From assembly GCA_016208105.1 (NCBI GenBank), contig JACQYS010000022.1, forward strand, positions 310,001-374,000: a DNA stretch of 64,000 nt. Direction: 5' to 3'. The translations under genes were made by a program, and so were the position numbers. The notes below the pieces were generated by a model. That model ran no database searches. It worked only from the letters and a program-made list of their open reading frames with translations, and was not told the DNA's origin. Each line of letters opens with the position of its first letter. Position 1 is the first letter of the stretch. This DNA comes from Desulfovibrio sp. (GTDB lineage Bacteria > Desulfobacterota > Desulfovibrionia > Desulfovibrionales > Desulfovibrionaceae). Positions 1 through 64,000 of this stretch are shown here, piece by piece.

Positions 1-2
1 CG

Positions 3-1631
3 GGCAAACTCATTTTCTGGGTGTTTTTCCCGCAGATCATGTTTCTGGCCGTGGCGGGCATAGCCCTGGGGCTTCTTGCCGGAGCTGGCGTGGGCTATTT
101 CGGCGCCCCGGCCCTGGCCCCAATATTGCCGGTAACCCCCAAGGCCGGGCTTTATCCCGGGGCGCTTGGCGTGGCCGGCCTGTTCGGACTGTTCACGGCC
201 GTGGCCTTCGCCCTGCCGCCGTTGTCCTCGCGCACCAGGGTGTCGCCCCTGACGCTCTTTCGGGGGTACGCCGCGCCCATGCGCTCCAGGGCGGGTCTGG
301 CTGCTGTGGCGATTTCCGCACTGATGGGTTTGTGCCTGGCCTGGCTGGTGCTTATGAGCGCCCCGGACTCCCGCCTGGGGTGGGGCTTTCTCGGCTCCGC
401 CGCAGCCTGCGCCGTGGCCTTCTGGCTCTTGGCCAAGGCCTTAAGCCTTGTGGCCCGCCTGCTGCCCGCCCCTCGCGACCCCAGGGCCGCTTTGGCCATC
501 CGTGGGCTGTACCGGCCCGGCAATCCCACCGGCCCGGTGGTGGCCTGCCTGGGGCTTGGCCTTACGGTGCTGGCCGCCGTGGCCCTGTCCGACGCCAATT
601 TCCAGCACGCCATGCGCGAGGAACTTCCGGCCCAGGCTCCGTCATTCTTCTTTTTGGATGTGCAGCCCTACCAGTTGGACGAATTCAAAAACATACTGGC
701 CTCTGTCGAGGGAGTGACGCGGGTGGAGACCGCCCCGTCGCTTCGCGGACGCATCGTGAAGGTGAAGGGGGTGCCCGCCGAGAACCTGAACGTGCCGGAA
801 AACGTGGCCTGGGCCGTACGCGGCGACAGGAGCCTGAGCTACTCCGGCCAGATGCCTTCCGGCACGGTTTTGACGGCGGGCACATGGTGGCCGACGGACT
901 ATTCCGGGCCGCCGCTCGTATCCCTGGACGCCGAGGTGGCCAAGGGGCTGGGGCTTGGCGTGGGCGACGTTCTATCCGTGAGCATCCTCGGGCGAGAGGT
1001 GGAACTGACCGTGGCCAGCCTGCGGCGCATCAACTGGCTCTCCCTGTCGCTCAACTACGCGCTTATTCTCTCCCCCGGTGTTCTCGAGAGCGACCCCATG
1101 AGCTACCTGGCCACGGCCTACGTGGATTCCTCAAAGCCCGACGCGGTCTCCCAGGTGTATGACCGGGTGAGCTCGCGTTTCGGCAACATAAGCATCCAGC
1201 GGGTGGACGAGGCCCTGGCCGACGTGGGCAAGCTGGCCGGGCAGATCGCCCTGGCGGTGCGGGCCTCGGCCGTGGTCACCCTTCTGGCCGGACTTCTGGT
1301 GCTGGCCCAGAGCCTGCGGGCGGCCATGGCCAGACGGGTGTACGAGACGGTTATCTACAAGGTCTGCGGGGCCACGCGCCTGGACGTGATGGCCATCATG
1401 CTCTGGGAGCACGGGCTGGCCGGGCTGGCCGCAGGGGTGGCGGCGCTGGTTCTGGGGGCCGGGTTGTCGTGGTTTTTCGTTACCCGCTACATGCAGGTGG
1501 AGTGGAGCTTCTTCGCCGGGCCGGTGCTTATTACGCTTGGGACCGCCATCGTGCTGACCCTGGTGATGTCGCTTTCCGGAGTGTGGCGGATATTGTCGGG
1601 CAAGGCCTGGCCGTATTTGCGAAACGAGTAG
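3..1631 (+). CDS. FtsX-like ABC transporter permease, 5'-truncated by window edge
   Basis: The frame is open to the left edge, so this is the C-terminal 540 or so residues of a larger permease. Several hydrophobic helices (roughly residues 5-60, 95-150 and 165-190 of the visible part) are followed by a soluble periplasmic domain (about 210-400). A final FtsX block of three or four helices (about 410-530) contains a short basic loop (RAAMARRVYETVIYKVCGA) typical of FtsX/YbbP coupling loops. YbbP-type permeases are about 800 residues with two FtsX units, so one unit is probably cut off. They work with an ATPase encoded upstream in lipid or lipoprotein export or cell-wall control; the substrate here is unknown. 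A TTG/GTG at position 21 is not convincing as a real start. Confidence 0.8.
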   Translation, partial: GKLIFWVFFPQIMFLAVAGIALGLLAGAGVGYFGAPALAPILPVTPKAGLYPGALGVAGLFGLFTAVAFALPPLSSRTRVSPLTLFRGYAAPMRSRAGLAAVAISALMGLCLAWLVLMSAPDSRLGWGFLGSAAACAVAFWLLAKALSLVARLLPAPRDPRAALAIRGLYRPGNPTGPVVACLGLGLTVLAAVALSDANFQHAMREELPAQAPSFFFLDVQPYQLDEFKNILASVEGVTRVETAPSLRGRIVKVKGVPAENLNVPENVAWAVRGDRSLSYSGQMPSGTVLTAGTWWPTDYSGPPLVSLDAEVAKGLGLGVGDVLSVSILGREVELTVASLRRINWLSLSLNYALILSPGVLESDPMSYLATAYVDSSKPDAVSQVYDRVSSRFGNISIQRVDEALADVGKLAGQIALAVRASAVVTLLAGLLVLAQSLRAAMARRVYETVIYKVCGATRLDVMAIMLWEHGLAGLAAGVAALVLGAGLSWFFVTRYMQVEWSFFAGPVLITLGTAIVLTLVMSLSGVWRILSGKAWPYLRNE

Positions 1632-1702
1632 GGCGACCCCCCAAGAAGCGTGAGTGCTGTAGCGGAACTTGATCGACCTTTCGTTTCGATTGATTCCAAC
1701 AA

Positions 1703-1748
1703 AATAGCGGGACCCACCGAATAGTCGGTGAACCCCGCTTGGTTTTGA
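1703..1748. terminator. Bidirectional intrinsic terminator
   Basis: An imperfect inverted repeat (AGCGGG-CACCGA pairing with TCGGTG-CCCGCT around a 4-nt loop) sits between two convergent genes. A T-rich tract (GGTTTTG) follows on the plus side, and the minus strand reads ATTTTG after the stem. It fits a shared terminator for the permease and the rdgC pair. Confidence 0.7.
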
Positions 1749-1760
1749 GTATGGTCCTGG

Positions 1761-2285
1761 CTATTGTTCGGCCAGCCAGCTCCTGAACGCCCGCAGTTCG
1801 TCGGTCCAGTTGGTGGAAAGCCGCACTTCCAAAAACTGTTTGTACAGCTCGTCCACGAATTCCATGCACTGCTCCACCAGGAGAATCTTCTCCAGAAACG
1901 GCGCGTCCGGGTCGTCGCCTTCTTCCAGGCGGGTTTCGATCTTGGGGGTCTTGAGGCCGGACAGGGTAAAATCGTCCGATCCCAAAAGCACCATCCAGGT
2001 GGCGCCGTCGCGCTCGAAACGCACCACGGCCTTGTCCACCAGCTTGCCGTTGCGAAGCCCCAGCTTGGCTTCGGTGAATTCGGCGTGGGGGCCGGTGACC
2101 ACGGCCTTCTCCACGTTGTCCCCGGAACCGCCGCGCACGGACATGCGTTGCTCCAGATAGACGTTGAATTCCCCGCCGCCGGGCATCTTGAAGAGCCAGC
2201 CGCTCTTTTCCGAGCGGAACCACAGCCAGGTCAGAAAATCCTGACCCAGAACCACGTCCTGCAATGCGGCCTTGATGAGGTCCAT
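1761..2285 (-). CDS. RdgC C-terminal-half-like protein
   Basis: This 174-residue protein is encoded 10 nt downstream of the RdgC N-terminal-like gene on the same strand, so the two are almost certainly cotranscribed. It opens with a segment containing FLTWLWFRSE. A central stretch (EAKLGLRNGKLVDKAVVRF then LLGSDDFTLSGLKTP) matches in order the C-terminal third of Escherichia coli RdgC as I remember it (E-GKVVTKLAL, then I-FVMCDDGSLKRLKF). An acidic stretch and a final helical segment follow, as in RdgC. I infer that it supplies the second half of a ring-forming RdgC DNA-binding protein, encoded separately. No catalytic motif is visible. If the alignment is wrong it is simply an uncharacterised partner of the upstream gene. 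Confidence 0.6.
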   Translation of the reverse strand: MDLIKAALQDVVLGQDFLTWLWFRSEKSGWLFKMPGGGEFNVYLEQRMSVRGGSGDNVEKAVVTGPHAEFTEAKLGLRNGKLVDKAVVRFERDGATWMVLLGSDDFTLSGLKTPKIETRLEEGDDPDAPFLEKILLVEQCMEFVDELYKQFLEVRLSTNWTDELRAFRSWLAEQ

Positions 2286-2295
2286 GATGCGCTCC

Positions 2296-2916
2296 TTATG
2301 GGGCCGCGAAGGCGCTGGGTTCGAGGTCGTCCAACAGGGCGTGGCGGGAAGCGTCCACGGTGCGCCTGGCCAGGAAATACGGAGTCAGCGGTTCCAGGTT
2401 CAGCCCGAAGCTGGCCACGAAGTGGTCCTCGAAGAGGTTTCGCACCTTGGAATTGGTGGTGGCCAGGTAGACCCGGTTGGTGCGCAGGTTCCACACGGCG
2501 TCGAACACCGCGGGTATGGGCAGGAACCTGGAGCGCAGTTTGAGCATCACCTGGTCCTTCAGTTCCTGCTTGCGGTCCTTGGTGATGAACGTCTTGCCCG
2601 CTTCCTTCATGGCTTCCTTCTCGGCCTTCACCGCCAGCAGGAAGTGCTTCTTGAACACGGCCGGGGGCACCCGGCGCGTGTCGAGCCTTAATGAAAAGGC
2701 CAGGTAGTGGGCCTTTTCCGGAGGGGCGGCGCGCCAGAAGCTGTCCAGCCAGTCATCCAGGCAGACCCAGCCGAAGCTGCGTTCGTCCGTCGTGTTGTCG
2801 ATGTCACGGAACGAATGCCTGGCCAGCCGTTCCGGCAGTTCCGCGGTCAGCTGCCCGGTGAGTTCTTCGAGCACCGCGTAGCGGGTGAAGCTGCCGCTTG
2901 AGGAGAGTATGCCCAC
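2296..2916 (-). CDS. rdgC: RdgC-like recombination-associated protein, N-terminal part
   Basis: The 206-residue product resembles the N-terminal and central part of RdgC: a lysine/glutamate-rich helix (KAEKEAMKEAG), then RKQELKDQVMLKLRSRFLP, then a beta-hairpin segment WNLRTNRVYLATTNSKV. E. coli RdgC has the same order ([33 protein letters not shown]). RdgC is a ring-shaped double-stranded DNA-binding protein that antagonises RecA loading. The full-length family protein is about 300 residues, so this copy is short and the next gene seems to carry the rest. The start is GTG at 2914-2916 with GGAGG five bases upstream. It is divergent from the small cysteine-rich gene. Confidence 0.75.
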   Translation of the reverse strand: MGILSSSGSFTRYAVLEELTGQLTAELPERLARHSFRDIDNTTDERSFGWVCLDDWLDSFWRAAPPEKAHYLAFSLRLDTRRVPPAVFKKHFLLAVKAEKEAMKEAGKTFITKDRKQELKDQVMLKLRSRFLPIPAVFDAVWNLRTNRVYLATTNSKVRNLFEDHFVASFGLNLEPLTPYFLARRTVDASRHALLDDLEPSAFAAP

Positions 2917-3038
2917 GGAAACCTCCGTAAAGTGATGGGTGCGCCAAGCAGAGCCGCAAAGCGCCCACGCGGCGAAACACCTATCCTCTTTTTTTCTGGC
3001 GCGCCAGCACCCTCAAGATGGTCCGGTTTATGCACAAT

Positions 3039-3057
3039 CCCTCCTGAAAACGGAGGG
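3039..3057 (+). promoter_or_regulatory. Hairpin masking the ribosome binding site of the small Cys-rich gene
   Basis: CCCTCC at 3039-3044 pairs perfectly with GGAGGG at 3052-3057 across a 7-nt loop. GGAGGG is the only good Shine-Dalgarno for the ATG at 3065 (7-nt spacing), so the leader can hide its own ribosome site. A 12-bp palindrome CTGGCGCGCCAG lies upstream at 2996-3007 in the divergent intergenic region. Confidence 0.5.
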
Positions 3058-3064
3058 TATGACC

Positions 3065-3271
3065 ATGGCACCACTGTGGACAGTCTCCACCAGCAAGGGC
3101 AACATCACTTTCGGCGCCAAGTCGCGCAAGATGGTCACTTCGCGCGGGTGCAACGAACCGTTCAAGGGCTCCTTCTGGTGCCCGGGCAGGAAATGGTTCT
3201 CCAAGGAACCCTGCCCCTTCACCTGCAAGGCCGAGTGTGACAACTACCGCCGCATGTGCGGAAACATCTGA
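3065..3271 (+). CDS. Small cysteine-rich hypothetical protein (68 aa)
   Basis: The start is the ATG at 3065, because it has correct spacing from GGAGGG; the ATG at 3059 is too close. The 68-residue, basic, soluble product has six cysteines in the second half with spacing C-x9-C-x10-C-x3-C-x3-C-x6-C, starting at RGC. This suggests a metal-binding (Zn or Fe-S) or disulfide-rich fold. There is no signal peptide, so it is probably cytosolic, where metal binding is more likely than disulfides. I do not recognise the family. It stands alone between the divergent rdgC pair and the phosphofructokinase gene. Confidence 0.6.
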   Translation: MAPLWTVSTSKGNITFGAKSRKMVTSRGCNEPFKGSFWCPGRKWFSKEPCPFTCKAECDNYRRMCGNI

Positions 3272-3305
3272 TTAAGCGCTAGGCGGGAGCGGGAAAACTA
3301 TGCCG

Positions 3306-3359
3306 CTACAAATTTGTAGGAAGCGATGTGCATTTTGCGACAATGCTACAAAAATGTAC
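3306..3359. promoter_or_regulatory. Pair of TACA-N4-TGTA operator-like palindromes upstream of pfk
   Basis: CTACAAATTTGTAG (3306-3319) is a perfect 14-bp palindrome. CTACAAAAATGTAC (3346-3359) is a near copy. Their centres are 40 bp apart, close to four helical turns, as expected for two dimers bound on one DNA face. They lie about 40-110 bp upstream of the predicted pfk promoter and could serve an activator or a repressor. The regulator is not identifiable from the window. Confidence 0.5.
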
Positions 3360-3395
3360 ATCGGCTGTGCCAGGTGATGATTTTCGCCCGAACCT

Positions 3396-3423
3396 TTGAT
3401 TTCGTGGCGCGATGGGCTATAGC
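3396..3423 (+). promoter_or_regulatory. Predicted sigma-70-type promoter of pfk
   Basis: TTGATT (3396-3401) and TATAGC (3418-3423) are separated by 16 bp. They lie 36 nt before the start codon of the phosphofructokinase gene and downstream of the twin palindromes. Confidence 0.45.
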
Positions 3424-3458
3424 GTTGGTCGAACAGGACCAAACGCACCGGAGGAGCC

Positions 3459-4793
3459 ATGCCCACTCGCGCCAGGAAAAAAGGACTCGACACCCGCATC
3501 AAGACGCTTGGGGCTGCCACCATCCCCTCGCCGCTCACCTATTGCCATTTCGTTCCTGACGACCAGCTCATTCCCATACGGGTCTCGGACGAGGATCTGG
3601 ACGAGGGCGACCAGGAAAACGACGTCCTGTTCGAACCGGCCGGGCCCCGCTCACGGATTTATTTCGACTCCTCCAAGGTGAAGGCGGCCATCGTCACCTG
3701 CGGCGGGCTGTGTCCGGGCATAAACGACGTGATCCGGGCCATCGTCATGGAGGCCCACCACAATTACAATATGGCGGCCACCCTGGGCATCCGCTTCGGC
3801 CTGCAGGGGTTCATACCCAAATACGGCCACGAGATAGTGGAGCTCACCCCCCAGAACGTGGCCAACATCCACGAGTTCGGGGGCACCATGCTCGGGTCCT
3901 CGCGCGGGCCGCAGCAGCCCGAGGAAATCGTGGACGCCCTGGAGCGCTCCAACATCGGGGTGCTGTTCGTCATCGGCGGCGACGGCACTCTGAAAGCCGC
4001 CCAGAAGATCCATGAGGAAGTGGCCAGGCGAGGTTCCAGGATATCGGTCATCGGTGTTCCCAAAACCATCGACAACGACGTCAACCTGGTCACCCAGTCC
4101 TTCGGCTTCGACACGGCCGTGGAAAAGGCCACCGAGGCCATCCGTTGCGCTCACACCGAGGCCCTGGCCGCCCTCAATGGCGTGGGTCTGGTGAAACTTA
4201 TGGGCCGCGAATCAGGTTTCATTGCGGCCCAGGCCACCCTGGCCCTCAAAGAGGTGAACTACGTGCTCGTGCCCGAGGACCAGTTCCAGCTTTTGGGCGA
4301 GAACGGCCTGCTGCCTTCCCTGGAGAAACGCCTCAAGGCCAGAAAACACGCCCTGATCGTGGTGGCCGAGGGGGCGGGCCAGCACCTGCTGCAGCAGTCC
4401 GGCCACACCGACGCATCGGGCAATCTGGTGCTGGGCGACATCGCCACGCTTCTTTCGCGCGAAATTACAGCCTATGCCAAAGAGCGCGGCATGCCGCTGA
4501 CGCTCAAATACATCGACCCCAGCTACATGATCCGCTCCGTGCCGGCCAACTCCAACGACCGCGTCTACTGCGGCTTTCTGGGGCAGTTCGCGGTGCACGC
4601 GGCCATGGCCGGAAAAACCGGGATGGTGGTGAGCAAGGTATACGGCCGGTTCGTGCACCTGCCCCTGGAACTGGTGACCAGAAAGCGCAAGAAGCTCGAC
4701 CTGGGGTCGGATTATTGGCGGGCGGTGCTGGAGTCCACCGGGCAGTTCGAGGTGTCGCCCATGCGGGGTCAGGGGGCCGCGCAGTGCATATGA
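3459..4793 (+). CDS. pfkA: ATP-dependent 6-phosphofructokinase
   Basis: The 444-residue product catalyses phosphorylation of fructose 6-phosphate in glycolysis. GGLCPGIND (82-90) is the nucleotide-binding start of the PFK fold. GGDGT (173-177) has glycine at the position that is Asp in pyrophosphate-dependent enzymes, indicating ATP use. PKTIDND (201-207) carries the catalytic Asp; its lysine is typical of the long plant-type/clade X branch. MGRESG follows. An N-terminal extension of about 75 residues precedes the core, as in this long branch (E. coli PfkA is 320 residues). The ATG has a strong GGAGGAG. The gene is monocistronic, with a neighbour converging 20 bp downstream. Confidence 0.9.
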   Translation: MPTRARKKGLDTRIKTLGAATIPSPLTYCHFVPDDQLIPIRVSDEDLDEGDQENDVLFEPAGPRSRIYFDSSKVKAAIVTCGGLCPGINDVIRAIVMEAHHNYNMAATLGIRFGLQGFIPKYGHEIVELTPQNVANIHEFGGTMLGSSRGPQQPEEIVDALERSNIGVLFVIGGDGTLKAAQKIHEEVARRGSRISVIGVPKTIDNDVNLVTQSFGFDTAVEKATEAIRCAHTEALAALNGVGLVKLMGRESGFIAAQATLALKEVNYVLVPEDQFQLLGENGLLPSLEKRLKARKHALIVVAEGAGQHLLQQSGHTDASGNLVLGDIATLLSREITAYAKERGMPLTLKYIDPSYMIRSVPANSNDRVYCGFLGQFAVHAAMAGKTGMVVSKVYGRFVHLPLELVTRKRKKLDLGSDYWRAVLESTGQFEVSPMRGQGAAQCI

Positions 4794-4812
4794 ATTAGGT
4801 AGGGCGCGAGGA

Positions 4813-6702
4813 TCACTTCTCGCCAAGGGCGATCAGGACTTCCTTCAAGGTGAGCGAGCCGAGATTGCCGCCGGGGTACTGGGCGGTGATCATGGAACAG
4901 GTCATTTCCACCCGCACGGTCAACCGTTTGAAAGGAGCGGTCCTTTCCAGGAACGTCCGGCGGTAAAAGTGCGGGTCGGGCCCGTGGCTTTCCATGGCCT
5001 GAACCCAGGGTTCGTCGTCGAAGCGGGCCATGACGCGAATCATATTTCCCTGGCCGGTATTGCTGTACCTGTAGGATATCTCGATCTTCCCGACCGGCTG
5101 CTGGGCAAGGGTGTCCACCGCGTATTCCACGAATCCGGGAACGCCATTTACCGACGGCTGGAGTTCCCCTCCCCAGAAGGGCGTCATGGTGAGCCCCTCA
5201 AGGGCGTGGCTTGCGCCTAATGCGTCCTTCGGGCCGGAGAAAGCGCGTTCCCAGGGCAGGGTGACGGCTTTCTGTACCGGGTCGCGCGGCAGGACCGCCT
5301 TGTAGAACGTGAGCATGTCCACCGTGCCCACGTCGACCAAACCCGGGAATTTATCCGCGAGTTCCTCTTTGGTTACTGCGAGATGCCCCAGGCGTTCGAA
5401 CCAGAGAAAATTGACGATGATGTCCTTGTCCTGGGGCGTAATCCGTACGTTTCGCAGAGGATTCGGCCCTGCCTGGCGTTCCAGGTACCAGTCCAGGGCG
5501 TTTTGCAAACCTTCTTCGGAAACAATGACCGGCTCGCCGTTTTTCACTATGGGCGGAATCATCCGGGCCACGACCTTGTATTTTATCCAATCGAGCCCGA
5601 AGAGCGTCTTGTCGGAATACAGCGAACCCGAGTGCGACAGCGTCGCCAGCCCGATAAGCACGGTCAATCCCAGTCCGGCCCAAACAGCGAGTCTGGGCCG
5701 ATCAAAGCCGCAGAACGTCTGGATGGCAATTCCAATTGCCAGAAGCAACAGGGGAAGGAGGAAGATGAAATATCGGGGTTCATGGGTCCATGCCAGTTTC
5801 CCGGCCATGACAACTGCCACAGGAATTACGGCAAAGGCCATTCCTGTCCAGAACGAGGCTTTGAAACGCCTGGCGCACTGCCAGGAACCAACTATCGCCA
5901 GAGCGATGAGCCCCCAACCCAGAGGACCCTTGAAGAACCAGGCCAGCTTCAGGGCGTTTTCGCCCACTCCGGCCAGGATGGTCAGGGGAGAAGCGATGCC
6001 CAGCCAATGCGTCTTGCCGAAGTTCTGTAGAAAAAAAGGAAGGATGGAGAGGAAGGACGCGCCGGTTCCAACCACGAACAGCCAGAAATCCTTGAGCTTT
6101 GGCCATGACCGTGCCAGCACGGCCAGGCCGAACGCCGGGGTTAAGACCACCATCATGTAATGGGTCCAGAATAGAAGCAGGTTCGCGGCAAGCACGCACA
6201 GAAGGGCTCTGCCGCCTCCGCGCTGCATCCAGCGGCCAAGCGCCCACAGCGAAACAAGAAAAAGAAACAGGAAAAGGCTGTAGGGCCTTACGATTCGCGA
6301 GAGCCAGATGGCGTAGGGATTAACGGCCAGAAGCCCGGCCGCCACGAGCCCGGCGGGAGAACCGAAAAGCTCTTTGCCCATCCGGTAAAGGACGTATATT
6401 GAAAGAGCGCCCGGCAGGGCGGACAAGAGCCTCAGCGCATGGTCCGACGCGTCCACGTTCATTACGAGCTTGGTCAGCAGGTAATACAGCGGCGGGTGCA
6501 CCTCCACGAAGCGGAGCCATTCCAGAATGGACGTTGCCGGAAAACGGCTGATGAGCGGCACGAGGATTTCGTCCCACCACATGGACGGGACGCCCAGGTC
6601 GTAGAAGCGCAAACCGGTTCCAATGGCCAGTATGGCACAAAGGACGACAGTATTGATGACGCTGCGAGTATCGCTGTTGTTGGCGGTAGTGGTCACGCTC
6701 AC
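4813..6702 (-). CDS. Membrane glycosyltransferase (PMT/ArnT-like, GT-C fold)
   Basis: A polytopic inner-membrane protein of about 629 residues with 10-12 hydrophobic segments over residues 15-420. After the first helix comes VPSMWWDEI, the acidic loop motif of PMT_2/ArnT-like enzymes, and shortly after it EVHPPLYYLLTK. These enzymes move a sugar from a polyprenyl-phosphate carrier onto lipid, protein or glycan on the periplasmic side. The last 120 or so residues form a soluble beta-rich module. The frame extends to 6996, but the extra N-terminus is low-quality Arg/Thr/Ser sequence, so I place the start at GTG 6702 (6696 is possible) just before the first helix. That makes its 5' end overlap the divergent lipoprotein gene. 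Confidence 0.8.
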   Translation of the reverse strand: MSVTTTANNSDTRSVINTVVLCAILAIGTGLRFYDLGVPSMWWDEILVPLISRFPATSILEWLRFVEVHPPLYYLLTKLVMNVDASDHALRLLSALPGALSIYVLYRMGKELFGSPAGLVAAGLLAVNPYAIWLSRIVRPYSLFLFLFLVSLWALGRWMQRGGGRALLCVLAANLLLFWTHYMMVVLTPAFGLAVLARSWPKLKDFWLFVVGTGASFLSILPFFLQNFGKTHWLGIASPLTILAGVGENALKLAWFFKGPLGWGLIALAIVGSWQCARRFKASFWTGMAFAVIPVAVVMAGKLAWTHEPRYFIFLLPLLLLAIGIAIQTFCGFDRPRLAVWAGLGLTVLIGLATLSHSGSLYSDKTLFGLDWIKYKVVARMIPPIVKNGEPVIVSEEGLQNALDWYLERQAGPNPLRNVRITPQDKDIIVNFLWFERLGHLAVTKEELADKFPGLVDVGTVDMLTFYKAVLPRDPVQKAVTLPWERAFSGPKDALGASHALEGLTMTPFWGGELQPSVNGVPGFVEYAVDTLAQQPVGKIEISYRYSNTGQGNMIRVMARFDDEPWVQAMESHGPDPHFYRRTFLERTAPFKRLTVRVEMTCSMITAQYPGGNLGSLTLKEVLIALGEK

Positions 6703-7168
6703 CTGTTGCTCGGGCAATCGGGCGGAGGCCCCGTCGGCTCTCCCGGTTGACCTTATGGTTGTGGACCCGCCAGCCGTTCCGGCCATCGGTTTCAGGCCGG
6801 TGGAAAGGGCTGCGGGCATGGATTTCAGATGGGTTCTCGGGCCAAGGGCCTCTGTTGTGCTGAACCTCGCGGCGCCAAAGCGCCTTGTTCTCTCCCTGAC
6901 CGCTTCCAACCCCCTCGAGGGCCAGACCGTTACAGTGCTTGTGAACGGGCGTGCGGTTGAGAAATTTGAGAATATCCCCACGGCCGCGCGCCTCACCGGC
7001 TTCAGGCGCTACGAAGTCCCCTTCGATGCGCCGCCTGGAACCGTGGAAATCGCCCTGGAATTCACCCGCTACAATCGCCGCTCAGCCGAGGACACCTTTG
7101 CCCCGGAGGACAAGGAACCCCTGGCCGTGACTATCTCCGGCCTGGAGATCACTCCTGCCAATCCTTGA
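6656..7168 (+). CDS. Putative lipoprotein with beta-sandwich domain
   Basis: The 170-residue product begins MTLRVSLLLAVVVTLTCCSG, a lipoprotein signal peptide with an LTCC lipobox-like end. The rest is beta-strand rich (VVLNLAAPKRLVLSLTAS, TVTVLVNGRAVEKF) and resembles a jelly-roll or carbohydrate-binding sandwich. No family is recognised. The chosen ATG (6656) has AAAGGACGA upstream. The first 47 bp run antisense to the start of the divergent glycosyltransferase gene, and the last 20 bp overlap the end of the shikimate kinase gene. A shared role with the glycosyltransferase in surface glycan assembly is a guess from position. Confidence 0.6.
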   Translation: MTLRVSLLLAVVVTLTCCSGNRAEAPSALPVDLMVVDPPAVPAIGFRPVERAAGMDFRWVLGPRASVVLNLAAPKRLVLSLTASNPLEGQTVTVLVNGRAVEKFENIPTAARLTGFRRYEVPFDAPPGTVEIALEFTRYNRRSAEDTFAPEDKEPLAVTISGLEITPANP

Positions 7169-7679
7169 GCTCCTGGGCCAGGCGTTCGGCCAGCTCTTCC
7201 AGGGGGCGGTCCGGCGCTACAAGATGGGCCACGGCCATGTAGTAGGGCTCGCGGTCGAGAACGGTCTTTCGCACCTCGTCTTCAAGCGACAGCTCGGTCA
7301 GGGCCGGACGCTGGTCGGGCTTTAATTCGGCCATGAGCCGCTCCACAACCTTTTCAGGGTCCGTCTGCAGATAGACCACCACGCCGCCCGAAAGCAATTC
7401 GCGATTACGCGCCTTGAGCACCGCGCCGCCGCCAGTGGCCACCACGTTGCCCGGGGTTTCGGCCACCGCTGCCAGCACGGCCGTCTCCAGCTCACGGAAG
7501 CTGTCCCAACCCTCGGTTTCGACCACGTCGGCGATGGTGCGGCCGGTGGTCTCCACGAACTCCTCATCCAGATCCATGAAGGGCCGCCCCAGAGCCTTGG
7601 CCAGCATCCTGCCGATGGTGGTCTTGCCGCAGGCCCTGGGACCCACCAGGTAGATGTTCTTTTCCGCTGATACCGCCAT
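7149..7679 (-). CDS. aroL: Shikimate kinase (AroL-like)
   Basis: A 176-residue cytosolic kinase that phosphorylates shikimate at the 3-hydroxyl in the pathway to chorismate. Near the N-terminus is the P-loop GPRACGKTT; the GPRxCGKTT form is that of E. coli AroL rather than AroK. DLDEEF carries the Mg/shikimate-binding Asp pair, FRELE an Arg of the substrate site, and ATGGGAV the shikimate-binding glycine-rich loop. DQRPAL lies in the adenine/lid region. The ATG at 7679 has GGAGGAA upstream; a longer frame to 7715 lacks support. No other aromatic-pathway gene is adjacent. Confidence 0.9.
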   Translation of the reverse strand: MAVSAEKNIYLVGPRACGKTTIGRMLAKALGRPFMDLDEEFVETTGRTIADVVETEGWDSFRELETAVLAAVAETPGNVVATGGGAVLKARNRELLSGGVVVYLQTDPEKVVERLMAELKPDQRPALTELSLEDEVRKTVLDREPYYMAVAHLVAPDRPLEELAERLAQELKDWQE

Positions 7680-7865
7680 GGTTCCTCCGGGAATATGAAA
7701 ACGCCCGCACCGCATACTGCTTCAAACGGCGCAGCCGGGCATTCGCAAGACGATTTGCTGGCGGGCGATGGCTCGCCAGGGTAACTGAAAAAAGAGCTGG
7801 TACCATCACTGGGCTTGCAAGCCAAGCCGGGTGGCGCTACAGCCCCCGGCCACGGAGGCGAGACA

Positions 7866-8735
7866 ATGCTTACGAATCTGGCCGTAGTGCTCTTTCGGCC
7901 CAAGTTCTCGGAAAATGTGGGGTCAACCGCCAGGGCCATGGCCAACATGGGGTGCTGCGAGCTTATCGTGGTGAGCCCCCAGGAGTGGGACGAAGGCCGG
8001 GCCCGCGCCCTGGCCACGGCCAAGGGCCAGGACATCCTCGACAAGATGAAGGTTGTTGAGGGCCTGGAACAGGCCCTGGCCCCGTTCGAGACGGTCTACG
8101 GCACAACGGCCCGCGTCGGCGGCTGGCGAAAGGGGTTGCTCACTCCCGAGACAGCTGCCTCCCGGGCCGTCGCGGAACTCAAATCCGGCGCCAAAGTGGC
8201 GGTGCTTTTCGGCCCGGAGGACAAGGGGCTCACCAACGACGAAACCAAGGTCTGCGGCCGCCTGGTCACCATCCCAACAGCCGAGGAGGCCAGCTCGCTC
8301 AATCTGGCCCAGGCAGTGCTCATTCTCCTGTACGAATTCATGAAGGCGAGCCTGGCGAAACCGAGGCGAGGCGCGGCCAGCCAGGCGGCAGAAGGCGAGT
8401 CGATGGGCCTGGAAAACTCTGTGGAGCATCCCGGAAGCGATGCGCTGTGCTCGCCAGCAACCAGAATCCCAGCCGGGCAGGTGGGCAATGCCGGGGCAAC
8501 CCAAAGCACGTCTCGGGCGGCCACGCACAAGGAGCGCGAGGCCCTGTTCGCCAAACTCAGGGAAACCCTGCTGGCCATAGACTTCCTGAAGGAGGACAAT
8601 CCCGACTACTGGATGCTGCCGATTCGGGCCTTTGTGGAACGCGTGAAGTTGAAGCGCAACGAGTTCAACCTGCTCATGGGGTTCTGCCGGCAGGTGAAAT
8701 GGGCGGTGGGAAGAAAGAACGACAAGAAAAAGTGA
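7866..8735 (+). CDS. TrmJ-like SPOUT RNA 2'-O-methyltransferase
   Basis: The 289-residue product starts at ATG 7866 with GGAGGCGAGA upstream. The SpoU/TrmH knot motifs are present: LFRPKFSENVGSTARAMANMG (motif 1, with NxGxxAR), VLFGPEDKGL (motif 2) and IPTAEEASSLNLAQAV (motif 3). Together they bind AdoMet and the 2'-hydroxyl target. This arrangement and the C-terminal extension fit TrmJ, which methylates position 32 in the tRNA anticodon loop. Between the methyltransferase domain and the conserved C-terminal helical part lies a low-complexity insert of about 60 residues (about 165-225) that looks like a flexible linker. It is divergent from aroL across 186 bp that contain the palindrome GGCTTGCAAGCC. 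Confidence 0.85.
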   Translation: MLTNLAVVLFRPKFSENVGSTARAMANMGCCELIVVSPQEWDEGRARALATAKGQDILDKMKVVEGLEQALAPFETVYGTTARVGGWRKGLLTPETAASRAVAELKSGAKVAVLFGPEDKGLTNDETKVCGRLVTIPTAEEASSLNLAQAVLILLYEFMKASLAKPRRGAASQAAEGESMGLENSVEHPGSDALCSPATRIPAGQVGNAGATQSTSRAATHKEREALFAKLRETLLAIDFLKEDNPDYWMLPIRAFVERVKLKRNEFNLLMGFCRQVKWAVGRKNDKKK

Positions 8736-8778
8736 TTTGAGACGGCGGCGGTCCAGATCCCCTCTAAACCCTCATCGC

Positions 8779-9945
8779 TCAGGCGCTTAACTTCTCCACG
8801 CGCCTGAAATATTCCTCCCGGCAGTAGTTCTCCACTTCCAAGAGCGTGGCGAAAGGCTCGCGGAAATCCTCCCGGCCCACGGCAAACAGCCCGTGCCCAT
8901 AGACGATCACGCCGCGCCTGCCGGTCATGGCTGGGGGCAGGGTGTTCACCAGCCCCCGTGGCCCGGTGCCCACTTCGCCCGGCACAACAGGCACGTCCCA
9001 GACGAATCTCGGCTCAGTGCACTCTATGTGGCAGCGACCGATCTTGTCGCAGGCCTGTTTGTCGCAGTCCATGGACATGATTACGGCGAAGCGGGGATGC
9101 CCGTGCAGGATGGCCCTGGCCCTGGTTTTCAGCACGATCCCCTGGTGGGCCATGAGTTCGCTCGATGCGGTGAGTCCGGCGCAGGTCGATCCGTCCAGGT
9201 GGCAGGGGTCTACGCAGTCCGGCAGCTCGTCCAGGGAGGAGCCGGTCTGGCTGATGTAGAGCACGTCGTCGTGGCAGTACGAAATATTTCCGAAAAACGA
9301 GTCCACCAGCCCGAAACCCACGGTCGCCTTGCCGGCCTGATCCATGGCCCTGACAATGGCGTCGCGGTTCTCGAAAGGCCCGGCCAGCAAGTCCGGCGCA
9401 CGGTGGTGCATGGGGGGCAGGAACTGGGCGGCCCTTTTGAAGGCTGCCGTGTATTCCTCGTCGGGCTTGTCGCAGCGGCAAAGCGACAGGTAGTCCGCGA
9501 AGAACTTCACGAAGCAGGCAAAACACACGGAGCTTGCGCTCACGAAGGCCTGCTCGGGGCTCACTGTTCCATGGGCCACCACGCCCACGCCCGGCACGAT
9601 GACGCTCTTGCGGCGCTTCAGTGCGGAGGCGATGGCCTCGGCAGTGAACTCGGCCACCACGGGCAGGTCGTGCAAAAATGTCCGGGTTTCGCAATCGCTC
9701 GGCGTTATGGCCCCGTCTGAGCGGGCCGCCAGGAAGTCCACGATGGTGGCGTAAGGCTCGGCCGGGGGCAGAAAGAGCAGGGAGTTGATGCTCATGCGCG
9801 CAAAGACCCCGGCCAGGACCTCGGCTTCCGGCGCTTCCCTGCTGAACACCAGGGCGTCGTCCAGGCCGGCCAGGAGCGGAGTTCCAGGCGCTGCCAGGCG
9901 GGCGGCCGCGATTTTGTCGGCGTATTTCGTGAGCAGTCGTTTCAT
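8779..9945 (-). CDS. Tandem-domain class II aldolase/adducin-like protein, cysteine-rich
   Basis: At 388 residues this is nearly twice a normal class II aldolase. The C-terminal 200 or so residues carry the family marks: GNIS, HGHP (paired metal-binding histidines) and YGHGLFAVG (third histidine). The N-terminal 190 residues look like a degenerate second copy (DLPVVAEFTAEAIASALKRR, then VIVPGVGVVAHGT) without the metal histidines. A cysteine cluster (CDKQACDKIGRCHIEC) is inserted in the catalytic domain after HGHP, with further cysteines at DCVDPCHLDGSTC, suggesting a bound metal or Fe-S cluster. The start ATG 9945 has AGAGG supplied by the R1 repeat. It lies downstream of the aldehyde oxidoreductase on the same strand, suggesting aldehyde metabolism. 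The substrate is unknown. Confidence 0.7.
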   Translation of the reverse strand: MKRLLTKYADKIAAARLAAPGTPLLAGLDDALVFSREAPEAEVLAGVFARMSINSLLFLPPAEPYATIVDFLAARSDGAITPSDCETRTFLHDLPVVAEFTAEAIASALKRRKSVIVPGVGVVAHGTVSPEQAFVSASSVCFACFVKFFADYLSLCRCDKPDEEYTAAFKRAAQFLPPMHHRAPDLLAGPFENRDAIVRAMDQAGKATVGFGLVDSFFGNISYCHDDVLYISQTGSSLDELPDCVDPCHLDGSTCAGLTASSELMAHQGIVLKTRARAILHGHPRFAVIMSMDCDKQACDKIGRCHIECTEPRFVWDVPVVPGEVGTGPRGLVNTLPPAMTGRRGVIVYGHGLFAVGREDFREPFATLLEVENYCREEYFRRVEKLSA

Positions 9946-9950
9946 GTGGT

Positions 9951-10177
9951 GCCTCTGGCGGCCAGAGAGGGCGTTGAAGAGTTTGGATGCCTCCGGCGGC
10001 CAGAGAGGGCGCCGCCCTCTCTGGACTCTCCCGCCAGGGGGATGATCCCCCTGGACCCGCAACTGCTTCGCGTCGCTCTATGGCAATACGTCCGGGCACG
10101 GACGCGAAGCCCATAAAAGTTTTTTGGGGAAGGGGGCTCGGGGGAAACCCCTTTTGTTCACAAAAGGGGTTTCCCCC
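9951..10177 (-). repeat. R1 structured repeat, copy 1
   Basis: Read on the minus strand it is a chain of hairpins: a 17-bp perfect stem (10140-10177) containing the aldehyde oxidoreductase stop codon; a CTTCGCGTC/GACGCGAAG stem; CCAGGGGGAT/ATCCCCCTGG; and CCAGAGAGGG/CCCTCTCTGG. It ends in GGCCGCCGGAGG. The last module is partly duplicated (9951-9973 against 9989-10011), and the outermost copy ends in AGAGG just before the aldolase start. A 41-bp block (9990-10030) is the exact reverse complement of 62944-62984. Confidence 0.8.
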
Positions 10178-11921
10178 GGAAACTCTCTTCCAATCCCAAT
10201 TCTTTCGCCTTCTCTTCCTTCGGCATTCCGTCTTCGGTCAGCCCGCGTATGGCGTAATATTTCGCCCTGGCCTCCAGGAATTCTTCGCGGGGCACGGGGC
10301 GGATATCTTGCGCTAGGCCGTGTTCGCCGGGGGCTTCGAAGAACCGGGCCGGTATGTCGTCGTGGGCGCTGGTGAAGCCCAACCGCGCGTTCATGATGCG
10401 TTCGCGGTAGTAGATGCGCTCGCCCAGGCGCAGGAGGTCCTGGGCCGAGGACGGCTCGCCGGTGACGGCCTGGTAGGCGTGGGCGTATTCTTCCAGCGAG
10501 GCGCCGAAGAAGATGAACTTGCAGGCTGTTAACGAGTCCACCACGGCGTTGGCGTCTTCGGCTATCTTTATGATGCGGGCCTTTCCCAGGAAGCTGAAGC
10601 GGTCCGTGGCCACGGGCTTGCGAAGTATTTCGTGGCTGACCGGATAGGCGCGCAGATGGCAGCCCCCCCGGGTGGACAGCGCGTAGGCCAGGCTCATGCC
10701 GTAGGCCCCGCGCGGGTCGTAGGCGGGCAGTTCCATGCCCTTGACGGTCATGGCGGTTTCGGGACGCCCCTTGGCGGCGGCGTACCCGGCGGCGCCAAGG
10801 CCCAGTTCGGGAAGGCGGCCGTGGCCGATTTCGTTGAGCAGTTCGAGTACGCGCGAGGGGGTAAGGCGCTCGCCGGTGATTTCGGCGTGGCAGGCCAGGG
10901 TCACGGCGCTGGAGATGGTGTCCATGCCCAGGTCGTTGCACAGGGCGTTGGCCGCGACCACCAGCTCCATGTCCTCAAGGCCGATCAGGGCCGTGAAGTG
11001 GGACATGGTCTCGAATTCGGGCATGGAACGCCCGTCCTCGGCCACCTTCTTGCACTGGATGTGGCAGCCCCGGCAGCCGTGCTTGCTGGTGTGGTAGGTT
11101 TCCTTGTAGCGCACGGCGTTCAGGTTTCCGGCCGGGTCGAAGTGTGAGGCCCTGAAGTTGTCCGTGGGCATCATGCGCCGCGAATCCATCAGGTCGTAGA
11201 GGGCGCCGGTGCCGAAGCAGGAGAAGCCGTGTCCGCCGGAGAGCACGGGGGATGCGGCCACCAGGCGAAAGATGTCCTCGCGGGCTTTCTTCAAGCCTTC
11301 CGGGTCGGCCACGCGGACCTTGCCCGAACCTTTGACAGCCAGGTACTTCAGGTTCTTGGCCGCCCAGGAAAGGCCCATGCCGCCGCGCCCGAAGGCATGG
11401 TGTTCGTCCACCATGACGCAGGAGAACTTGACGCCCGATTCGGCGGCCGGTCCCACAACTGCCATTGATCCTTTGAAGTCCAGGGACTGACGCACCTGGG
11501 CGCGGGTGAGGCCGGAAAGGAAGGATGCATCCCGGAGCTGGACGGAGCCGTCCTCGATGACGATACCGATAGGGTGCTTTGCCTGGCCGGTGATGACGAT
11601 TCCGTCGAGTCCGGCCTTTTTCAGCTGCGTGCCCAGGCTGCCGCCCACGGAGGCGTCGCTGAAGGTCCCGGTGAGGGGGGAGCGGGTGGCCAGGCAGGCC
11701 CGGCCGGAGGTGGGGGCTATGGTGGCCACCAGGGGGCCGGTGAAAAGGCACAAGGGCATGTCCGGATGGTTCCAGGGCAGGTGGATGAAGGGGTCCAGAT
11801 AATGCCCGGCCAGGCCTTTGCCGCCGATGTTTCGGCGCAAGACCTCGCTGTCGGACGCTTCCCTGGTGACGCTTCCCGTCGAGAGGTCCACCCGCAATAT
11901 GGTGCCCGTCCAGCCGTTCAT
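10158..11921 (-). CDS. Aldehyde:ferredoxin oxidoreductase (tungstopterin)
   Basis: A 587-residue cytosolic enzyme of the AOR family that oxidises aldehydes to acids with ferredoxin as acceptor, using a bis-pterin tungsten (or molybdenum) centre and a 4Fe-4S cluster. The N-terminal half has the family pattern (NIGGKGLAGHYL, TGPLVATIAPTSGRACLATRSPLTGTF, GRGGMG). CRGCHIQC supplies three cluster cysteines (C-x2-C-x3-C), and the fourth is the Cys of SLTACKF near residue 490. Length is about normal (around 600). The final residues (ESFRGKPLL) and the stop codon lie inside the first hairpin of R1, so the repeat forms part of the coding end. The downstream partner is the class II aldolase. Confidence 0.92.
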   Translation of the reverse strand: MNGWTGTILRVDLSTGSVTREASDSEVLRRNIGGKGLAGHYLDPFIHLPWNHPDMPLCLFTGPLVATIAPTSGRACLATRSPLTGTFSDASVGGSLGTQLKKAGLDGIVITGQAKHPIGIVIEDGSVQLRDASFLSGLTRAQVRQSLDFKGSMAVVGPAAESGVKFSCVMVDEHHAFGRGGMGLSWAAKNLKYLAVKGSGKVRVADPEGLKKAREDIFRLVAASPVLSGGHGFSCFGTGALYDLMDSRRMMPTDNFRASHFDPAGNLNAVRYKETYHTSKHGCRGCHIQCKKVAEDGRSMPEFETMSHFTALIGLEDMELVVAANALCNDLGMDTISSAVTLACHAEITGERLTPSRVLELLNEIGHGRLPELGLGAAGYAAAKGRPETAMTVKGMELPAYDPRGAYGMSLAYALSTRGGCHLRAYPVSHEILRKPVATDRFSFLGKARIIKIAEDANAVVDSLTACKFIFFGASLEEYAHAYQAVTGEPSSAQDLLRLGERIYYRERIMNARLGFTSAHDDIPARFFEAPGEHGLAQDIRPVPREEFLEARAKYYAIRGLTEDGMPKEEKAKELGLEESFRGKPLL

Positions 11922-12007
11922 GGTGCCGGTGTGTACCCGCGCCAGGGGAGGGGGGCAACCCTAAAGTTCACGCGGGTTATGCCGAATATCTTTGAAGAGA
12001 TACGATT

Positions 12008-12844
12008 ATGAGCATCACGCAGGTGAACAACGCCCTTTTTACGGGCATCTCGCTTACGCCCTACAATCCTCTGAAAGCAGAGGCTGTGCAGGGCTTCGCC
12101 CACGAATTGACCCGCCGCTCCGCCCAGAGCGCCACAAAGGACGGCGCCAAGCGCACCGTGGAGGACGCTGGCCTGGAGACGGCCATCACCAACGCGGTGG
12201 ACTTCGTGAAGGACAACTTCGGGGATCAGGCAGCGCGCACGGTGATGGGCATTGTCACCAACCGGGCCGGTTCCGGGCCTTTAAGCGAGGACGAGATCGG
12301 CCAGGGCTTCGTGGACTCGCTGGAGTTCATCGACCGCTCCTTCGGCATCGCGGCCGGCGACAAGGCCATGGCCTATTTCAACGGCGAGCTGAATCAGGCC
12401 ATCAACGGCTACTTCCAGAACGGAAAGGACGAGACCTTTCTGGCTGCGGACGTCGAACAGGCCACGAATGATCTGAACATTACGGTTGGTACGGCACTCT
12501 CTTCGCTGGCGGACACGTTCCAGGCGGGCAGCACCGATGAGGGTGCATCGCTCATGGACCAGGCCAGCGAGGATTTGCAGGACATGCTCGATGAGGCCGC
12601 GTCGGGGTCAAGAGCCCTGGTGGACGAGAACGGCAGGTTGATCACCGAATATTCCACTGGCTCGGGCACTTCCGCCACCGAACAGACGCTCACCTCAGGC
12701 CAGGATGCCCAGGCTCAGATTGCCTCAAACCCCGCGGTTTCCCCACGCTCGAAGCGTTCGCTGTCCCGCAGGCGCACCGGCCAGACTTCAGGCTATGAAC
12801 AGTCCGGGTTGAAGCCTGGGCTTGTCCTCAATTCATCCGTCTAG
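12008..12844 (+). CDS. Hypothetical protein, 278 aa
   Basis: I do not recognise this protein. It is soluble and rich in Ala, Asp, Ser and Thr, without a signal peptide or membrane helix. Residues 30-190 appear largely helical (for example DAGLETAITNAVDFVKDNFGDQAARTVMGIV). The C-terminal 80 residues are Ser/Thr/Gly-rich and probably disordered, ending in a basic patch (RSKRSLSRRRTG). Codon use matches the host genes. The start ATG 12008 is preceded by GAAGAGA. It is divergent from the aldehyde oxidoreductase gene and followed by an AT-rich island, so it borders a possible insertion. Confidence 0.65.
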   Translation: MSITQVNNALFTGISLTPYNPLKAEAVQGFAHELTRRSAQSATKDGAKRTVEDAGLETAITNAVDFVKDNFGDQAARTVMGIVTNRAGSGPLSEDEIGQGFVDSLEFIDRSFGIAAGDKAMAYFNGELNQAINGYFQNGKDETFLAADVEQATNDLNITVGTALSSLADTFQAGSTDEGASLMDQASEDLQDMLDEAASGSRALVDENGRLITEYSTGSGTSATEQTLTSGQDAQAQIASNPAVSPRSKRSLSRRRTGQTSGYEQSGLKPGLVLNSSV

Positions 12845-13374
12845 CAGCTCAACTTCTCTTCTCTCGCGTGGCGAGGCAGCCACTCTTCATGGTTGTCCAC
12901 CAGGCCAGCATCAGGCTGTTTCTTCTCTTTCAACGAATTGGCAGCGCACTGTTGATTGAGATGTTGCAATGTTTTTTTGTGGTGCGTAGCGAGTATGTTG
13001 ACGCACATGCTTGCTGTTGGATGTTGTATAGATACGGGTGGTAGTAAATATAAAATGAATAGTTTGTAGATCAAGTTTGGAGTGTGGGAGTACTCAATGT
13101 GTCTCATTCAACTTTGCGACAGACATTCTGTTGAGCTTGAGCGAATGGTCACTGCGCATTTCCCTACTTTTCCTGATATTAAGATTTTGGTGTTGATATG
13201 ATTGATATATTCGATTAACAGGATGGACTAACTGTCTCTGGAGAGGTTTTGTCCAGGAAAATCCTTGTGCTTTTAGTATTTTATATTGGAGGTTTGTGGC
13301 GGCAGCACGCCGAGGGTTGTTTGTGTCTGCACAGAGAACTGTACGCTGGAATTCATTTCACAGGAGGGGCAAAA
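12845..13374. other. AT-rich intergenic stretch, no gene supported
   Basis: About 530 bp with clearly lower GC than the flanks. An 88-codon minus frame (12841-13107) is not supported by composition, ribosome site or similarity. The stretch probably carries the promoter of the SGNH hydrolase gene, but no convincing -35/-10 pair is visible. Confidence 0.5.
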
Positions 13375-13980
13375 TTGAAATACTTTGCAATGTCATTTGT
13401 GTTTTTAGTATTTGCTTTATTCCAGAGTGGAGTCTGTGCTCAAACAACATCATCGGCTGGAACTGTGTTTATAGGGGATTCGATGTTGTATGGATTCAAC
13501 AACTTTCCTGACTATCTTCCAGGGAGCGTTACGAACCTTGCCGTAACAGCATCAACGTCATCAAGCGCACTGCAAAGTGCATCAAAAGCGGCAAGCATTC
13601 ATCCCAAGTCCGTGTTCATCATGACAGGCACAAATGACATTCAGTCTGGATCAGTCGATTTGTTTTCAAAAACCTATGATTCCATCTTGTCGACAATCGA
13701 GGTGGAATCTCCTGGTACAAAGATATATGCCGAGACTCTTTTCCCGGTGAATTGGACGGCTTTCCCCCAGCTGCAAGCAATAGACAACGCATCAGTAGCT
13801 TCCTTTAACTCCGCCATTCGTGGTGTGGTCAGCACCCATCCGAATGTTGTTTTACTCGATTTCAACGCTTCGTTTACGGATTCAGACGGAAACATGAAAA
13901 AGGAAATCAGCAAGGACGGTATGCATTTGAATCAGAGCGGATATAAGATATGGGGAAATCTGCTCGCCCCGTATTTTTAA
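13375..13980 (+). CDS. Secreted SGNH/GDSL-family hydrolase
   Basis: The start is TTG 13375 with an excellent AGGAGGGG eight bases before it. The product is 201 residues with a signal peptide (MKYFAMSFVFLVFALFQ, cleavage near VCAQ). The SGNH blocks are in order: GDSM (catalytic Ser, block I), a Gly in the block II region, GTND (block III Asn) and DGMHL (block V Asp/His) near the end. These enzymes are esterases, lipases or acyl-hydrolases. Many periplasmic members deacylate surface glycans or lipids, but the substrate here is unknown. GC is far below the neighbouring genes, pointing to recent acquisition. It ends just before a strong terminator. Confidence 0.8.
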   Translation: MKYFAMSFVFLVFALFQSGVCAQTTSSAGTVFIGDSMLYGFNNFPDYLPGSVTNLAVTASTSSSALQSASKAASIHPKSVFIMTGTNDIQSGSVDLFSKTYDSILSTIEVESPGTKIYAETLFPVNWTAFPQLQAIDNASVASFNSAIRGVVSTHPNVVLLDFNASFTDSDGNMKKEISKDGMHLNQSGYKIWGNLLAPYF

Positions 13981-14020
13981 GACTCAGCATCCCTCGCCTG
14001 GCCGTGATGGCCGAGGCTTG

Positions 14021-14074
14021 AACGCCCCGGAGGTAAACGTGACAGCGCGTCACGCGAGTCCTTCCGGGGCGTTT
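14021..14074 (+). terminator. Strong hairpin terminator after the SGNH gene
   Basis: AACGCCCCGGA at 14021 pairs with TCCGGGGCGTT ending at 14073. An inner hairpin CGTGAC-AGCGC-GTCACG sits between the arms. The T tract is short. Confidence 0.65.
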
Positions 14075-14241
14075 AAGTTGGTCCGGTCAAACTCACTTAA
14101 GCCCTAAAGCATTTCCGGAACCCTCCGATACCCTTGGCAGGGAGAGGAGATTGCGGAGCGGATATCTTGAGCCTTTGAAAGATACCGTTTCGCAATCGGC
14201 GGACACTTTCATCCGCCGCATCCGACGACGCGAGGTCCACT

Positions 14242-15420
14242 ATGAACGCTGTCCGGAACGCCGCTCTCCAAGCCCCCCTGCGCACGGCCTTGGTCGTTTC
14301 CGCCAACGAGGGGCATGCCAGGGTAGACCGCATAAGCTTAAAAAACGCCAAAATTCACGTGTCACGGGCCGTCCAGAGCGGCAGGGCCGCCCGCGAGCAT
14401 CTGCTCAAATACGGTGCGGACGTGGTGATCGTGGACGATATTCTGGAGGACGGAGCGGGCTGGGATTTCGTCCAGTCGCTCAAATCCGATCACGTGCTGC
14501 GCCATATCCCGGTCATCCTGGCCACGTCTTCGGCCGGGCGGGACAGGGTGATGGAAGCCATTAGGCTTGGCTGCGCCGGTTTTCTGGTTCGCCCGTACTC
14601 GCTGGACACCTTTTTCAAGCACCTGACACTGGCCCGCCAGGCCGCCTGTTTTCTGCGCGAGGAAATGGGGGATGTGGCGCAGAGCAGGGAACTGGCCGAG
14701 CAGGGCAGGGCGGAGGAAGCTCTGCCGAAACTTGAAAAGGCGCTGGAAACACCCGATGACGCACAACACCATTACGAGCTGGGCATGCGCCTTATGGCCA
14801 CGAAGGAATACGGCCAGGCCGTGGAGTGTTTCACCAGGGCGGTACAGATAAACGCGCTGCTGGCCGAGGCGCATTTGGGATTAGCGCGTTGCTGGCTGGC
14901 CCTTGGCGACGAGGTCCGCTACCGCAAGGCGCTCACCCGGGCAGCGGACATAAGCGCCAAAGGTGCCCGGTTCGAGCGGTATAAGGATGAATTTCTGGCC
15001 ATACTCAAAGCTGATCCGTACGGATTCAACCCCTTCGTCACCCTGGGGATGCGCCTGGCCAGGGAGAGGGACTGGGACGGAGCGCTCATGGCGCTCAAGA
15101 ACGCCATCTGGCTCTGCCCGGACGATGCCAAGGCGCACCTGGAGCTTGCCAAGGCGTACCACTTCAAGCGCGATCCGGAGTTGGCCAAGCGGAGCGTCAG
15201 CCAGGCGCTCACCCTCTCCAGCCACGAACCCGAGGCCCACGACCTTTACGAGCGTTGGACCGGCCGGGTCTGGGGAGAGGAGGCACAGGAGCCCGAAGAA
15301 GTGTTGATGGATGAAAAGAGCATGTTCCCGGACATGATCCCGGTGATGCTCAACGGAGTGCTCTATCTGGCCGGTATGGTCACGGAAGGCCTGCACCGGT
15401 TCAGACGCGACTACGCCTAG
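14242..15420 (+). CDS. Pseudo-receiver domain fused to TPR repeats
   Basis: The 392-residue soluble protein has an N-terminal CheY-like receiver (about 14-130) and TPR-like helices (about 140-335). The phospho-acceptor position is kept (D65 in VVIVDD), as are T95/S96 in ATSS. The acidic metal-binding pair after beta-1 is missing (LVVSANE), and the conserved Lys is Arg (R117 in FLVRPYS). Phosphorylation may therefore be weak or absent, and the domain may act as a protein-interaction module. TPR units include AEEALPKLEKALE, YGQAVECFTRAVQ and WDGALMALKNAI. There is no kinase or output domain nearby. The start ATG 14242 follows GCGAGG. Confidence 0.8.
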   Translation: MNAVRNAALQAPLRTALVVSANEGHARVDRISLKNAKIHVSRAVQSGRAAREHLLKYGADVVIVDDILEDGAGWDFVQSLKSDHVLRHIPVILATSSAGRDRVMEAIRLGCAGFLVRPYSLDTFFKHLTLARQAACFLREEMGDVAQSRELAEQGRAEEALPKLEKALETPDDAQHHYELGMRLMATKEYGQAVECFTRAVQINALLAEAHLGLARCWLALGDEVRYRKALTRAADISAKGARFERYKDEFLAILKADPYGFNPFVTLGMRLARERDWDGALMALKNAIWLCPDDAKAHLELAKAYHFKRDPELAKRSVSQALTLSSHEPEAHDLYERWTGRVWGEEAQEPEEVLMDEKSMFPDMIPVMLNGVLYLAGMVTEGLHRFRRDYA

Positions 15421-15543
15421 GCCGGAGTCGTACCGTGGCCGCGATGGGGAAACCCTGTCAAGGCTCGGATAATGGGAGACGGTGGCAGCGTGGCCGCCCG
15501 GCCCGAAAGCAGGCAGGGACGCGATGCTTGAGGGACACAAAAT

Positions 15544-15585
15544 GACCGGCGGGTCAGGCTCCCAGGGGAGGCCTGCCCGCCGGTC
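15544..15585 (-). terminator. Terminator of the PMM-adaptor operon
   Basis: GACCGGCGGG(T)CAGGC pairs with GCCTG-CCCGCCGGTC around a short loop, a near-perfect stem of about 15 bp. On the minus strand it is followed by ATTTTG, 25 bp after the HlyD-type adaptor stop codon. Confidence 0.75.
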
Positions 15586-15609
15586 AAGTGTATGAACGCG
15601 ACGGTCCGG

Positions 15610-16884
15610 TCACCGGCCCCTGGGCGCGCCGCCCGGAGGGCCTCCGCTTGCGGGCGCCGACGATTTCTTGCCGCTTGAGGGCAAAAGAATCTGGGTGGCC
15701 ACTTTCTGGCCCTGGCTGAGCCCGGAGAGAACCTCGGTGTCGTGCAGTCCGGACAGGCCGAGTTCGGGCTGAACCCGCACGGCCTTGCCGCCTTCCACCA
15801 AGAAGACCGCCTGCTGGTTGTCCACCCATTTGAGCGCGGAATTGGGGATGACCAGCACCCCGGCCTTCTCCTGCACCACGATCTGGCACTGGGTGGTCAT
15901 CTCGGGCCTGAGCTTGGTGGCTTCCTCGGGGCTTAAGCGCACCAGGGCCTGATAGTAGACGATGTTGTCGCGGATTTCCGGCTGGGGGTAGATGGTGTCC
16001 ACATCGCCCTTGAAAACGGTGTCCGGGTAGGCGTCCACGCGAAAGTCCACGGGCATGTCCGGCTTCACCTGGCCCACGTCGGTCTCGTCCACGTAGATCC
16101 ACATCTCAAGGCGCGTTGGGTCGAGCACGGTGATGAGGTTGGCCACCTGCAATCCCGCGACCACGGTTTCACCCTGCTGGGTGGTCACCTGGCTCACCAC
16201 GCCGTTAATCGGCGTTACTATTTTCGTGTAGGTGATGCGGGTGTCGATGGTGGCCAGGGCCGCGTCCGATTCTTCCACGGCCTTTTCGGCCTTGATCTTT
16301 TCCTTCAAAAATTCCGTCTTGGTGAGGTCCAGGGTGGCTCTTCTGGCCCGGACGGTGTTTGCCGTTACCAGTTCCTCGCGCATGGCGGCTTCCTGGGTGT
16401 CGCGAGAGACCAGGTTCTGCTTGAGGAGCTGCGTCTGCCGGGCCGAGTTGGCCTTGGCGTAGTCGTGCTGGGCTTCGGCCAGCTTTAATTGCGCGTCGGC
16501 TTCGGCGATGCGCCTGGGGTAGACGTCGTCCACGCGCTGTTTCTCGGCCCGGGCTTTTTGCAGGGTGGCCTCTGCCTGGTCGCGCTGGGCCTGGAGCTCG
16601 CGGTCGTCGATGAGGGCGATGGTCTGCCCGGCCGTGACCAGGTCGCCGACGCGCACCCGCATCTCCTTTATGGTGCCGGTGGCCCTGGCTCCTATGCGCA
16701 CGATGGCCCCCACCTGGGCCTTCACGATGCCCGTGGCCTGGAGCACCTTGCGCACGTCTCCCGTCTTGACCTCGGCCGTGGCCAGAACCTTGGGTTCCTT
16801 GTCCCCCCCGCCTTGCTTGACGAACACAGCCACCGCGACAAGGGCCAGGGCAAGGCCCAGAATCCATTTCCAGCGTTTGCGCAT
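15610..16884 (-). CDS. HlyD/MacA-type periplasmic adaptor (membrane fusion protein)
   Basis: The 424-residue product has an N-terminal anchor helix (WILGLALALVAVAVFV), a biotinyl-lipoyl half (GARATGTIKEMRVRVGDLVTAGQTIALID), a long coiled-coil hairpin (about 95-215), the second lipoyl half (IVTPINGVVSQVTTQQGETV) and beta-barrel/membrane-proximal domains (about 250-390). The tail is Gly/Pro-rich. Such adaptors link an inner-membrane ABC or RND pump to an outer-membrane channel. The start lies 2 nt after the phosphohexomutase stop, so the two are cotranscribed. No pump is adjacent; the closest candidate is the MacB-like pair at 23.6-25.5 kb. The pairing with PMM hints at envelope glycan or lipid export but is not proof. 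Confidence 0.85.
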   Translation of the reverse strand: MRKRWKWILGLALALVAVAVFVKQGGGDKEPKVLATAEVKTGDVRKVLQATGIVKAQVGAIVRIGARATGTIKEMRVRVGDLVTAGQTIALIDDRELQAQRDQAEATLQKARAEKQRVDDVYPRRIAEADAQLKLAEAQHDYAKANSARQTQLLKQNLVSRDTQEAAMREELVTANTVRARRATLDLTKTEFLKEKIKAEKAVEESDAALATIDTRITYTKIVTPINGVVSQVTTQQGETVVAGLQVANLITVLDPTRLEMWIYVDETDVGQVKPDMPVDFRVDAYPDTVFKGDVDTIYPQPEIRDNIVYYQALVRLSPEEATKLRPEMTTQCQIVVQEKAGVLVIPNSALKWVDNQQAVFLVEGGKAVRVQPELGLSGLHDTEVLSGLSQGQKVATQILLPSSGKKSSAPASGGPPGGAPRGR

Positions 16885-16886
16885 GG

Positions 16887-18254
16887 TCAGCTCATTTCCT
16901 TGATCCAGGATCGCAGGGGCGTTTCGATGAGGGCGCGGATTTCATCGAGGCGTTTGGGGCTTTGCGCTTCGAAGCGAAGCACCAGCACTGGTTGGGTGTT
17001 GGAGGCCCGGATAAGCCCCCAGCCGTCGTCGAACACTATGCGAGCGCCGTCCACGTCGATCATCTCATACAGACCGCGAAAATGCTCCTGAGCCCTTTTG
17101 ACCACCTCGAACTTGATCTTCTCCGGACAGTCGAAGCGGATCTCCGGGGTGTTGTAGGTCTTAGGCCAGTCCGAAAGCAGGGTCCCGGCCGTCTTGTCCG
17201 GGTTGCGGTCCAGCACTTCCAGGAACCTGAGCGCCGCATAGGTGGCGTCGTCGTAGCCGAAGTAGCGGTCAGCGAAAAACATGTGCCCGCTCATTTCGCC
17301 CGCGAGCTTGGCCCCGGTTTCCTGCATGCGGGCCTTTATGAGTGAGTGCCCCGTGGCTCCCATCACCGGATTGCCGCCGTGGGCCGCGATGTCCTTGTAG
17401 GTCAGGTGCGAGCACTTCACCTCGCCGATGACCGTGGCCCCGGGGTGGTCCTTCAACACTTCGCGGGCGTAGATGGCCAGCAGCTGGTCGCCGAACATGA
17501 GCCTGCCGGTTTCGTCCACCACGCCCAGGCGGTCGCCGTCGCCGTCCAGGCCGATGCCGCAGGCGGCCCCCTCGGCCTTCACCCTGTCTATGAGCACGGT
17601 CATGTATTTCTCCACCACCGGGTCCGGGTGGTGGTTGGGGAAGGTTCCGTCCGGTTCGCAGAAAATGGGCACCACGTGGGCCCCGATGGCCTCTAACACG
17701 TCCACCGTGACCGGGCCGCCCGCGCCGTTGCCGCCGTCGACCACCACCTTCAGCGGACGCGAGAGCCTGGCCTGGGAGGAGAGGGCGGAAACATAGCTGG
17801 GCGTGATGTCGTGCTGGGTGATAAGCCCCTTGCCGCTGGGGAAATTTCCTTCGGCCATGATCCGGTAGAGGTCCTGGATCTCATCGCCATAGATTGTGGA
17901 CGGCCCGGCTATCACCTTGAATCCGTTGAACTCCGGCGGATTATGGCTGGCGGTGACCATCACCCCCGCGTTGACGTCCAGATGCTTGGCCGCGAAATAG
18001 CACACGGGGGTGGAGACCATGCCCACAAGAATGACGTCCACACCTGTTTCAGCCATTCCCTTGGCGAGGCGTACCTGATACTCAGGGGATGACAGCCGGG
18101 TGTCGTGGCCGATGACGGCTCGCGGAAAACCGTGTTTGAGGAAGTATGCGCCGCATGCGCGGCCGAAAACTTCCACCCATTCGGGATCAAAGTCCTTGTC
18201 CACGATCCCTCGGATGTCGTATGCACGAAAAATGTCTGGCGAGATGGGCTTCAT
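16887..18254 (-). CDS. Phosphomannomutase/phosphoglucomutase
   Basis: A 455-residue alpha-D-phosphohexomutase of the AlgC type, interconverting hexose 6- and 1-phosphates to supply nucleotide sugars for surface polysaccharide. Motifs in order: RAYDIRG near the start; TASHNP with the phosphoserine (about 105); DGDGDR, the Mg-binding loop (about 247); GEMSGH, sugar specificity (about 325); and RASNTQP, the phosphate-binding loop near the C-terminus. The start is ATG 18254; the frame runs on to 18335 but that extension is unsupported. It is divergent from hflK by only 36 bp. Confidence 0.92.
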   Translation of the reverse strand: MKPISPDIFRAYDIRGIVDKDFDPEWVEVFGRACGAYFLKHGFPRAVIGHDTRLSSPEYQVRLAKGMAETGVDVILVGMVSTPVCYFAAKHLDVNAGVMVTASHNPPEFNGFKVIAGPSTIYGDEIQDLYRIMAEGNFPSGKGLITQHDITPSYVSALSSQARLSRPLKVVVDGGNGAGGPVTVDVLEAIGAHVVPIFCEPDGTFPNHHPDPVVEKYMTVLIDRVKAEGAACGIGLDGDGDRLGVVDETGRLMFGDQLLAIYAREVLKDHPGATVIGEVKCSHLTYKDIAAHGGNPVMGATGHSLIKARMQETGAKLAGEMSGHMFFADRYFGYDDATYAALRFLEVLDRNPDKTAGTLLSDWPKTYNTPEIRFDCPEKIKFEVVKRAQEHFRGLYEMIDVDGARIVFDDGWGLIRASNTQPVLVLRFEAQSPKRLDEIRALIETPLRSWIKEMS

Positions 18255-18290
18255 GATTTCATCGTCCGTTTTGCACGGGAGAGTTACTGG

Positions 18291-19361
18291 ATGAACTGGG
18301 ATTGGGAAAAACTGCAGGACAAACGGCAGCGGCAATTCGGCTCGGGGCCTGATTTCAAGAACCTGGGCGATGAGTTCAAACGCTTAACCGATTTCAATTT
18401 CCGAGTCCCCGGCGGGCCGAAGTTGATTGCTATTGTCGTGGTAGTCTTATGGCTACTCTCGGGTATCTACATCGTCGAACCGGGCGAGGTCGGCGTGGTG
18501 AAGCGCTTCGGCGCCTATGACCGCACCACCGGGCCTGGGCCGCACTACCACATACCCTTTCCGGTGGAAAGCGTGCTGACCCCCAAGGTGGCGGAAATCC
18601 AAAAGGTGGAAATCGGTTATAAGACCATCGGCCAGAAACAGGATGGAGCCTTCCAGTACAAAGCCGTTCCCGAGGAAGCGCTCATGCTCACGGGCGACGA
18701 CAACATCGTGGATGTGCAGTTCATCGTGCAGTACCAGATCGGCGAGCCCGGCGAGTGGCTCTTCCGTATACAAGACCCGAGGGGAACCACGAAGGCGGCT
18801 GCCGAAGCGGCCATGCGCGAGGTCATCGGCAACAAGACCATCGACTCCGTGCTGACATCCGGAAAGCTCGAAATCCAGAACACCACCAAGGAACTCCTGC
18901 AGTCCATCCTGGACCGCTACAACTCCGGCGTCACGGTGGTGGCCGTGCAGCTCCAGGACGTGCACGCTCCCAAGGACGTCATGGAGGCGTTCAAGGACGT
19001 GGCCAGCGCCATGGAAGACAAGAACCGGGTGATAAACGAGGCCGAGGCCTACTCCAACGACATCATTCCCAAGGCCCGCGGCCAGGCGGCGTCCATGCTG
19101 AACGACGCCCAGGCCTACAAGGAATCCGTGGTGCGCAAGGCCAGGGGCGAAGCGGCCAGGTTCCTTTCCATTCTGGCCGAATACAACAAGGCCAAGGACA
19201 TCACCAAGGAACGCATGTTCATCGAGACCATGGAGACAATCTTCGCCAATCCCGAGCTTGAGAAGATCATCCTGTCGGACGAGGCGCTCAAGCATGCCGT
19301 GCCCTACCTCCCCCTGGACCGCCAGGGCCGTGTGAAAGCCGGCGACAAGGGAGGGAAATAG
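18291..19361 (+). CDS. hflK: FtsH protease modulator HflK
   Basis: A 356-residue SPFH/band 7 protein. The canonical HflK start (MNWDWEKLQ), a single transmembrane helix (about 45-65, LIAIVVVVLWLLSGIYIV), then the SPFH domain (VEPGEVGVVKRFGAYDRTTGPGPHYHIPFP) and a long coiled-coil region with an EAEAYSNDIIPKARGQA segment. HflK and HflC form a large cage around the membrane protease FtsH, facing the periplasm, and limit its access to membrane proteins. hflC begins 2 nt after the stop. The start ATG has GGGAG upstream. Confidence 0.93.
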   Translation: MNWDWEKLQDKRQRQFGSGPDFKNLGDEFKRLTDFNFRVPGGPKLIAIVVVVLWLLSGIYIVEPGEVGVVKRFGAYDRTTGPGPHYHIPFPVESVLTPKVAEIQKVEIGYKTIGQKQDGAFQYKAVPEEALMLTGDDNIVDVQFIVQYQIGEPGEWLFRIQDPRGTTKAAAEAAMREVIGNKTIDSVLTSGKLEIQNTTKELLQSILDRYNSGVTVVAVQLQDVHAPKDVMEAFKDVASAMEDKNRVINEAEAYSNDIIPKARGQAASMLNDAQAYKESVVRKARGEAARFLSILAEYNKAKDITKERMFIETMETIFANPELEKIILSDEALKHAVPYLPLDRQGRVKAGDKGGK

Positions 19362-19363
19362 CC

Positions 19364-20209
19364 ATGCGCAGAATAGTCATTCTCGCCCTGTCGGGCCTGG
19401 TCGCGGCAATCCTGGTCATGCAGTCCATGTTCACCGTGGACGAAACCCAGCAGGCCATCGTCCTGCAACTGGGCAAGCCCATAGGCGGCACCCTGGGGCC
19501 TGGGCTGCACTTCAAGCTGCCCTTCATCCAGAACGTGGTCTACATCGATTCGCGGGTCTTGAACTACGAGGCCAACCCCGCCGAGGTGCTCACCAAGGAG
19601 AAGAAGGCCCTGGTGGTGGACAACTACGCTAAGTGGCGCATCGTGGACCCGCTGCTTTACTACCGCACGCTGCGCACCGAAGGACGGGCCAAGGCCCGCC
19701 TGGACGACCTCATCTACGCCGAAGTCCGTGTGGCCATCGGCAGCTATTCCATGGAGGAGGTGGTCTCTTCGCGCCGGGCCGAAATCATGGCCATCGTCAC
19801 CAGCAACGTGAACGAGACCGTGAAGAACTTCGGGTTGCAGATCATGGACGTGCGCGTCAAACGCACGGACCTTCCGGCCCAGAACGAGAAGGCCATCTTC
19901 GGGCGCATGAAGGCCGAACGCGAGCGCCAGGCCAAGCTCTACCGCTCCGAGGGCCAGGAGGAGTCGGCCAAGATCAAGTCCGGATCGGACAGGGAGCGGA
20001 CAGTGCTTTTGGCCGAGGCCCAGCGTGAGTCCGAGGTCCTGCGCGGCCAGGGCGACGCCGAGGCCACCAAGACCTACGCCGAGTCCCTGGGCCAGTCTCC
20101 CGAGTTCTACAGCTTCATGCGCAGCATGGAGGCCTACAAGAAATCCCTGCACGACAACGGCAGGGTGATCATGACCCCGGGCTCCGGCTTCATGCGCTAC
20201 ATCAAATAG
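19364..20209 (+). CDS. hflC: FtsH protease modulator HflC
   Basis: A 281-residue partner of HflK with an N-terminal anchor helix (VILALSGLVAAILVMQSMF), then the SPFH domain (FTVDETQQAIVLQLGKPIG, GPGLHFKLPF). The HflC feature FGRMKAERERQAKLYRSEGQEE is present, followed by a coiled coil and the C-terminal segment YAESLGQSPEFYSFMRSMEAYKKSL. Length and order are standard. It is the second gene of the hflKC operon, which ends at the terminator at 20234-20268. Confidence 0.94.
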   Translation: MRRIVILALSGLVAAILVMQSMFTVDETQQAIVLQLGKPIGGTLGPGLHFKLPFIQNVVYIDSRVLNYEANPAEVLTKEKKALVVDNYAKWRIVDPLLYYRTLRTEGRAKARLDDLIYAEVRVAIGSYSMEEVVSSRRAEIMAIVTSNVNETVKNFGLQIMDVRVKRTDLPAQNEKAIFGRMKAERERQAKLYRSEGQEESAKIKSGSDRERTVLLAEAQRESEVLRGQGDAEATKTYAESLGQSPEFYSFMRSMEAYKKSLHDNGRVIMTPGSGFMRYIK

Positions 20210-20233
20210 CGATTGAGCTTGCCCCTTGATCGG

Positions 20234-20268
20234 AAAAACGCGGGAGCTTTTTGTCTCCCGCGTTTTTT
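20234..20268 (+). terminator. Intrinsic terminator of hflKC
   Basis: An AACGCGGGAG / CTCCCGCGTT stem around an 8-nt loop, ending in a run of six T residues, 25 bp after the hflC stop. Confidence 0.9.
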
Positions 20269-20458
20269 GTTGCCTTTGTCACTGAATTTATTGATGAAAA
20301 AGATAAGTTTCCGCGCGTTGGCCGTTCAGGCTCGCTCCACCTCATGTATAAAATAATGGAGAGTGTCAGTGCATCGCTTGCCAAAGGATTTGGCTGGGTG
20401 TATCCGATCGAGACCTCCCGTGAGGCGCTACCTCACGCCGAATTTCTTGAGGAGTACG

Positions 20459-20779
20459 ATGCGGATCTTCAACTTCAAGCTCATCCTCCTTGTGGGACTT
20501 TTTGTGGCTCTGGTCGTCAAGGGCGGACAACTCTGTTCTCCTGACGGCGTTCAGGCCATGCCCAACCTGGTTGTGAAAGAGCGTGTGGCTCCGGTGGAAC
20601 CGCTGCCCATCCGCTCTGTTGAAGAGGACTTCCGAGGGGTGAGCCCGCTTCCCGCTCTCACCGATATCACCCCTTCCGCAAGGAAGGTGGACAAGCCAGC
20701 CAAGAAGCTCACGCGTAAAGTGTCGAAACCGAGTACATCGGCAAAAGACACCTCAAAAAAATCACCCGGCAAAAGCTGA
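20459..20779 (+). CDS. Small exported or membrane-anchored Lys-rich protein
   Basis: The 106-residue product starts at ATG 20459 with GGAG six bases upstream. MRIFNFKLILLVGLFVALVV forms one N-terminal hydrophobic helix (signal peptide or anchor). It is followed by a neutral linker and a C-terminal tail very rich in Lys, Ser and Thr (KLTRKVSKPSTSAKDTSKK). No family is recognised. The basic tail could bind nucleic acid, anionic lipid or peptidoglycan. It lies between hflKC and secF and is transcribed with neither for certain. Confidence 0.6.
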   Translation: MRIFNFKLILLVGLFVALVVKGGQLCSPDGVQAMPNLVVKERVAPVEPLPIRSVEEDFRGVSPLPALTDITPSARKVDKPAKKLTRKVSKPSTSAKDTSKKSPGKS

Positions 20780-21013
20780 GCTGGCAGGCGCCCGTGGCGC
20801 TGCTCCCGTGTCTGGCGCTTCAGCGCGGCATTGCCGGCGCGGATGTGCGCCGCATGCATCCCCGGGCGGATTTGCCTTGGTATGCCCGCCCGGCGAATGG
20901 CATCCGCATTGACGGGCGGGGCGGCCCTTCCAAGGCTTGACAACACTCGCGAAAAGGCCGATTTCACTCCACTTGCGCCGCTTCAGGCGCCACTTTCCGT
21001 TTTGGGGGAATCC

Positions 21014-22102
21014 ATGGGATTTGAGCTCATCAAGCCGAACGTCAACTTCGATTTTCTCGGCTACCGCAAGTACGCCTACATACTCTCGGCCCTGCTGGTG
21101 CTGGCCGGAATCGCATCCCTGGTGATCAAGGGCGGACCACGCTACGGCGTGGATTTCGCCGGCGGCATGACCATCCAGCTCAAATTCGCCAAGACGGTCA
21201 CCCCGGACGAAATCAAGAAGCCCCTGGACTCCGCCGGGCTTCCCCACCTCACGGTGCAGCGCATGGGCCAGGACAAGGATAACTCCTTTCTGATAAGCGC
21301 CTCCGAAAAGGGCGAGCCCCTGGAACAGGTGCGCGTGAAGGTCGACCAGGCTCTGAAGGCCAGCATGGGCGAGGGCGCGTTTGAAGTGCAGCGTCTGGAA
21401 GTGGTCGGACCCAAGGTGGGCGAGGACCTGAAAGCAGGGGCGCTCAACGCCATATTTTGGGCCGTGCTCCTCATTGCCGTCTACATTTCATGGCGGTTCG
21501 AGCAACGCGGGCTGGTGGCCGCGATTTCCATGGCCGCGGGTCTGGGCGTTGGCGTCTGGGCCTTTCGGCAGTTGGGCCTTTCCTCCGGCTATTTGATCAT
21601 CGGGGCGATGGCCATCACCCTCATCTTGTGCTGGGTGCTCAAGCTCAAGTTCGCCCTAGGCGCGCTGGTGGCGGACATCCACGACATCGTGCTCACCATC
21701 GGCTTCTTCTCCATTTTCGACCTGGAGTTCGACCTGACCGTGGTGGCGGCGCTGCTGACCATTCTTGGCTACTCGCTTAACGACACCATCATCGTGTACG
21801 ACCGCATCCGCGAACGCCTGCACGGCTCCAAGGATGAACCGTTGATCTCGCTTATTAACAGCGCCGTGAACCAGACCCTTTCGCGCACCATGCTCACCTC
21901 GCTCATCACCCTGTTCACGGTGGTCGCCCTTTTCCTCTTCGGCGGCAGCGTGCTCAGAGATTTCGCCCTGGCCATGATCATCGGCGTGGTCACCGGCACC
22001 TATTCCTCGGTCTTCATAGCCAGTCCGATTCTGGCGGACCTGGGGTCGGGTCTTGACTCGCTTCAGCAGGACGAACCACAGCTCAAGGGCGGAAAGGCGT
22101 GA
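21014..22102 (+). CDS. secF: Protein-export membrane protein SecF
   Basis: The 362-residue product starts at ATG 21014 after GGGGGAA. It has the SecF layout: first helix (about 20-40), periplasmic domain opening GPRYGVDFAGGMTIQLKF, then a five-helix RND-like bundle containing ALVADIHDIVLTIGFF and SLNDTIIVYDRIRE. SecF works with SecD to pull preproteins across the membrane using the proton gradient. Normally secD (and yajC) is directly upstream; here a small unrelated gene and 230 bp of non-coding DNA precede it. tatC follows with a 4-nt overlap. A longer upstream frame (from 20831) is not convincing. Confidence 0.93.
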   Translation: MGFELIKPNVNFDFLGYRKYAYILSALLVLAGIASLVIKGGPRYGVDFAGGMTIQLKFAKTVTPDEIKKPLDSAGLPHLTVQRMGQDKDNSFLISASEKGEPLEQVRVKVDQALKASMGEGAFEVQRLEVVGPKVGEDLKAGALNAIFWAVLLIAVYISWRFEQRGLVAAISMAAGLGVGVWAFRQLGLSSGYLIIGAMAITLILCWVLKLKFALGALVADIHDIVLTIGFFSIFDLEFDLTVVAALLTILGYSLNDTIIVYDRIRERLHGSKDEPLISLINSAVNQTLSRTMLTSLITLFTVVALFLFGGSVLRDFALAMIIGVVTGTYSSVFIASPILADLGSGLDSLQQDEPQLKGGKA

Positions 22103-23418
22103 GCGCAGCCCCCGGATCGGTTGGGCCCGGGCATGAAATGAGCCTCCTGGAACACCTGGAAGAGCTCCGTTCGCGCCTGACGCGCGCGATCCTTGCGGCC
22201 CTGGTGGGCTTCGGGATCAGCTTCGCCTTTGCCGAGCGCATCCTGGAGATTCTGCTCCACCCGTTGAAGACTGTTCTGCCTCCCAAGAGCGAGCTTATCA
22301 CCACCGCCCTGACCGAAGGGTTCTTCATCTCCATGAAGGCCGCTTTTGTGGCGGGCATTTTCCTGGTAAGCCCCTATATTTTTTACCAGATATGGAGTTT
22401 TATAGCGCCCGGGCTCTATGAGAACGAGCGCAAGCTGGCCATTCCCGTGGCCTTCTTCACCGCGCTCTGCTTCGTATCCGGGGCCTGCTTCGGCTACTTC
22501 GTGGTCTTTCCCTACGGTTTCACCTTCCTGGCCAACTATGCGGCGGACGTTGTCACGCTCATGCCCAAGCTCTCAGAATACTATTCGTTCTGCATGGGGC
22601 TTCTGTTCGCCTTCGGCATCATCTTCGAGATGCCGGTGTTCATCTTCTTCCTGGCCCGGCTCGGCGTTGTGGATCACATCTGGCTCAGGAAAAAGCGCCG
22701 ATGGGCCATCGTGGTCTTTTTCATCGTGGCCGCGATTCTCACTCCCACTCCGGACGCAGTGAACCAGATTCTCATGGCCGCCCCCATGGTGGTTCTCTAC
22801 GAAGTGAGCATCTGGGTGGCCTATTTCTTCGGCAAGAAAAAGTCCGCTGACGAGAACCTGCCCGCCGTCCCCGAAGATGGGGCCGGGGAGGGCGGAACTC
22901 CGGATGATGCCGGCCCGGGCGGTGCTTCCGGAACGGCCCCGCCGTCCGACGCGGCCCTTGATGAAGCCCATGCCTCGGAAAATCCTGGTGGCGATGCAGG
23001 GAGCACACCCGCTGTGGATGCTCCGGCTGACCCGCACGAGGCCGAGCGCGAAGCCCACGAGCAGGCGGCCCTGGGGCACGACCTTGAGAAGGGAAGTGCA
23101 CCCCAGGATGCACCTGTCCAGGATGCGGCTCTTGAGGCCGCTCCCGCTCAGCAGGCCGCCGGCGCATCTGTTCCCGAGGCAACACCGGCTTTGGAACCCG
23201 CTGCTGAGGCCCAGGACAAGGCTCAGGCCGCCGCCCCGGCGGCGTGCGGCGAGGCCGCAGTGTTCACCGAAACTCCGGCCAGCTCTGAAACGGGATCGGG
23301 CCAGCCCGCTCCCGCCGTGGAGGGTGCTCCGGTTGGCGCCACTGGCGGAGTGGATGACAAAGCGGACCAGGGCGTCCACAAGGGCGACCCGAAAGCTGCC
23401 GGCGACGTAAAGAACTAG
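22099..23418 (+). CDS. tatC: TatC twin-arginine translocase subunit with long acidic tail
   Basis: The 439-residue product has the TatC core in about the first 255: MSLLEHLEELRSRL (the N-terminal motif that binds the signal peptide), six transmembrane helices, FSPYIFYQIW-like first-loop region (LVSPYIFYQIWSFIAPGLY) and the LTPTPDAVNQ segment before the last helix pair. TatC recognises twin-arginine signal peptides of folded proteins. About 185 extra C-terminal residues are low-complexity, rich in Ala, Pro, Glu and Asp, and lack homology I can see; normal TatC is about 250 residues. The start is GTG 22099 overlapping the secF stop; ATG 22138 is an alternative. A probable client, the DUF1501 protein, is in this window. 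Confidence 0.9.
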   Translation: MSAAPGSVGPGHEMSLLEHLEELRSRLTRAILAALVGFGISFAFAERILEILLHPLKTVLPPKSELITTALTEGFFISMKAAFVAGIFLVSPYIFYQIWSFIAPGLYENERKLAIPVAFFTALCFVSGACFGYFVVFPYGFTFLANYAADVVTLMPKLSEYYSFCMGLLFAFGIIFEMPVFIFFLARLGVVDHIWLRKKRRWAIVVFFIVAAILTPTPDAVNQILMAAPMVVLYEVSIWVAYFFGKKKSADENLPAVPEDGAGEGGTPDDAGPGGASGTAPPSDAALDEAHASENPGGDAGSTPAVDAPADPHEAEREAHEQAALGHDLEKGSAPQDAPVQDAALEAAPAQQAAGASVPEATPALEPAAEAQDKAQAAAPAACGEAAVFTETPASSETGSGQPAPAVEGAPVGATGGVDDKADQGVHKGDPKAAGDVKN

Positions 23419-23449
23419 CTGATTGAAATTATCTGTCCATTTTGAAGAG

Positions 23450-23510
23450 ACCCGCCAGGATTCGGAGAGCACCGTGCTGTTCCGGTTCCCGGCGGGTTTC
23501 TTGGTTTTTC
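23450..23510 (+). terminator. Terminator of secF-tatC
   Basis: ACCCGCC (23450-23456) pairs with GGCGGGT (23491-23497), with further pairing inside the arm. A T-rich tail ending in TTTTT follows the stem. Confidence 0.6.
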
Positions 23511-23563
23511 GGCAATCAAGAGGCTCGACCTAATCTCCGCTCTCTGGCATTCTCCCGCCTGCA

Positions 23564-24238
23564 ATGAACAGCATTCCCTTGATTCGTCTCGAAAACATCG
23601 CCAAGTCCTATTCCCAAGGCGATATGAACACCCAGGTGCTCAAGGGGATAAACCTCACCATCGATGCCGGGGAGTTCGTGGCTCTCCAGGGCCCCTCCGG
23701 TTCCGGCAAGTCCACTCTTCTGCACATCATCGGCCTCTTGGACCGTGCATCCTCCGGGCAGTATTTCCTTCGCGGCCAGGATGTTTCGGAACTTACCGAC
23801 GACGCCCTCTCGGACCTGCGCAACAGGGCCATCGGCTTCGTGTTCCAGAGCTTCTACCTCATTCCCTATGCCACCGCCCTGGACAACGTCATGCTGCCCG
23901 GGCTCTACAGCGACACGCCCCAGGCCGAGCTGCGCGAAAGGGCGCAGACGCTTCTTGGCCAGGTGGGCCTGGCCGACCGCATGCGCCACAAACCTTCCCA
24001 GCTCTCCGGCGGCCAGCAGCAGCGCGTGGCCCTGGCCCGGGCCATGCTCAACAACCCGGACCTCATCCTGGCTGACGAACCCACCGGACAGCTCGATTCC
24101 AAAACCTCAGCGGAAATCATGAACCTCTTCGCCGAGGTCAATGCCCTGGGCAAGACCATCATCGTCGTCACCCACGACGAGGAGACCGCCAGCTATGCCA
24201 AACGCCGCGTCCTGGTCCTGGACGGCACTGTCGCATGA
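23564..24238 (+). CDS. MacB/LolD-type ABC transporter ATPase
   Basis: The 224-residue ATPase has Walker [11 protein letters not shown]-loop [10 protein letters not shown], signature LSGGQQQR, Walker [13 protein letters not shown] and switch His in VTHDEE. The order and short length match the LolD/FtsE/MacB mechanotransmission class, which pairs with FtsX-fold permeases and extracts lipoproteins or moves periplasmic substrates. The permease gene begins 19 nt downstream. An HlyD-type adaptor that could complete a tripartite pump is found 7 kb away (15.6 kb), not in this operon. Confidence 0.88.
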
Positions 24239-24257
24239 CGCGGCGCGCCGGGCCAAG

Positions 24258-25481
24258 ATGGTCTGGCGCATCCTGGGCATGGCCTTGGGGGCGCTGTGGG
24301 CTTTCAAGCTCCGTTCCTTCTTCGTCGTGCTGGCCGTGGCTCTGGGCATAGCCGCCCTGACCATCATCATCGCCTCGGTGGACGGCGCCAGGAGAAAAGC
24401 CCTGGAAATAGTGGAGTGGTTCGGCCCGGACGCCGTGCTGGTGTTCGGGGGCAACATCGAGACCAGGGCTGTGGGCCAGCGGTTCTTGACGCTCACCTGG
24501 AACGACGCGCAGACCATCGAGCGGTCCCTGCCCGGGACCTACATGGTGGTGCCCATGCGCTCAAAAAGCTCCGTCACCCTGCGCTTTGAAAACCGCAACA
24601 TGGTGACTCCGGTTGTTGTGGGCGCCACGGCGGACTACGCCAAGGCCTGGAACTGGCCCCTGGCCGAGGGCCGGGATCTCACCGAGGACGACGTGAAGCA
24701 TTCCGCCAAGGTCTGCATCATCGGCGACTATCCGGCCAAGGAGCTTTTCGGGGACGAATCGCCCATCGGGCAGGTGATCCTGGTTCAGGACCTCCCGGTG
24801 CAGGTCATCGGCCGCCTGGCCTATCGAGGATTCTCTCCCGGCAGCGGCGGTGTCTCCGTGGACGACCGCATCATCATGCCGCTTACCACCCTGACCCAGC
24901 GATTCCACCTGGAGCGGAGGTTCTTCCGGGCGTTGCGGGTGAAGTTCATCGAACCGGAGCTGATGGACGACCACATGGAGAATCTCCGGTCGCTTCTGCG
25001 CCATAACCACAAGCTGAAACCTGAAGATCCGGACGATTTTTCCATTCTCTCGGCCAGCGAGATCCTCAAGTTCCTGACCATGATAACCGGCGGCATCATG
25101 GTGTTTCTGGGCATCACGGCCGGAGCGGCAATAGTGGTTGGCGGGTTCGTTCTGGCGAATCTGCTGTTTCTTTCGGTGAGCGAGCGCCAGCAGGAGATCG
25201 GACTCAAAAAAGCCATGGGCGCCACTTCGGCCGCGATCACGATTCAATTCTTAAGCGAGGCGGTGTTGCTCACCCTGTTGGGCGCGTTCATCGGCATCGG
25301 CATCGGCATCGGCATGGGCCAGCTTCTTGCCAAACTGGGTTTTCTGGAGATCCAATTGTCCGTGAAGCTCTTTGTTCTGGCCCTTCTTTCGGCCATTGCC
25401 ATAGCCCTGGTGTTCGGGCTCAAACCCGCGCGCAAGGCCGCGTCCCTGGACCCTATCGATGCCCTGCGGGGCGGTGAGTAG
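24258..25481 (+). CDS. MacB/LolC-type FtsX-fold ABC permease
   Basis: The 407-residue product has one N-terminal helix (SFFVVLAVALGIAALTIIIASV), a periplasmic domain of about 220 residues, and three C-terminal helices. The loop SERQQEIGLKKAMGATSAAITIQFLSE is the typical FtsX coupling sequence. The four-helix layout is that of MacB/LolC/LolE. The start ATG 24258 follows the ATPase stop. The gene ends 6 bp from the convergent btaB gene. Substrate unknown; lipoprotein or lipid trafficking and export of a small molecule are both possible. Confidence 0.85.
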   Translation: MVWRILGMALGALWAFKLRSFFVVLAVALGIAALTIIIASVDGARRKALEIVEWFGPDAVLVFGGNIETRAVGQRFLTLTWNDAQTIERSLPGTYMVVPMRSKSSVTLRFENRNMVTPVVVGATADYAKAWNWPLAEGRDLTEDDVKHSAKVCIIGDYPAKELFGDESPIGQVILVQDLPVQVIGRLAYRGFSPGSGGVSVDDRIIMPLTTLTQRFHLERRFFRALRVKFIEPELMDDHMENLRSLLRHNHKLKPEDPDDFSILSASEILKFLTMITGGIMVFLGITAGAAIVVGGFVLANLLFLSVSERQQEIGLKKAMGATSAAITIQFLSEAVLLTLLGAFIGIGIGIGMGQLLAKLGFLEIQLSVKLFVLALLSAIAIALVFGLKPARKAASLDPIDALRGGE

Positions 25482-25487
25482 CGCGGG

Positions 25488-26126
25488 TCAGGCCGTGAGC
25501 TTTCTGACCCAGGCCAGAAATGCGTAGCCCTTGCGCACGGATTCTAGCTCCATCCAGCCCCGACCCTGTTTCTCCATTTCCCGAAGATACGTGATGAGCT
25601 CCGGCCTGAATTGCACCTTGAAGAGCCCCAGCCAGCGCGTGTGCATCCATTCCAGCCAGGCGGGAAGGCCGCCCTGGCCCCAGAAGTCCACAACGGCCAA
25701 AGTCCCGCCGGTTTTGAGGGCAGCCCAACCGGCTTCCAGCGCCTTGTTCCAGTTGGGGATCATGGAGAGGGAGTAGGAGTAGAACACCGCGTCGAATAGT
25801 TCTTCCGAGCCGAAGTGGGATTTGGGGTCGAGTTCTTCGGCCGGACACGTGGCCAGCTTCACATCCTGCCCCGACAGCTTGCGTTGCGCCGTTTCCAGCA
25901 TCCGCTCGGATACGTCCAGGCCGCAAAGCCGGAGGTCGGGACGAAGTTGCCTGAGTTCCGCCAGGTTGCGTCCCGTGCCGCAGCCAAGCTCCAATACCGA
26001 TCCCCCAAGGGGCACAGGCAGCCTTTGGAGCAGCCTGTCGCGGCCGAGCAGGTAGTACCGCCTCGTGGCGTCGTAGAAGTGCCGCTGGACGGTATACATC
26101 CGGTCCATGCGAAGCGCCTGATCCAT
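25488..26126 (-). CDS. btaB: BtaB-like AdoMet N-methyltransferase (betaine lipid synthesis)
   Basis: A 212-residue class I methyltransferase: DRMYTVQRHFYDATRRYYLLGRD at the N-terminus is characteristic of BtaB, followed by VLELGCGTGRN (AdoMet motif I, 44-54), LDVSERML (motif II) and FDAVFYSYSLSMIP. BtaB trimethylates diacylglyceryl-homoserine to the betaine lipid DGTS. The gene starts 3 nt after the btaA stop, so the pair forms a unit that covers the whole pathway from diacylglycerol. Family assignment rests on the N-terminal motif and on the partner gene. Confidence 0.8.
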   Translation of the reverse strand: MDQALRMDRMYTVQRHFYDATRRYYLLGRDRLLQRLPVPLGGSVLELGCGTGRNLAELRQLRPDLRLCGLDVSERMLETAQRKLSGQDVKLATCPAEELDPKSHFGSEELFDAVFYSYSLSMIPNWNKALEAGWAALKTGGTLAVVDFWGQGGLPAWLEWMHTRWLGLFKVQFRPELITYLREMEKQGRGWMELESVRKGYAFLAWVRKLTA

Positions 26127-26129
26127 GGG

Positions 26130-27356
26130 TCAATCCTCCATGACGTAGAGGTGGAAGCCTCCATAGATGCAGGAGCGGTCCGACCGGGTCAGGTCGAGTG
26201 ACAGAGCCTGTTGGTAATGGAATCGGCTACGATGGGGATGCGAGATGGTGGTCTCCACCGGCGATTGTTTCCCGGCCGTGCGGAAGATAACCCGCGCCCC
26301 GGGCCTGGCTGTCCGTTCCATCTCGCCCCACAACACCCGCAAGGCTTCCGGGGTCATCCAGTCCTGCGAATCCAGGAGGACGAAGCGGTCCAGGCTGCGG
26401 GCGGGCTGTTTGCGAAGGTGGCTGTCCAGGCTGTCGTGAACCACGCTGGCCCGGTCAACCGAGGATTTGAGCGCCTGAAAATTATCCTGGCGCAGGTAGT
26501 CGGGAATTGCCTGGCGCTTGATCTTGTCGTAGCGGCGGCCGAAGGCCTGCCAGGCGAAGGGGTTGTCGCTTAAGTCGAAGCCGCAGGCCAGTTTTTCAAC
26601 CCGCTTGCGGTAGGTCTTAAGAACGCCGTCGGGGTATTCCCTTGCGAGCGCCCGGTATTGTTGAGGCGGGATGCCGAGGCTGAACACCGCGATCGCATAC
26701 TTGGAGAAAAATTTAGCCAGCCTTCCGGTGAGCAGGGGCTCAAGCTCTCTTGTGTATATTGCGCGTTGCTCTTCTCTGTTCTTTGCTTCCAGAATGCGCT
26801 CGGGGTTGCGCCCGCTCAAGCGGCAGACGTTGCGCAGCATCCGGAGAAACTGCCCCATGCGGGCGTGTTCGTAGAGGTTCTGCGCGAACATGGTGATGCG
26901 CGGCCCGCCCCACGGCGAGGCGCTTGTTTGCCAATACTTCGCGGTGTCTGCGGGGAGATGGGGCTCGATGTGGCGCGTGAAGGCCCATATGTTGGCGTTG
27001 TCGTCGGCATGGCCGAAGAACCTGAAAAACGCCTCGTGGGTGGGCAGGCGCCGGGCCGCCTCGAGCTTCAAGCGGCTCAGGTGGACGTGGTGGATGTTCA
27101 AGTCCACCGCGGTGACAGACTCAACCCCCTCAAGCAGATAGTGGCAGATGTTGCAGCCCCCGGAGGCGATGGTCAGGACACGGTGGTGAGGCTGTAATGC
27201 CATGGCCTCGATGTCCGTGCGGGGGTCTTCCCATATCTGGTTGTAGACGAAGCCGGAAAACCAGTGACAGAAGAGGCGTTCCAGGATGCCCTGCCCGGAG
27301 AAGGCAGGGCTTTGGCGTACGGCTGCCTTGAGCAGGCCAGCGCAGGATTGTGACAT
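26130..27356 (-). CDS. btaA: BtaA-like AdoMet:diacylglycerol 3-amino-3-carboxypropyltransferase
   Basis: The 408-residue DUF3419/BtaA-family enzyme transfers the aminocarboxypropyl group of AdoMet to diacylglycerol to form diacylglyceryl-homoserine. FVYNQIWEDPRTDIEAM and VLTIASGGCNICHYLL near the start and AVDLNIHHVHLSRLKL are typical BtaA blocks. The C-terminal part has FVLLDSQDWM and VIFRTAGKQSP. In other bacteria these lipids replace phospholipids under phosphate limitation. No clear Pho box was found in the 130 bp upstream, but a hairpin covers the likely ribosome site. Transcribed with btaB. Confidence 0.88.
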   Translation of the reverse strand: MSQSCAGLLKAAVRQSPAFSGQGILERLFCHWFSGFVYNQIWEDPRTDIEAMALQPHHRVLTIASGGCNICHYLLEGVESVTAVDLNIHHVHLSRLKLEAARRLPTHEAFFRFFGHADDNANIWAFTRHIEPHLPADTAKYWQTSASPWGGPRITMFAQNLYEHARMGQFLRMLRNVCRLSGRNPERILEAKNREEQRAIYTRELEPLLTGRLAKFFSKYAIAVFSLGIPPQQYRALAREYPDGVLKTYRKRVEKLACGFDLSDNPFAWQAFGRRYDKIKRQAIPDYLRQDNFQALKSSVDRASVVHDSLDSHLRKQPARSLDRFVLLDSQDWMTPEALRVLWGEMERTARPGARVIFRTAGKQSPVETTISHPHRSRFHYQQALSLDLTRSDRSCIYGGFHLYVMED

Positions 27357-27360
27357 GAGA

Positions 27361-27400
27361 CCCCCGGTCCGGGCGTTTTGTAATGCCTAGGCCCGGGGGG
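27361..27400 (-). promoter_or_regulatory. Leader hairpin overlapping the btaA ribosome binding site
   Basis: In the btaA transcript CCCCCCGGG is followed 12-20 nt later by CCGGGGG, which pairs with it and lies 4 nt before the ATG. The GGGGG that would have to serve as Shine-Dalgarno is thus in the stem. It could be a translational control element or an upstream terminator-like structure. Confidence 0.35.
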
Positions 27401-27489
27401 TTACGATTTGGCGACGGCGCGAAGTCATTTCGGCGGTTCCGGCCGGGGAGGACCTTCCGGAAGCCCCATCATCACAGTCCTTTCAGACG

Positions 27490-27879
27490 CTACTCTTTGT
27501 TCTTTTTCTTCTTTGAGTACGGATTCGATTTCCAAGGCTCGTCCACGTAGCCATCGAAGTCGCGGTGGCGCCCGAGCCCCTCAATGGTCATCCCTGGTGG
27601 CAACCCGCCTTTGGACCAGACACCCCCGTGGTACATGAAAAAAAGACCTGAAACAGGGTCCTGATAGATGTTGTGCGCGGGGTAGTAACGATAGCGCTGC
27701 TTGGCCCGGTAGCCATGCGCCGGAGCCCAGGGGGGCGGCCCTTTAGGTTTTGCCTGCCCGGGTGGAAGAAACTCATCCTGGTCGTATGGTGGCGCTGCAT
27801 CCTTCTTCTTGCACCAGGAATCGTCGGCATGCAGAACGCAAACAGCCAGCATCAGGGCGGCAAGAGCCATGCGGACCAT
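27490..27879 (-). CDS. Small secreted Tyr/Pro-rich hypothetical protein
   Basis: The 129-residue product starts at ATG 27879 with GGAGG six bases upstream. A signal peptide (MVRMALAALMLAVCVLHA) is followed by a proline-rich linker, then YRYYPAHNIYQDPVSGLFFMYHGGVW, a pattern seen in small periplasmic proteins of unknown function, and a very basic tail (YSKKKKNKE). No family name can be given with confidence. It lies on the same strand upstream of btaA, 133 bp away. Confidence 0.65.
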   Translation of the reverse strand: MVRMALAALMLAVCVLHADDSWCKKKDAAPPYDQDEFLPPGQAKPKGPPPWAPAHGYRAKQRYRYYPAHNIYQDPVSGLFFMYHGGVWSKGGLPPGMTIEGLGRHRDFDGYVDEPWKSNPYSKKKKNKE

Positions 27880-27983
27880 GGGGGCCTCCTTTGTTTGGGA
27901 ACTCATTGTAGAGTCATAAGCTTCAGTATGACAAAGCGCAAAACAAATTGAGTTTTCGCGTCGCGCGGAGTAACAGTCTGCAC

Positions 27984-29474
27984 ATGTTCGCGAGACTGAC
28001 AGCCCTTTGCTGCCTGTTCTGGCTCTCCATCGCCGCTTCGGCCCTTGCCCAGACCCTGTCCCCCGAGGCCCTGGCCGTTCACGGCGTGAACCGCCTCTCC
28101 TTCGGTCCTGCCCCGGGAGACATCGACCGTGTGCGGGCCATGGGGTTTTCGGCTTACGTCGAGGAACAGCTGGCCCCGGAAAAGCTACCCGAGCCCCAGG
28201 CCCTGACGGACCGGCTGGCTGCGCTCAAAACCTACTCCATGGATACCGTCCAGCTCTTCCGGACATACGGCCCCAAGGCTCCGGGCGGGCCGCGCAAGAA
28301 TCCCACCATGGACGAGATAAACGCCGCCAAAGGCAAGGCGGCCATCATCCACCAGGAGGCGGCACAAGCCAAACTGTGGCGGGCCCTTCTTTCGCCTAGG
28401 CAACTGGAAGAGCTGTTGTGCGACTTCTGGTACAACCATTTCAATGTCCCGGCGGGCAAAGGCCTCACGCACCTCTGGGTGGGCAGCTTCGAACGCGAGG
28501 CCATACGCCCCTTCGTGCTGGGCCGCTTCGAAGACATGCTCCTGGCGGTCACCCGACATCCCGCCATGCTTATTCACCTGGAGAACTGGCAGAGCGCCTC
28601 GCCGGACAGCCAGCAGGGCAAGGGAAAACAGCGCCCGCTGGTGGAAATTCACGCCAGGGAGCTCCTGACGTCCCACACCACGGGCTTGGAGCCTGGCAAG
28701 GTAAAAGCCCAGGACGTGAATTCCCTGGCTCTTATTCTGGCCGGGTGGAGCGTCGGCTCGCCCCGGACCCCCCAGGACAAGAACGGATTCGTGTTCGACG
28801 AACATCGCCATGACGGCAAGGACAAGATTTTCCTGGGCAAGACCATCAAGGGGGCGGGGCTGAACGAAGGGCTGGAAGCCCTGCATCTGCTGGCGACCCA
28901 TCCGGAAACCGCCAAGAACGTGAGCACCAAGCTGGCCCGTTTCTTCCTGGCGGACGATCCCCCGAAGGCCTTGGAGGAGGCCTTGACCAAGGTGTTCATC
29001 GACACCAAGGGCGATATCCGGGCCGTTTTGAAGGCCCTGTTCGCGAGCCCCGAGTTTTCCGACAAGAAATACGCCGGAACCAAGTTCAAGAACCCTCTGC
29101 GCTACGTTACGTCCATGGTCCGGGCCAGTTCACGGCCCGTGAACGAGGTGCTCTCTCTGACGGAACATCTGAACTGGCTGGGCATGCCGCTCTACGACGC
29201 TCCTGGCGCCTCCGGCTACAAAGAGACGCGCGACGTATGGCTGGCCGCGGACGCCATGCTCAAGCGCCTGAACCTTGCGGCTCAGGCCGGAGGGGGCGGT
29301 CTGCCGTGCTGGTCCCCGGGGAGCTATAAGGCTGTCGAGCCATTGGACGCGAAGATGCTGGCCAAAAACATGGGGCTGACCCTTTCCCCGGTAACGGGCC
29401 AAGCGGTCGAAGCGGCGCAGCCCGGGTTCAAGGCCGGGGTTCTGCTTGGCAGTCCTGAAGGCCAGCAATACTAG
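27984..29474 (+). CDS. DUF1800-family exported protein
   Basis: The product is about 496 residues with a signal peptide (MFARLTALCCLFWLSIAASALA) and the DUF1800 pattern: VNRLSFGPAPGDIDRVRAMGFSAYVEEQL at the start, LLCDFWYNHFNV, and ARELLTSHTTG. The DUF1800 plus DUF1501 pair is widespread, always adjacent and exported, but its biochemical role is not established. A TTG at 27948 could add 12 residues; ATG 27984 is chosen because the signal peptide begins there. The DUF1501 gene follows after 8 nt. Confidence 0.87.
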   Translation: MFARLTALCCLFWLSIAASALAQTLSPEALAVHGVNRLSFGPAPGDIDRVRAMGFSAYVEEQLAPEKLPEPQALTDRLAALKTYSMDTVQLFRTYGPKAPGGPRKNPTMDEINAAKGKAAIIHQEAAQAKLWRALLSPRQLEELLCDFWYNHFNVPAGKGLTHLWVGSFEREAIRPFVLGRFEDMLLAVTRHPAMLIHLENWQSASPDSQQGKGKQRPLVEIHARELLTSHTTGLEPGKVKAQDVNSLALILAGWSVGSPRTPQDKNGFVFDEHRHDGKDKIFLGKTIKGAGLNEGLEALHLLATHPETAKNVSTKLARFFLADDPPKALEEALTKVFIDTKGDIRAVLKALFASPEFSDKKYAGTKFKNPLRYVTSMVRASSRPVNEVLSLTEHLNWLGMPLYDAPGASGYKETRDVWLAADAMLKRLNLAAQAGGGGLPCWSPGSYKAVEPLDAKMLAKNMGLTLSPVTGQAVEAAQPGFKAGVLLGSPEGQQY

Positions 29475-29482
29475 GTGACACA

Positions 29483-30694
29483 ATGAAGCGCCGCCAATTT
29501 CTTTCGACCATGGCCGTGGCCGCCCTGGGAACGGCTGTGCCCTCATTGCTGGCGGCCCAGGAGCAGGGCTCGTCCAAGCGGCTCATTGTGCTGTTTCTGC
29601 GCGGCGGCCTGGACGGTTTGTCCGCGGTGGCTCCGGTGGAGGACCGCTGGTACTTCCAGGCGCGTCCCACCATCGCCCTTCCCCCTCCGGGCCAGGAGGG
29701 CGGAACGCTTCCCCTGGCTCCCGGCTTCGGCCTGCACCCGGCTCTTGAGCCGCTTCTGGAGTATTGGCGGAACGGCTCCCTGGCGCTTCTTCCGGCGTGT
29801 GGCCTTTCAAGCCCCATGCGCACCCATCCGGAAGCCCAGCGGGCCATGGAAAGCGGGCAGCCCTTGGAACGCCACTTCCGCGACGGCTGGCTGGCAAGAC
29901 TTCTGCCGCTCATCGGCAAGGACGCCAAGGCCCTTACGCTGTCCCCCACGCCGCCGCTCATCGGACAGGGGAAGCCCGGAGTTCAGAACGTCCGCCCCAC
30001 GAATTTTCCGCCTTCGGTGTGGAGGTTGGAGCGCCCGGGTATTTTCTCGTCCTTCGACGCGATCTATGCCGGGAACGATCCCTTGAGCCGGTCCTACCGT
30101 CAGTCGCAGACCGTGCTGCGCAACAGAATGACCGAGCTGGACAGGGAAATCACCGTATCCGCTTCCGGTGCGCCATCGGTGCACGCTCTACCGACCCTGG
30201 CAGGGCAGATAGCCTCCTACCTTGAGAAAAATCCGGCCACCAAGCTTGTTTTCGCAGCCTTGGGAGGCCTTGACGCCCATTTCGAGCAGGGGGCGGGCAA
30301 GGGCAAGCTGTCCGAGGCCTTCTTCTCTCTGGGGAAGGGCCTTTCTACGCTGGCCAAGGCCCTAGGGCCTAACATGTCGGACACCGCCGTGCTGGTGATG
30401 AGCGAATTCGGCCGCAGCCTTCGCGAGAACGAGTTCGCGGGCACGGAGAACGGCCACGGAACGCTATTCATGCTTCTTGGGGGCTCCGTGTCCGGCGGGA
30501 CCATGCACGGCCCTTGGCCGGGGCTTGCTCCGGACAAGCTCTCCGACGGGCTTGATCTGGCCGTGACCGTTGATTTCAGGGACGTGATCGCCCAGATAAC
30601 CACCTCCCACTTCGGGCTGGGCAAGGAGGCCGTGTCCCAGGTTCTGCCCGGTTTTACGCCCTCGTCCAGCCTTCCTGGAATCTTCAAGGGCTAG
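29483..30694 (+). CDS. DUF1501-family Tat-exported protein
   Basis: The 403-residue product begins MKRRQFLSTMAVAALG, a twin-arginine signal peptide, so it should be exported folded by the Tat system (tatC is at 22.1 kb). The mature part has the DUF1501 alkaline-phosphatase-like pattern: LIVLFLRGGLDGLSAVAPVED, ALGGLDAHFEQ, VLVMSEFGRSLREN and NGHGTLFMLLGG. These could place metal ligands (Asp, His, Glu), but activity is unproven. The TAG stop codon provides the first base of repeat R2. Confidence 0.87.
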   Translation: MKRRQFLSTMAVAALGTAVPSLLAAQEQGSSKRLIVLFLRGGLDGLSAVAPVEDRWYFQARPTIALPPPGQEGGTLPLAPGFGLHPALEPLLEYWRNGSLALLPACGLSSPMRTHPEAQRAMESGQPLERHFRDGWLARLLPLIGKDAKALTLSPTPPLIGQGKPGVQNVRPTNFPPSVWRLERPGIFSSFDAIYAGNDPLSRSYRQSQTVLRNRMTELDREITVSASGAPSVHALPTLAGQIASYLEKNPATKLVFAALGGLDAHFEQGAGKGKLSEAFFSLGKGLSTLAKALGPNMSDTAVLVMSEFGRSLRENEFAGTENGHGTLFMLLGGSVSGGTMHGPWPGLAPDKLSDGLDLAVTVDFRDVIAQITTSHFGLGKEAVSQVLPGFTPSSSLPGIFKG

Positions 30695-30818
30695 CAGCCT
30701 GTTGAAAAAATCCCGCTGGCGGCGTTGCCGTTCAAAAGTCAAACCTTCGCGTATGTCAAATACGCGTCAGCCTTGACTTTTTCCTGCGCCTTGCCAGCTG
30801 GTTTTTTGAACAGGCCGC
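30694..30818 (+). repeat. R2 long-hairpin repeat, copy A
   Basis: A 125-bp sequence that folds on itself end to end: GC(A)GCCTGTTGAAAAA with TTTTTGAACAGGCCGC, GCTGGCGGCGTTGCC with a GGC-AAGGCGC counterpart, AAAAGTCAA with TTGACTTTT, and a GCGTAT/ATACGC tip. By my count it differs from copy B (42951-43075, opposite strand) at about 13 positions. At least one change is compensatory (T-A to C-G in the outer stem). It begins at the G of the upstream TAG stop codon. Confidence 0.85.
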
Positions 30819-30948
30819 GACGAGCTACTTTTACAACAGGCGGCTAGCACCCTTAAGATTTCGTTTCAGCTACCGACAAGAATCCTTGGGAAGGGACCGC
30901 GTTCTTGGCGCGGTTGACACGGATGTCCGATTGCCCAAGGAGTTGCCC

Positions 30949-31368
30949 ATGTCCAAGGTCATTTCGCTTCGCGAATACGTTCGCGACAAGGTGACGCTCA
31001 TGCCCGTTGCGCCGGAAGCGGATGCCGGCGAACCATTCATCAACGACAGCCAGGTCTGGTCGAAAGACTACAGCAAGCCGGAGAACGTCATCTTCGGGGT
31101 GCTGAAGATCAGAGAGGTCCTGAACTACTACCTCTACTACGAGGATATCTGGGCCTACCTGCTGCTCAATCTGCTGGACGCGTCGGCGCATTCCACCCCC
31201 GAAGACCATATGGAGTTGTCCGAAGCTGCCGCTCATCTTCGCAACTATATGGTCCAGGCAGTGGACGCCACAAACCGCAAGAACATGTTCGCGGCCATGC
31301 TCATTCTGGACCTGATCGAGAAGGCTCCGGGATTCAGGGCCCAGGTGCTCGGTCTGCCGCACGACTAG
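30949..31368 (+). CDS. Hypothetical soluble helical protein, 139 aa
   Basis: The start ATG 30949 has AAGGAG seven bases upstream. The product has no signal peptide or membrane segment. It appears mainly helical from about residue 45 (ENVIFGVLKIREVLNYYLYYEDIWAYLLLNLLDAS), with another helix pair at the C-terminus (AAAHLRNYMVQAVDAT, NMFAAMLILDLIEKA). I do not recognise the family. Composition matches the host. It follows repeat R2 and is monocistronic, facing the methyltransferase gene. Confidence 0.65.
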   Translation: MSKVISLREYVRDKVTLMPVAPEADAGEPFINDSQVWSKDYSKPENVIFGVLKIREVLNYYLYYEDIWAYLLLNLLDASAHSTPEDHMELSEAAAHLRNYMVQAVDATNRKNMFAAMLILDLIEKAPGFRAQVLGLPHD

Positions 31369-31402
31369 CGGCTGGCTGACACCGGCACACTGTGGAGACA
31401 CC

Positions 31403-31431
31403 ATGCGTCTCGCGTCACGCGCGGGACGCAT
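31403..31431. terminator. Hairpin between convergent genes
   Basis: ATGCGTC and CGCG pair with CGCG and GACGCAT around a 3-nt loop. There is no T tract, so a terminator role is only likely from position. Confidence 0.35.
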
Positions 31432-31501
31432 GCCGCAGGGGGACATGGGCCGGCCTGGCGTCGGCGCTTCCTGGAATCGTCAGGGACGCTACGTCATTGT
31501 G

Positions 31502-32323
31502 TCAGGGATTTTTCGAAAGAAACGGACAGAATGTCAGCGCCTGCCCGGTCAGGCGCGTATCATCCCCGCGCCCTTCGTAGAGTATGAGCGGCGGCTCGGC
31601 CGTGAGTCCTGCTCCTGCATGCTTCACCGCTTCCATCAAAACCAGTTTCGCCGGTTCGTCCACCCGGGAGTGAACGAAGCGCAGACGCTTTGGCGCAAGT
31701 TTGGCCTTCTGGCAGCCAAGCACCAGGTCTGCCAGCCGGGCGGCCGGATACACAAAAGCCGCGCTGCCACGGTTGGCCAGAAGCCATGAGGCCGCTGACA
31801 AAAAGTCCTCCAGCTTTGCATGCGCTTCGAAGCGCGCCACGTCTCTGTCCGGATTGAGGCAGGTCTGCCCCGTACCCAGCTTCCGGTAGGGGGGATTGGC
31901 GAGCACGATGTGCATGGATTGCGGCGGGAAGGCTTCGCGAATATGGCGAATGTCTGCGCACCGAGTCTGGAAACGCCCATCCAGTCCCAACAGTTCGGCG
32001 TTGTGTTTGGCGGCCCCGGCCATGGCCGGGTCGATGTCGATCCCTGTGGCCTGGTCAATCTTGGGGTGCTGAAGAAGCGCCGCCAGGGCAGCCACGCCGC
32101 ATCCGGTGCCCAGGTCTGCCAGGCGGGCGTCCTTTTTGGGCCGGGCGAAACAGGCCAGAAGCAGCGGATCCAGGGAAAACCGGTAGCCGTTTTCAGGCTG
32201 GGCGAGCCCGGTGGGGAAGGCGTCCCGGGCGGCCGCTATGGGTGGTGCGAGTCCCCGGTCAGGCTTTGGGGTATGCGATTGGCCGGAATCGGAGGCTTTT
32301 GCCTTGGGCACGGGCGTGGTCAT
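31502..32323 (-). CDS. TrmN6/YfiC-like RNA or protein N-methyltransferase
   Basis: A 273-residue AdoMet methyltransferase with LADLGTGCGVAALAAL (motif I), GIDIDPAM (motif II) and VLANPPY (the NPPY motif of N6-adenine and related amino-group methyltransferases). FSLDPLLLACFA before motif I matches the YfiC/TrmN6 group, which modifies A37 of tRNA1-Val; a different RNA target cannot be ruled out. An N-terminal 30-residue extension is low complexity. Last gene of the mscS-murJ operon, starting 9 nt after murJ. Confidence 0.78.
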   Translation of the reverse strand: MTTPVPKAKASDSGQSHTPKPDRGLAPPIAAARDAFPTGLAQPENGYRFSLDPLLLACFARPKKDARLADLGTGCGVAALAALLQHPKIDQATGIDIDPAMAGAAKHNAELLGLDGRFQTRCADIRHIREAFPPQSMHIVLANPPYRKLGTGQTCLNPDRDVARFEAHAKLEDFLSAASWLLANRGSAAFVYPAARLADLVLGCQKAKLAPKRLRFVHSRVDEPAKLVLMEAVKHAGAGLTAEPPLILYEGRGDDTRLTGQALTFCPFLSKNP

Positions 32324-32332
32324 GGCCTTGGG

Positions 32333-33874
32333 TCAGGAAGCTTGGCGCGCCTTGAAGATCTTTCTCTTCACGAATTCCAGAAGCATGGAGGCTTCCTCCA
32401 CCTTAAGGATCACGGCCAGGGCCATGTACACCACGGCCCAGACCGCGATCATGGCCAGGGCCGCGTATTTGTTCACAGGCGTGAGCAAGGCCCCAAGGCC
32501 GATGAGAACGCTCAAGCCCGAGCTCACCCAGACGGTGCGCCCAAGCTGCGACCACGGACCGATGCTCGCGCCAAGAGCCCGTCCCAAAAGCCAGACGTTC
32601 AGCCACGAGGACAGGGAGGTGGCCAGGGCCAGCCCCACGTGCTTCAAGGGAAACATGAGGGCCGCTCCCAGAGCGATGTTGGCCAGCATGCTGTAGAACC
32701 CGGCCCGCACCGGGGTTTTGGTGTCGTGCAGGGCGTAGAAAGCCGAAACCAGGGGCCGGACGCAGGCGAAGGCAGGAAGGCCCACGGAGTAGGCGATGAG
32801 CGCTGCGGAGGTGGCCTGCTCCGCCTCGGGAGTGAAGGCGCCTCGGCCGAACAGGACGTCCACCATGGGGGCGGCCAGGGCCATGAGTCCGGCCGTGGCC
32901 GGAAGGCAGATGAAAAGCGTTAAGCGAAGCGAGGCCGAGAGCGTGTGCTTGAATTCCGGCATCTCCTTGGCAGCGGCCAGCCTGGCCAGGCTCGGCAGGG
33001 CCACCGTGCCCACGGCCGCCCCGAACACGCCCAGGGGAAACTGCACCAGCCTGTCCGCGTAGTACAGGGCTGAGATGGAACCCGCCGCCAGAAAGGAGGC
33101 CAGGAGCGTGCCCACCACGATGTTTATCTGGTAGATGGCGGCGCCGAAAACAGTGGGCAGCATGAGCCTGCCCATGCGCAGCACGCCCTCGTCCATGAGC
33201 TTCCAGGGGCCGCGCCAGGAAAAACCGAATCGTTTCAGGGCGGGCATCTGCATGTATATCTGCCCGAAACCGCCTACGATAACGGCCCAGGCCAGTGTGT
33301 GGGACACATCCAGCCCGAAGAGCCAGGCCACACCGCAGCCGATGATGATGACGGTGTTGAGCTCGCTGGTGGCCAGGGCCGGGGCCAGAAAGTGCCCCAT
33401 GGAGTTGAGGGCTCCCATGCACAGGGCCACGATGGAGATCTGGATGATGTAGGGAAAGACGATTCGCACCAGCTCGGTGGTGAGGGCCATCTGGTCCGGA
33501 TTGGAAGCGAACCCCGGGGCGATGATCAGGGTGATGGGCCGGGCGAAAACCACGGCCAGAGCGGTAATAACGCCCAGAATGATGAGCAGCCACATGAGGG
33601 CCGAGCGGGTCATGGCGAAGGCCGCCTCGTCGCCCTGTTTCTCGCGCAGGTCGGAGAACACGGGAACGAAGGCCATGGTCATGGAGCCTTCGGCAAAGAG
33701 CCTGCGCAGTGTGTTTGGAAGCCGGTAGGCAACGTAGAAGGCGTCGGCCACGGGGCCTGCGCCGAGCACATAGGCGACGATGACGTCCCGGAAAAAACCC
33801 AGAACGCGGGAAAGAAGGGTGGCCGCGCCTACAATGGAGGCGTCCTTGGCGATTTTTCTGACGTGGCCGCTCAT
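32333..33874 (-). CDS. murJ: Lipid II flippase MurJ
   Basis: A 513-residue polytopic membrane protein of the MVF/MATE-like fold, with 14 predicted helices. Diagnostic stretches: SIVGAATLLSRVLGFFRDVIVAYVLGAG at the start, AFYVAYRLPNTLRRLFAEGSMTMAFVPVF, and YADRLVQFPLGVFGAAVGTVALPSLAR. MurJ moves undecaprenyl-PP-linked peptidoglycan precursor across the inner membrane. Length is standard. It is 46 bp downstream of the mechanosensitive channel gene and upstream of the methyltransferase gene, so probably one operon. Confidence 0.93.
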   Translation of the reverse strand: MSGHVRKIAKDASIVGAATLLSRVLGFFRDVIVAYVLGAGPVADAFYVAYRLPNTLRRLFAEGSMTMAFVPVFSDLREKQGDEAAFAMTRSALMWLLIILGVITALAVVFARPITLIIAPGFASNPDQMALTTELVRIVFPYIIQISIVALCMGALNSMGHFLAPALATSELNTVIIIGCGVAWLFGLDVSHTLAWAVIVGGFGQIYMQMPALKRFGFSWRGPWKLMDEGVLRMGRLMLPTVFGAAIYQINIVVGTLLASFLAAGSISALYYADRLVQFPLGVFGAAVGTVALPSLARLAAAKEMPEFKHTLSASLRLTLFICLPATAGLMALAAPMVDVLFGRGAFTPEAEQATSAALIAYSVGLPAFACVRPLVSAFYALHDTKTPVRAGFYSMLANIALGAALMFPLKHVGLALATSLSSWLNVWLLGRALGASIGPWSQLGRTVWVSSGLSVLIGLGALLTPVNKYAALAMIAVWAVVYMALAVILKVEEASMLLEFVKRKIFKARQAS

Positions 33875-33920
33875 GGCTGGGCGAGAGTAGGGGAAAGGCC
33901 CCTATGAGTCCAGGAACACC

Positions 33921-35390
33921 TCACCAGAAGATCTTCCGGAACCGCTCCAGAAGCCCCGTCTCGGACTCTTCGCCGCTTCGCAGGGCGGTGCCGCGCATCT
34001 TTTCTTCGCGCTCCTTGAATATCCTGGTGACATTGCCCATGAGCACCGGGTTTTTCTCCAGCACAACCCGGAACGCCTCCCGGTCCACCTCCAGGCAGGA
34101 CACGGGTTCCACCGCCACCACGTCCGCCTGCCTGGGTTCCCCGGTGAGAAGGGCCATCTCTCCGAACACGTCTCCCGGCCCAAGGCGGGAAAGCTCCGTC
34201 TCGCCCAGGCGAACGGCCACATGCCCCGAGGCGATGATGAACATGGTGGTGCCTCCCTGGCCGCGTTCCACTATGCGCGCATCCGGCACATAGGTACGGA
34301 TTGCCGCGCACTGCATCAGAAGATCGATCTCGTCCGGGAGCATGCCCTCGAACAGCCCTGCACCCGTAACCAATTTCGATATTTCCTGGTTTGTTGCGCC
34401 AGTCATTCTGCGACCGGAGACCACCATCTGCCTGCTCATGGGGAAGTCGATGCCCTGCTTGCGGAATTCATACCACACAGCCGAGAGCACATCGCTGCGG
34501 GCAGCCACCTGATTCTCGAAATCCTCCACGTAGAACACCATGCGATACGTGACGTGGTCCAGGCCGAACTCGTAAAGCCGCACCCTGGGTTCGGGAAATG
34601 GCGCGACCAGCGGCGACTTCCTGAGTATTTCCTCCAGAGCGCTTTTCACTTTCACCGGCGAGGTTGAAAGGGGGGCGGGGACCGGAACCACTATGTTCAC
34701 CTGCTTGATTGGCTCGGATATGTTGGTGAGCCGTTCCTTCACGATGGCGTTGTTGGGAATGAGTATCTGGTTTTGCGAGAAGGTGACCAGCTTGGTGTAG
34801 CGCCAGGTGATCTCGGTCACCTGGGCCTCGATGTCTCCGACCTTGATCCAATCCCCCAGCTTGAAGGGCTTTTCGGTCTGGATGAGAAGCCCGGAGAAGA
34901 GGCTCCCGATGGTGTCCTGCATGGAGAAGCCGATGACCGCCGTGAGAATGGCGGACGACGTGAGTATGGACCCCACGTCCACGTTGAAGGCCTGGCGCAG
35001 CCCGTAGCCAACCAAAGCCAGGGCCGCGCCAAAGGACAACAGATTGAGCAGTATCTTGTTGACCGGGCGCTGTTTAAGCCGCGTCAGATACAGGTCGGCG
35101 TAGATGTCGTGCAGGATGGTGCGAAAGGCCATCCACACCACGATTCCATGCAGGATAAGCGACGGGGTGGCCCAGACGTCTTTGAGGACATGGATATCCA
35201 TCAGGCGCAACGCATAAAAGACGATCAGCCATTTGCAGAGGGCCACGGGGCCTGCCGCGCCCTTGCCCTTGAGCCGTGCCTGCAAAACCTGCAGAAGGCC
35301 CGAGAGAACCAGCAGGGCGCCTATGATAAAAAGATCGGATGCTTTTGCCGCTTCAAACGCGTTGATGAGATCAGCTGTGGGAGTGATCAT
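33921..35390 (-). CDS. MscS-family channel with C-terminal cyclic-nucleotide-binding domain
   Basis: The 489-residue product has four or so hydrophobic helices (about 10-170). The MscS pore helix follows (LTSSAILTAVIGFSMQDTIGSLFSGLLIQTEKPFKLGDWI), then the MscS beta domain with ITWRYTKLVTFSQNQILIPNNAI and a vestibule domain to about 330. The C-terminal 130 residues are a CNB domain (IVERGQGGTTMFIIASGHVAVRL, GPGDVFGEMALLTGEPRQADVVA); GEMALLTGEPRQA is the phosphate-binding cassette with Glu and Arg kept. Cyclic-nucleotide binding may therefore gate or tune the channel. Start ATG 35390 is chosen over the longer frame. Divergent from the tatD gene. Confidence 0.88.
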   Translation of the reverse strand: MITPTADLINAFEAAKASDLFIIGALLVLSGLLQVLQARLKGKGAAGPVALCKWLIVFYALRLMDIHVLKDVWATPSLILHGIVVWMAFRTILHDIYADLYLTRLKQRPVNKILLNLLSFGAALALVGYGLRQAFNVDVGSILTSSAILTAVIGFSMQDTIGSLFSGLLIQTEKPFKLGDWIKVGDIEAQVTEITWRYTKLVTFSQNQILIPNNAIVKERLTNISEPIKQVNIVVPVPAPLSTSPVKVKSALEEILRKSPLVAPFPEPRVRLYEFGLDHVTYRMVFYVEDFENQVAARSDVLSAVWYEFRKQGIDFPMSRQMVVSGRRMTGATNQEISKLVTGAGLFEGMLPDEIDLLMQCAAIRTYVPDARIVERGQGGTTMFIIASGHVAVRLGETELSRLGPGDVFGEMALLTGEPRQADVVAVEPVSCLEVDREAFRVVLEKNPVLMGNVTRIFKEREEKMRGTALRSGEESETGLLERFRKIFW

Positions 35391-35472
35391 GGGGGCGGAG
35401 TGTATCGTCACTGTTAGCCAAGGCCAAGGTTTTTTGCTTGCCCGCAAATGCCGGGTGCGGTACCCGCCCGGC

Positions 35473-36306
35473 GTGTCCAACAAGAAAAAAGACCGTCCCC
35501 TGCCGGAGTCGCTTGGCCTGCCGCTGTGCGGCGTTGAGACCCACGCCCACCTGGACTACAAACGGCTGGACCCGCACGAGCTGCCTCTGGTTCTTGGCCG
35601 CGCCGCTAAGGCAGGCGTCGAACGCATAGGCAACGTGTTTCTGGGCGTGGAGGCCTACGCGGCCAACGCGTCGGTTTTCCGCCAGCATCCCCAGGTGTTT
35701 TTCCTTTTGGGAATCCACCCCAACGATTCGGCCCAGGCGGACATCCGCCATGTTTCCGATATGGCGACGCTCTTTAAGGCCGACTCCAACCTGAAGGCCA
35801 TCGGAGAGATCGGGCTCGATTTCTATTGGAAGGACACCCCGCCCGAGGTGCAGGAGCGGTTTTTCCGGGAACAGCTGGCCTTGGCCCGGGAGATGAATCT
35901 GCCCGTGGCCGTGCACAGCCGGGACGCCTTTGCCGACACCCTGCGCGTTCTGGACGATTCCGGCCTGCCGGGGGAGCTCATTCTCTGGCACTGCTTCGGA
36001 GGCGGGCCGGACCAGGCCGTGGAACTCATCCACCGCGGCTACACCGTCTCCGTCCCGGGGCCGGTGACGTATTCGAAAAACGAGGACTTGCGCCGGGCCG
36101 TGTCCATTTTGGAGATGGACAGGATGGTGATCGAATCCGACGCCCCGTTCCTCACTCCCGAGCCCTATCGTGGGCGGCCCAACGAGCCTTCCTACAACGT
36201 GTTCACGGCCCAGGCCGTGGCCCGTGTGAAGGGGGTGGACACGGCCGAGATATGGCGGGTGACCGGGCAGAACGCCAAGCGATTCTTCGGATTGGATCCC
36301 CTCTAG
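35473..36306 (+). CDS. TatD-family metal-dependent hydrolase (DNase)
   Basis: A 277-residue TIM-barrel hydrolase with ETHAHLDY (metal-binding His pair), GEIGLDFYW (Glu), VAVHSRDA (His), LILWHCFGG (His) and ESDAPFL (Asp): the complete TatD ligand set. The family consists of 3'-5' DNases or D-aminoacyl-tRNA deacylase-like enzymes in the cytosol. No ATG fits. GTG 35473 is the best start though its ribosome site is weak, and GTG 35455 is an alternative. The phosphoesterase gene follows after 45 bp. Confidence 0.88.
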   Translation: MSNKKKDRPLPESLGLPLCGVETHAHLDYKRLDPHELPLVLGRAAKAGVERIGNVFLGVEAYAANASVFRQHPQVFFLLGIHPNDSAQADIRHVSDMATLFKADSNLKAIGEIGLDFYWKDTPPEVQERFFREQLALAREMNLPVAVHSRDAFADTLRVLDDSGLPGELILWHCFGGGPDQAVELIHRGYTVSVPGPVTYSKNEDLRRAVSILEMDRMVIESDAPFLTPEPYRGRPNEPSYNVFTAQAVARVKGVDTAEIWRVTGQNAKRFFGLDPL

Positions 36307-36351
36307 TATCCGGTTTTCCCTGAGCTTACGAGAGATGAACCTCCTGGAGCG

Positions 36352-37341
36352 ATGATGATACTAAAGATCAAACGCGTCTTCCTGGCTGTTCTGGTTCTTG
36401 CTTTCCTGGGAACGTGGAACTCGGGTGTTTGCCTGCCCCAGGAAGCGGGGCAGGCCAAGGATCGCTCCTACCAGCGGGTCGTCGTGCTTTCAGACCCGCA
36501 CTACGGCCTCGACATGTCGTCCGGTTCCGCCTCGCAGGCCGAGGTCATGCAGGCCACGCGCAAGCGCCAAACGGTGGAGGACATTAACGGCTGGAAGGAC
36601 GTGGACCTTGTGGCGGTGCTGGGCGACATTGTGGCCCGGTACGGCAGCCCGGAGGAATACGCTCAGGCCAAGGCGTTTGTGGACGAAATCCGCAAGCACA
36701 GGGCCGTTGTCGCGGGCAATCACGAATACAAGTATGCCGACCAGCCCGGGGAGGACGGCAAGCTGCGCGGGGCCCCGCCCGAACTGCAGAGGGAGAAGCT
36801 TGAGCGGTTCAAGCGAACCTTCGGGGTGCCACAGCTTCACTTCACAAAAAAGCTCGGGAACTACCTGCTGGTCTTTTTGTCCACCGACGCGGTGGGCGGC
36901 ACATTCACCACGGAGATCTCCGAACGGACGCTCTCATGGCTTGAGGACACGCTTCGCAGGCACCGGAAGACACCGACGCTCATATTCTTCCACGCCCCGT
37001 TGAAGGGAACCCTGGAGAACTACAGCCCCAAGATTAACGGGGACATGCGCATCGCCCAGCCGGAAAGGAAGCTGGACGACCTGCTTAGGGCCAACCCCCA
37101 GGTTCTGCTCTGGGTCTCGGGGCACACCCACACCCCGGCCACCAACGTGAGCTTCAATTCGCCCGTGAACGTGTACCAGGGGCATGTGACCAACATCCAC
37201 AACAGTGACCTGAAACGCAAGACCATCTGGACCAATTCCCTGTTTCTGTATCCCGGCAGGATAGTGGTGAAGACCTGGGACCACGCCACGGGCGGATGGC
37301 TGGAGGGCTCCGAGCGGGTCATTCCCGTCCCAGGTGGTTGA
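36352..37341 (+). CDS. Secreted calcineurin-like metallophosphoesterase
   Basis: The 329-residue product has a signal peptide (VFLAVLVLAFLGTWNSGVCLP) and the five metallophosphoesterase motifs: SDPHYG (DxH), LGDIVAR (GD), AGNHE (GNH[DE]), FFHAPL (H) and SGHTHTP (GHxH). Two metals are expected in the periplasm. The substrate (phosphomonoester, diester or a nucleotide) cannot be read from sequence. ATG 36352 follows GGAGCG. It is probably cotranscribed with the tatD gene. Confidence 0.85.
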   Translation: MMILKIKRVFLAVLVLAFLGTWNSGVCLPQEAGQAKDRSYQRVVVLSDPHYGLDMSSGSASQAEVMQATRKRQTVEDINGWKDVDLVAVLGDIVARYGSPEEYAQAKAFVDEIRKHRAVVAGNHEYKYADQPGEDGKLRGAPPELQREKLERFKRTFGVPQLHFTKKLGNYLLVFLSTDAVGGTFTTEISERTLSWLEDTLRRHRKTPTLIFFHAPLKGTLENYSPKINGDMRIAQPERKLDDLLRANPQVLLWVSGHTHTPATNVSFNSPVNVYQGHVTNIHNSDLKRKTIWTNSLFLYPGRIVVKTWDHATGGWLEGSERVIPVPGG

Positions 37342-37547
37342 GAACGTGTCTTAATTGAGTGCTTTTCTCTTTGCATCCGGATGAAGAACAAAGATCGCTT
37401 TTCTGGCAACGTATAACGGAGTGGATTCAGTGTAGTATGTTTGAGGGTGCCGTCCTGACATGCGTAGATACATTGACTCCCTAAGAAGCCTTTCCGCAAC
37501 GCAGGGACAAGGTGGAAACGTTACGGGAGATCAAAACCCTGTGCACG

Positions 37548-38567
37548 TTATAACCGCGCCCCACCCCAACGATACGGAGTTGGCTTAAATTCCGGCCAAT
37601 AGAGGGCTGGGGCCTTGGAAAGCCAGGAAGCCGCCGCTCCAAAACCTGAAGGGCTGAGGTAATACCGTTGGCACCGTGAGAAGAGAAGATGCTCGGCGAT
37701 GATGTTTTTCATTGCCACAGCAGAAAGATGCGATTCAGATTTTTCCAAATGGAGAATTGGCCAGCCGGTGACAAATACTTCGTTGCCATATCGTTGAAGG
37801 GCCATATCACGTGCAGTTTCTGAATCTGTGGTGAGAAAGAATAACACAGGTTTCTCTGTGGATTGTTCTTGTAAATCTACCTTGGCTTTTTCAACGAATC
37901 TGAACACTTCTTCAGGCTTCGCAAACTCCGGATCGTCCCATCGTCCGTCACCGCCCGTGCGCACTTGTATTCCAACTACATGGTGATTTGAAAGCATGGC
38001 AGAATATAATTCAAACTGGTCCCTAAGAATGCCATCCTTGATGTACGGTTTGAAAAGGAATTCAAAGGCGATCTTGAAGAAAAGCTTGTCCAAGTCGATG
38101 CGGTCCAGACCCAGTGACATGATTTTGTCACGACAATGAGGGTTTGCACTCACTGACTCAATTATTTCAGAAAGATGATGTGCCTTAAAGAAGACTACAG
38201 GGACGTTCATGAAAAGAGATTCTTCAATGTTGTCCTCGTAAAACATATTATTAAATCGTTCAAAAAGAGCCCCCTTAGTATTAAGCATCAAACAGGAAGC
38301 TCGCGAGAATGTATTCCATGGGTCATGGCTCCAGTCTATATGGTTTGGAGCGAGTATATCTAGAAGGGGGGCTGGAGCAACCCAGTCAATAAGCAATGCC
38401 CTGTCCGTAATCATCGCTAATAATAGCGATGATACGATCCCTTTCATCCGGTCAATATAGCCACCAGCTCCACTGCTACAGCATGATACTAGGATGTTGC
38501 CATCTTTTTGTCCGGTGACAATCTTCTTGTGCAGCCTCGGGTAGTCAGCGTACCAGCCTGTGACCAT
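37548..38567 (-). CDS. Fucosyltransferase-like glycosyltransferase (AT-rich, foreign)
   Basis: The 339-residue product has an N-terminal GGYIDRMKGIVSSLLLAMITDRALLIDW, the start typical of the alpha-fucosyltransferase superfamily (GT11/23/37-like). GIQVRTGGDG near residue 200 corresponds to the HxRxGD-type GDP-fucose-binding loop. FFLTTDSETARDMALQRYG follows, as in the nucleotide-binding half. No signal peptide or membrane helix is seen. GC content is much lower than neighbours and codon use differs, so it was probably acquired recently. Its probable role is decorating surface glycan; donor sugar and acceptor are not proven. Confidence 0.65.
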   Translation of the reverse strand: MVTGWYADYPRLHKKIVTGQKDGNILVSCCSSGAGGYIDRMKGIVSSLLLAMITDRALLIDWVAPAPLLDILAPNHIDWSHDPWNTFSRASCLMLNTKGALFERFNNMFYEDNIEESLFMNVPVVFFKAHHLSEIIESVSANPHCRDKIMSLGLDRIDLDKLFFKIAFEFLFKPYIKDGILRDQFELYSAMLSNHHVVGIQVRTGGDGRWDDPEFAKPEEVFRFVEKAKVDLQEQSTEKPVLFFLTTDSETARDMALQRYGNEVFVTGWPILHLEKSESHLSAVAMKNIIAEHLLFSRCQRYYLSPSGFGAAASWLSKAPALYWPEFKPTPYRWGGARL

Positions 38568-38673
38568 GTCGTTACTCGATGTGGTGTGTGATTAATGAAA
38601 AAAGTTAAATTGTGTTCGATGTGCTCAATCATCATGTATTAGAATGTGCATTTCTTGAAAGCTGGCAATAAAA

Positions 38674-38982
38674 TTATGACGATACTGAAACGTTAATAAG
38701 GTCAAACGGTAGGGTGCCTAACGCCTCGCGCAGAAACCCCCGCATCTCCCGCTCGCAATCAGGCGAGAAACTGAGCTTCAATATGGCCGCGTGGCGGTCA
38801 ACCACGCTCATGTACCCCAGGTGGCCGTGGGCCTCGAGCAGGAACTTGAAAAGCGCGATGTGCTCCTGCCTGAGCCTGACGTACAGCCGGGACGACCAGC
38901 GCGGCGGCGTGTAGGGCGTCTTGCGTCTGCGCGGGCGAGGTTCCGGCGGAGAGCACTTTGGGGATTCGATCTCAGACCCCAT
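38674..38982 (-). CDS. DUF4911-family protein
   Basis: A 102-residue protein. After a basic, proline-rich N-terminus (PPEPRPRRRKTPYTPPRWSS) comes the DUF4911 domain (RLYVRLRQEHIALFKFLLEAHGHLGYMSVVDRHAAILKLSFSPDCEREM), a small alpha/beta module resembling an ACT-like fold. Function unknown. Its start overlaps the M24 peptidase stop by 11 bp, so they are translationally coupled. The host-like GC resumes here after the AT-rich block. Confidence 0.78.
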   Translation of the reverse strand: MGSEIESPKCSPPEPRPRRRKTPYTPPRWSSRLYVRLRQEHIALFKFLLEAHGHLGYMSVVDRHAAILKLSFSPDCEREMRGFLREALGTLPFDLINVSVSS

Positions 38983-40072
38983 TCTGGCCCAGTATCCTGT
39001 GGCCGTCCTCGGTCACCACCACCATGTGCTCCCAGCGGATGCCCCCCCATTCGGGATAGTACAGGCCAGGCTCCACAGTGATCACCATGCCCGGCTCCAG
39101 AAGGCCGTCGGCTATGGGCGAGAGGCTGGGGGCCTCGTGGGTCTCCAGGCCGATGCCGTGGCCCAGGGCGTGGGTGAATGCCTTTTCCACGCCGAACTCT
39201 TCGAAGTAGGCCCGGGCGGTGCGGTAGGTCTCCGAGATGGGAAGCCCGGGGCGGATGGCCGCGATGGCCTTGGCCTGGGCCATCTGGGTCAGTTCCAGCG
39301 CTTTTCGGAAGTGGTCGGGCGGACGGTTGCCCACCCAGAAGGTGCGGGTCTGGTCCGAGTTGTAGTCGCCAAGGCGTCCGCCCATGTCCACCAGCACCAT
39401 GGACTCTTCTTTCACCTCGTCGCGGCCCGGTTCGGCATGGGGCAGGGCGGCGTTGGAATCCACGGCCACTATGGGGGCGAAGGCCAATTCGGAAGCGCCG
39501 AAATCTCTGAAAAGCTGCTCGAGCCTCCAGGCGATCTCCCCTTCGCTGCGCCCGGGAACGAGCACATCCGGAGCGGCCAGCATCACCCGCTCGTTCAGGG
39601 CGCAGGAGCGGTCCAGCCGCTCGATTTCAGCGGGTTCCTTGATGCGCCGCAGCTCCTCAACAAGGCCGCTGGAGCGCACCAGGTTCAGGTTTGCCCGCAG
39701 GCGTTCGTGCGTATCCACGCTCATGGCCCGGCTTTCGAAAGCCAAGGGGCCGGAATGATTCTTTGAAAGAAAATCGGCTATCTGGGTGTAGCGCTGGCCG
39801 GTGTAGATGAAGATGTCCTCTTCAGGCCAGAGCCGCCGGGCCGCGTCCAGAAATCTGGGGTCCGTGAGCAGCTTGTCGCGTCCGTTGGCGGTTATCAGCA
39901 GCATGCCGGAGGATTCGTTGCACTGGGAGTCGTGCAGTTCGAATCCGCTCAGGTAGTAGCGGTTGGCGGCGTGGGAAACGAGAAGGGCCGTGTGCCCGGC
40001 ATTGCGCATTCGGGCGCGCAGCTTTTCGCGCCGGGCGGAATACACCTCCGGCGTAAAGGGAGCGTCTGTCAC
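38972..40072 (-). CDS. Xaa-Pro aminopeptidase (M24 family)
   Basis: A 366-residue cytosolic metallopeptidase with a creatinase-like N-terminal domain (about 1-135) and a pita-bread catalytic domain. Metal ligands are present in VLVDMGGRLGDYNSDQTRTF (two Asp), THALGHGIGLETHE (His), VEPGLYYPE (Glu) and IRWEHMVVVTEDG (Glu). It removes N-terminal residues before proline. GTG 40072 with GAGG upstream is the chosen start; the frame continues far into the upstream gene but that is read-through of an open shadow. The UGM gene lies 8 bp upstream and DUF4911 overlaps downstream. Confidence 0.88.
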   Translation of the reverse strand: MTDAPFTPEVYSARREKLRARMRNAGHTALLVSHAANRYYLSGFELHDSQCNESSGMLLITANGRDKLLTDPRFLDAARRLWPEEDIFIYTGQRYTQIADFLSKNHSGPLAFESRAMSVDTHERLRANLNLVRSSGLVEELRRIKEPAEIERLDRSCALNERVMLAAPDVLVPGRSEGEIAWRLEQLFRDFGASELAFAPIVAVDSNAALPHAEPGRDEVKEESMVLVDMGGRLGDYNSDQTRTFWVGNRPPDHFRKALELTQMAQAKAIAAIRPGLPISETYRTARAYFEEFGVEKAFTHALGHGIGLETHEAPSLSPIADGLLEPGMVITVEPGLYYPEWGGIRWEHMVVVTEDGHRILGQNGV

Positions 40073-40080
40073 AGAAATCC

Positions 40081-41451
40081 TCAGAGGGCGTAGGTGGTTT
40101 CGGCCTTGCCGGTCACCATGCGTTCGGCCCACTCCACGCCCTGCATCACCGAGTGGTCCATGTTGCTCACCTCGTACTTCCAGCCGCCGAAACGCCCCCT
40201 GCTGAAGATGGCCTGGGTTTCCAGCCAGGGCTGGATGGCCTTGAGCGCCGCGTCGCGGCCCAGGGTGGGGATGGGGTAGGAGTAGTCGAGGCGCATCTCC
40301 CAGGTGGAGACGACGGCTTCCCGTTCCTTTTCCGACATCAGCGAGACGTTTACAAGACCGTCCACCACGCTGTCCAGGTGCGAGGCCGGTTCGTCCTTGT
40401 GCTCGGAGAAGCTCACCTCGGTCATGTAGGCGCGCTTTCTGACCGTCATGCCGTCGGGGTCGGGAGTGTTGTTGGGCGAGTAGTGATGGAAATTCGTCAC
40501 CCTGTAGAAGGGGTTGTCGGACTCGGGGAAATACATCCAGCAGCGCGAATCGGTCTTGGCTCCGTCCACGCCAACGCCGCCGATGTAGCCGCCGCTGTGC
40601 TTGAGCTCCGAAGCGGCTTTGCGCACCTGGTCCGGCACGCTGGTCAGGAGCTTCTGGGCCAGGATGTCCAGGGGGCCGGTGAAGAGCAGGTTCTGGTAGG
40701 AGAACCGTTCGCCAGTGGAACACGTAACTTCCTTCTTGTCCGGATCGATGCCCACCACGCCGCGCCCGTAGCGGATGTGGTCCTCGAACTTGGCCGCCAC
40801 CCGGCGGTAGATTTCGCCCGTGCCGCCGTAAAGGGGGAACTTGAAGGTGTTGTTGGGTCCCCAGGAGACGTCGTCCAGGGCCAAAAGGATGTTCTTGACC
40901 ACTTTCTCCAGGCCAACAACGCTCACGCGCTCGCCGATCCACTTGTAGCTCATGAGCTCGGGAGGCGTGGCCCAGACCTTGAAATTGTAGGGCATCATGA
41001 AGTGCTTGGCGATGCCCAGGCCGAACACGTGCTCGATCCATTCCTTGAAGTCGGCCGGCTGGTACCCGTTGTCCCCGAAGGGACGCATGCCGGGAAGAAG
41101 GCCGTGTACGCATTCCCAGGCCATGTCTTTGGGCAGGTAACGGATGTTGTTCTGGAACGGGTAGGGAACCCAGGTCTTGGCGATGCGCACCCAGGCCTCG
41201 CGCTGGTGCTCCAGGTACTTGCCGTCAAGGGCTTCGTCCAGCATGCGGTCGAAATAGTCGTAGTGGGAGAACACCACATGGCCGCCCACGTCCCAGGTGA
41301 AGCCCTTGGAGTCCTCAAAACTGGCGGACAGACCCCCGGGATAGGTGTTGGCTTCCAGGACCAGGAAATCCTTGACGCCAAGCTCGGACAAGCGGCGTGC
41401 GGCGCCAAGGCCCGTGGGGCCCGCGCCGATTATGAGGTAGTTGTTCTGCAC
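40081..41451 (-). CDS. glf: UDP-galactopyranose mutase, eukaryotic-type
   Basis: A 456-residue FAD protein: IIGAGPTGLGAARRL (dinucleotide fold, 7-21), NTYPGGL, DVGGHVVFSHYDYFD (flexible His loop near H58), WVPYPFQNNIRYLP, MMPYNFKVWATPP, FPLYGGTGEIYRRVA, CWMYFPESDNPFYRVTNF and RGRFGGWKYEVSNMDHSVMQG. From memory this order and wording match the Aspergillus/Leishmania UGM far better than E. coli Glf. UGM converts UDP-galactopyranose to the furanose form for galactofuranose glycans. GTG 41451 with GGAGGAAGA upstream. It fits the surface-glycan theme. A related amine-oxidase-type flavoprotein is less likely. Confidence 0.8.
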   Translation of the reverse strand: MQNNYLIIGAGPTGLGAARRLSELGVKDFLVLEANTYPGGLSASFEDSKGFTWDVGGHVVFSHYDYFDRMLDEALDGKYLEHQREAWVRIAKTWVPYPFQNNIRYLPKDMAWECVHGLLPGMRPFGDNGYQPADFKEWIEHVFGLGIAKHFMMPYNFKVWATPPELMSYKWIGERVSVVGLEKVVKNILLALDDVSWGPNNTFKFPLYGGTGEIYRRVAAKFEDHIRYGRGVVGIDPDKKEVTCSTGERFSYQNLLFTGPLDILAQKLLTSVPDQVRKAASELKHSGGYIGGVGVDGAKTDSRCWMYFPESDNPFYRVTNFHHYSPNNTPDPDGMTVRKRAYMTEVSFSEHKDEPASHLDSVVDGLVNVSLMSEKEREAVVSTWEMRLDYSYPIPTLGRDAALKAIQPWLETQAIFSRGRFGGWKYEVSNMDHSVMQGVEWAERMVTGKAETTYAL

Positions 41452-41597
41452 GATTCTTCCTCCCTGAAGATTCGGCCAGAATATAGCAAAACTCAGGCCA
41501 ACGCCCACTGCGGAAAGCTCTTCCGGGCATACGGCAGACTCTGGCAATGAGCTTAGGCCATTAGGCGTGTCTGAACGCCTCGTTGCAAGGTGTAAGG

Positions 41598-42887
41598 CTA
41601 TGGCGTCCCGATGAGGCGGCTTATGATTCCTGGTGAAACTGCGTCCACGGTCATGAGCACGGTCAAAACGATGACCACGATCACCGTGACCCAGGCCACG
41701 GTGTTGAACACCGGGCCGTTGACGAACTCGCCCATGAGCTGGCGGTTGTTTATAATGAGAAGCATGAGGATGAGCACGGCGGGCAGCACCGCGCCGTTGA
41801 CCACCTGGGAGACGTACATGATGCCAAGCAGCGGAACCCCTGGAATCATGATGCACACGGCGCTTAAGATGATGCTGGTGGTGAAGAGCCAGAAGAACTG
41901 CGGGGCCTGGGTGAAGTTCTTGTCCACGCCCAATTCCCAGCCCATGCCCTCGCAGATGTAGTAGGCCGTTGACAGGGGCAGCACGCAGGCCGCGAAGATG
42001 GACGCGTTGAAAAGCCCTATGGCGAAAAGGACCGAGGCGTAGGGGCCGGCCACGGGCTTCAGGGCCTCGGCCGCGTCGGCAGCGGTTTCGATGCTGAGCC
42101 CCTGCTGATGGATGGCAGCCGCGCAGGAAACCACGATGAAGAAGGCCACGGCAATGGCCAGGGCGCAGCCCACCATGACGTCCAGCCTGGCGAACTTGTA
42201 CTGCTCCTTGGTGATTCCCTTCTCCACCACCGAAGCCTGCTGGTAGAACTGCATCCAGGGGGCGATGGTGGTGCCCACCACGGCGATCATCATGGCCAGG
42301 TAGGAGCCGTCCAACTTAAAGGAAGGCACCACGGACGCGGTGAGAACCTCGCCCCAGTCCGGCTTGGCCAGATACGCGGCAACGGGATAGGCTAGGTAGA
42401 TGAGGCAGGCCCCCAGGAAGACCTTCTCCACGATCTTGTAGGAGCCTTTGACGATGAGCAGCCAGACCAGAAGGGCCGAGAGCGGTACCGAGACGTAGCG
42501 GCTCACCCCGAATATCTCCAGGCTGGCCGCGATTCCCGCGAACTCGGAAACGGTGTTGCCCAGGTTGGTCAAGTACAGGGCGATCATCACGTAGAAGGTG
42601 ACGGCCGCGCCGAAGCGTTCCCGGATGAGGTCCGACAGTCCCTTGCCCGTCACCGCGCCCATGCGCGAGCACATCTCCTGCACCACCACCAGGGCGGCCA
42701 TGGTGGGGAGCATCATCCACAAAAGGCCGTAGCCGAACCGGGACCCGGCCAGGGAATAGGTGGTGATGCCTCCGGCGTCGTTGTCCACGTTGGCGGTGAT
42801 GATGCCGGGGCCCAGGATGGAGAGAAAAAGAAACAGGTTGCGCCTGTTCAGTTTGCCCGCGGCCCTGGTGATGAAGCGAAACGGCAT
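41598..42887 (-). CDS. NRAMP-related divalent metal transporter with non-canonical motifs
   Basis: A 429-residue polytopic protein with about 11 helices and the NRAMP/SLC11 outline. In helix 1 the canonical DPGN is DAGG (37-40, within NVDNDAGGITTYSLAG), keeping the Asp but losing the Asn. In helix 6 the canonical MPH is APW (209-211, in GTTIAPWMQFYQQAS), losing the metal-binding Met. This fits the branch of NRAMP-related proteins thought to carry Mg or other hard cations rather than Mn/Fe. Start ATG 42887 follows AAAGGA. The upstream gene encodes a soluble MgtE_N/CBS protein, supporting a magnesium link. Confidence 0.8.
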   Translation of the reverse strand: MPFRFITRAAGKLNRRNLFLFLSILGPGIITANVDNDAGGITTYSLAGSRFGYGLLWMMLPTMAALVVVQEMCSRMGAVTGKGLSDLIRERFGAAVTFYVMIALYLTNLGNTVSEFAGIAASLEIFGVSRYVSVPLSALLVWLLIVKGSYKIVEKVFLGACLIYLAYPVAAYLAKPDWGEVLTASVVPSFKLDGSYLAMMIAVVGTTIAPWMQFYQQASVVEKGITKEQYKFARLDVMVGCALAIAVAFFIVVSCAAAIHQQGLSIETAADAAEALKPVAGPYASVLFAIGLFNASIFAACVLPLSTAYYICEGMGWELGVDKNFTQAPQFFWLFTTSIILSAVCIMIPGVPLLGIMYVSQVVNGAVLPAVLILMLLIINNRQLMGEFVNGPVFNTVAWVTVIVVIVLTVLMTVDAVSPGIISRLIGTP

Positions 42888-42950
42888 GCAAAGTCCTTTC
42901 AGCGTATGATGCGCTTGGGGCCAATAAGCCCGGTGCACAGGCCTATCTTT

Positions 42951-43075
42951 GCGGCCCGTTCAAAAAAGCGGCTGGCAAGGCGCGTAAAAAAGTCAAGGCT
43001 GAAGCGTATTTGACATACGCGAAGGTTTGACTTTTGCGCGGCAACGCCGCCAGCGGAAATTTTTCAACGGGCCGC
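42951..43075 (-). repeat. R2 long-hairpin repeat, copy B
   Basis: Reverse-complement relative of 30694-30818, same length. The outer arms GCGGCCCGTT/AACGGGCCGC are perfectly paired. On the minus strand it begins at the final G of the TAG stop codon of the MgtE_N-CBS gene, exactly as copy A does at the DUF1501 gene, and precedes the NRAMP-like gene by about 60 bp. It may attenuate read-through between the two. Confidence 0.85.
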
Positions 43076-44355
43076 TAGAAACGGCGCTTGGCCCTGAAAC
43101 GCTTCCAGCGCAGGGCGAAGCGCAGCGAATGGGTGAGCACGTCGTCCGCGGTGACCACTCCGGCCATGGCCCCGTCCTCGTCCAACACCGGCACCGCCCA
43201 CAGCCCGTACTTCTCCACGATCTCCAGCACGTCGTCGGCGGAGGTGTCCACGTTCACGGTCTTCAAATTCTGGCTCATGATCTGTTCGAGCGATTCCATG
43301 GGCTTTGCGCCAAGAATCTCCCGCAGGCTGACGACGCCAAGCGGCTTCAAGGCCTCGTCCAGAACATAGACGTAGTAGATCATCTCCATTTCCAGGGCCT
43401 TGGTCCGAATCCGGGTCAGGGCCGCCTCGGCGGACATGGAGGGGGGCAGGGCCAGAAATTCGTTGATCATGAGGCCGCCGGCCGAGTCCTCCTCGTGCTC
43501 CAGGAGTTCCTGGACCTTTTCGGCGTCCTCGGCGTCCATAAGCCCGAGCAGTTCCTTGGCCGTGTCGTCGGGCAGGTCGGCCAGCACGTCGGCGGCCTCG
43601 TCCGGGGCCATCTCCTCCAGAATGTCCGAGGCGTGCTCCTTCTCCAGGCTGCTTAAGAGTCTGGTGCCCACCTCGGGTTCCATCTCGGCCAGGGTCTCGC
43701 CCGCTGTCTCGGTGTTGAGCGACAGGAACATCTTCTCGGCCTCGCCGTGGGGCAGCTGGGCGATAATTTCGGCCAGGTCCGCCGGGTGCATGTCGCCCAG
43801 TTTGTCGCGGGTCACGGTGAGCGAGAGTGATGTCATCTTGTCGTCAAGAGGCTGCACGAACTGCCAGCCGATTTCCTTGTGGGGCAGCTGGCGCTTGAAG
43901 ATACTGGTGACGAACGACCAGACGCGCTCCTGCTTGAGCCTGCGGGCCAGACCGCGCACGCCGGTGTCCACGGCCGTGACGCACAGGGCGTCCCGGCAGC
44001 CTTCGATCTTCAAGTCGTTCACGCGCACCAGCCGGGCGCCTTCCACATCCACGATCTGCTTGTCCAGGATGTCGCGGCGCACAAGGATATTCCCCTGTTC
44101 CGCGGGGTCGAACGGCTCGGCCGGGGCCCGCTCCAGGTCCACGGCGATGACGAAGACGTTGAACAGGTCCACCCCGGCCCAGGGGATGTTGGACAGGAGC
44201 TTGCCCTTCTTGACGATGAGGCTCGAGATGTGCGGGAGGCCGTCGCCTCTGGTCATGGCCAGGTCGTGCAGGCGCCCCAGGGGCTCGCCGGTCTTGTCGA
44301 TGACGGTCTTGCCCAGGAAGTTGCTGGCGAAATAGGCGGCGCTGGATGTGCTCAT
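43075..44355 (-). CDS. Soluble PRC-barrel / MgtE_N / CBS protein
   Basis: The 426-residue product has no membrane helix. PRC-barrel-like beta segments occur at about 12-90 (GKTVIDKTGEPLGRLHDLAM) and 95-170. A MgtE N-terminal superhelical domain spans about 205-320 (DMHPADLAEIIAQLPHGEAEKMFLSL, SDILEEMAPDEAADVLADLPDDTAKELL). Two CBS motifs follow at 325-420 (ALPPSMSAEAALTRIR, VVSLREIL, VNVDTSADDVLEIVEKYGLWAVPVLDEDG). In MgtE these cytosolic parts sense Mg and gate the channel; here the channel domain is absent. Together with the NRAMP-like carrier downstream it looks like a two-protein metal-regulated uptake unit. Start ATG 44355. Confidence 0.85.
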   Translation of the reverse strand: MSTSSAAYFASNFLGKTVIDKTGEPLGRLHDLAMTRGDGLPHISSLIVKKGKLLSNIPWAGVDLFNVFVIAVDLERAPAEPFDPAEQGNILVRRDILDKQIVDVEGARLVRVNDLKIEGCRDALCVTAVDTGVRGLARRLKQERVWSFVTSIFKRQLPHKEIGWQFVQPLDDKMTSLSLTVTRDKLGDMHPADLAEIIAQLPHGEAEKMFLSLNTETAGETLAEMEPEVGTRLLSSLEKEHASDILEEMAPDEAADVLADLPDDTAKELLGLMDAEDAEKVQELLEHEEDSAGGLMINEFLALPPSMSAEAALTRIRTKALEMEMIYYVYVLDEALKPLGVVSLREILGAKPMESLEQIMSQNLKTVNVDTSADDVLEIVEKYGLWAVPVLDEDGAMAGVVTADDVLTHSLRFALRWKRFRAKRRF

Positions 44356-44528
44356 GGGGTGCCCCTTGCCCGAAGCGGCCGTGGTTTGGCTGAAGGCCTT
44401 GGCGTAGCCCAAGGAGGCCCTGGCGGCAACAGTTTCAACCGGTTGTCACGCGATTGTCTCAGGAAATCCGGCTGTTCGGGGTTCCGCGCCGCAAGCGGCC
44501 AGAGCACCTCATCAGGAACCGAGGCATT

Positions 44529-45242
44529 TTAGGAGAGCTTCACTCCGTAGGCGCTCAAAAGAGGTCCTGTTGCGCCCACCATAAGGTCCTTGCGGGTGTT
44601 GTAAAAACGGGCGGCGTCCGCCAGCGGCACGGCGGCCATCTCCGTGTGCTCCGGGCTTGGGCTGGCCGCAAACGCTGCCAGGATCTCCTGATAGCTGATG
44701 GGAAGTTCCGCGGCGATGCCCAATTCCCAAATGTGGGTGTCGGTGTTTTCGATCAGCCCGAAGGGGCGCGCCATGGCCGGGCTCACGTCGATTCCCAGCT
44801 CTTCCCGCAGTTCCTCGGTAAAGAGCTTCCTCCAGGAGATGGAGCCGTCCGGCTCGCGCAGGGCCCCGTCCATGGTGCCTGAAGGGGCCAGTTCCCACAG
44901 GCCGCCTTCCACGGCGAGAGATGCCTTGCGTAGCCCGAAGATGAGGTGCCCGCTGGCCACAACCAGGCCGCTCACGGCCAGGGACCTTATCAGGAGGCTG
45001 TCGTAGAGCGTGGGGTTTTGAAGCTGGGCAACATACCAGGCGTATTCGGCCATGAACCCATGGGCCACGCCTGCCTCGATGCGGTCCAGGCTGAAAACAT
45101 GGCCATTGAACAGACCTGGGCGCAGAGCCTTCTCGCTCTCCCAGATACGTTGGACCTCGGCCCTGGTTTCCGGGGACAACGCCGGGCTGGCCATGCTGTC
45201 TTGAATCGTGAACGAATCGGGAACGGGGTGGGTGATGTACAT
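44529..45242 (-). CDS. NUDIX-like hydrolase domain protein
   Basis: The 237-residue product has a beta-rich core and a NUDIX-box-like helix (LFTEELREELGI) with the EExG core but Thr instead of Arg at the RE position, so catalysis is uncertain. GGLWELAPSGTMDGAL precedes it where the box glycine should be. The N-terminal 100 residues (LRPGLFNGHVFSLDRI, RSLAVSGLVVASGHLIFGLR) resemble large NUDIX proteins. ATG 45242 overlaps the EamA stop by one base (TGATG). Substrate unknown. Confidence 0.65.
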   Translation of the reverse strand: MYITHPVPDSFTIQDSMASPALSPETRAEVQRIWESEKALRPGLFNGHVFSLDRIEAGVAHGFMAEYAWYVAQLQNPTLYDSLLIRSLAVSGLVVASGHLIFGLRKASLAVEGGLWELAPSGTMDGALREPDGSISWRKLFTEELREELGIDVSPAMARPFGLIENTDTHIWELGIAAELPISYQEILAAFAASPSPEHTEMAAVPLADAARFYNTRKDLMVGATGPLLSAYGVKLS

Positions 45243-46090
45243 CAGCGTCTGGCTCCCAGAATGGTCATGAGCACGGCGGCCAGGATCAGCCCGGACCCTG
45301 CGTAGCCCAGGCTGGTGAAGCTTTCGCCGAAGAGCGAGAAGGCCAGCAGCGCGGCCACCACCGGCTCGAGCGTGGCGATCACCGCCGCCCGGCTGGCCTC
45401 GATGCGCCGCAGTCCCGCGTAGTAGATGGAATAGGCCCCGTAGGTACTGCACGCAGCCAGCACGATGCAGGCGAGCCAGGCCGACGGTGGCCGTTCTCCG
45501 AAGCTGAAGAAGGGAAGCATGCAGGCCGCGCCCACCGGCAGGGAGTAGAGGAAGATGGTGGGGGTGGCGTAGCGCGAGAGGAAGGCTTTCCCGAAGATGT
45601 AGTACAGGGCGTAGGTGAGTCCGGACACAAGGCCCCAGACGATGGCCCATATGTTCAGGGGAGCGTCCAGGCCGTTGCCCAGGCTCACGCCCGCCACTCC
45701 CAGTATGGTCAGGGCCACGGCGGCTATCTTCGAAAGCCCGAGGCGTTCCTTGAGGATCTTCCAGGCCAGCAGGGCCACCCAGGCCGGGGCGGTGTACAAA
45801 AGAACCGACGCCAGGGCGGCTCCCCCCTCGCGCACGGCCAACACGTAGCTGCCGAAAAGCCCGGCGATGCAGACCACGCCGAAGCCGAGAACCCAGGGCA
45901 GGTCGACAGCGTCCAGCTTCACCCGCCTGATGGAGATCGCATGGGCACCATAGATCAGCCAGGCCATGGACGCCCTCCAGAAGGCCACCTCCAGGGGGGA
46001 CATGCCGTTCTGAAAGGCGATCTTGGACAATGGCCCGATAAGGCCCCACAAGAGCGCGGCCAGGGCGACGAGTGCGTATCCGGTGAACAT
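45242..46090 (-). CDS. EamA/DMT-family permease
   Basis: The 282-residue membrane protein has ten helices in two five-helix repeats. The EamA marks are the first repeat (ALVALAALLWGLIGPLSKIAF) with SPLEVAFWRASMAWLIYG, and the second repeat ending in ATLEPVVAALLAFSLFGESFTSLGYAGSGLILAAVL. DMT permeases export or import metabolites such as amino acids; the substrate is not predictable. Translationally coupled to the NUDIX-like gene. Confidence 0.85.
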   Translation of the reverse strand: MFTGYALVALAALLWGLIGPLSKIAFQNGMSPLEVAFWRASMAWLIYGAHAISIRRVKLDAVDLPWVLGFGVVCIAGLFGSYVLAVREGGAALASVLLYTAPAWVALLAWKILKERLGLSKIAAVALTILGVAGVSLGNGLDAPLNIWAIVWGLVSGLTYALYYIFGKAFLSRYATPTIFLYSLPVGAACMLPFFSFGERPPSAWLACIVLAACSTYGAYSIYYAGLRRIEASRAAVIATLEPVVAALLAFSLFGESFTSLGYAGSGLILAAVLMTILGARR

Positions 46091-46214
46091 GGCGGGGAAA
46101 TTCGTAGCGGCAACGCGGCGGGAAGGAAAGAAATATAGTTGCGCGGGGGTGTAACCACCATCGGCAAAGTATGTTATCGGGCGAGATTACAAGATATTCG
46201 GTCTTGAAATTGTC

Positions 46215-46252
46215 AAAGAAATTAGATCACAGATCTGTGATAATTTCTTTTT
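46215..46252 (-). terminator. Strong palindromic terminator
   Basis: AAAGAAATTA and TAATTTCTTT flank the inner palindrome TCACAGATCTGTGA. T-rich sequence lies on both sides. The stop codon of the small minus gene is inside the stem. Confidence 0.7.
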
Positions 46253-46532
46253 GTAGAAGGATACTATTTCCCAAGGTTGTTCTCTCAAGTGAATCTTGAC
46301 GGCCAATAACCAGATGGACGTCTTTGTTGGTCGAAACATAACATTCAATAAAATCAATGCATTTTTTGGAAATTGTATATGTCACGCCAGTGCCAGCCTC
46401 CCACAAAAAACCAGGGTGCTCCTTGCGGAAGAGGTCTTTGAGTATTTCTGGGGAGATATTAAAGTCAGCGTAGTCCAAATGGCCACTGACGATCCTCTGG
46501 ATTCGTCTTTTATCTTCTACATCCAGATGCAT
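46227..46532 (-). CDS. Hypothetical AT-rich gene or gene remnant, 101 aa
   Basis: I do not recognise the product. It appears soluble and mixed alpha/beta (LRKEHPGF-like FRKEHPGFLWEAGTGVTYTISKKCIDFIECYV). GC is well below the surroundings. The frame is open upstream of ATG 46532 to the stop of the preceding gene without a good ribosome site, so it may be the 3' remnant of a longer gene. Against decay, the frame ends cleanly in a strong terminator stem. Confidence 0.4.
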   Translation of the reverse strand: MHLDVEDKRRIQRIVSGHLDYADFNISPEILKDLFRKEHPGFLWEAGTGVTYTISKKCIDFIECYVSTNKDVHLVIGRQDSLERTTLGNSILLQKEIITDL

Positions 46533-46569
46533 AACGTGGGTTCGTCTCTGAAGATAAATACCATTAGGA

Positions 46570-47202
46570 TCAGAAGGTCTGCTTGAGCATCACCCCGCCC
46601 GAGGGGGCATCCTTGCCGCCGGGCTCCTGTCCGTAGGGGCGGGCCGTTCCGGAGTGCGAGCCGGGCAGGCTGAACATGCCGCGAATCTCGGTGTTCTTTC
46701 CCGAATGGATGATGGCCGAGATACCCGGGGCGTTGCGGTCGTAGATGGGCTCGCGGCCGATGGGATCGGCCGGGGTCAGGGCGTTCACCGGGGAGCGGAA
46801 TTCCGGAGACAGGAACATGCCCGGCTGTTTGGAAGGCGGCTCCGTACTGGCCTTGGAACCGAAGTCCTTGATGCCGTTGACCATGGGCTGGCTGTTTCCA
46901 AGCTCCGAGGAGTTCGTCTCTTGTTGGGTGATGCTGGGGGCAACAGGGCTCTCCTGCGTCTGGGCCTTCGGCTTGGAGCGCTTGGTTGGAGTGCTGGTCA
47001 CAGCTGCGGAGGGTGAAGCGGCCGCGCCGTCAGGGAGCAATATTTTATCCGCCGGGGCGCTCTGGCCGTTTGTGGCGGCTTGCCCGCTGGCGTCGGTCGT
47101 CTGGGGAGACTGAGAAAAAACAGTGGTGGAGAGAATAAGCAGGAACGCGCATGCGAGCAGGGAGGCTGAAGCCTTGGGGCGTAAAACTTTGGGTGCGGCC
47201 AT
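46570..47202 (-). CDS. Secreted low-complexity hypothetical protein, 210 aa
   Basis: The start ATG 47202 has GAAGGAG six bases upstream. A signal peptide (LLACAFLLILSTTVFS) is followed by about 100 residues rich in Ala, Ser, Thr, Pro and Gln that are probably disordered. The C-terminal part has more order (GMFLSPEFRSPVNALTPADPIGREPIYDRNAPGISA). No family is recognised. It is expected to be periplasmic or surface-exposed. Confidence 0.65.
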   Translation of the reverse strand: MAAPKVLRPKASASLLACAFLLILSTTVFSQSPQTTDASGQAATNGQSAPADKILLPDGAAASPSAAVTSTPTKRSKPKAQTQESPVAPSITQQETNSSELGNSQPMVNGIKDFGSKASTEPPSKQPGMFLSPEFRSPVNALTPADPIGREPIYDRNAPGISAIIHSGKNTEIRGMFSLPGSHSGTARPYGQEPGGKDAPSGGVMLKQTF

Positions 47203-47256
47203 GGGCACTCCTTCGTGTCCCACAGCATATAAGGATGATCCCCGCCTATGCAAGTT

Positions 47257-48135
47257 TTACCTGACAGGCCTGTTGGTCAGGGCCACTCCCGTAAGCACCA
47301 GCGCGCCTCCGGCCAGGATGGACGCGTCGATGGGCTCGCCCAGAAGCAGGGCGCCCATGATCGCGGCCGAGACCGGCACGAAGTTGATGAACACCGCCGC
47401 CTTGGACGCGCCAATGGCCTGTATGCCCTGGTAGAACCACAAAAATCCCACGGCCGTTCCCAGAACGCCCAGGTAGACGATGGCGGACCAGCCGGTGAAG
47501 GACAACCCGGCGACCTCATGCATGAGCCCTTCGGACAGCGCGGGAGGAAAAAGCATGACCATGCCCGCCAGGCAGGAGAGGGTCACGGCGGCCAGGGGCG
47601 AAAGCCTGCCCATGACCTTCTTGCCCAAGAGCGAATAGGTCACCCAGGAGAACATGGCCCCGGCAATGGCCAGGTCGCCAAGGCTTAAGTCCCCGGAAAA
47701 GAGTCCCAGGGGATTGCCTCTTCCGATGACCACCGCCGCTCCGCACAAACACAGGATAACGCCAAGAATCTTTATTCTGCCCAGGGGCTCCTTGAAGAAC
47801 ACCCGGGAGAGCAGAGCGATGAACACCGGGTTGCCGGCCACGATGATGGCGGCCCGTCCGGCTGGGATGTGCTTTAAGCCCCACAGGAAGAAGGCGTTGT
47901 AGGCGAACACGCCCGAGGCGCCGAGCCCGGCCACCAGCAGGAGGAGCCTGGTGTCCATGCGGACAGCTTTGCCTTCGGTGAGGAGCCAATAGGGGAGCAG
48001 AACGGCGTTGGCAGCCACGAAGCGTAGAAACGCTCCGGTAAATGGCGAGCATTCAGGGCCAAGCAGTCGCCCGGCAATGAACGTGCCGCCCCAGATGACC
48101 GCTGTGACAAAGAGCTTGACCGTGGTCAGGCTCAT
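47257..48135 (-). CDS. EamA/DMT-family permease
   Basis: A 292-residue ten-helix permease of two EamA repeats: TAVIWGGTFIAGRLLG and PFTGAFLRFVAANAVLLPYWLL in the first, VPVSAAIMGALLLGEPIDASILAGGALVLTGV in the second. Its ATG overlaps the stop of the upstream EamA gene (ATGA), so the two are translationally coupled and may form a heterodimer or have arisen by duplication, although their sequences are quite different. Confidence 0.87.
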   Translation of the reverse strand: MSLTTVKLFVTAVIWGGTFIAGRLLGPECSPFTGAFLRFVAANAVLLPYWLLTEGKAVRMDTRLLLLVAGLGASGVFAYNAFFLWGLKHIPAGRAAIIVAGNPVFIALLSRVFFKEPLGRIKILGVILCLCGAAVVIGRGNPLGLFSGDLSLGDLAIAGAMFSWVTYSLLGKKVMGRLSPLAAVTLSCLAGMVMLFPPALSEGLMHEVAGLSFTGWSAIVYLGVLGTAVGFLWFYQGIQAIGASKAAVFINFVPVSAAIMGALLLGEPIDASILAGGALVLTGVALTNRPVR

Positions 48136-48962
48136 CTGCCCCTCGCGGCGAGCAGGCACTGCATGATGGCCGCCCCAAGCACGATGCCCCCGCCGATCAT
48201 GGCATGAAACGAGGGGCGCTCGCCGATGAAGAGAAACACCCAGACGGGATTGAAGATGGGTTCGATCACCGGGATCAGCATGGCCGGGAGGGCCCGCACG
48301 TGGCGGATAGCCTTGGTGAAGATGAAGTAGGCGAAGCCGGTCTGGACGACCCCCAGAACAAGAAGCGCGCCCACGCCTTTCAGGTCTGGGTGTCCGCCCT
48401 GGAAATAGAACGGCAGGCACACCACTGCCAAAAGGGCATTGCCCAGAAGCACCGCCTCGGTCTGGCCGCCCCGGTCGCCCAATCTGCGCAGGCAGAGCGG
48501 AATGCCCGAGAAGGCGACGCTTGAGCCAATGGCCAGGAAGATGCCCAGTTGGCCCTCGGGCGACACTTCGTCCCAGAAGAAGAGGGCCATGCCGCCAAGG
48601 GCCAGGGCCAGGGCGATCCAGTCGCGGCCTTTGGTGGGCTCGCCAAGAAATTTCGGCGCCAGGATGGCCACGTACAGGGGGGCCATGTACTGGAGCACCA
48701 CGGCGTTGGCCGCAGTGGTCAGGCGGGTGGCCGTGACGAACAGAAGCATGCAGGAGGCGGTGGAAACGGCAGCTCCCACCAGGGGCCAACTCAAGCGGAT
48801 TTTGGGCTTTCCGAGTATGACGAGCAGAAACAGCGCCGCGATACCGGAACGCGCCCCGGCAATGGCCAGGGGGTTCCAGTCGACGGATTTGATGAACACC
48901 CCGCCGATGGACCAGAGGAAAGCCGTGAACACCAGGGCCAGGGCGGCTGATTTTTGGGTCAT
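48132..48962 (-). CDS. EamA/DMT-family permease
   Basis: A 276-residue ten-helix permease, first gene of the EamA pair. ALALVFTAFLWSIGGVFIK and NPLAIAGARSGIAALFLLVI open the first repeat; MLIPVIEPIFNPVWVFLFIGERPSFHAMIGGGIVLGAAI closes the second. Direction and substrate are unknown; metabolite efflux is the usual role. Closely followed by the second permease. Confidence 0.87.
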   Translation of the reverse strand: MTQKSAALALVFTAFLWSIGGVFIKSVDWNPLAIAGARSGIAALFLLVILGKPKIRLSWPLVGAAVSTASCMLLFVTATRLTTAANAVVLQYMAPLYVAILAPKFLGEPTKGRDWIALALALGGMALFFWDEVSPEGQLGIFLAIGSSVAFSGIPLCLRRLGDRGGQTEAVLLGNALLAVVCLPFYFQGGHPDLKGVGALLVLGVVQTGFAYFIFTKAIRHVRALPAMLIPVIEPIFNPVWVFLFIGERPSFHAMIGGGIVLGAAIMQCLLAARGR

Positions 48963-48985
48963 GTCTTACATACTCACGAGGTGGC

Positions 48986-49037
48986 ACGCGAAGCGGAAAG
49001 GGATTCCAAAGGGCTTAAGCCCTTTGGCCGCCGGAGG
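48986..49037 (+). repeat. R1 structured repeat, short copy 3
   Basis: Only the 3' part of R1 is present: CGCGAAGCGG, then the hairpin CCAAAGGGCTTAAGCCCTTTGG as two paired arms, then CCGCCGGAGG. The hairpin sits where the other copies have CCAGAGAGGG/CCCTCTCTGG, so the stem sequence changed while both pairing and flanks stayed. Here it lies downstream of livF and points against the flanking genes. Confidence 0.6.
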
Positions 49038-49088
49038 CGATCTTGCGGCCCTCTCCGCCTGTATTCGGAGCTGGTTTTATGGATGGGG

Positions 49089-49807
<719 letters not shown>

Positions 49808-49808
<1 letters not shown>

Positions 49809-51013
49809 TAATGTGACTCCTCGGAGCGCTTGCCCACGCGCTTGGCGGGGATGAGCCCGGCAGGGCGGAAGAGCATCATGACGGCCATGGCCGCGCCGAA
49901 TACCAGCATGCGGTAGCTTTCGAAGTCGCGGAAAAATTCAGGCAGGGCGATGAGCGCTACGGCTCCCAGCACGATGCCGGGAATGGAGCCCATGCCTCCC
50001 AGCACCACCATGGCCAGCACCATGGCCGACTCGATGAAGGTGAACGATCCGGGGGAGACGAAGCGCATCTTGGCCGCGAAAAACGCCCCGGCCAAGCCGC
50101 CGAACACCGCGCCCATGGCGTAGGCCAGAAGCTTGAGTGCAAAGGTGTTAACGCCCATGATGCTGGCGGCTGTCTCGTCTTCGCGTATGGCCTCCCAGGC
50201 CCGGCCGATGCGCGAATCCGCCAGGCGGCGAACGGCCAGCACCGTGATCAGGGCGATGGCCAGGATAAGATAGTATTGGGCCATGGGGCTTCGTATGAGA
50301 AAACGGGTCATTTCGAAGCCCTGCTCGGGGTCGGGCCAGTAGATGGCCGGGGCCTTGATGCCCAGAATGCCGTTGGGGCCGCCGGTGAGCTTCATCCAGT
50401 TATTTAAGATGATACGCAGGATTTCGCCGAACCCAAGGGTGACGATGGCCAGATAGTCCCCGCGCATGCGAAGCGTGGGGTAGCCGATGAAGCATCCGGC
50501 CGCTGCCGCGAAGGCGGCGCACAGGGGCAGGGCCACCCAGAAGGGCATCTGGAAGTGTACGGAGAACAGGGCGTAGGTGTAGGCTCCCACGCCGTAGAAG
50601 GCGATGTAGCCCAGGTCCAGAAGCCCTGCCAGGCCCACCACCACGTTCAGTCCAAGCCCCAGCGTGACGTAGACCAGCACGTTTATGGCCACGTCCTGGC
50701 CGTAGCGCGAGGAAAGAATCGGGAAGGCCAGCAGGGCGGCGAACCCCACGCCCATCAAAAGCCAGTTCGGCAGGCGCGACAACCCTGCGAAGGCATTGCC
50801 CACGGCCCGGCCCACGCCCAGGTTCACTGTGCGGTTTAATTTCCAGGCGCCCAGGCAGAGGAGCACGCCAATGATGGCCCCGCCCACCAGGCGGGCGGCC
50901 TTGGCGAAGTCCAACCCTTCCGGCGAGATTCCGGTCATGGGCCAGACCAGCACAAAGAGCCACAGGGCGGCGATGAGGAGCTTGGAGGCCAGGGACTTAG
51001 ACACGGGTGTCAT
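49808..51013 (-). CDS. livM: Branched-chain amino acid ABC permease LivM
   Basis: The 401-residue membrane protein has about ten helices. LivM marks are GLGLNVVVGLAGLLDLGYIAFYGVGAYTYALF, GDYLAIVTLGFGEILRIILNNW and TGGPNGILGI. An N-terminal extension of about 90 residues contains two extra helices, common in this subgroup. It overlaps livH by 17 bp, indicating translational coupling. Confidence 0.93.
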
Positions 51014-51908
51014 TGATGTTTTCGCCCATGAGTCCGGTGGGCATGAAGTAGAGCACGGCGATGAGGATTATGAAGGCGAACACGTCCTTGTATTCGCCGG
51101 AAATATAGGCGGCGGTGAATATCTCGGTAAGGCCTATGATGAGCCCGCCGAGCATGGCCCCGGTGATGGAGCCGATGCCCCCGAGCACGGCGGCCGCAAA
51201 GGCCTTGATGCCGGGAACGAAGCCCATGTCGTAGCGCACCGAGCCGTAATAGAGCCCCACCAGGATGCCCGCGGCGGCGGCCAGGGCGGCCCCGATGGCG
51301 AAGGTAAGCGAGATGATGCGGTCCGAGCTTACGCCCACCAGGGTGGCCATCACCCGGTCCTGGGCCGTGGCCCGCATGGCCTTGCCCAGGCGGGTCTTGT
51401 AGACCAGCCGGTTCAAGCCCACCATGAGCAGGGCCGTGGTGCTTATGGCAATGATCTGCAGGTAGGTGAAGTTGAATCCGCCAACCTCCACCGCGCCCTT
51501 GGCGTACACGCCGGGGTAGGTTTTGTCGTAGACGCCCTGGGTGAGCATGAGGCCGTTCTGCAAAAATATCGACATGCCAAGGGCAGACAAAAGCACCGAG
51601 AGCTTGGAGGCGCGCCGAAGCGGCTTGTAGGCCACCTTCTCCACACCCATGGCCAGCACGGCGCAGTAGATCATGGCCAAAAGGAAGGCGATGGACAGGC
51701 ACAGCCAGGGGTGGGTTTCCATGTAACCCTGGGAATTCATCCAGGCCAGAAGGACCACGCCCATGTAGCCCCCGGCCGCGAAGAACTCGCCGTGGGCGAA
51801 GTTTATGAGCTGGATGATGCCGTAGACCATGGTGTAGCCAAGGGCGATCAGGGCGTAGAAGCCGCCGAGGGTGATGGCGTTTATGAGCTGCTGGAGAAAA
51901 AAGTCCAT
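50997..51908 (-). CDS. livH: Branched-chain amino acid ABC permease LivH
   Basis: A 303-residue permease with eight or so helices: QQLINAITLGGFYALIALGYTMVYGIIQLINFAHGEFFA at the start and VLGGIGSITGAMLGGLIIGL near the end are standard LivH blocks. It forms the membrane heterodimer with LivM. The DUF486 gene lies 148 bp upstream in the same orientation. Confidence 0.93.
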   Translation of the reverse strand: MDFFLQQLINAITLGGFYALIALGYTMVYGIIQLINFAHGEFFAAGGYMGVVLLAWMNSQGYMETHPWLCLSIAFLLAMIYCAVLAMGVEKVAYKPLRRASKLSVLLSALGMSIFLQNGLMLTQGVYDKTYPGVYAKGAVEVGGFNFTYLQIIAISTTALLMVGLNRLVYKTRLGKAMRATAQDRVMATLVGVSSDRIISLTFAIGAALAAAAGILVGLYYGSVRYDMGFVPGIKAFAAAVLGGIGSITGAMLGGLIIGLTEIFTAAYISGEYKDVFAFIILIAVLYFMPTGLMGENINDTRV

Positions 51909-52056
51909 GATCCCGGTGTACTCTGTCTTTTTGTTACAGGGTTGCGGAGTGGATGGCCCACTGAAATCGCGAACCTGTTATTTGAGCAGACGAAGTGAGT
52001 CTTCGTCAAGGCTGGGAGGCCGTCCGGCCGGTATTATTTTGCTGACCAAACCCGGG

Positions 52057-52404
52057 CTACGACCGGAAGATGAAGTAGACCGCGCCCACCAGGCACAGCC
52101 CGGCCCAGAGGTGGTCGAGCTTCAAGGGCTGGTTCATGTACCAGATGGAGAAGGGGGCGAACACGGACAGGGTGATCACCTCCTGCATGATTTTCAGCTG
52201 GGGCAAAGAGAGGGTGCCGTAGCCCATGCGGTTGGCCGGAACCTGGAGCATGTATTCGAACAGGGCGATGCCCCAGGAGAACACGGCCGCTATCCACCAA
52301 GGGCGCGAATGCAGGTTTTTCAGGTGGGCGTACCAGGCGAAGGTCATGAACACGTTGGAGGCGACGAGCAGCCCCACGGTTGTCAGGATGGTCTTGTTGA
52401 ACAT
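52057..52404 (-). CDS. DUF486/DMT-like small membrane protein inside the liv operon
   Basis: A 115-residue protein with four helices. LLVASNVFMTFAWYAHLKNL and GIALFEYMLQVPANRMGYGTLSLPQLKIMQEVITLSVFAPFSIWYMNQPL are hallmarks of the DUF486 family, whose function is unknown. ATG 52404 is chosen; ATG 52425 would add seven residues. Neither has a strong ribosome site. It sits between livJ and livH, separated from livJ by a hairpin, which is an unusual place for it. Confidence 0.8.
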   Translation of the reverse strand: MFNKTILTTVGLLVASNVFMTFAWYAHLKNLHSRPWWIAAVFSWGIALFEYMLQVPANRMGYGTLSLPQLKIMQEVITLSVFAPFSIWYMNQPLKLDHLWAGLCLVGAVYFIFRS

Positions 52405-52438
52405 GATCGGATCTTTGTAAGCCATGAGAGGAAAAGGC

Positions 52439-52470
52439 GAGGGGAAACAGGGCGTCCCGTGTTTCCCCTC
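52439..52470 (-). terminator. Hairpin between livJ and DUF486 (attenuator or mRNA stabiliser)
   Basis: GAGGGGAAACA and TGTTTCCCCTC arms with a GC-rich loop, followed on the minus strand by GCCTTTTCC. It lies after the abundant binding-protein gene, the usual place for a structure that lets the permease genes be expressed less. Confidence 0.65.
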
Positions 52471-52582
52471 GCGCAGAGTCGCATAGTGTCGTGTGGCCAA
52501 AACCGTGGCCCGGTTGCCCGGAGCGGCGGTCATACGGAGGCTCGCCGTGCTTACGCAGGCGTCGGCCCCTCAAGTCGTGAGA

Positions 52583-53710
52583 CTAGAACAGCTTCCCGGT
52601 GTCGGGGTTGTAGTACTCCTTGAACTTGTCGCCCTCGACCTTGTAGATCACGTAATTGGACCCGGAATCGCCGTTGTCCTGGAACTTGATGGTCTTGGAC
52701 GCGCCCACCAGATTCAATTTCATCATCTCGGCCCGGACCTTGTCCGCATCCACGCTCTTGGCGTTCTTGATGGCCGTCAGCAGGGCGTAGGCCGAGTCGA
52801 AGGCGTAGGCCGAATAGGCGCCGGGCTCGCCGTGCATGGCCGTGTATTTCTCCAGGAACTTCTTGTACACAGGGGCGCTCTTGTCGGCGTAGCCGAAGGT
52901 GAAGAACACGCCCTGGGACTGCTCGGGGGCTTCCTTGATGAAGTTCGGGTGGTACACGGCGTCCTGGGACAGCACGGCGCTCTTGATGCCCATCTGGCGC
53001 AGCTGCTTGATCATGCGGATGCCGGCGGAGTTGTTCTGCAGGCTCATGTAGAACACGTCGGGGTTGGCCTGCTTCACCTTGGTGAGCACGGCCGAGTAGT
53101 CCATGTCGCCTTCGTTGACGTGTTCGTGGGCCAGCACGTTGATTCCCGCCTTCTTGGCCTCTTCGGCAACGAACTCGGCCAGATGCTGGGAGTAAGTGGT
53201 CTTGTCGTCGACGATGTAGACGCTCTTGGCCTTCAGCTGGTCCTTCATGAACTTGCCGGCAGCGGCGGACTGGTGGATGTCCAGGCCGCACATGCGGTAC
53301 ATGTACTTGAAGCCGCGCTGGGTGACCTTGGGGTTGGTGGAGGCCGGGGTGATCATGGTGATCTTTTCCTCGTTTAGCACTTCCGAGGCCGGGATGGTGG
53401 CGGAGGAGCAGTACTCGCCGACAACGCCCGCAACCTTCAGGTTGGCCAGCTTGTTGGCGGCGGCCACGGCCTGGCGGGGATCGCAGGCGCCGTCCTGGAC
53501 CTCGACCTCGATGGCGTCGTATCCGGGAATGCCGCCTTCGGCCTTGATGACTTCCACGGCGGTCTTCACGCCCTTGACAATGTCGTTCCCGTCAGCGGCC
53601 GAGGAGCCGGAGATGGGGGCCAGCACGCCGATCTTGAGCGGGGCGGCCTGGGCCATGCCCACGCCCAGGGTGAGAGCCAGGGCTAGAAGCCAAATGATCC
53701 GTTTCGCCAT
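52583..53710 (-). CDS. livJ: Branched-chain amino acid-type periplasmic binding protein LivJ/LivK
   Basis: The 375-residue product has a signal peptide (MAKRIIWLLALALTLGVGMAQA) and the type I periplasmic binding fold: PLKIGVLAPISGSSAADGNDIVKGVKTAVEV, VAGVVGEYCSSATIPASEVLNEEKI, FKYMYRMCGLDIHQSAAAGKFM and SAYAFDSAYALLTAIKNA. It captures Leu/Ile/Val or related amino acids for LivHM. Second gene of the operon, 86 bp after livG. Confidence 0.92.
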   Translation of the reverse strand: MAKRIIWLLALALTLGVGMAQAAPLKIGVLAPISGSSAADGNDIVKGVKTAVEVIKAEGGIPGYDAIEVEVQDGACDPRQAVAAANKLANLKVAGVVGEYCSSATIPASEVLNEEKITMITPASTNPKVTQRGFKYMYRMCGLDIHQSAAAGKFMKDQLKAKSVYIVDDKTTYSQHLAEFVAEEAKKAGINVLAHEHVNEGDMDYSAVLTKVKQANPDVFYMSLQNNSAGIRMIKQLRQMGIKSAVLSQDAVYHPNFIKEAPEQSQGVFFTFGYADKSAPVYKKFLEKYTAMHGEPGAYSAYAFDSAYALLTAIKNAKSVDADKVRAEMMKLNLVGASKTIKFQDNGDSGSNYVIYKVEGDKFKEYYNPDTGKLF

Positions 53711-53796
53711 GTCGTCCTCCTGATGGGTTGGTGTCAGTCTGCTATGTGTTTCTTGTTAAGAGCTTGCCTGAACGTGGAGCGCTGCCGGCACGTCCG

Positions 53797-54558
53797 TCAG
53801 TGGGACGTGCCAAGATAAGCTTCGATCACCCTCGGGTCCTTGCGGATGTCCGAGGGGGAACCCTCGGCGATCTTCTCCCCGTGCTCCAGCACCACGATGC
53901 GCGAGCACAGCCCCATGACCACCTTCATGTCGTGCTCCACCATGAGCACGTTCACCCCATGCTCAAGGATGCGTTCGATATCTTTCATCAGCGCGGCGGA
54001 TTCGGTGGGATTTAGTCCTGCGGCCGGTTCGTCCAGCAGTATGGTCCGGGGCTCGCTGGCCAGGGCGCGCGAAATCTCCAGGCGGCGCTGCAGGCCGTAG
54101 GGCAGGTTGCGCGCCTCTTCGTCGGCCAGGTCCAGAAGTCCCATGAAGTCGAGCGCCCAGCGGGCCTTGTCGCGGATGCGGGCCTCTTCGGCCCGCTGCG
54201 AGGCCAGGCGAAGAACAGCTCCCACCACTCCGGCCTTGGTGCGCCCGTGCTGGGCGATCATGACGTTCTCAAGCGAGGTCATGTTCTGGAACAGGCGGAT
54301 GTTCTGGAAGGTGCGGGCCAGGCCCATGCGCAGGATTTTGTGCGGGGGAACGCCCTGGATGGGCGTGTCGTCGTAGGCGGCCCGCCCGGCGCTGACCTGG
54401 TACACCCCGGTGATGACGTTGAACACCGTGGTCTTGCCCGCGCCATTGGGGCCTATAAGGCCCAGTATCTCGCCGGGCTTAAGCTCGAAGCTCACTTCGA
54501 AAAGGGCCTGGAGCCCTCCGAATTGTACGGAAACATCCTCGAACACCAGATGGGCCAT
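53797..54558 (-). CDS. livG: Branched-chain amino acid ABC transporter ATPase LivG
   Basis: A 253-residue ATPase with Walker [10 protein letters not shown], the LivG-specific [27 protein letters not shown], signature [11 protein letters not shown], Walker [15 protein letters not shown] and [10 protein letters not shown]. It opens the operon, separated from its partner livF by four genes, whereas livG and livF are usually neighbours. ATG 54558 preferred over the longer frame to 54618. A good promoter lies about 40 bp upstream. Confidence 0.93.
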
Positions 54559-54596
54559 GCCGCGAACCCGCTCCTTACCGTGGAAGTGAGGGGGGA

Positions 54597-54625
54597 TGAT
54601 TACCCGCATGCACGGCAATTGGCAA
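54597..54625 (-). promoter_or_regulatory. Predicted promoter of the liv operon
   Basis: On the minus strand TTGCCA (54625-54620) and TAATCA (54602-54597) are separated by 17 bp, ending 38 nt before the livG ATG. Confidence 0.5.
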
Positions 54626-54719
54626 GATTGTCAGAAAGAGGCGATCGTGGCCCGAAATGGGCGGGACGAGAGGGATCAATTGCAGGCCCGGGCGAAAGCT
54701 GCCCGCACGAGAAGTCAGA

Positions 54720-55820
54720 TCACGCCTTGTACGCCTGTTCAAAGACCTCGAGAGTCTTTTGGGCCGTTTCCCGCCAGGAGAAGCGCCGCACGTTTTCGCG
54801 CCCCTTGTCCGACAATCTTTGCCTGAGCCCGACGTCGTTCGCCACCTGTTCGAGCGCTCGGGCCAGTCCGTCCGCATCGGCCGGGTCCACCATCAGGGCG
54901 CTGTCCCCGGCCACCTCGGGCAGGCTGGTGGCGTTGGAGCAGATGACGGGAACACCCACGGCCTGGGCTTCAAGCACAGGCAGGCCGAACCCTTCGAAGA
55001 GCGACGGGAAAACGTACGACATGGCCGAGGCGTAGAGCACGGGCATGTCCTGGCGCTCCACATAGCCCAACCGGCGCACCCGGTCCTCGATGCCAAGCCC
55101 GCGCACCCATTTGGTCCAGGAGTCGCTCCAGGAGAGCCCGCCCGTGACCACCAGGTCCGCGTCCACGCGGTCCTTCACCTGGGCGAAGGCCTCAAGCAGG
55201 AGCTTAAGATTTTTGCGGGGCGAGATGTTGCCCGTGTAGAGAAAATACGGGCGCAAAAGCCCGTGGCGCTTGCGAAAGCGCAGGATCTCTTCGTCCGCCA
55301 CTGGCGTGCGGTACAGATCGTCCGCGGCCAGGTGGGTGACGGTAACTTTCTCTGGAGGAACCCCCAGGATGCCGGTCAGGTCCTTCTTGGTGTGTTCGGA
55401 GATGGCCAGGAGCCTGTCCGCCCGGCGCGCGGTGTAGGCCATGGCCCGCTTCATGTAGAGGGTGTCCGCGAGCTTGTACATGCGGTAGCGGCCATGGAAG
55501 TAGCCCAGGTCCATCATGGCGGCAACGGCCTTGCAGGGCACGCGCGGCGGCATGTTGGAGGAGGGGAAGAAGGCCACGTCGATGCCGTGGGCGGCAAGCG
55601 CGCCGGGCAGTTTGAGCCAGTCGAAAATCAAGCGGTTCGAAGAGTACAGAGACACTTCCTCGGCCCCGGGGAAGGAGCCGAAGTACTGCACCTGGGAGTG
55701 GAACAGCACGTAGGTGTTTGTGGTGTCTAAGCGAAGAAGCTCGCTCAGTAGGCTGACCAGGTATTCCTTCACGCCGCCCGAGGCGTATTCCAGGCTGCGG
55801 CAGCTGATTGCGATGCGCAT
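54720..55820 (-). CDS. GT4-family glycosyltransferase
   Basis: The 366-residue GT-B enzyme has an N-terminal acceptor domain with MRIAISCRSLEYASGGVKEYLVSLL. The nucleotide-sugar half contains YFLYTGNISPRKNLKLLLEAF, RRLGYVERQDMPVLYASAMSYVFPSLFEGFGLPVLEAQAVGVPVICSN and SLPEVAGDSALMVDP, with the EGFGLPVLE loop that holds the donor (ExxxxxxxE motif). Donor sugar unknown. Last of three same-strand glycosyltransferase genes in the surface-polysaccharide locus. Confidence 0.9.
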   Translation of the reverse strand: MRIAISCRSLEYASGGVKEYLVSLLSELLRLDTTNTYVLFHSQVQYFGSFPGAEEVSLYSSNRLIFDWLKLPGALAAHGIDVAFFPSSNMPPRVPCKAVAAMMDLGYFHGRYRMYKLADTLYMKRAMAYTARRADRLLAISEHTKKDLTGILGVPPEKVTVTHLAADDLYRTPVADEEILRFRKRHGLLRPYFLYTGNISPRKNLKLLLEAFAQVKDRVDADLVVTGGLSWSDSWTKWVRGLGIEDRVRRLGYVERQDMPVLYASAMSYVFPSLFEGFGLPVLEAQAVGVPVICSNATSLPEVAGDSALMVDPADADGLARALEQVANDVGLRQRLSDKGRENVRRFSWRETAQKTLEVFEQAYKA

Positions 55821-55914
55821 GGGCGGGGGTATAACCGCGCCGGGCTTCGGGGGGAAGAGGGAACCCGTGTACAGGCGGATTTATGCGGGCGGGAGCATTT
55901 ATAGGGCAGAGAAG

Positions 55915-56769
55915 CTAGAACTGAAGCCCGAACTTCTTGCGGACGTATGCCCGGCAGGGCTCCCAGCGGGCGTTGGCCAGGCAGGGCAGGCCACGAAGCG
56001 AGAGTACCGCCGCCAGTTCGGCCAGGGCGGAGCCCAGGCGGATCTCCATGGTCACGGCCTTCACGGCCAGGTAATGCAGAATCCCCCGGCCGAAGCGGGT
56101 CTGGCAGATGGCTACCTCGCGGCGGAACACGTCGCCCCAGGTGGCGGTCTTGGAGGCGGGCTGGAGCCTGAACGCGGCCACGATGTGCGGAATGCGCACC
56201 ATTCTTCGGCCCTGGCTCATGCGCTGGAACAGGTCGAAGTCCATGCAGTATTTGAAATTCGGGTCGATGCCGCCAACGGCCTTGTACACGTCGGCCCGCC
56301 AGAAGGTGGACTGCTGGGGAACGGCCATGTTGTGGCGCATCTGCCTGGCGCTGGGGTTAAGCACCATGTCCATCATCACCGGAGTCTCGTCGTGGGTTAC
56401 GAGCACGGTGTCCCCGGTGACCATGGCCGCGTCCGGGTTGGCGGCGAAGGCCTCGGCCACCCGTAGCAGCGATTGTTTGTCCCAGAGGTAGTCGTCGGAG
56501 TTTATCCAGCCCAGAATCTGACCGCTGGCCCGCGAAAATCCCTCAATAAGCGCGGCGGTCTGCCCCGCGTCCTTCTCGCTTCGCCAATAGGCCAGGTGCG
56601 AGCCTTGGGCGCGGATCACGTTGACCGTGCCGTCGTCCGAGCCGCCGTCGAGCAGGATGTGCTCCACGCTGACCCCTTCCTGCCCGGCCACGCTTTTTAA
56701 GTTGCGCGTAAGGAACGGGGCCTGGTTGTAGGAAGGCGTGACGATGGTGATGCTGGGAAGCGCGGCCAC
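55915..56769 (-). CDS. GT2-family glycosyltransferase
   Basis: A 284-residue GT-A enzyme: SITIVTPSYNQAPFLTRNLKSVAGQ, HILLDGGSDDGT, GWINSDDYLW (metal-binding DxD-like SDD) and KYCMDFDLFQRMSQ (acceptor-side acidic motif). Start GTG 56769 with GGGGA upstream, directly after the stop of the GT4 gene, so coupled. Closely resembles the GT2 gene at 61.9 kb in layout. Confidence 0.88.
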   Translation of the reverse strand: MAALPSITIVTPSYNQAPFLTRNLKSVAGQEGVSVEHILLDGGSDDGTVNVIRAQGSHLAYWRSEKDAGQTAALIEGFSRASGQILGWINSDDYLWDKQSLLRVAEAFAANPDAAMVTGDTVLVTHDETPVMMDMVLNPSARQMRHNMAVPQQSTFWRADVYKAVGGIDPNFKYCMDFDLFQRMSQGRRMVRIPHIVAAFRLQPASKTATWGDVFRREVAICQTRFGRGILHYLAVKAVTMEIRLGSALAELAAVLSLRGLPCLANARWEPCRAYVRKKFGLQF

Positions 56770-56771
56770 GG

Positions 56772-57920
56772 TCAATCCCCGGCTGTTTCGCTTAAGCAGC
56801 GCCACAGGGTTTCTCCGGCCCGGTCCCAGCGGTACTTGGCCGACTGCACGAACCCCCTGGCCACCATCTGCTTGCGCAGGTCCACATCGTCCAGCACGCT
56901 GGCTATCTTCACGGCCAGGTCCTCCGGGGAGTCGGGGAAGAAGGCGATGCCCGCGTCGCCGGCCACTTCAGGCAGGCTGGTGGCGTCGGCGTAGATCACT
57001 GGGGCGCCGCTGGACTGGGCCTCCACCACGGGAAGGCCGAACCCCTCGTAGAGCGAGGGGAAAACGTAGGCCAGGGCCAGGCGGTAGGCCTGGCACAAGT
57101 CGGCCTCGGGCAGGTAGCCCAGGCACCGTACCTTCTCTTCCGGGAATCCCTCGGGCAGGGAGGCCTTGAGGGCCTCCTGGTCCCCGAAACCGGCCACGGC
57201 CAGAAGGGGGATGTCCCGTCCCTGCTGCAGGAGTATTTCCAGGGCCCGGGGAACCACGGACAAATTTTTGTGGGGCTGCAGGTTCCCGGCGGTGAGCAGG
57301 AAATCTTCCTTGAGGTTCAGGCGGGCGCGGAAGTCCTCGGCCTGATGCCCCTCATCCTCGCGGGGCGGACGGAAATGGGCCATGTCCACGCCGTAGCTGG
57401 GCAGCACTTCCAGTTTCTCGGCTACTTTGCCGAATACACGCAGCATCTCGTTCTTGGAGGCCCTGGTTCCGGTGATGGCCCTGTTAGCCCTTTTTAGTCC
57501 CGCCTTGTGGCGAAGCCGGAACACGGTTCGGATGTGCCAGGCCAGGGTGTTCGGATAGGCGTCCCAGAGCACGTCGTGGTACATGCCCACGGCCTTGCCG
57601 GGAAGCATGGGCGGGAAAAGGCCGTCCGGTGAGAAAAAGACGTCCTGGGGGTGGGCGAGCCGCTGCAGGAACATCCCGGTCTGCTGCCAGGCGTAGAGCG
57701 AGGGGAACTTGGCCGTTACGGCCCTGGCCTTGCCCTGCTCGACGAGGGCCAGGGCCACGGGGTTCACCAACGGGTTCCCGGCGAAAAGGGTGAACGCGGC
57801 CTGGCCTTGCGATGCCTCCACCAGCTGCGGCAGGATGCATTCCAGGTATCGGCCGATGCCGGTTCTGTAGGGATAGGCCAGAGGGCTTGCGTCTATGCCG
57901 ACGCGCAGTACCTTGGGCAT
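56772..57920 (-). CDS. GT4-family glycosyltransferase
   Basis: The 382-residue GT-B enzyme opens LRVGIDASPLAYPYRTGIGRYLECILPQL. Its donor half contains FLLTAGNLQPHKNLSVVPRALEIL, VRCLGYLPEADLCQAYRLALAYVFPSLYEGFGLPVVEAQSSGAPVIYAD and SLPEVAGDAGIAFFPD. It transfers a sugar from a nucleotide donor to a growing glycan at the inner face of the membrane. First gene of the minus-strand trio, divergent by 57 bp from the exporter operon. Confidence 0.9.
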   Translation of the reverse strand: MPKVLRVGIDASPLAYPYRTGIGRYLECILPQLVEASQGQAAFTLFAGNPLVNPVALALVEQGKARAVTAKFPSLYAWQQTGMFLQRLAHPQDVFFSPDGLFPPMLPGKAVGMYHDVLWDAYPNTLAWHIRTVFRLRHKAGLKRANRAITGTRASKNEMLRVFGKVAEKLEVLPSYGVDMAHFRPPREDEGHQAEDFRARLNLKEDFLLTAGNLQPHKNLSVVPRALEILLQQGRDIPLLAVAGFGDQEALKASLPEGFPEEKVRCLGYLPEADLCQAYRLALAYVFPSLYEGFGLPVVEAQSSGAPVIYADATSLPEVAGDAGIAFFPDSPEDLAVKIASVLDDVDLRKQMVARGFVQSAKYRWDRAGETLWRCLSETAGD

Positions 57921-57977
57921 GCGGGGGGCTCCGGCGCGTTGACATGCGCCAAATTTGTGGAATAGGCAAGTCAGTTC

Positions 57978-58853
57978 ATGCGTAAAGTCATACTGGCACA
58001 GCCCCCGGCGGGGCTCGCATCCACCCTGCGCGCAAGCGCGAGCCTGGCCTCACCGGCCGGGGTCTTCGCGCATTTCTTCAGGCGGCGCGAGCTGTTGAGC
58101 GAATTCACGCGTCTGGAATTCTCGGGCCGCTACCAGGGCACGCAGCTTGGAATGCTCTGGAGCCTGGTGACTCCGCTTGTCACCCTGGGGGTCTACACCT
58201 TCGTGTTTTCAGCCGTGTTCAAGACCTCCTGGAGCGGGTCGGGCACGGGCGGTGTTCTTGAATTCGCCCTGTCGCTGCTTACCGGCCTGGCCTGCTTCGA
58301 GGTGGTGTCCGGGGCGGCGGCGCGCGGGGCCACGGTCATGGCCGAGAACGTGAACTTCGTGAAAAAGGTGGTCTTCCCGCTGGAGGTGCTGCCGGTCAGC
58401 GTGGCCTTGGCCCTGTCGGCGCAATCGCTTCTGTCCCTGGGCCTTGTCTGCGCGGTCAGGATCTTCACGGGCGCCGGTCTGCCTGAGACAGCCATGCTGG
58501 CCCCCCTGGGCTATGTCCCCCTGGTGCTTTTCGCGTCCGGGCTCGGACTGTGGCTGGCTCCGGTGGGCGTGGCCGCCAAGGACGTGGGGCATATCATCAC
58601 GGCCTTCATGCAACTCTATTTCTTCCTGACCCCCATCGTCTATCCACTTTCGGCCGTGCCCGAGCGCTACCAGCCCATCCTGGCGGCCAACCCGTTGCAC
58701 GTTGTCATCGAGCATTTCCGGCGCACCCTGTTATGGGGCCAGGCTCCGGACTGGACCGCCCTGGGGCTGGTGACCCTCTTTGCCCTGGTTTTCATGCTCT
58801 TGGGGTTTGCCTGGTTCATGCAGTTAAAGAAGGTGTTCGCGGATGTCCTCTAG
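57978..58853 (+). CDS. wzm: ABC-2 polysaccharide exporter permease Wzm
   Basis: The 291-residue membrane protein has six helices. Family marks: LLSEFTRLEFSGRYQGTQLGMLWSLVTPLVTLGVYTFVFSAVF (amphipathic gate helix, then first transmembrane helices) and FFLTPIVYPLSAVPERYQPILAANPLHVVIEHFRRTLL. With Wzt it moves undecaprenyl-linked O-antigen or other surface glycan to the periplasm. It overlaps wzt by 11 bp. Confidence 0.9.
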   Translation: MRKVILAQPPAGLASTLRASASLASPAGVFAHFFRRRELLSEFTRLEFSGRYQGTQLGMLWSLVTPLVTLGVYTFVFSAVFKTSWSGSGTGGVLEFALSLLTGLACFEVVSGAAARGATVMAENVNFVKKVVFPLEVLPVSVALALSAQSLLSLGLVCAVRIFTGAGLPETAMLAPLGYVPLVLFASGLGLWLAPVGVAAKDVGHIITAFMQLYFFLTPIVYPLSAVPERYQPILAANPLHVVIEHFRRTLLWGQAPDWTALGLVTLFALVFMLLGFAWFMQLKKVFADVL

Positions 58854-60222
58854 CCCCCTGGTTTCAGTTGAGGGCGTGAGCAAGGTCTACAACCTGTACA
58901 AGCGGCCCCAGGACCGTTTGCGCCAGCTCCTGGCCGTGGGCGGGCGTAAGTACTACAAGGAACACTGGGCGCTCAGGGACGTCTCCTTCACCATCGAACC
59001 CGGCGAGGCCTTCGGCATCATCGGCCGAAACGGCGCGGGCAAGTCCACGCTCTTGCAGATCATGGCCGGGGTGCTTTCGCCCACGGCCGGGCGCGTGGAA
59101 ACCCCTGAGCGCGTGGCCGCCCTTCTGGAGCTTGGCAGCGGGTTCAAACCGGACTTCACCGGCCGACAGAACGTGTTCATCAACGCCGCAGTGCTTGGCG
59201 TGCCCCGCAAGGTGGCCGAAGAGCGCATGGACGACATCCTGGCCTTCGCGGACATCGGGGTGCATATCGACCAACCCGTGCGCACCTACTCCTCGGGCAT
59301 GTTTCTGCGCCTGGCCTTTGCCGTGACCATCTGCCTGGAACCCGAGATCCTCATCGTGGACGAGGCCCTGGCCGTGGGTGACGTGTTCTTCCGCCAGAAG
59401 TGCTACGCCAGGCTCCAGAGCCTCATGGACAAGGGCGTGGCCGTGGTGCTCGTCTCCCACGCCATGAACGACGTGGCCCAGTTCTGCTCCCGAGCCCTGT
59501 ATCTGGAACGCGGCCAGGTGAAGTTTTTGGGGCCCTCCATGGACGCGGTGAAGCTCTACATGCTTTCTGCCTCCCCGGGCGCCTCGGGTTCGTGTTCCCT
59601 GGCCGCCCCCGCCACGGCCATTGAAGGGTTCGGCCAGGACGACCATTGGCCCGGTGACGATGCCTTTGTCGACATCTCTTCGGCCGGGCGGGCCGAATCG
59701 GGCATGGCCGAGTGCGTGCGCCTGGCCGTGATGGACTGCCAGGGTCTGCCGGGCCGGGCCTTCGAACAGGGCGACACGGCGCTCTTTTACGTGGAGTACC
59801 GGGTGAACGCGGACATGGAAGTGCCCGTGGCCGGGGTGGAGCTTATTAGCGACAAGGGCGTGATCGTTTTCGGAAAGAACACCCTGCAGTTCGACTGCCG
59901 GGTGCCCGAGTACGTTCCGGCCGGGTCCCTGCTGCGTTTCGTTTTCGAGGTGAAGCTCGACCTGGCCGTGGGCGAATACACCTTCGGCGCGGGGCTCACC
60001 ACCATGTCCGCCCAGGATTTCTCCCGACGCGCCGAGATGACCCACCCGGAGCTCGATTCGAAAAACACTATCCTTTCCATCCTCTCCAACGCGGGCAGCC
60101 TGGCCGTCACCTTCCGGAGCGCGGACACATCCCCGGTGCAGCTCACCCACCACGGCGTGGCCAACCTGCCAAGCTCGGCCCGGATGGCCTTTCTTCCCGC
60201 CGAAGGTGATTCCCCGAAGTGA
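58843..60222 (+). CDS. wzt: ABC polysaccharide exporter ATPase Wzt with glycan-binding tail
   Basis: The 459-residue product has an ATPase domain (1-250): Walker A GRNGAGKST, the subfamily-specific LLELGSGFKPDFTGRQNVFINAAVLGV, signature YSSGMFLRLAFA, Walker B ILIVDEALAVGD and VSHAMNDV. The C-terminal 180 residues form a beta-sandwich (VDISSAGRAESGMAECVRLAV, FYVEYRVNADMEVPVAGVEL, VKLDLAVGEYTFGAGLTT) of the Wzt C-terminal type, which reads the end of a capped glycan. This implies a terminally modified polysaccharide. Confidence 0.92.
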   Translation: MSSSPLVSVEGVSKVYNLYKRPQDRLRQLLAVGGRKYYKEHWALRDVSFTIEPGEAFGIIGRNGAGKSTLLQIMAGVLSPTAGRVETPERVAALLELGSGFKPDFTGRQNVFINAAVLGVPRKVAEERMDDILAFADIGVHIDQPVRTYSSGMFLRLAFAVTICLEPEILIVDEALAVGDVFFRQKCYARLQSLMDKGVAVVLVSHAMNDVAQFCSRALYLERGQVKFLGPSMDAVKLYMLSASPGASGSCSLAAPATAIEGFGQDDHWPGDDAFVDISSAGRAESGMAECVRLAVMDCQGLPGRAFEQGDTALFYVEYRVNADMEVPVAGVELISDKGVIVFGKNTLQFDCRVPEYVPAGSLLRFVFEVKLDLAVGEYTFGAGLTTMSAQDFSRRAEMTHPELDSKNTILSILSNAGSLAVTFRSADTSPVQLTHHGVANLPSSARMAFLPAEGDSPK

Positions 60223-60269
60223 CGACTCGCAGTCTGGGCTGAAACGACCGCATCGAATGGGCGCATACA

Positions 60270-61928
60270 ATGAAGAACGAAGATCTTAAGGCGGTCATCC
60301 GCGACATCTCCTCCGGGTTCAAGGCCGAGGCGCCGCTGCCGGCGCTCTTTGAGCGGATGCTCATGCTTAGTCCCAAGCTCTGGCGCTGGTGGGACCTGGG
60401 CTGGCGGGCCTTGCGCAGGCTTACCCCGGCTTTGGCCGTGGACCGCAGGCCGGGCCAGAACCCGCTCATTGCCGTGGACCTTCTGCCGCTTCTGCCCGGC
60501 GGGGCCAACGGCGGAGCCAAGGTGTTCACCCTGAATCTTCTGGAAACCATGGCGTCCATGGCTCCGGACTGGGCCTTCGTGCTGGCCGCCAACCCGGAAA
60601 CCCTGCCCGAGCTCAAGGAATACGAAACCAATACGCTCAAGGTGATTCCGGCGGATAAGAAGTGGCAGCTGAAACCGCCGCGCAAGCTCCTGGGCAGGCC
60701 CATAGACGCCTGGTTCTGCCCGTTCACGCGCCCCTATTTCCAGCACCAGGACATCCCCCTGGTGTCCATCATCTACGACCTGCAGTACCACTATTACCCG
60801 CAGTTCTTCTCCGACGCCGAGGCGCGCGGTCGCGACCAGACCTTCCAGCTGGCGGCCAGGCGTTCGGCCCGGCTGGCCTGCATCTCGGACTTCGTGCGCC
60901 AGACCGTGCTCGAATACGGAAACCTGCCCCCGGAGAAGGTACGCACCGTGCACATCTGCCTGCCCGAGCGCTTGAGCGAGCCTTCGGACCATGAGGTGGC
61001 GGCGGTCCTTAAGCGTTTAGGCCTCGCCCGGCAGGGGTACCTTATTTTCCCGGCCAACTTCTGGCCGCACAAGAACCACGCCGTTCTGCTCACGGCCTTC
61101 GGCCTCTTCGCCAAGGCCCATGCTGACCTGGCGCTCAAGCTGGTGTTCACCGGCGCGGACACCGGCCTGGCGCCCGAACTGAGGCTTGCGGCGCAGTCCA
61201 TGGGGCTCGGGGAGAAGGTGCTGTTTACCGGCTACGTGTCCGACGAGGACCTGGCGGCGCTCACCACGGGATCTCTGGCCCTTATCTTCCCGTCGCTTTT
61301 CGAGGGATACGGCATGCCCGTGGCCGAGGCCATGCACCTTGGGGTGCCGGTATTGTGTTCCAATGTCACCAGCCTGCCCGAGGTGGGCGGCGACGCGGCC
61401 CTCTATTTCGATCCGAGAAAGCCGGAGGACGTGGCCTCGGCCATCGCCCGCATCGCCACGCAGCCGGACCTGCGGGCCGAACTGGCGGTCAAGGGCAAGG
61501 CCCGTGCCGCCTCCCTGGGCGGGCCGCAGGACATGGCCCAGGCCTACCTGAACCTTTTGGACGAGGCCATGCGCGGGCTCGGCTCGCAAAGCTGCGCCTG
61601 CGAGGGCGTTTCCCGAGATTCGGTCTCCGGCCGGGTCTTCGCGGCATTCGGCCCGGCTTCGGGCAGGCAATGGATCGAGGCCCATTTCCGCAACGAGGGG
61701 GACGCGCCCGTCGCCTACGAGGCCTATCTGAACGGCAAGCTCCTGGGGCCCAAGGCCCTCTTGGCCAACGGAGCAACGTTCGCCCTCAAGCGTCTGGCCA
61801 GCCCGTATGGCGGCTGCCTGGAAATCGTCTTCGATGTTCCAGCCGGCCATGATGTGGTGCCAGGGCTCAAATGCCTGAAACTCTCGCTTGCGGGCAGAGA
61901 AAATCACGATTTTCTTGGGGGGTCCTAA
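60270..61928 (+). CDS. GT4-family glycosyltransferase with extra C-terminal domain
   Basis: The 552-residue product has a GT-B core (about 60-430) with PLIAVDLLPLLPGGANGGAKVFTLNLLETM, YLIFPANFWPHKNHAVLLTAFGLF, VLFTGYVSDEDLAALTTGSLALIFPSLFEGYGMPVAEAMHLGVPVLCSN and SLPEVGGDAALYFDP. It carries an N-terminal helical extension of about 60 residues and a C-terminal beta-rich domain of about 110 residues (IEAHFRNEGDAPVAYEAYLNGKLLGPKALLANGATFALKRL), probably carbohydrate-binding. Third gene of the exporter operon; its TAA overlaps the next ATG. Confidence 0.88.
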   Translation: MKNEDLKAVIRDISSGFKAEAPLPALFERMLMLSPKLWRWWDLGWRALRRLTPALAVDRRPGQNPLIAVDLLPLLPGGANGGAKVFTLNLLETMASMAPDWAFVLAANPETLPELKEYETNTLKVIPADKKWQLKPPRKLLGRPIDAWFCPFTRPYFQHQDIPLVSIIYDLQYHYYPQFFSDAEARGRDQTFQLAARRSARLACISDFVRQTVLEYGNLPPEKVRTVHICLPERLSEPSDHEVAAVLKRLGLARQGYLIFPANFWPHKNHAVLLTAFGLFAKAHADLALKLVFTGADTGLAPELRLAAQSMGLGEKVLFTGYVSDEDLAALTTGSLALIFPSLFEGYGMPVAEAMHLGVPVLCSNVTSLPEVGGDAALYFDPRKPEDVASAIARIATQPDLRAELAVKGKARAASLGGPQDMAQAYLNLLDEAMRGLGSQSCACEGVSRDSVSGRVFAAFGPASGRQWIEAHFRNEGDAPVAYEAYLNGKLLGPKALLANGATFALKRLASPYGGCLEIVFDVPAGHDVVPGLKCLKLSLAGRENHDFLGGS

Positions 61929-62776
61929 TGCTTACGCTCTCCGTAGTCACCCCGTCGTTCAACCAGGGGCGCTTCATCAGCCGCACAGTTGAATCCGTGC
62001 TCTCCCAGGGAGTGCCCGTGGAGTACGTGGTCATGGACGGCGGCAGCTGCGACGAGACAGCCGACGTGGTCAAACCCTATGAAGGCCGCCTGCACTTCGT
62101 GTCCGAGAGCGACAGGGGCCAGACCGACGCCCTGAACAAGGGCATCGCCGTGACCACCGGCGAAATCATCGGCTGGCTCAACTCAGATGACGTGTACTAT
62201 CCCGGCGCCTTCAAGGCCGTTTTAGATTACTTCGAAGCCAACCCCGAGTGCGACGTGGTGTACGGCCAGGCCGACCACATCGACGTGAACGACCTGTTCA
62301 TCGAGGACTATCCGGTCGAGCCGTTCGACCTGGACCGGCTGGAAGAGGTGTGCTTCATCTGCCAGCCAGCCCTTTTTTTCCGCCGTCGGGTGATCGGACG
62401 CTGGGGGCTGCCGGATGTTACCCTGCGCTACTCCATGGACTATGAGTTCTGGCTGCGCCTGGGACTGGCCGGAGCCCGTTTCGACTATCTGCCCGTGAAA
62501 CTGGCCGGATCGAGGTTCTACCCGGACACCAAAACCCTGGGCCAGCGCCTCCAGGTGCATTCGGAAATAAACAACATGATGGCCTCAACCCTGGGCTATG
62601 TGCCGGACAAATGGTTGTGCAACTGGGCGCACACGCTCCTGCGCGACAAGCTGGGCTTTGACCCGGCCAAGAAGTACACCACGGTGCTTATCGCGGCGGC
62701 GTCGCTCGGCGCGAGCCTATGGTGGAACCGGGGGATTTCCGGTGGGCTGTGGCGGACCGTGAAGGGCTGGATGTAA
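61928..62776 (+). CDS. GT2-family glycosyltransferase
   Basis: A 282-residue GT-A enzyme: LTLSVVTPSFNQGRFISRTVESVLSQ, YVVMDGGSCDET, GWLNSDDVYY (SDD metal site) and RYSMDYEFWLRLGLAG (acceptor acidic motif). The C-terminal region has helical hydrophobic stretches (VLIAAASLGASLWW) that may touch the membrane. ATG 61928 overlaps the previous stop (TAATG). Followed by the R1 repeat. Confidence 0.89.
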   Translation: MLTLSVVTPSFNQGRFISRTVESVLSQGVPVEYVVMDGGSCDETADVVKPYEGRLHFVSESDRGQTDALNKGIAVTTGEIIGWLNSDDVYYPGAFKAVLDYFEANPECDVVYGQADHIDVNDLFIEDYPVEPFDLDRLEEVCFICQPALFFRRRVIGRWGLPDVTLRYSMDYEFWLRLGLAGARFDYLPVKLAGSRFYPDTKTLGQRLQVHSEINNMMASTLGYVPDKWLCNWAHTLLRDKLGFDPAKKYTTVLIAAASLGASLWWNRGISGGLWRTVKGWM

Positions 62777-62793
62777 GAATGTATTTCGGAGAA

Positions 62794-62985
62794 GCCTCCG
62801 GCGGCCAGAGAGGAAACTTTCCCAAAAAAGTTTCCTCTCTGGGCTCTCCTTCAAAAACTTTCAATGGGCTTCGCGTTCATCAGCGGGAAACCCGCGATGA
62901 ACGCGAAGCGGTAACGGGTCCAGGGAACGAAGTTCCCTGGCCGGAGAGTCCAGAGAGGGCGGCGCCCTCTCTGGCCGCCGGAGGC
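62794..62985 (+). repeat. R1 structured repeat, copy 2, with 19-bp terminal inverted repeats
   Basis: GCCTCCGGCGGCCAGAGAG (62794-62812) is the exact inverse of 62967-62985, giving perfect 19-bp ends. Between them lie hairpins: AGAGAGGAAACTT/AAGTTTCCTCTCT, CTTCGCGTTCATC/GATGAACGCGAAG with an inner GCGGG/CCCGC, CCAGGGAAC/GTTCCCTGG and CCAGAGAGGG/CCCTCTCTGG. The order and conserved linkers (ATGGGCTTCGCG, CGGGTCCAGGG, GAGAGTCCAGAGAGGG) equal copy 1. The closing GGAGG lies 9 bp before the next start codon. Confidence 0.85.
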
Positions 62986-62993
62986 CTCCCCCC

Positions 62994-64000
62994 ATGCTTA
63001 TAGGCTTCGACGTCAGCCAGACCGGCGCGGGCAAGGCCGGATGCGGCTATCTGGCCCATGGCTTGGTGAACGCCCTGGCCACGCGCGGCACCCGGTTCGT
63101 GTTCTATCCGCATTTCGGCGACCTCTACTGGGAGCCCAACCCCAAGGCGTGTTCATGCCCCGGCTCGGGCTGCACGCTAGGCCCCACGTTTCGCTGGTTC
63201 GAAAAGAGCAAGACCTTCTGGCGAAAGCCCCCGGCGGACTTCGAGGCCAGGCTCGGCAACCCGGACATCGTTCATTCCAATAATTTCTTTTGTCCAACGG
63301 GGCTTCATAAGGCCCGGCTGGTCTACACCCTCTACGACCTCTCCTTCATGGAGAACCCCCAGTGGACCACCGAGCAGAACCGGGTGGGCTGCCTGGAGGG
63401 CGTGTTCGGGGCCAGCCTGCGCGCCGATTTCATGCTGTCCATCTCCCAGGCGACGCTTGAACATTTCCTGCGGATCTATCCGCACTATCCGCGCGAGCGC
63501 ACGGCCGTGATGCATCTGGCCAGCCGCTTTGGCGAGCAGAGCCCCCGGCGCGCTCCCAAGCGCCTGCGCGGGGTGACGCCCGGGGAGTACTGGCTGTGCG
63601 TGGGCACCATAGAGCCCAGGAAGAACCAGAAAGCCCTGTTCGAGGCCCTGGCCGCTCTGCCCGGAAAGCGGCAGTTGGTGCTGGCCGGGGGGCGCGGCTG
63701 GTTGATGGACGACATGGCCAGGATGGTGAGCGAGCTGGGCGTGGCCTCCCGGGTGAAATTGACGGGCTACGTGGACGACGAGGAGCTGGCCTGGCTCTAT
63801 GCCAACTGCCTGGGCTTCGTGTATCCGTCGCTCTTTGAGGGGTTCGGGCTGCCGGTGCTTGAGGCCATGAGCCTGGGCGCACCGGTGATAACGTCCAATG
63901 TGTCCAGCCTGCCCGAGGTGGCCGGGGACGCGGCGATTCTGGTCGATCCGCTGGATACTGGAGCCATCGCGGCCGCCATGGCCAGGCTGGAAGGGGACGG
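62994..64000 (+). CDS. GT4-family glycosyltransferase, 3'-truncated by window edge
   Basis: The frame is open from ATG 62994 to the right edge (at least 335 residues). MLIGFDVSQTGAGKAGCGYLAHGLVNAL opens the GT-B acceptor half; VYTLYDLSFMENP, YWLCVGTIEPRKNQKALFEALA, VKLTGYVDDEELAWLYANCLGFVYPSLFEGFGLPVLEAMSLGAPVITSN and SLPEVAGDAAILVDP form the donor half. Only the last helix or two are missing. Its only good ribosome site, GGAGG, belongs to the end of the R1 repeat. A small cysteine cluster (CSCPGSGC) near residue 55 is unusual for the family. Confidence 0.88.
   Translation, partial: MLIGFDVSQTGAGKAGCGYLAHGLVNALATRGTRFVFYPHFGDLYWEPNPKACSCPGSGCTLGPTFRWFEKSKTFWRKPPADFEARLGNPDIVHSNNFFCPTGLHKARLVYTLYDLSFMENPQWTTEQNRVGCLEGVFGASLRADFMLSISQATLEHFLRIYPHYPRERTAVMHLASRFGEQSPRRAPKRLRGVTPGEYWLCVGTIEPRKNQKALFEALAALPGKRQLVLAGGRGWLMDDMARMVSELGVASRVKLTGYVDDEELAWLYANCLGFVYPSLFEGFGLPVLEAMSLGAPVITSNVSSLPEVAGDAAILVDPLDTGAIAAAMARLEGD

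Follow-up and report, generated by a model that had tools for sequence, protein, structure and literature searches.

The R1 copies of the window

The window, which is the whole stretch of DNA analysed here (64,000 nt, G000:C22:310001-374000), belongs to a genome of 4.18 Mb in 31 contigs (G000, the home genome). It carries three copies of the repeat R1 (Table 1). All three had been named in a preliminary description of this DNA and were found where they had been placed or a few bases off; the short third copy is present, but its unit begins at 49000 and not at 48986. As described earlier, copies 1 and 2 have hairpin order and linkers in common. The inverted-repeat pair I3 aligns these two copies over 55 nt with 96% identity.

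Copy 1 is bounded by GCCTCCGGCGGCC and GGCCGCCGGAGGC, and GGAGG in its right end lies 9 nt upstream of a predicted ATG at 62994. Perfect terminal inverted repeats of 19 bp had been attributed to copy 2. This attribution fails, because the two repeats (10160-10178 and 10139-10157) are the arms of a single hairpin stem at one end of the element; terminal inverted repeats are instead a feature of copy 1 (62788-62813 and 62966-62991, 26 nt, 92%). The first hairpin of copy 2 gives the predicted upstream gene (10158-11921, minus strand) its last codons and its stop codon TGA in the window genome (frames judged by eye), and the right end of this copy is partly duplicated (9950-9973 versus 9988-10011, 96%). 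A scan of the window for perfect class I triplex motifs of at least six triplets returned three, which are the three R1 copies, and none in 10 shuffles. The window also contains a pair of inverted repeats of 133 nt, 89% complementary and 12 kb apart (30691-30823 and 42946-43078).

Table 1. Coordinates and anatomy of the R1 copies in the window
Feature	Position	Strand
Copy 1, full two-ended mosaic element, 192 bp	62794..62985	+
Copy 1, left end motif, GGCCGCCGGAGGC on the minus strand	62794..62806	-
Copy 1, left terminal hairpin, plus strand reads CCAGAGAGGAAACTTT...AAGTTTCCTCTCTGG	62805..62842	-
Copy 1, left-unit third strand GAAGGAGAG (minus strand), mirrors the purine arm; arm/third-strand state AGAGAGGA/CGAGAGGA	62844..62852	-
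Copy 1, internal long hairpin GCTTCGCGTTCATC / GATGAACGCGAAGC, loop holds GCGGG-AAA-CCCGC	62868..62909	+
Copy 1, internal short unit GGGT-CC-AGGGAAC-GAA-GTTCCCT-GG, 4 legal triplets (read from sequence)	62916..62940	+
Copy 1, right terminal unit, third strand GGAGAGT	62943..62949	+
Copy 1, right unit, purine arm-loop-pyrimidine arm AGAGAGGG-CGGCG-CCCTCTCT	62952..62972	+
Copy 1, right end motif GGCCGCCGGAGGC	62973..62985	+
Copy 2, with long first hairpin and partly duplicated right end	9951..10178	-
Copy 2, first hairpin, 19-bp perfect stem, 2-nt loop	10139..10178	-
Copy 2, GCTTCGCGTC / GACGCGAAGC hairpin	10065..10110	-
Copy 2, internal unit GGGT-CC-AGGGGGATCATCCCCCT-GG	10034..10058	-
Copy 2, right terminal unit GGGAGAGT-CC-AGAGAGGG-loop-CCCTCTCT-GG-CCGCCGGAGGC, 8 legal triplets (read from sequence)	9989..10032	-
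Copy 2, second, duplicated end motif GGCCGCCAGAGGC	9951..9963	-
Copy 3, single-ended unit GGGATT-CC-AAAGGG-loop-CCCTTT-GG-CCGCCGGAGGC, 6 legal triplets	49000..49038	+

Copy number, range and modules

R1 is a high-copy mosaic family of dispersed intergenic DNA repeats. The further copies expected from the preliminary description exist: the 4.18 Mb home genome holds 85 exact TGGCCGCCGGAGGC ends, compared with none for the reversed control, and at least 68 BLAST matches to copy 1 (inverted and partial matches counted, 40 of 113 first-look candidates scored). A survey of 59 genomes, namely G000 and 58 of its relatives, counted 65-164 instances of GGCCGCCGGAGGC per genome in the seven members of the same genus (G000-G006). 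The counts are 0-245 for the family's other genera and 0-4 for the order's other families, and the reversed control gave 0-3 hits within the family and 0-2 outside. R1 is found in several genera of sulfate reducers at up to 664 ends per genome, the number counted in Desulfoluna limicola (class Desulfobacteria; control 0). A stricter unit pattern was found in 4 of 297 genomes of the phylum, each of them one of the sample's 11 genomes from the same family, and underestimates the range since it is specific to AAAGG arms. A 14-mer scan of genome and viral contigs led to 11 examined loci, nine of Desulfovibrionaceae type and two of Desulfoluna limicola; the matches listed include a contig of Fundidesulfovibrio agrisoli SG106 that carries the R1 motif, and many from high-GC genomes of other groups. 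The hosts of R1 are sulfate-reducing bacteria, namely Fundidesulfovibrio and relatives, and also Desulfoluna.

On the G-rich strand, the terminal unit reads 5'-(purine tract)-T-CC-(purine arm)-loop-(pyrimidine arm)-GG-CCGCCGGAGGC. Most ends stand alone: of those at the examined loci, 203 lack a second end within 420 bp, against 25 that have a partner. A frequent order of modules, judged by eye, is end hairpin, third strand, a few AT-rich bases, GCTTCGCG hairpin, and internal CCAGGGGGATCATCCCCCTGG-type unit. Some Desulfoluna limicola units share the R1 architecture (14 of 35 ends gave a hairpin, with few states). A second type of unit in this species (loci L177, L179, L559-L588) reads CTGTTTGTCAAACTTTTCAAAAGTTTGGCCCCCGGCAGGGCCGCCGGAGGC. 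The bases outside GCCTCCGGCGGCC are purine-rich, about 90% or more at positions -5 to -2 in G000, G005 and G030, fading outwards, and the R1 element may thus extend past its end motif.

A third strand that covaries with the stem

R1 units were gathered by end-anchored extraction. The ends examined for triplex potential number 238, namely 86 of 89 in G000, 17 of 127 in G001, 30 of 164 in G005, 30 of 245 in G030, 30 of 76 in G034, 21 of 38 in G021, 20 of 24 in G033 and 4 of 8 in G014. Of these, 36 had no hairpin by the rule applied and were dropped; some are chance matches in coding sequence, others are mismatched hairpins. Stems of 7 bp or more that begin with CC are present at 72 of the 86 own-genome ends, compared with a mean of 3.9 of 86 (maximum 8) when the upstream 70 nt are shuffled, and it is this control that carries weight for stem pairing, because the 143 non-redundant units (within-genome duplicates removed, 8 genomes sampled) were selected for pairing. 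The stem differences had been called compensatory, and this is borne out, as each of the stem positions 1-8 after CC has at least two Watson-Crick pair types in the 143 units. The types are A-T, G-C and, further up the stem, also C-G.

On the G-rich strand, the tract that precedes CC mirrors the purine arm and changes together with it. Examples of arms with their reversed tracts are AAAGGG/TTAGGG, AAAGGA/TTAGGA, AAGGGG/TTGGGG, AGAGGG/TGAGGG, AGAGAG/TGAGAG, AGGGAG/TGGGAG, AGGGGA/TGGGGA and AAAGGG/TTTGGG. In the 115 CCA-type units among the 143, arm and third strand covary at arm positions 2, 3, 5 and 6, with Fisher p values of 1e-12 to 5e-26 that are too small, since the units were treated as independent and states are partly common by descent, so that independent events are far fewer than such values imply. 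Position 2 has 32 G.G and 80 T.A combinations against 2 crossed and 1 other (p 5e-26), and position 5 has 9 A.A and 99 G.G (p 1e-12); the values for positions 3 and 6 are 3e-17 and 3e-13. Positions 1 and 4 hardly vary, and position 7 is not tracked significantly by the third strand (p 0.06), though 69 of 109 arms have a purine there.

The register and the orientation of this relationship are specific. In mirror register 0, 95% of the triplets at positions 2-6 are legal in the purine motif, compared with 22-65% for shifted offsets and 16-54% when the orientation is direct. When third strands are permuted among the 38 distinct arms, the legal fraction falls from the observed 0.695 to 0.535 (sd 0.026), and none of 5000 permutations reaches the observed value. 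For permutations of distinct arms within genomes, the corresponding numbers out of 5000 are 0 (G000), 3 (G005), 27 (G001), 72 (G030), 119 (G034) and 163 (G021), the single-genome signal being weaker outside the genus. For oligo-G arms, mirror symmetry is trivial. All six triplets are legal in 123 of 147 CCA-type units (sequence duplicates kept). Among the 59 units with arms other than AAAGGG, full legality is reached by 43 when each has its own third strand and by none when it has the commonest one; with their own third strands, 16 of the 59 fall short of full legality. Eight fully legal states were seen at least three times; among the non-AAAGGG states of these eight, only AGAGGG/TGAGGG and AAGGGG/TTGGGG occur in two genera, and similar states in Desulfoluna are AAGGGC/TTGGG and AGGGGA/TGGGGT.

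At the level of sequence, R1 has what defines the general class of intrastrand triplex motifs, namely three tracts with legal purine-motif triplets beyond chance, and many of the potential triplexes are short (six triplets for AAAGGG arms). No common mutational process known to us generates covarying mirror repeats, which would be predicted by triplex pairing and not by Watson-Crick pairing. The covarying third strand suggests that evolution preserves a triple-stranded DNA fold. The R1 observation is confirmed and stronger than first stated. The earlier proposal that selection acts on the folded nucleic acid and not on the sequence is supported, and extends to the third strand; its weaker half is folded RNA, because third-strand T opposite A fits only a purine-motif triplex, a form that RNA cannot adopt according to Holder 2015, and because there was no Rfam match in the window at gathering thresholds.

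Strand and nucleic acid

With third-strand T opposite A, class I legality at positions 1-2 is 96-99%. A pyrimidine-motif triplex on the other strand was considered and set aside as less consistent, being legal in just 1-26% at these positions. In 15 of 16 cases of a G.T pair at stem positions 2-6, the third-strand base is G and so follows the purine arm. Stem wobbles counted by an even rule are 20 G.T versus 8 A.C (17 versus 7 distinct contexts), and 24 versus 4 under a rule that favours G.T, a polarity that would weakly favour the G-rich strand. According to the introduction of Holder 2015 (PMC4666352), purine-motif triplexes cannot form in RNA. The data point, though not conclusively, to single-stranded DNA of the G-rich strand as the probable substrate of the fold.

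Gene context

R1 units are placed after gene ends and avoid divergent promoters. Gene predictions were taken from a home-made ORF scorer, and the counts are of ends, from seven locus sets (G033 and G014 left out). The 203 single-ended units comprise 64 between genes reading with the C-rich strand, 43 between genes reading against it, 71 in convergent and 4 in divergent gaps, 9 inside predicted genes and 12 unclassified; as a background, 400 kb of G030 have 41 convergent and 46 divergent gaps among 211 intergenic gaps of at least 30 bp. For the 54 home-genome cases in which a neighbouring gene ends at the unit, the median distance from the stop codon to the end motif downstream is 25 nt.

An in-frame start is located 5-12 nt past GGAGGC for 12 of the 44 right ends before a co-directional gene, a count made with a lenient choice and without a chance control; an R1 end may in this way act as a Shine-Dalgarno sequence. 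Within the window, one gene seems to take its stop codon and new C-terminal codons from an R1 end (10139-10178), and the start codon of another gene seems to have a well-spaced GGAGG from an R1 end (62973-62996). A replichore orientation bias in G030 was rejected, as 400 kb contain 13 plus and 13 minus ends, and the plus-only Desulfoluna matches were, as in G030, taken as an artefact of the way matches are listed.

Possible movement and mobilisation

In the sister genome G005, the loci of copies 1 and 2 are both empty: the genes that flank copy 1 are 3 nt apart, and the two genes at the copy 2 locus overlap. Such empty sites show an apparent gain in one lineage or loss in the other, and gain fits better, given the tight gene spacing in G005 and the replaced C-terminus. 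The gaps between matches at the copy 1 locus are 46 bp in G003, 115 bp in G001 and 125 bp in G004, and in G002 another R1-type element fills the same gap. The flanks of copy 2 are apart in G003.

A search for target-site duplications found none in 15 end pairs (one left end used twice), with a mean longest match of 2.87 versus 2.67 (sd 0.17). Mobilisation of R1 by a RAYT enzyme was rejected, because Y1_Tnp (PF01797) is absent from the genus: no such protein was found in G000-G006, each with 65-164 ends, and the control search in E. coli was positive. Among other end-rich genomes, Y1_Tnp is present in G011, G016 and G030, and absent in G010, G018, G021, G033 and G034. Copy 1 gave no match when carriage by plasmids and phages was considered. 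The earlier view of R1 as a small non-autonomous mobile element is partly supported: the dispersed copies, the terminal inverted repeats of copy 1 and the empty sites of two copies speak for it, and the lack of target-site duplications, the lack of a Y1_Tnp protein in the seven same-genus genomes and the 19-bp repeats, which are a stem, speak against it.

Relation to known repeat families

PIT elements are reportedly intrastrand triplex repeats, a description for which Hoyne and Maher 2000 is cited. The PIT/BoxC/TM_ECO repeats and R1 are alike dispersed intergenic repeats with purine-motif intrastrand triplex potential, without a tie to a known mobile element. The second loop is short in both, with 3 nt in TM_ECO and CC or TCC in R1. 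However, TM_ECO is of class II (Y-R-third strand), with nine triplets and a highly conserved sequence found in 262 proteobacterial genomes (Holder 2015, PMC4666352), whereas R1 is of class I (third strand-R-Y), with six triplets for AAAGGG arms, and differs further in its fixed foot, its multi-hairpin mosaics and its many stem sequences, with which the third strands covary. The TM_ECO motif CCCTCNCCC N3-6 GGGNGAGGG N3 GGGNGAGGG does not occur in the examined loci of 8 genomes, and its first two tracts alone do not occur in the window. Judged by these comparisons, R1 is like PIT/BoxC/TM_ECO in principle, but not a member. Desulfovibrio is not named in the main text of PMC4666352, and neither 'Desulf' nor 'Desulfo' appears in the main texts of PMC3733652 (on GTAG and CGTC repeats) and PMC4060949 (on patterns of DNA structure). 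Searches of open-access full text in PMC, mostly at the level of the listings, brought up no description of the R1 family.

R1 resembles REP, BIME and REPIN sequences in having a foot beside a variable palindrome, in its single, paired and mosaic forms, in its intergenic location, and in its scarcity at divergent promoters. REP sequences consist of a conserved foot beside a variable palindrome, come in single, paired and mosaic forms, and are intergenic and kept away from divergent promoters. A GTAG-type foot is not typical of R1, with GTAG or CTAC in 1 of 86 feet and CGTC or GACG in 2 of 86 (20 nt from GGCC in both counts), and a cognate Y1_Tnp is missing from the seven same-genus genomes. 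TnpA_REP acts on folded single-stranded REP (PMC8266576). R1 may work like a REP-type repeat in which a triplex replaces the plain palindrome, but by the tests applied it falls outside both the REP and the TM_ECO/BoxC families. Likeness to MITEs is seen in the two-ended copies of about 135-220 bp, some longer, and in the terminal inverted repeats of copy 1; R1 differs in being mostly single-ended and in having no visible target-site duplication.

Interpretation and alternatives

The anatomy of R1 and its covarying third strand are well supported computationally; triplex formation, mechanism of movement and function are putative. In the reading that we prefer, to which as a full explanation we assign a probability of roughly 0.6, the terminal modules of R1 are potential class I intrastrand DNA triplexes in dispersed mosaic repeats. 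On the G-rich strand, the purine arm would pair with the pyrimidine arm to form a hairpin closed by the fixed foot GGCCGCCGGAGGC, and the upstream purine tract would fold back antiparallel on the purine arm through reverse-Hoogsteen bonds (G.GC, A.AT, T.AT). The triplex would form on DNA of this strand when it is transiently single-stranded. Foot and triplex could then be recognised in trans by a DNA-processing activity that is REP-like but not a RAYT enzyme. Copies would persist at sites where the harm is small, past stop codons and inside operons, and there R1 ends could supply a stop codon or a Shine-Dalgarno GGAGG.

Several other explanations deserve consideration. R1 units might be elements of transcript 3' ends, either terminators or hairpins that stabilise mRNA, with selection acting on RNA hairpins. 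The GC-rich hairpins, the short distance from stop codons (a median of 25 nt in 54 cases), the near absence between divergent genes (4 of 203 single-ended units, with 12 more unclassified) and two terminator-like matches within the first hairpin of copy 2 would be expected on this account. We regard it as unlikely, since the orientation relative to co-directional genes is only mildly biased (64 versus 43), terminator-like matches are not above shuffles in the two copies scanned (1, outside the element, versus 0.7, and 2 versus 1.1), and an RNA hairpin leaves the mirror-image third strand unexplained. The mirror symmetry could itself result from a purine-rich composition or from the inheritance of module types, without selection for a triplex. 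Common arm states are few and the signal is partly common by descent, which fits this idea; the register and orientation controls, the permutation across arms, and the occurrence of the AGAGGG and AAGGGG states in two genera, with similar ones in Desulfoluna, make it quite improbable.

R1 as a MITE, moved by a DDE transposase that recognises terminal inverted repeats, would account for these repeats in copy 1 and for the empty sites in the sister species, but is improbable in view of the 203 ends without a partner within 420 bp versus 25 with one, and the absence of target-site duplication in 15 end pairs. A similarly low probability attaches to a DNA signal for replication or at the chromosome level, acting in polymerase pausing or supercoiling and under selection for it, with mobility incidental. 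A fold at the DNA level, the high copy number and the block to DNA polymerase in vitro by PIT elements (PMC4666352, citing Maher) speak for such a role, and the patchy number of ends in the family (0 to 245) and the lack of strand bias in the fully counted 400 kb of G030 (13 plus, 13 minus) against it.

The importance of DNA triplexes in cells has long been an open question. With the E. coli motif, no triplex was seen by DMS footprinting in vivo and earlier work saw no in vivo effect (PMC4666352). The sequence of this motif is highly conserved (PMC4666352), which leaves little room for comparative tests. In R1, stems vary and the third strand follows, so that each base triple can be tested by comparison and in swap experiments. 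Tentatively, and at rather less than even odds, R1 is a natural DNA repeat family with a preserved triple helix, in which the arm, its complement and the Hoogsteen strand vary in concert between copies and between genera. If so, it would be comparative evidence that living cells select intrastrand DNA triplexes, and would imply a novel activity that reads the triplex-hairpin and the foot GGCCGCCGGAGGC on single-stranded DNA and spreads R1.

Associated elements

A segment of 590 bp between two ends (G000:C10:34398-34987) has one predicted ORF inside and was considered as a candidate autonomous element. In addition, a multi-hairpin insert of about 76 nt is present in the loop of nine own-genome R1 end hairpins with differing arms; copies of this insert include G000:C29:149054-149129 (L549) and C3:75098-75173 (L550), and a tenth copy (L558) lies in a 3-kb locus without an exact R1 end motif. 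This insert may be an additional small element, one with hairpin loops as its targets.
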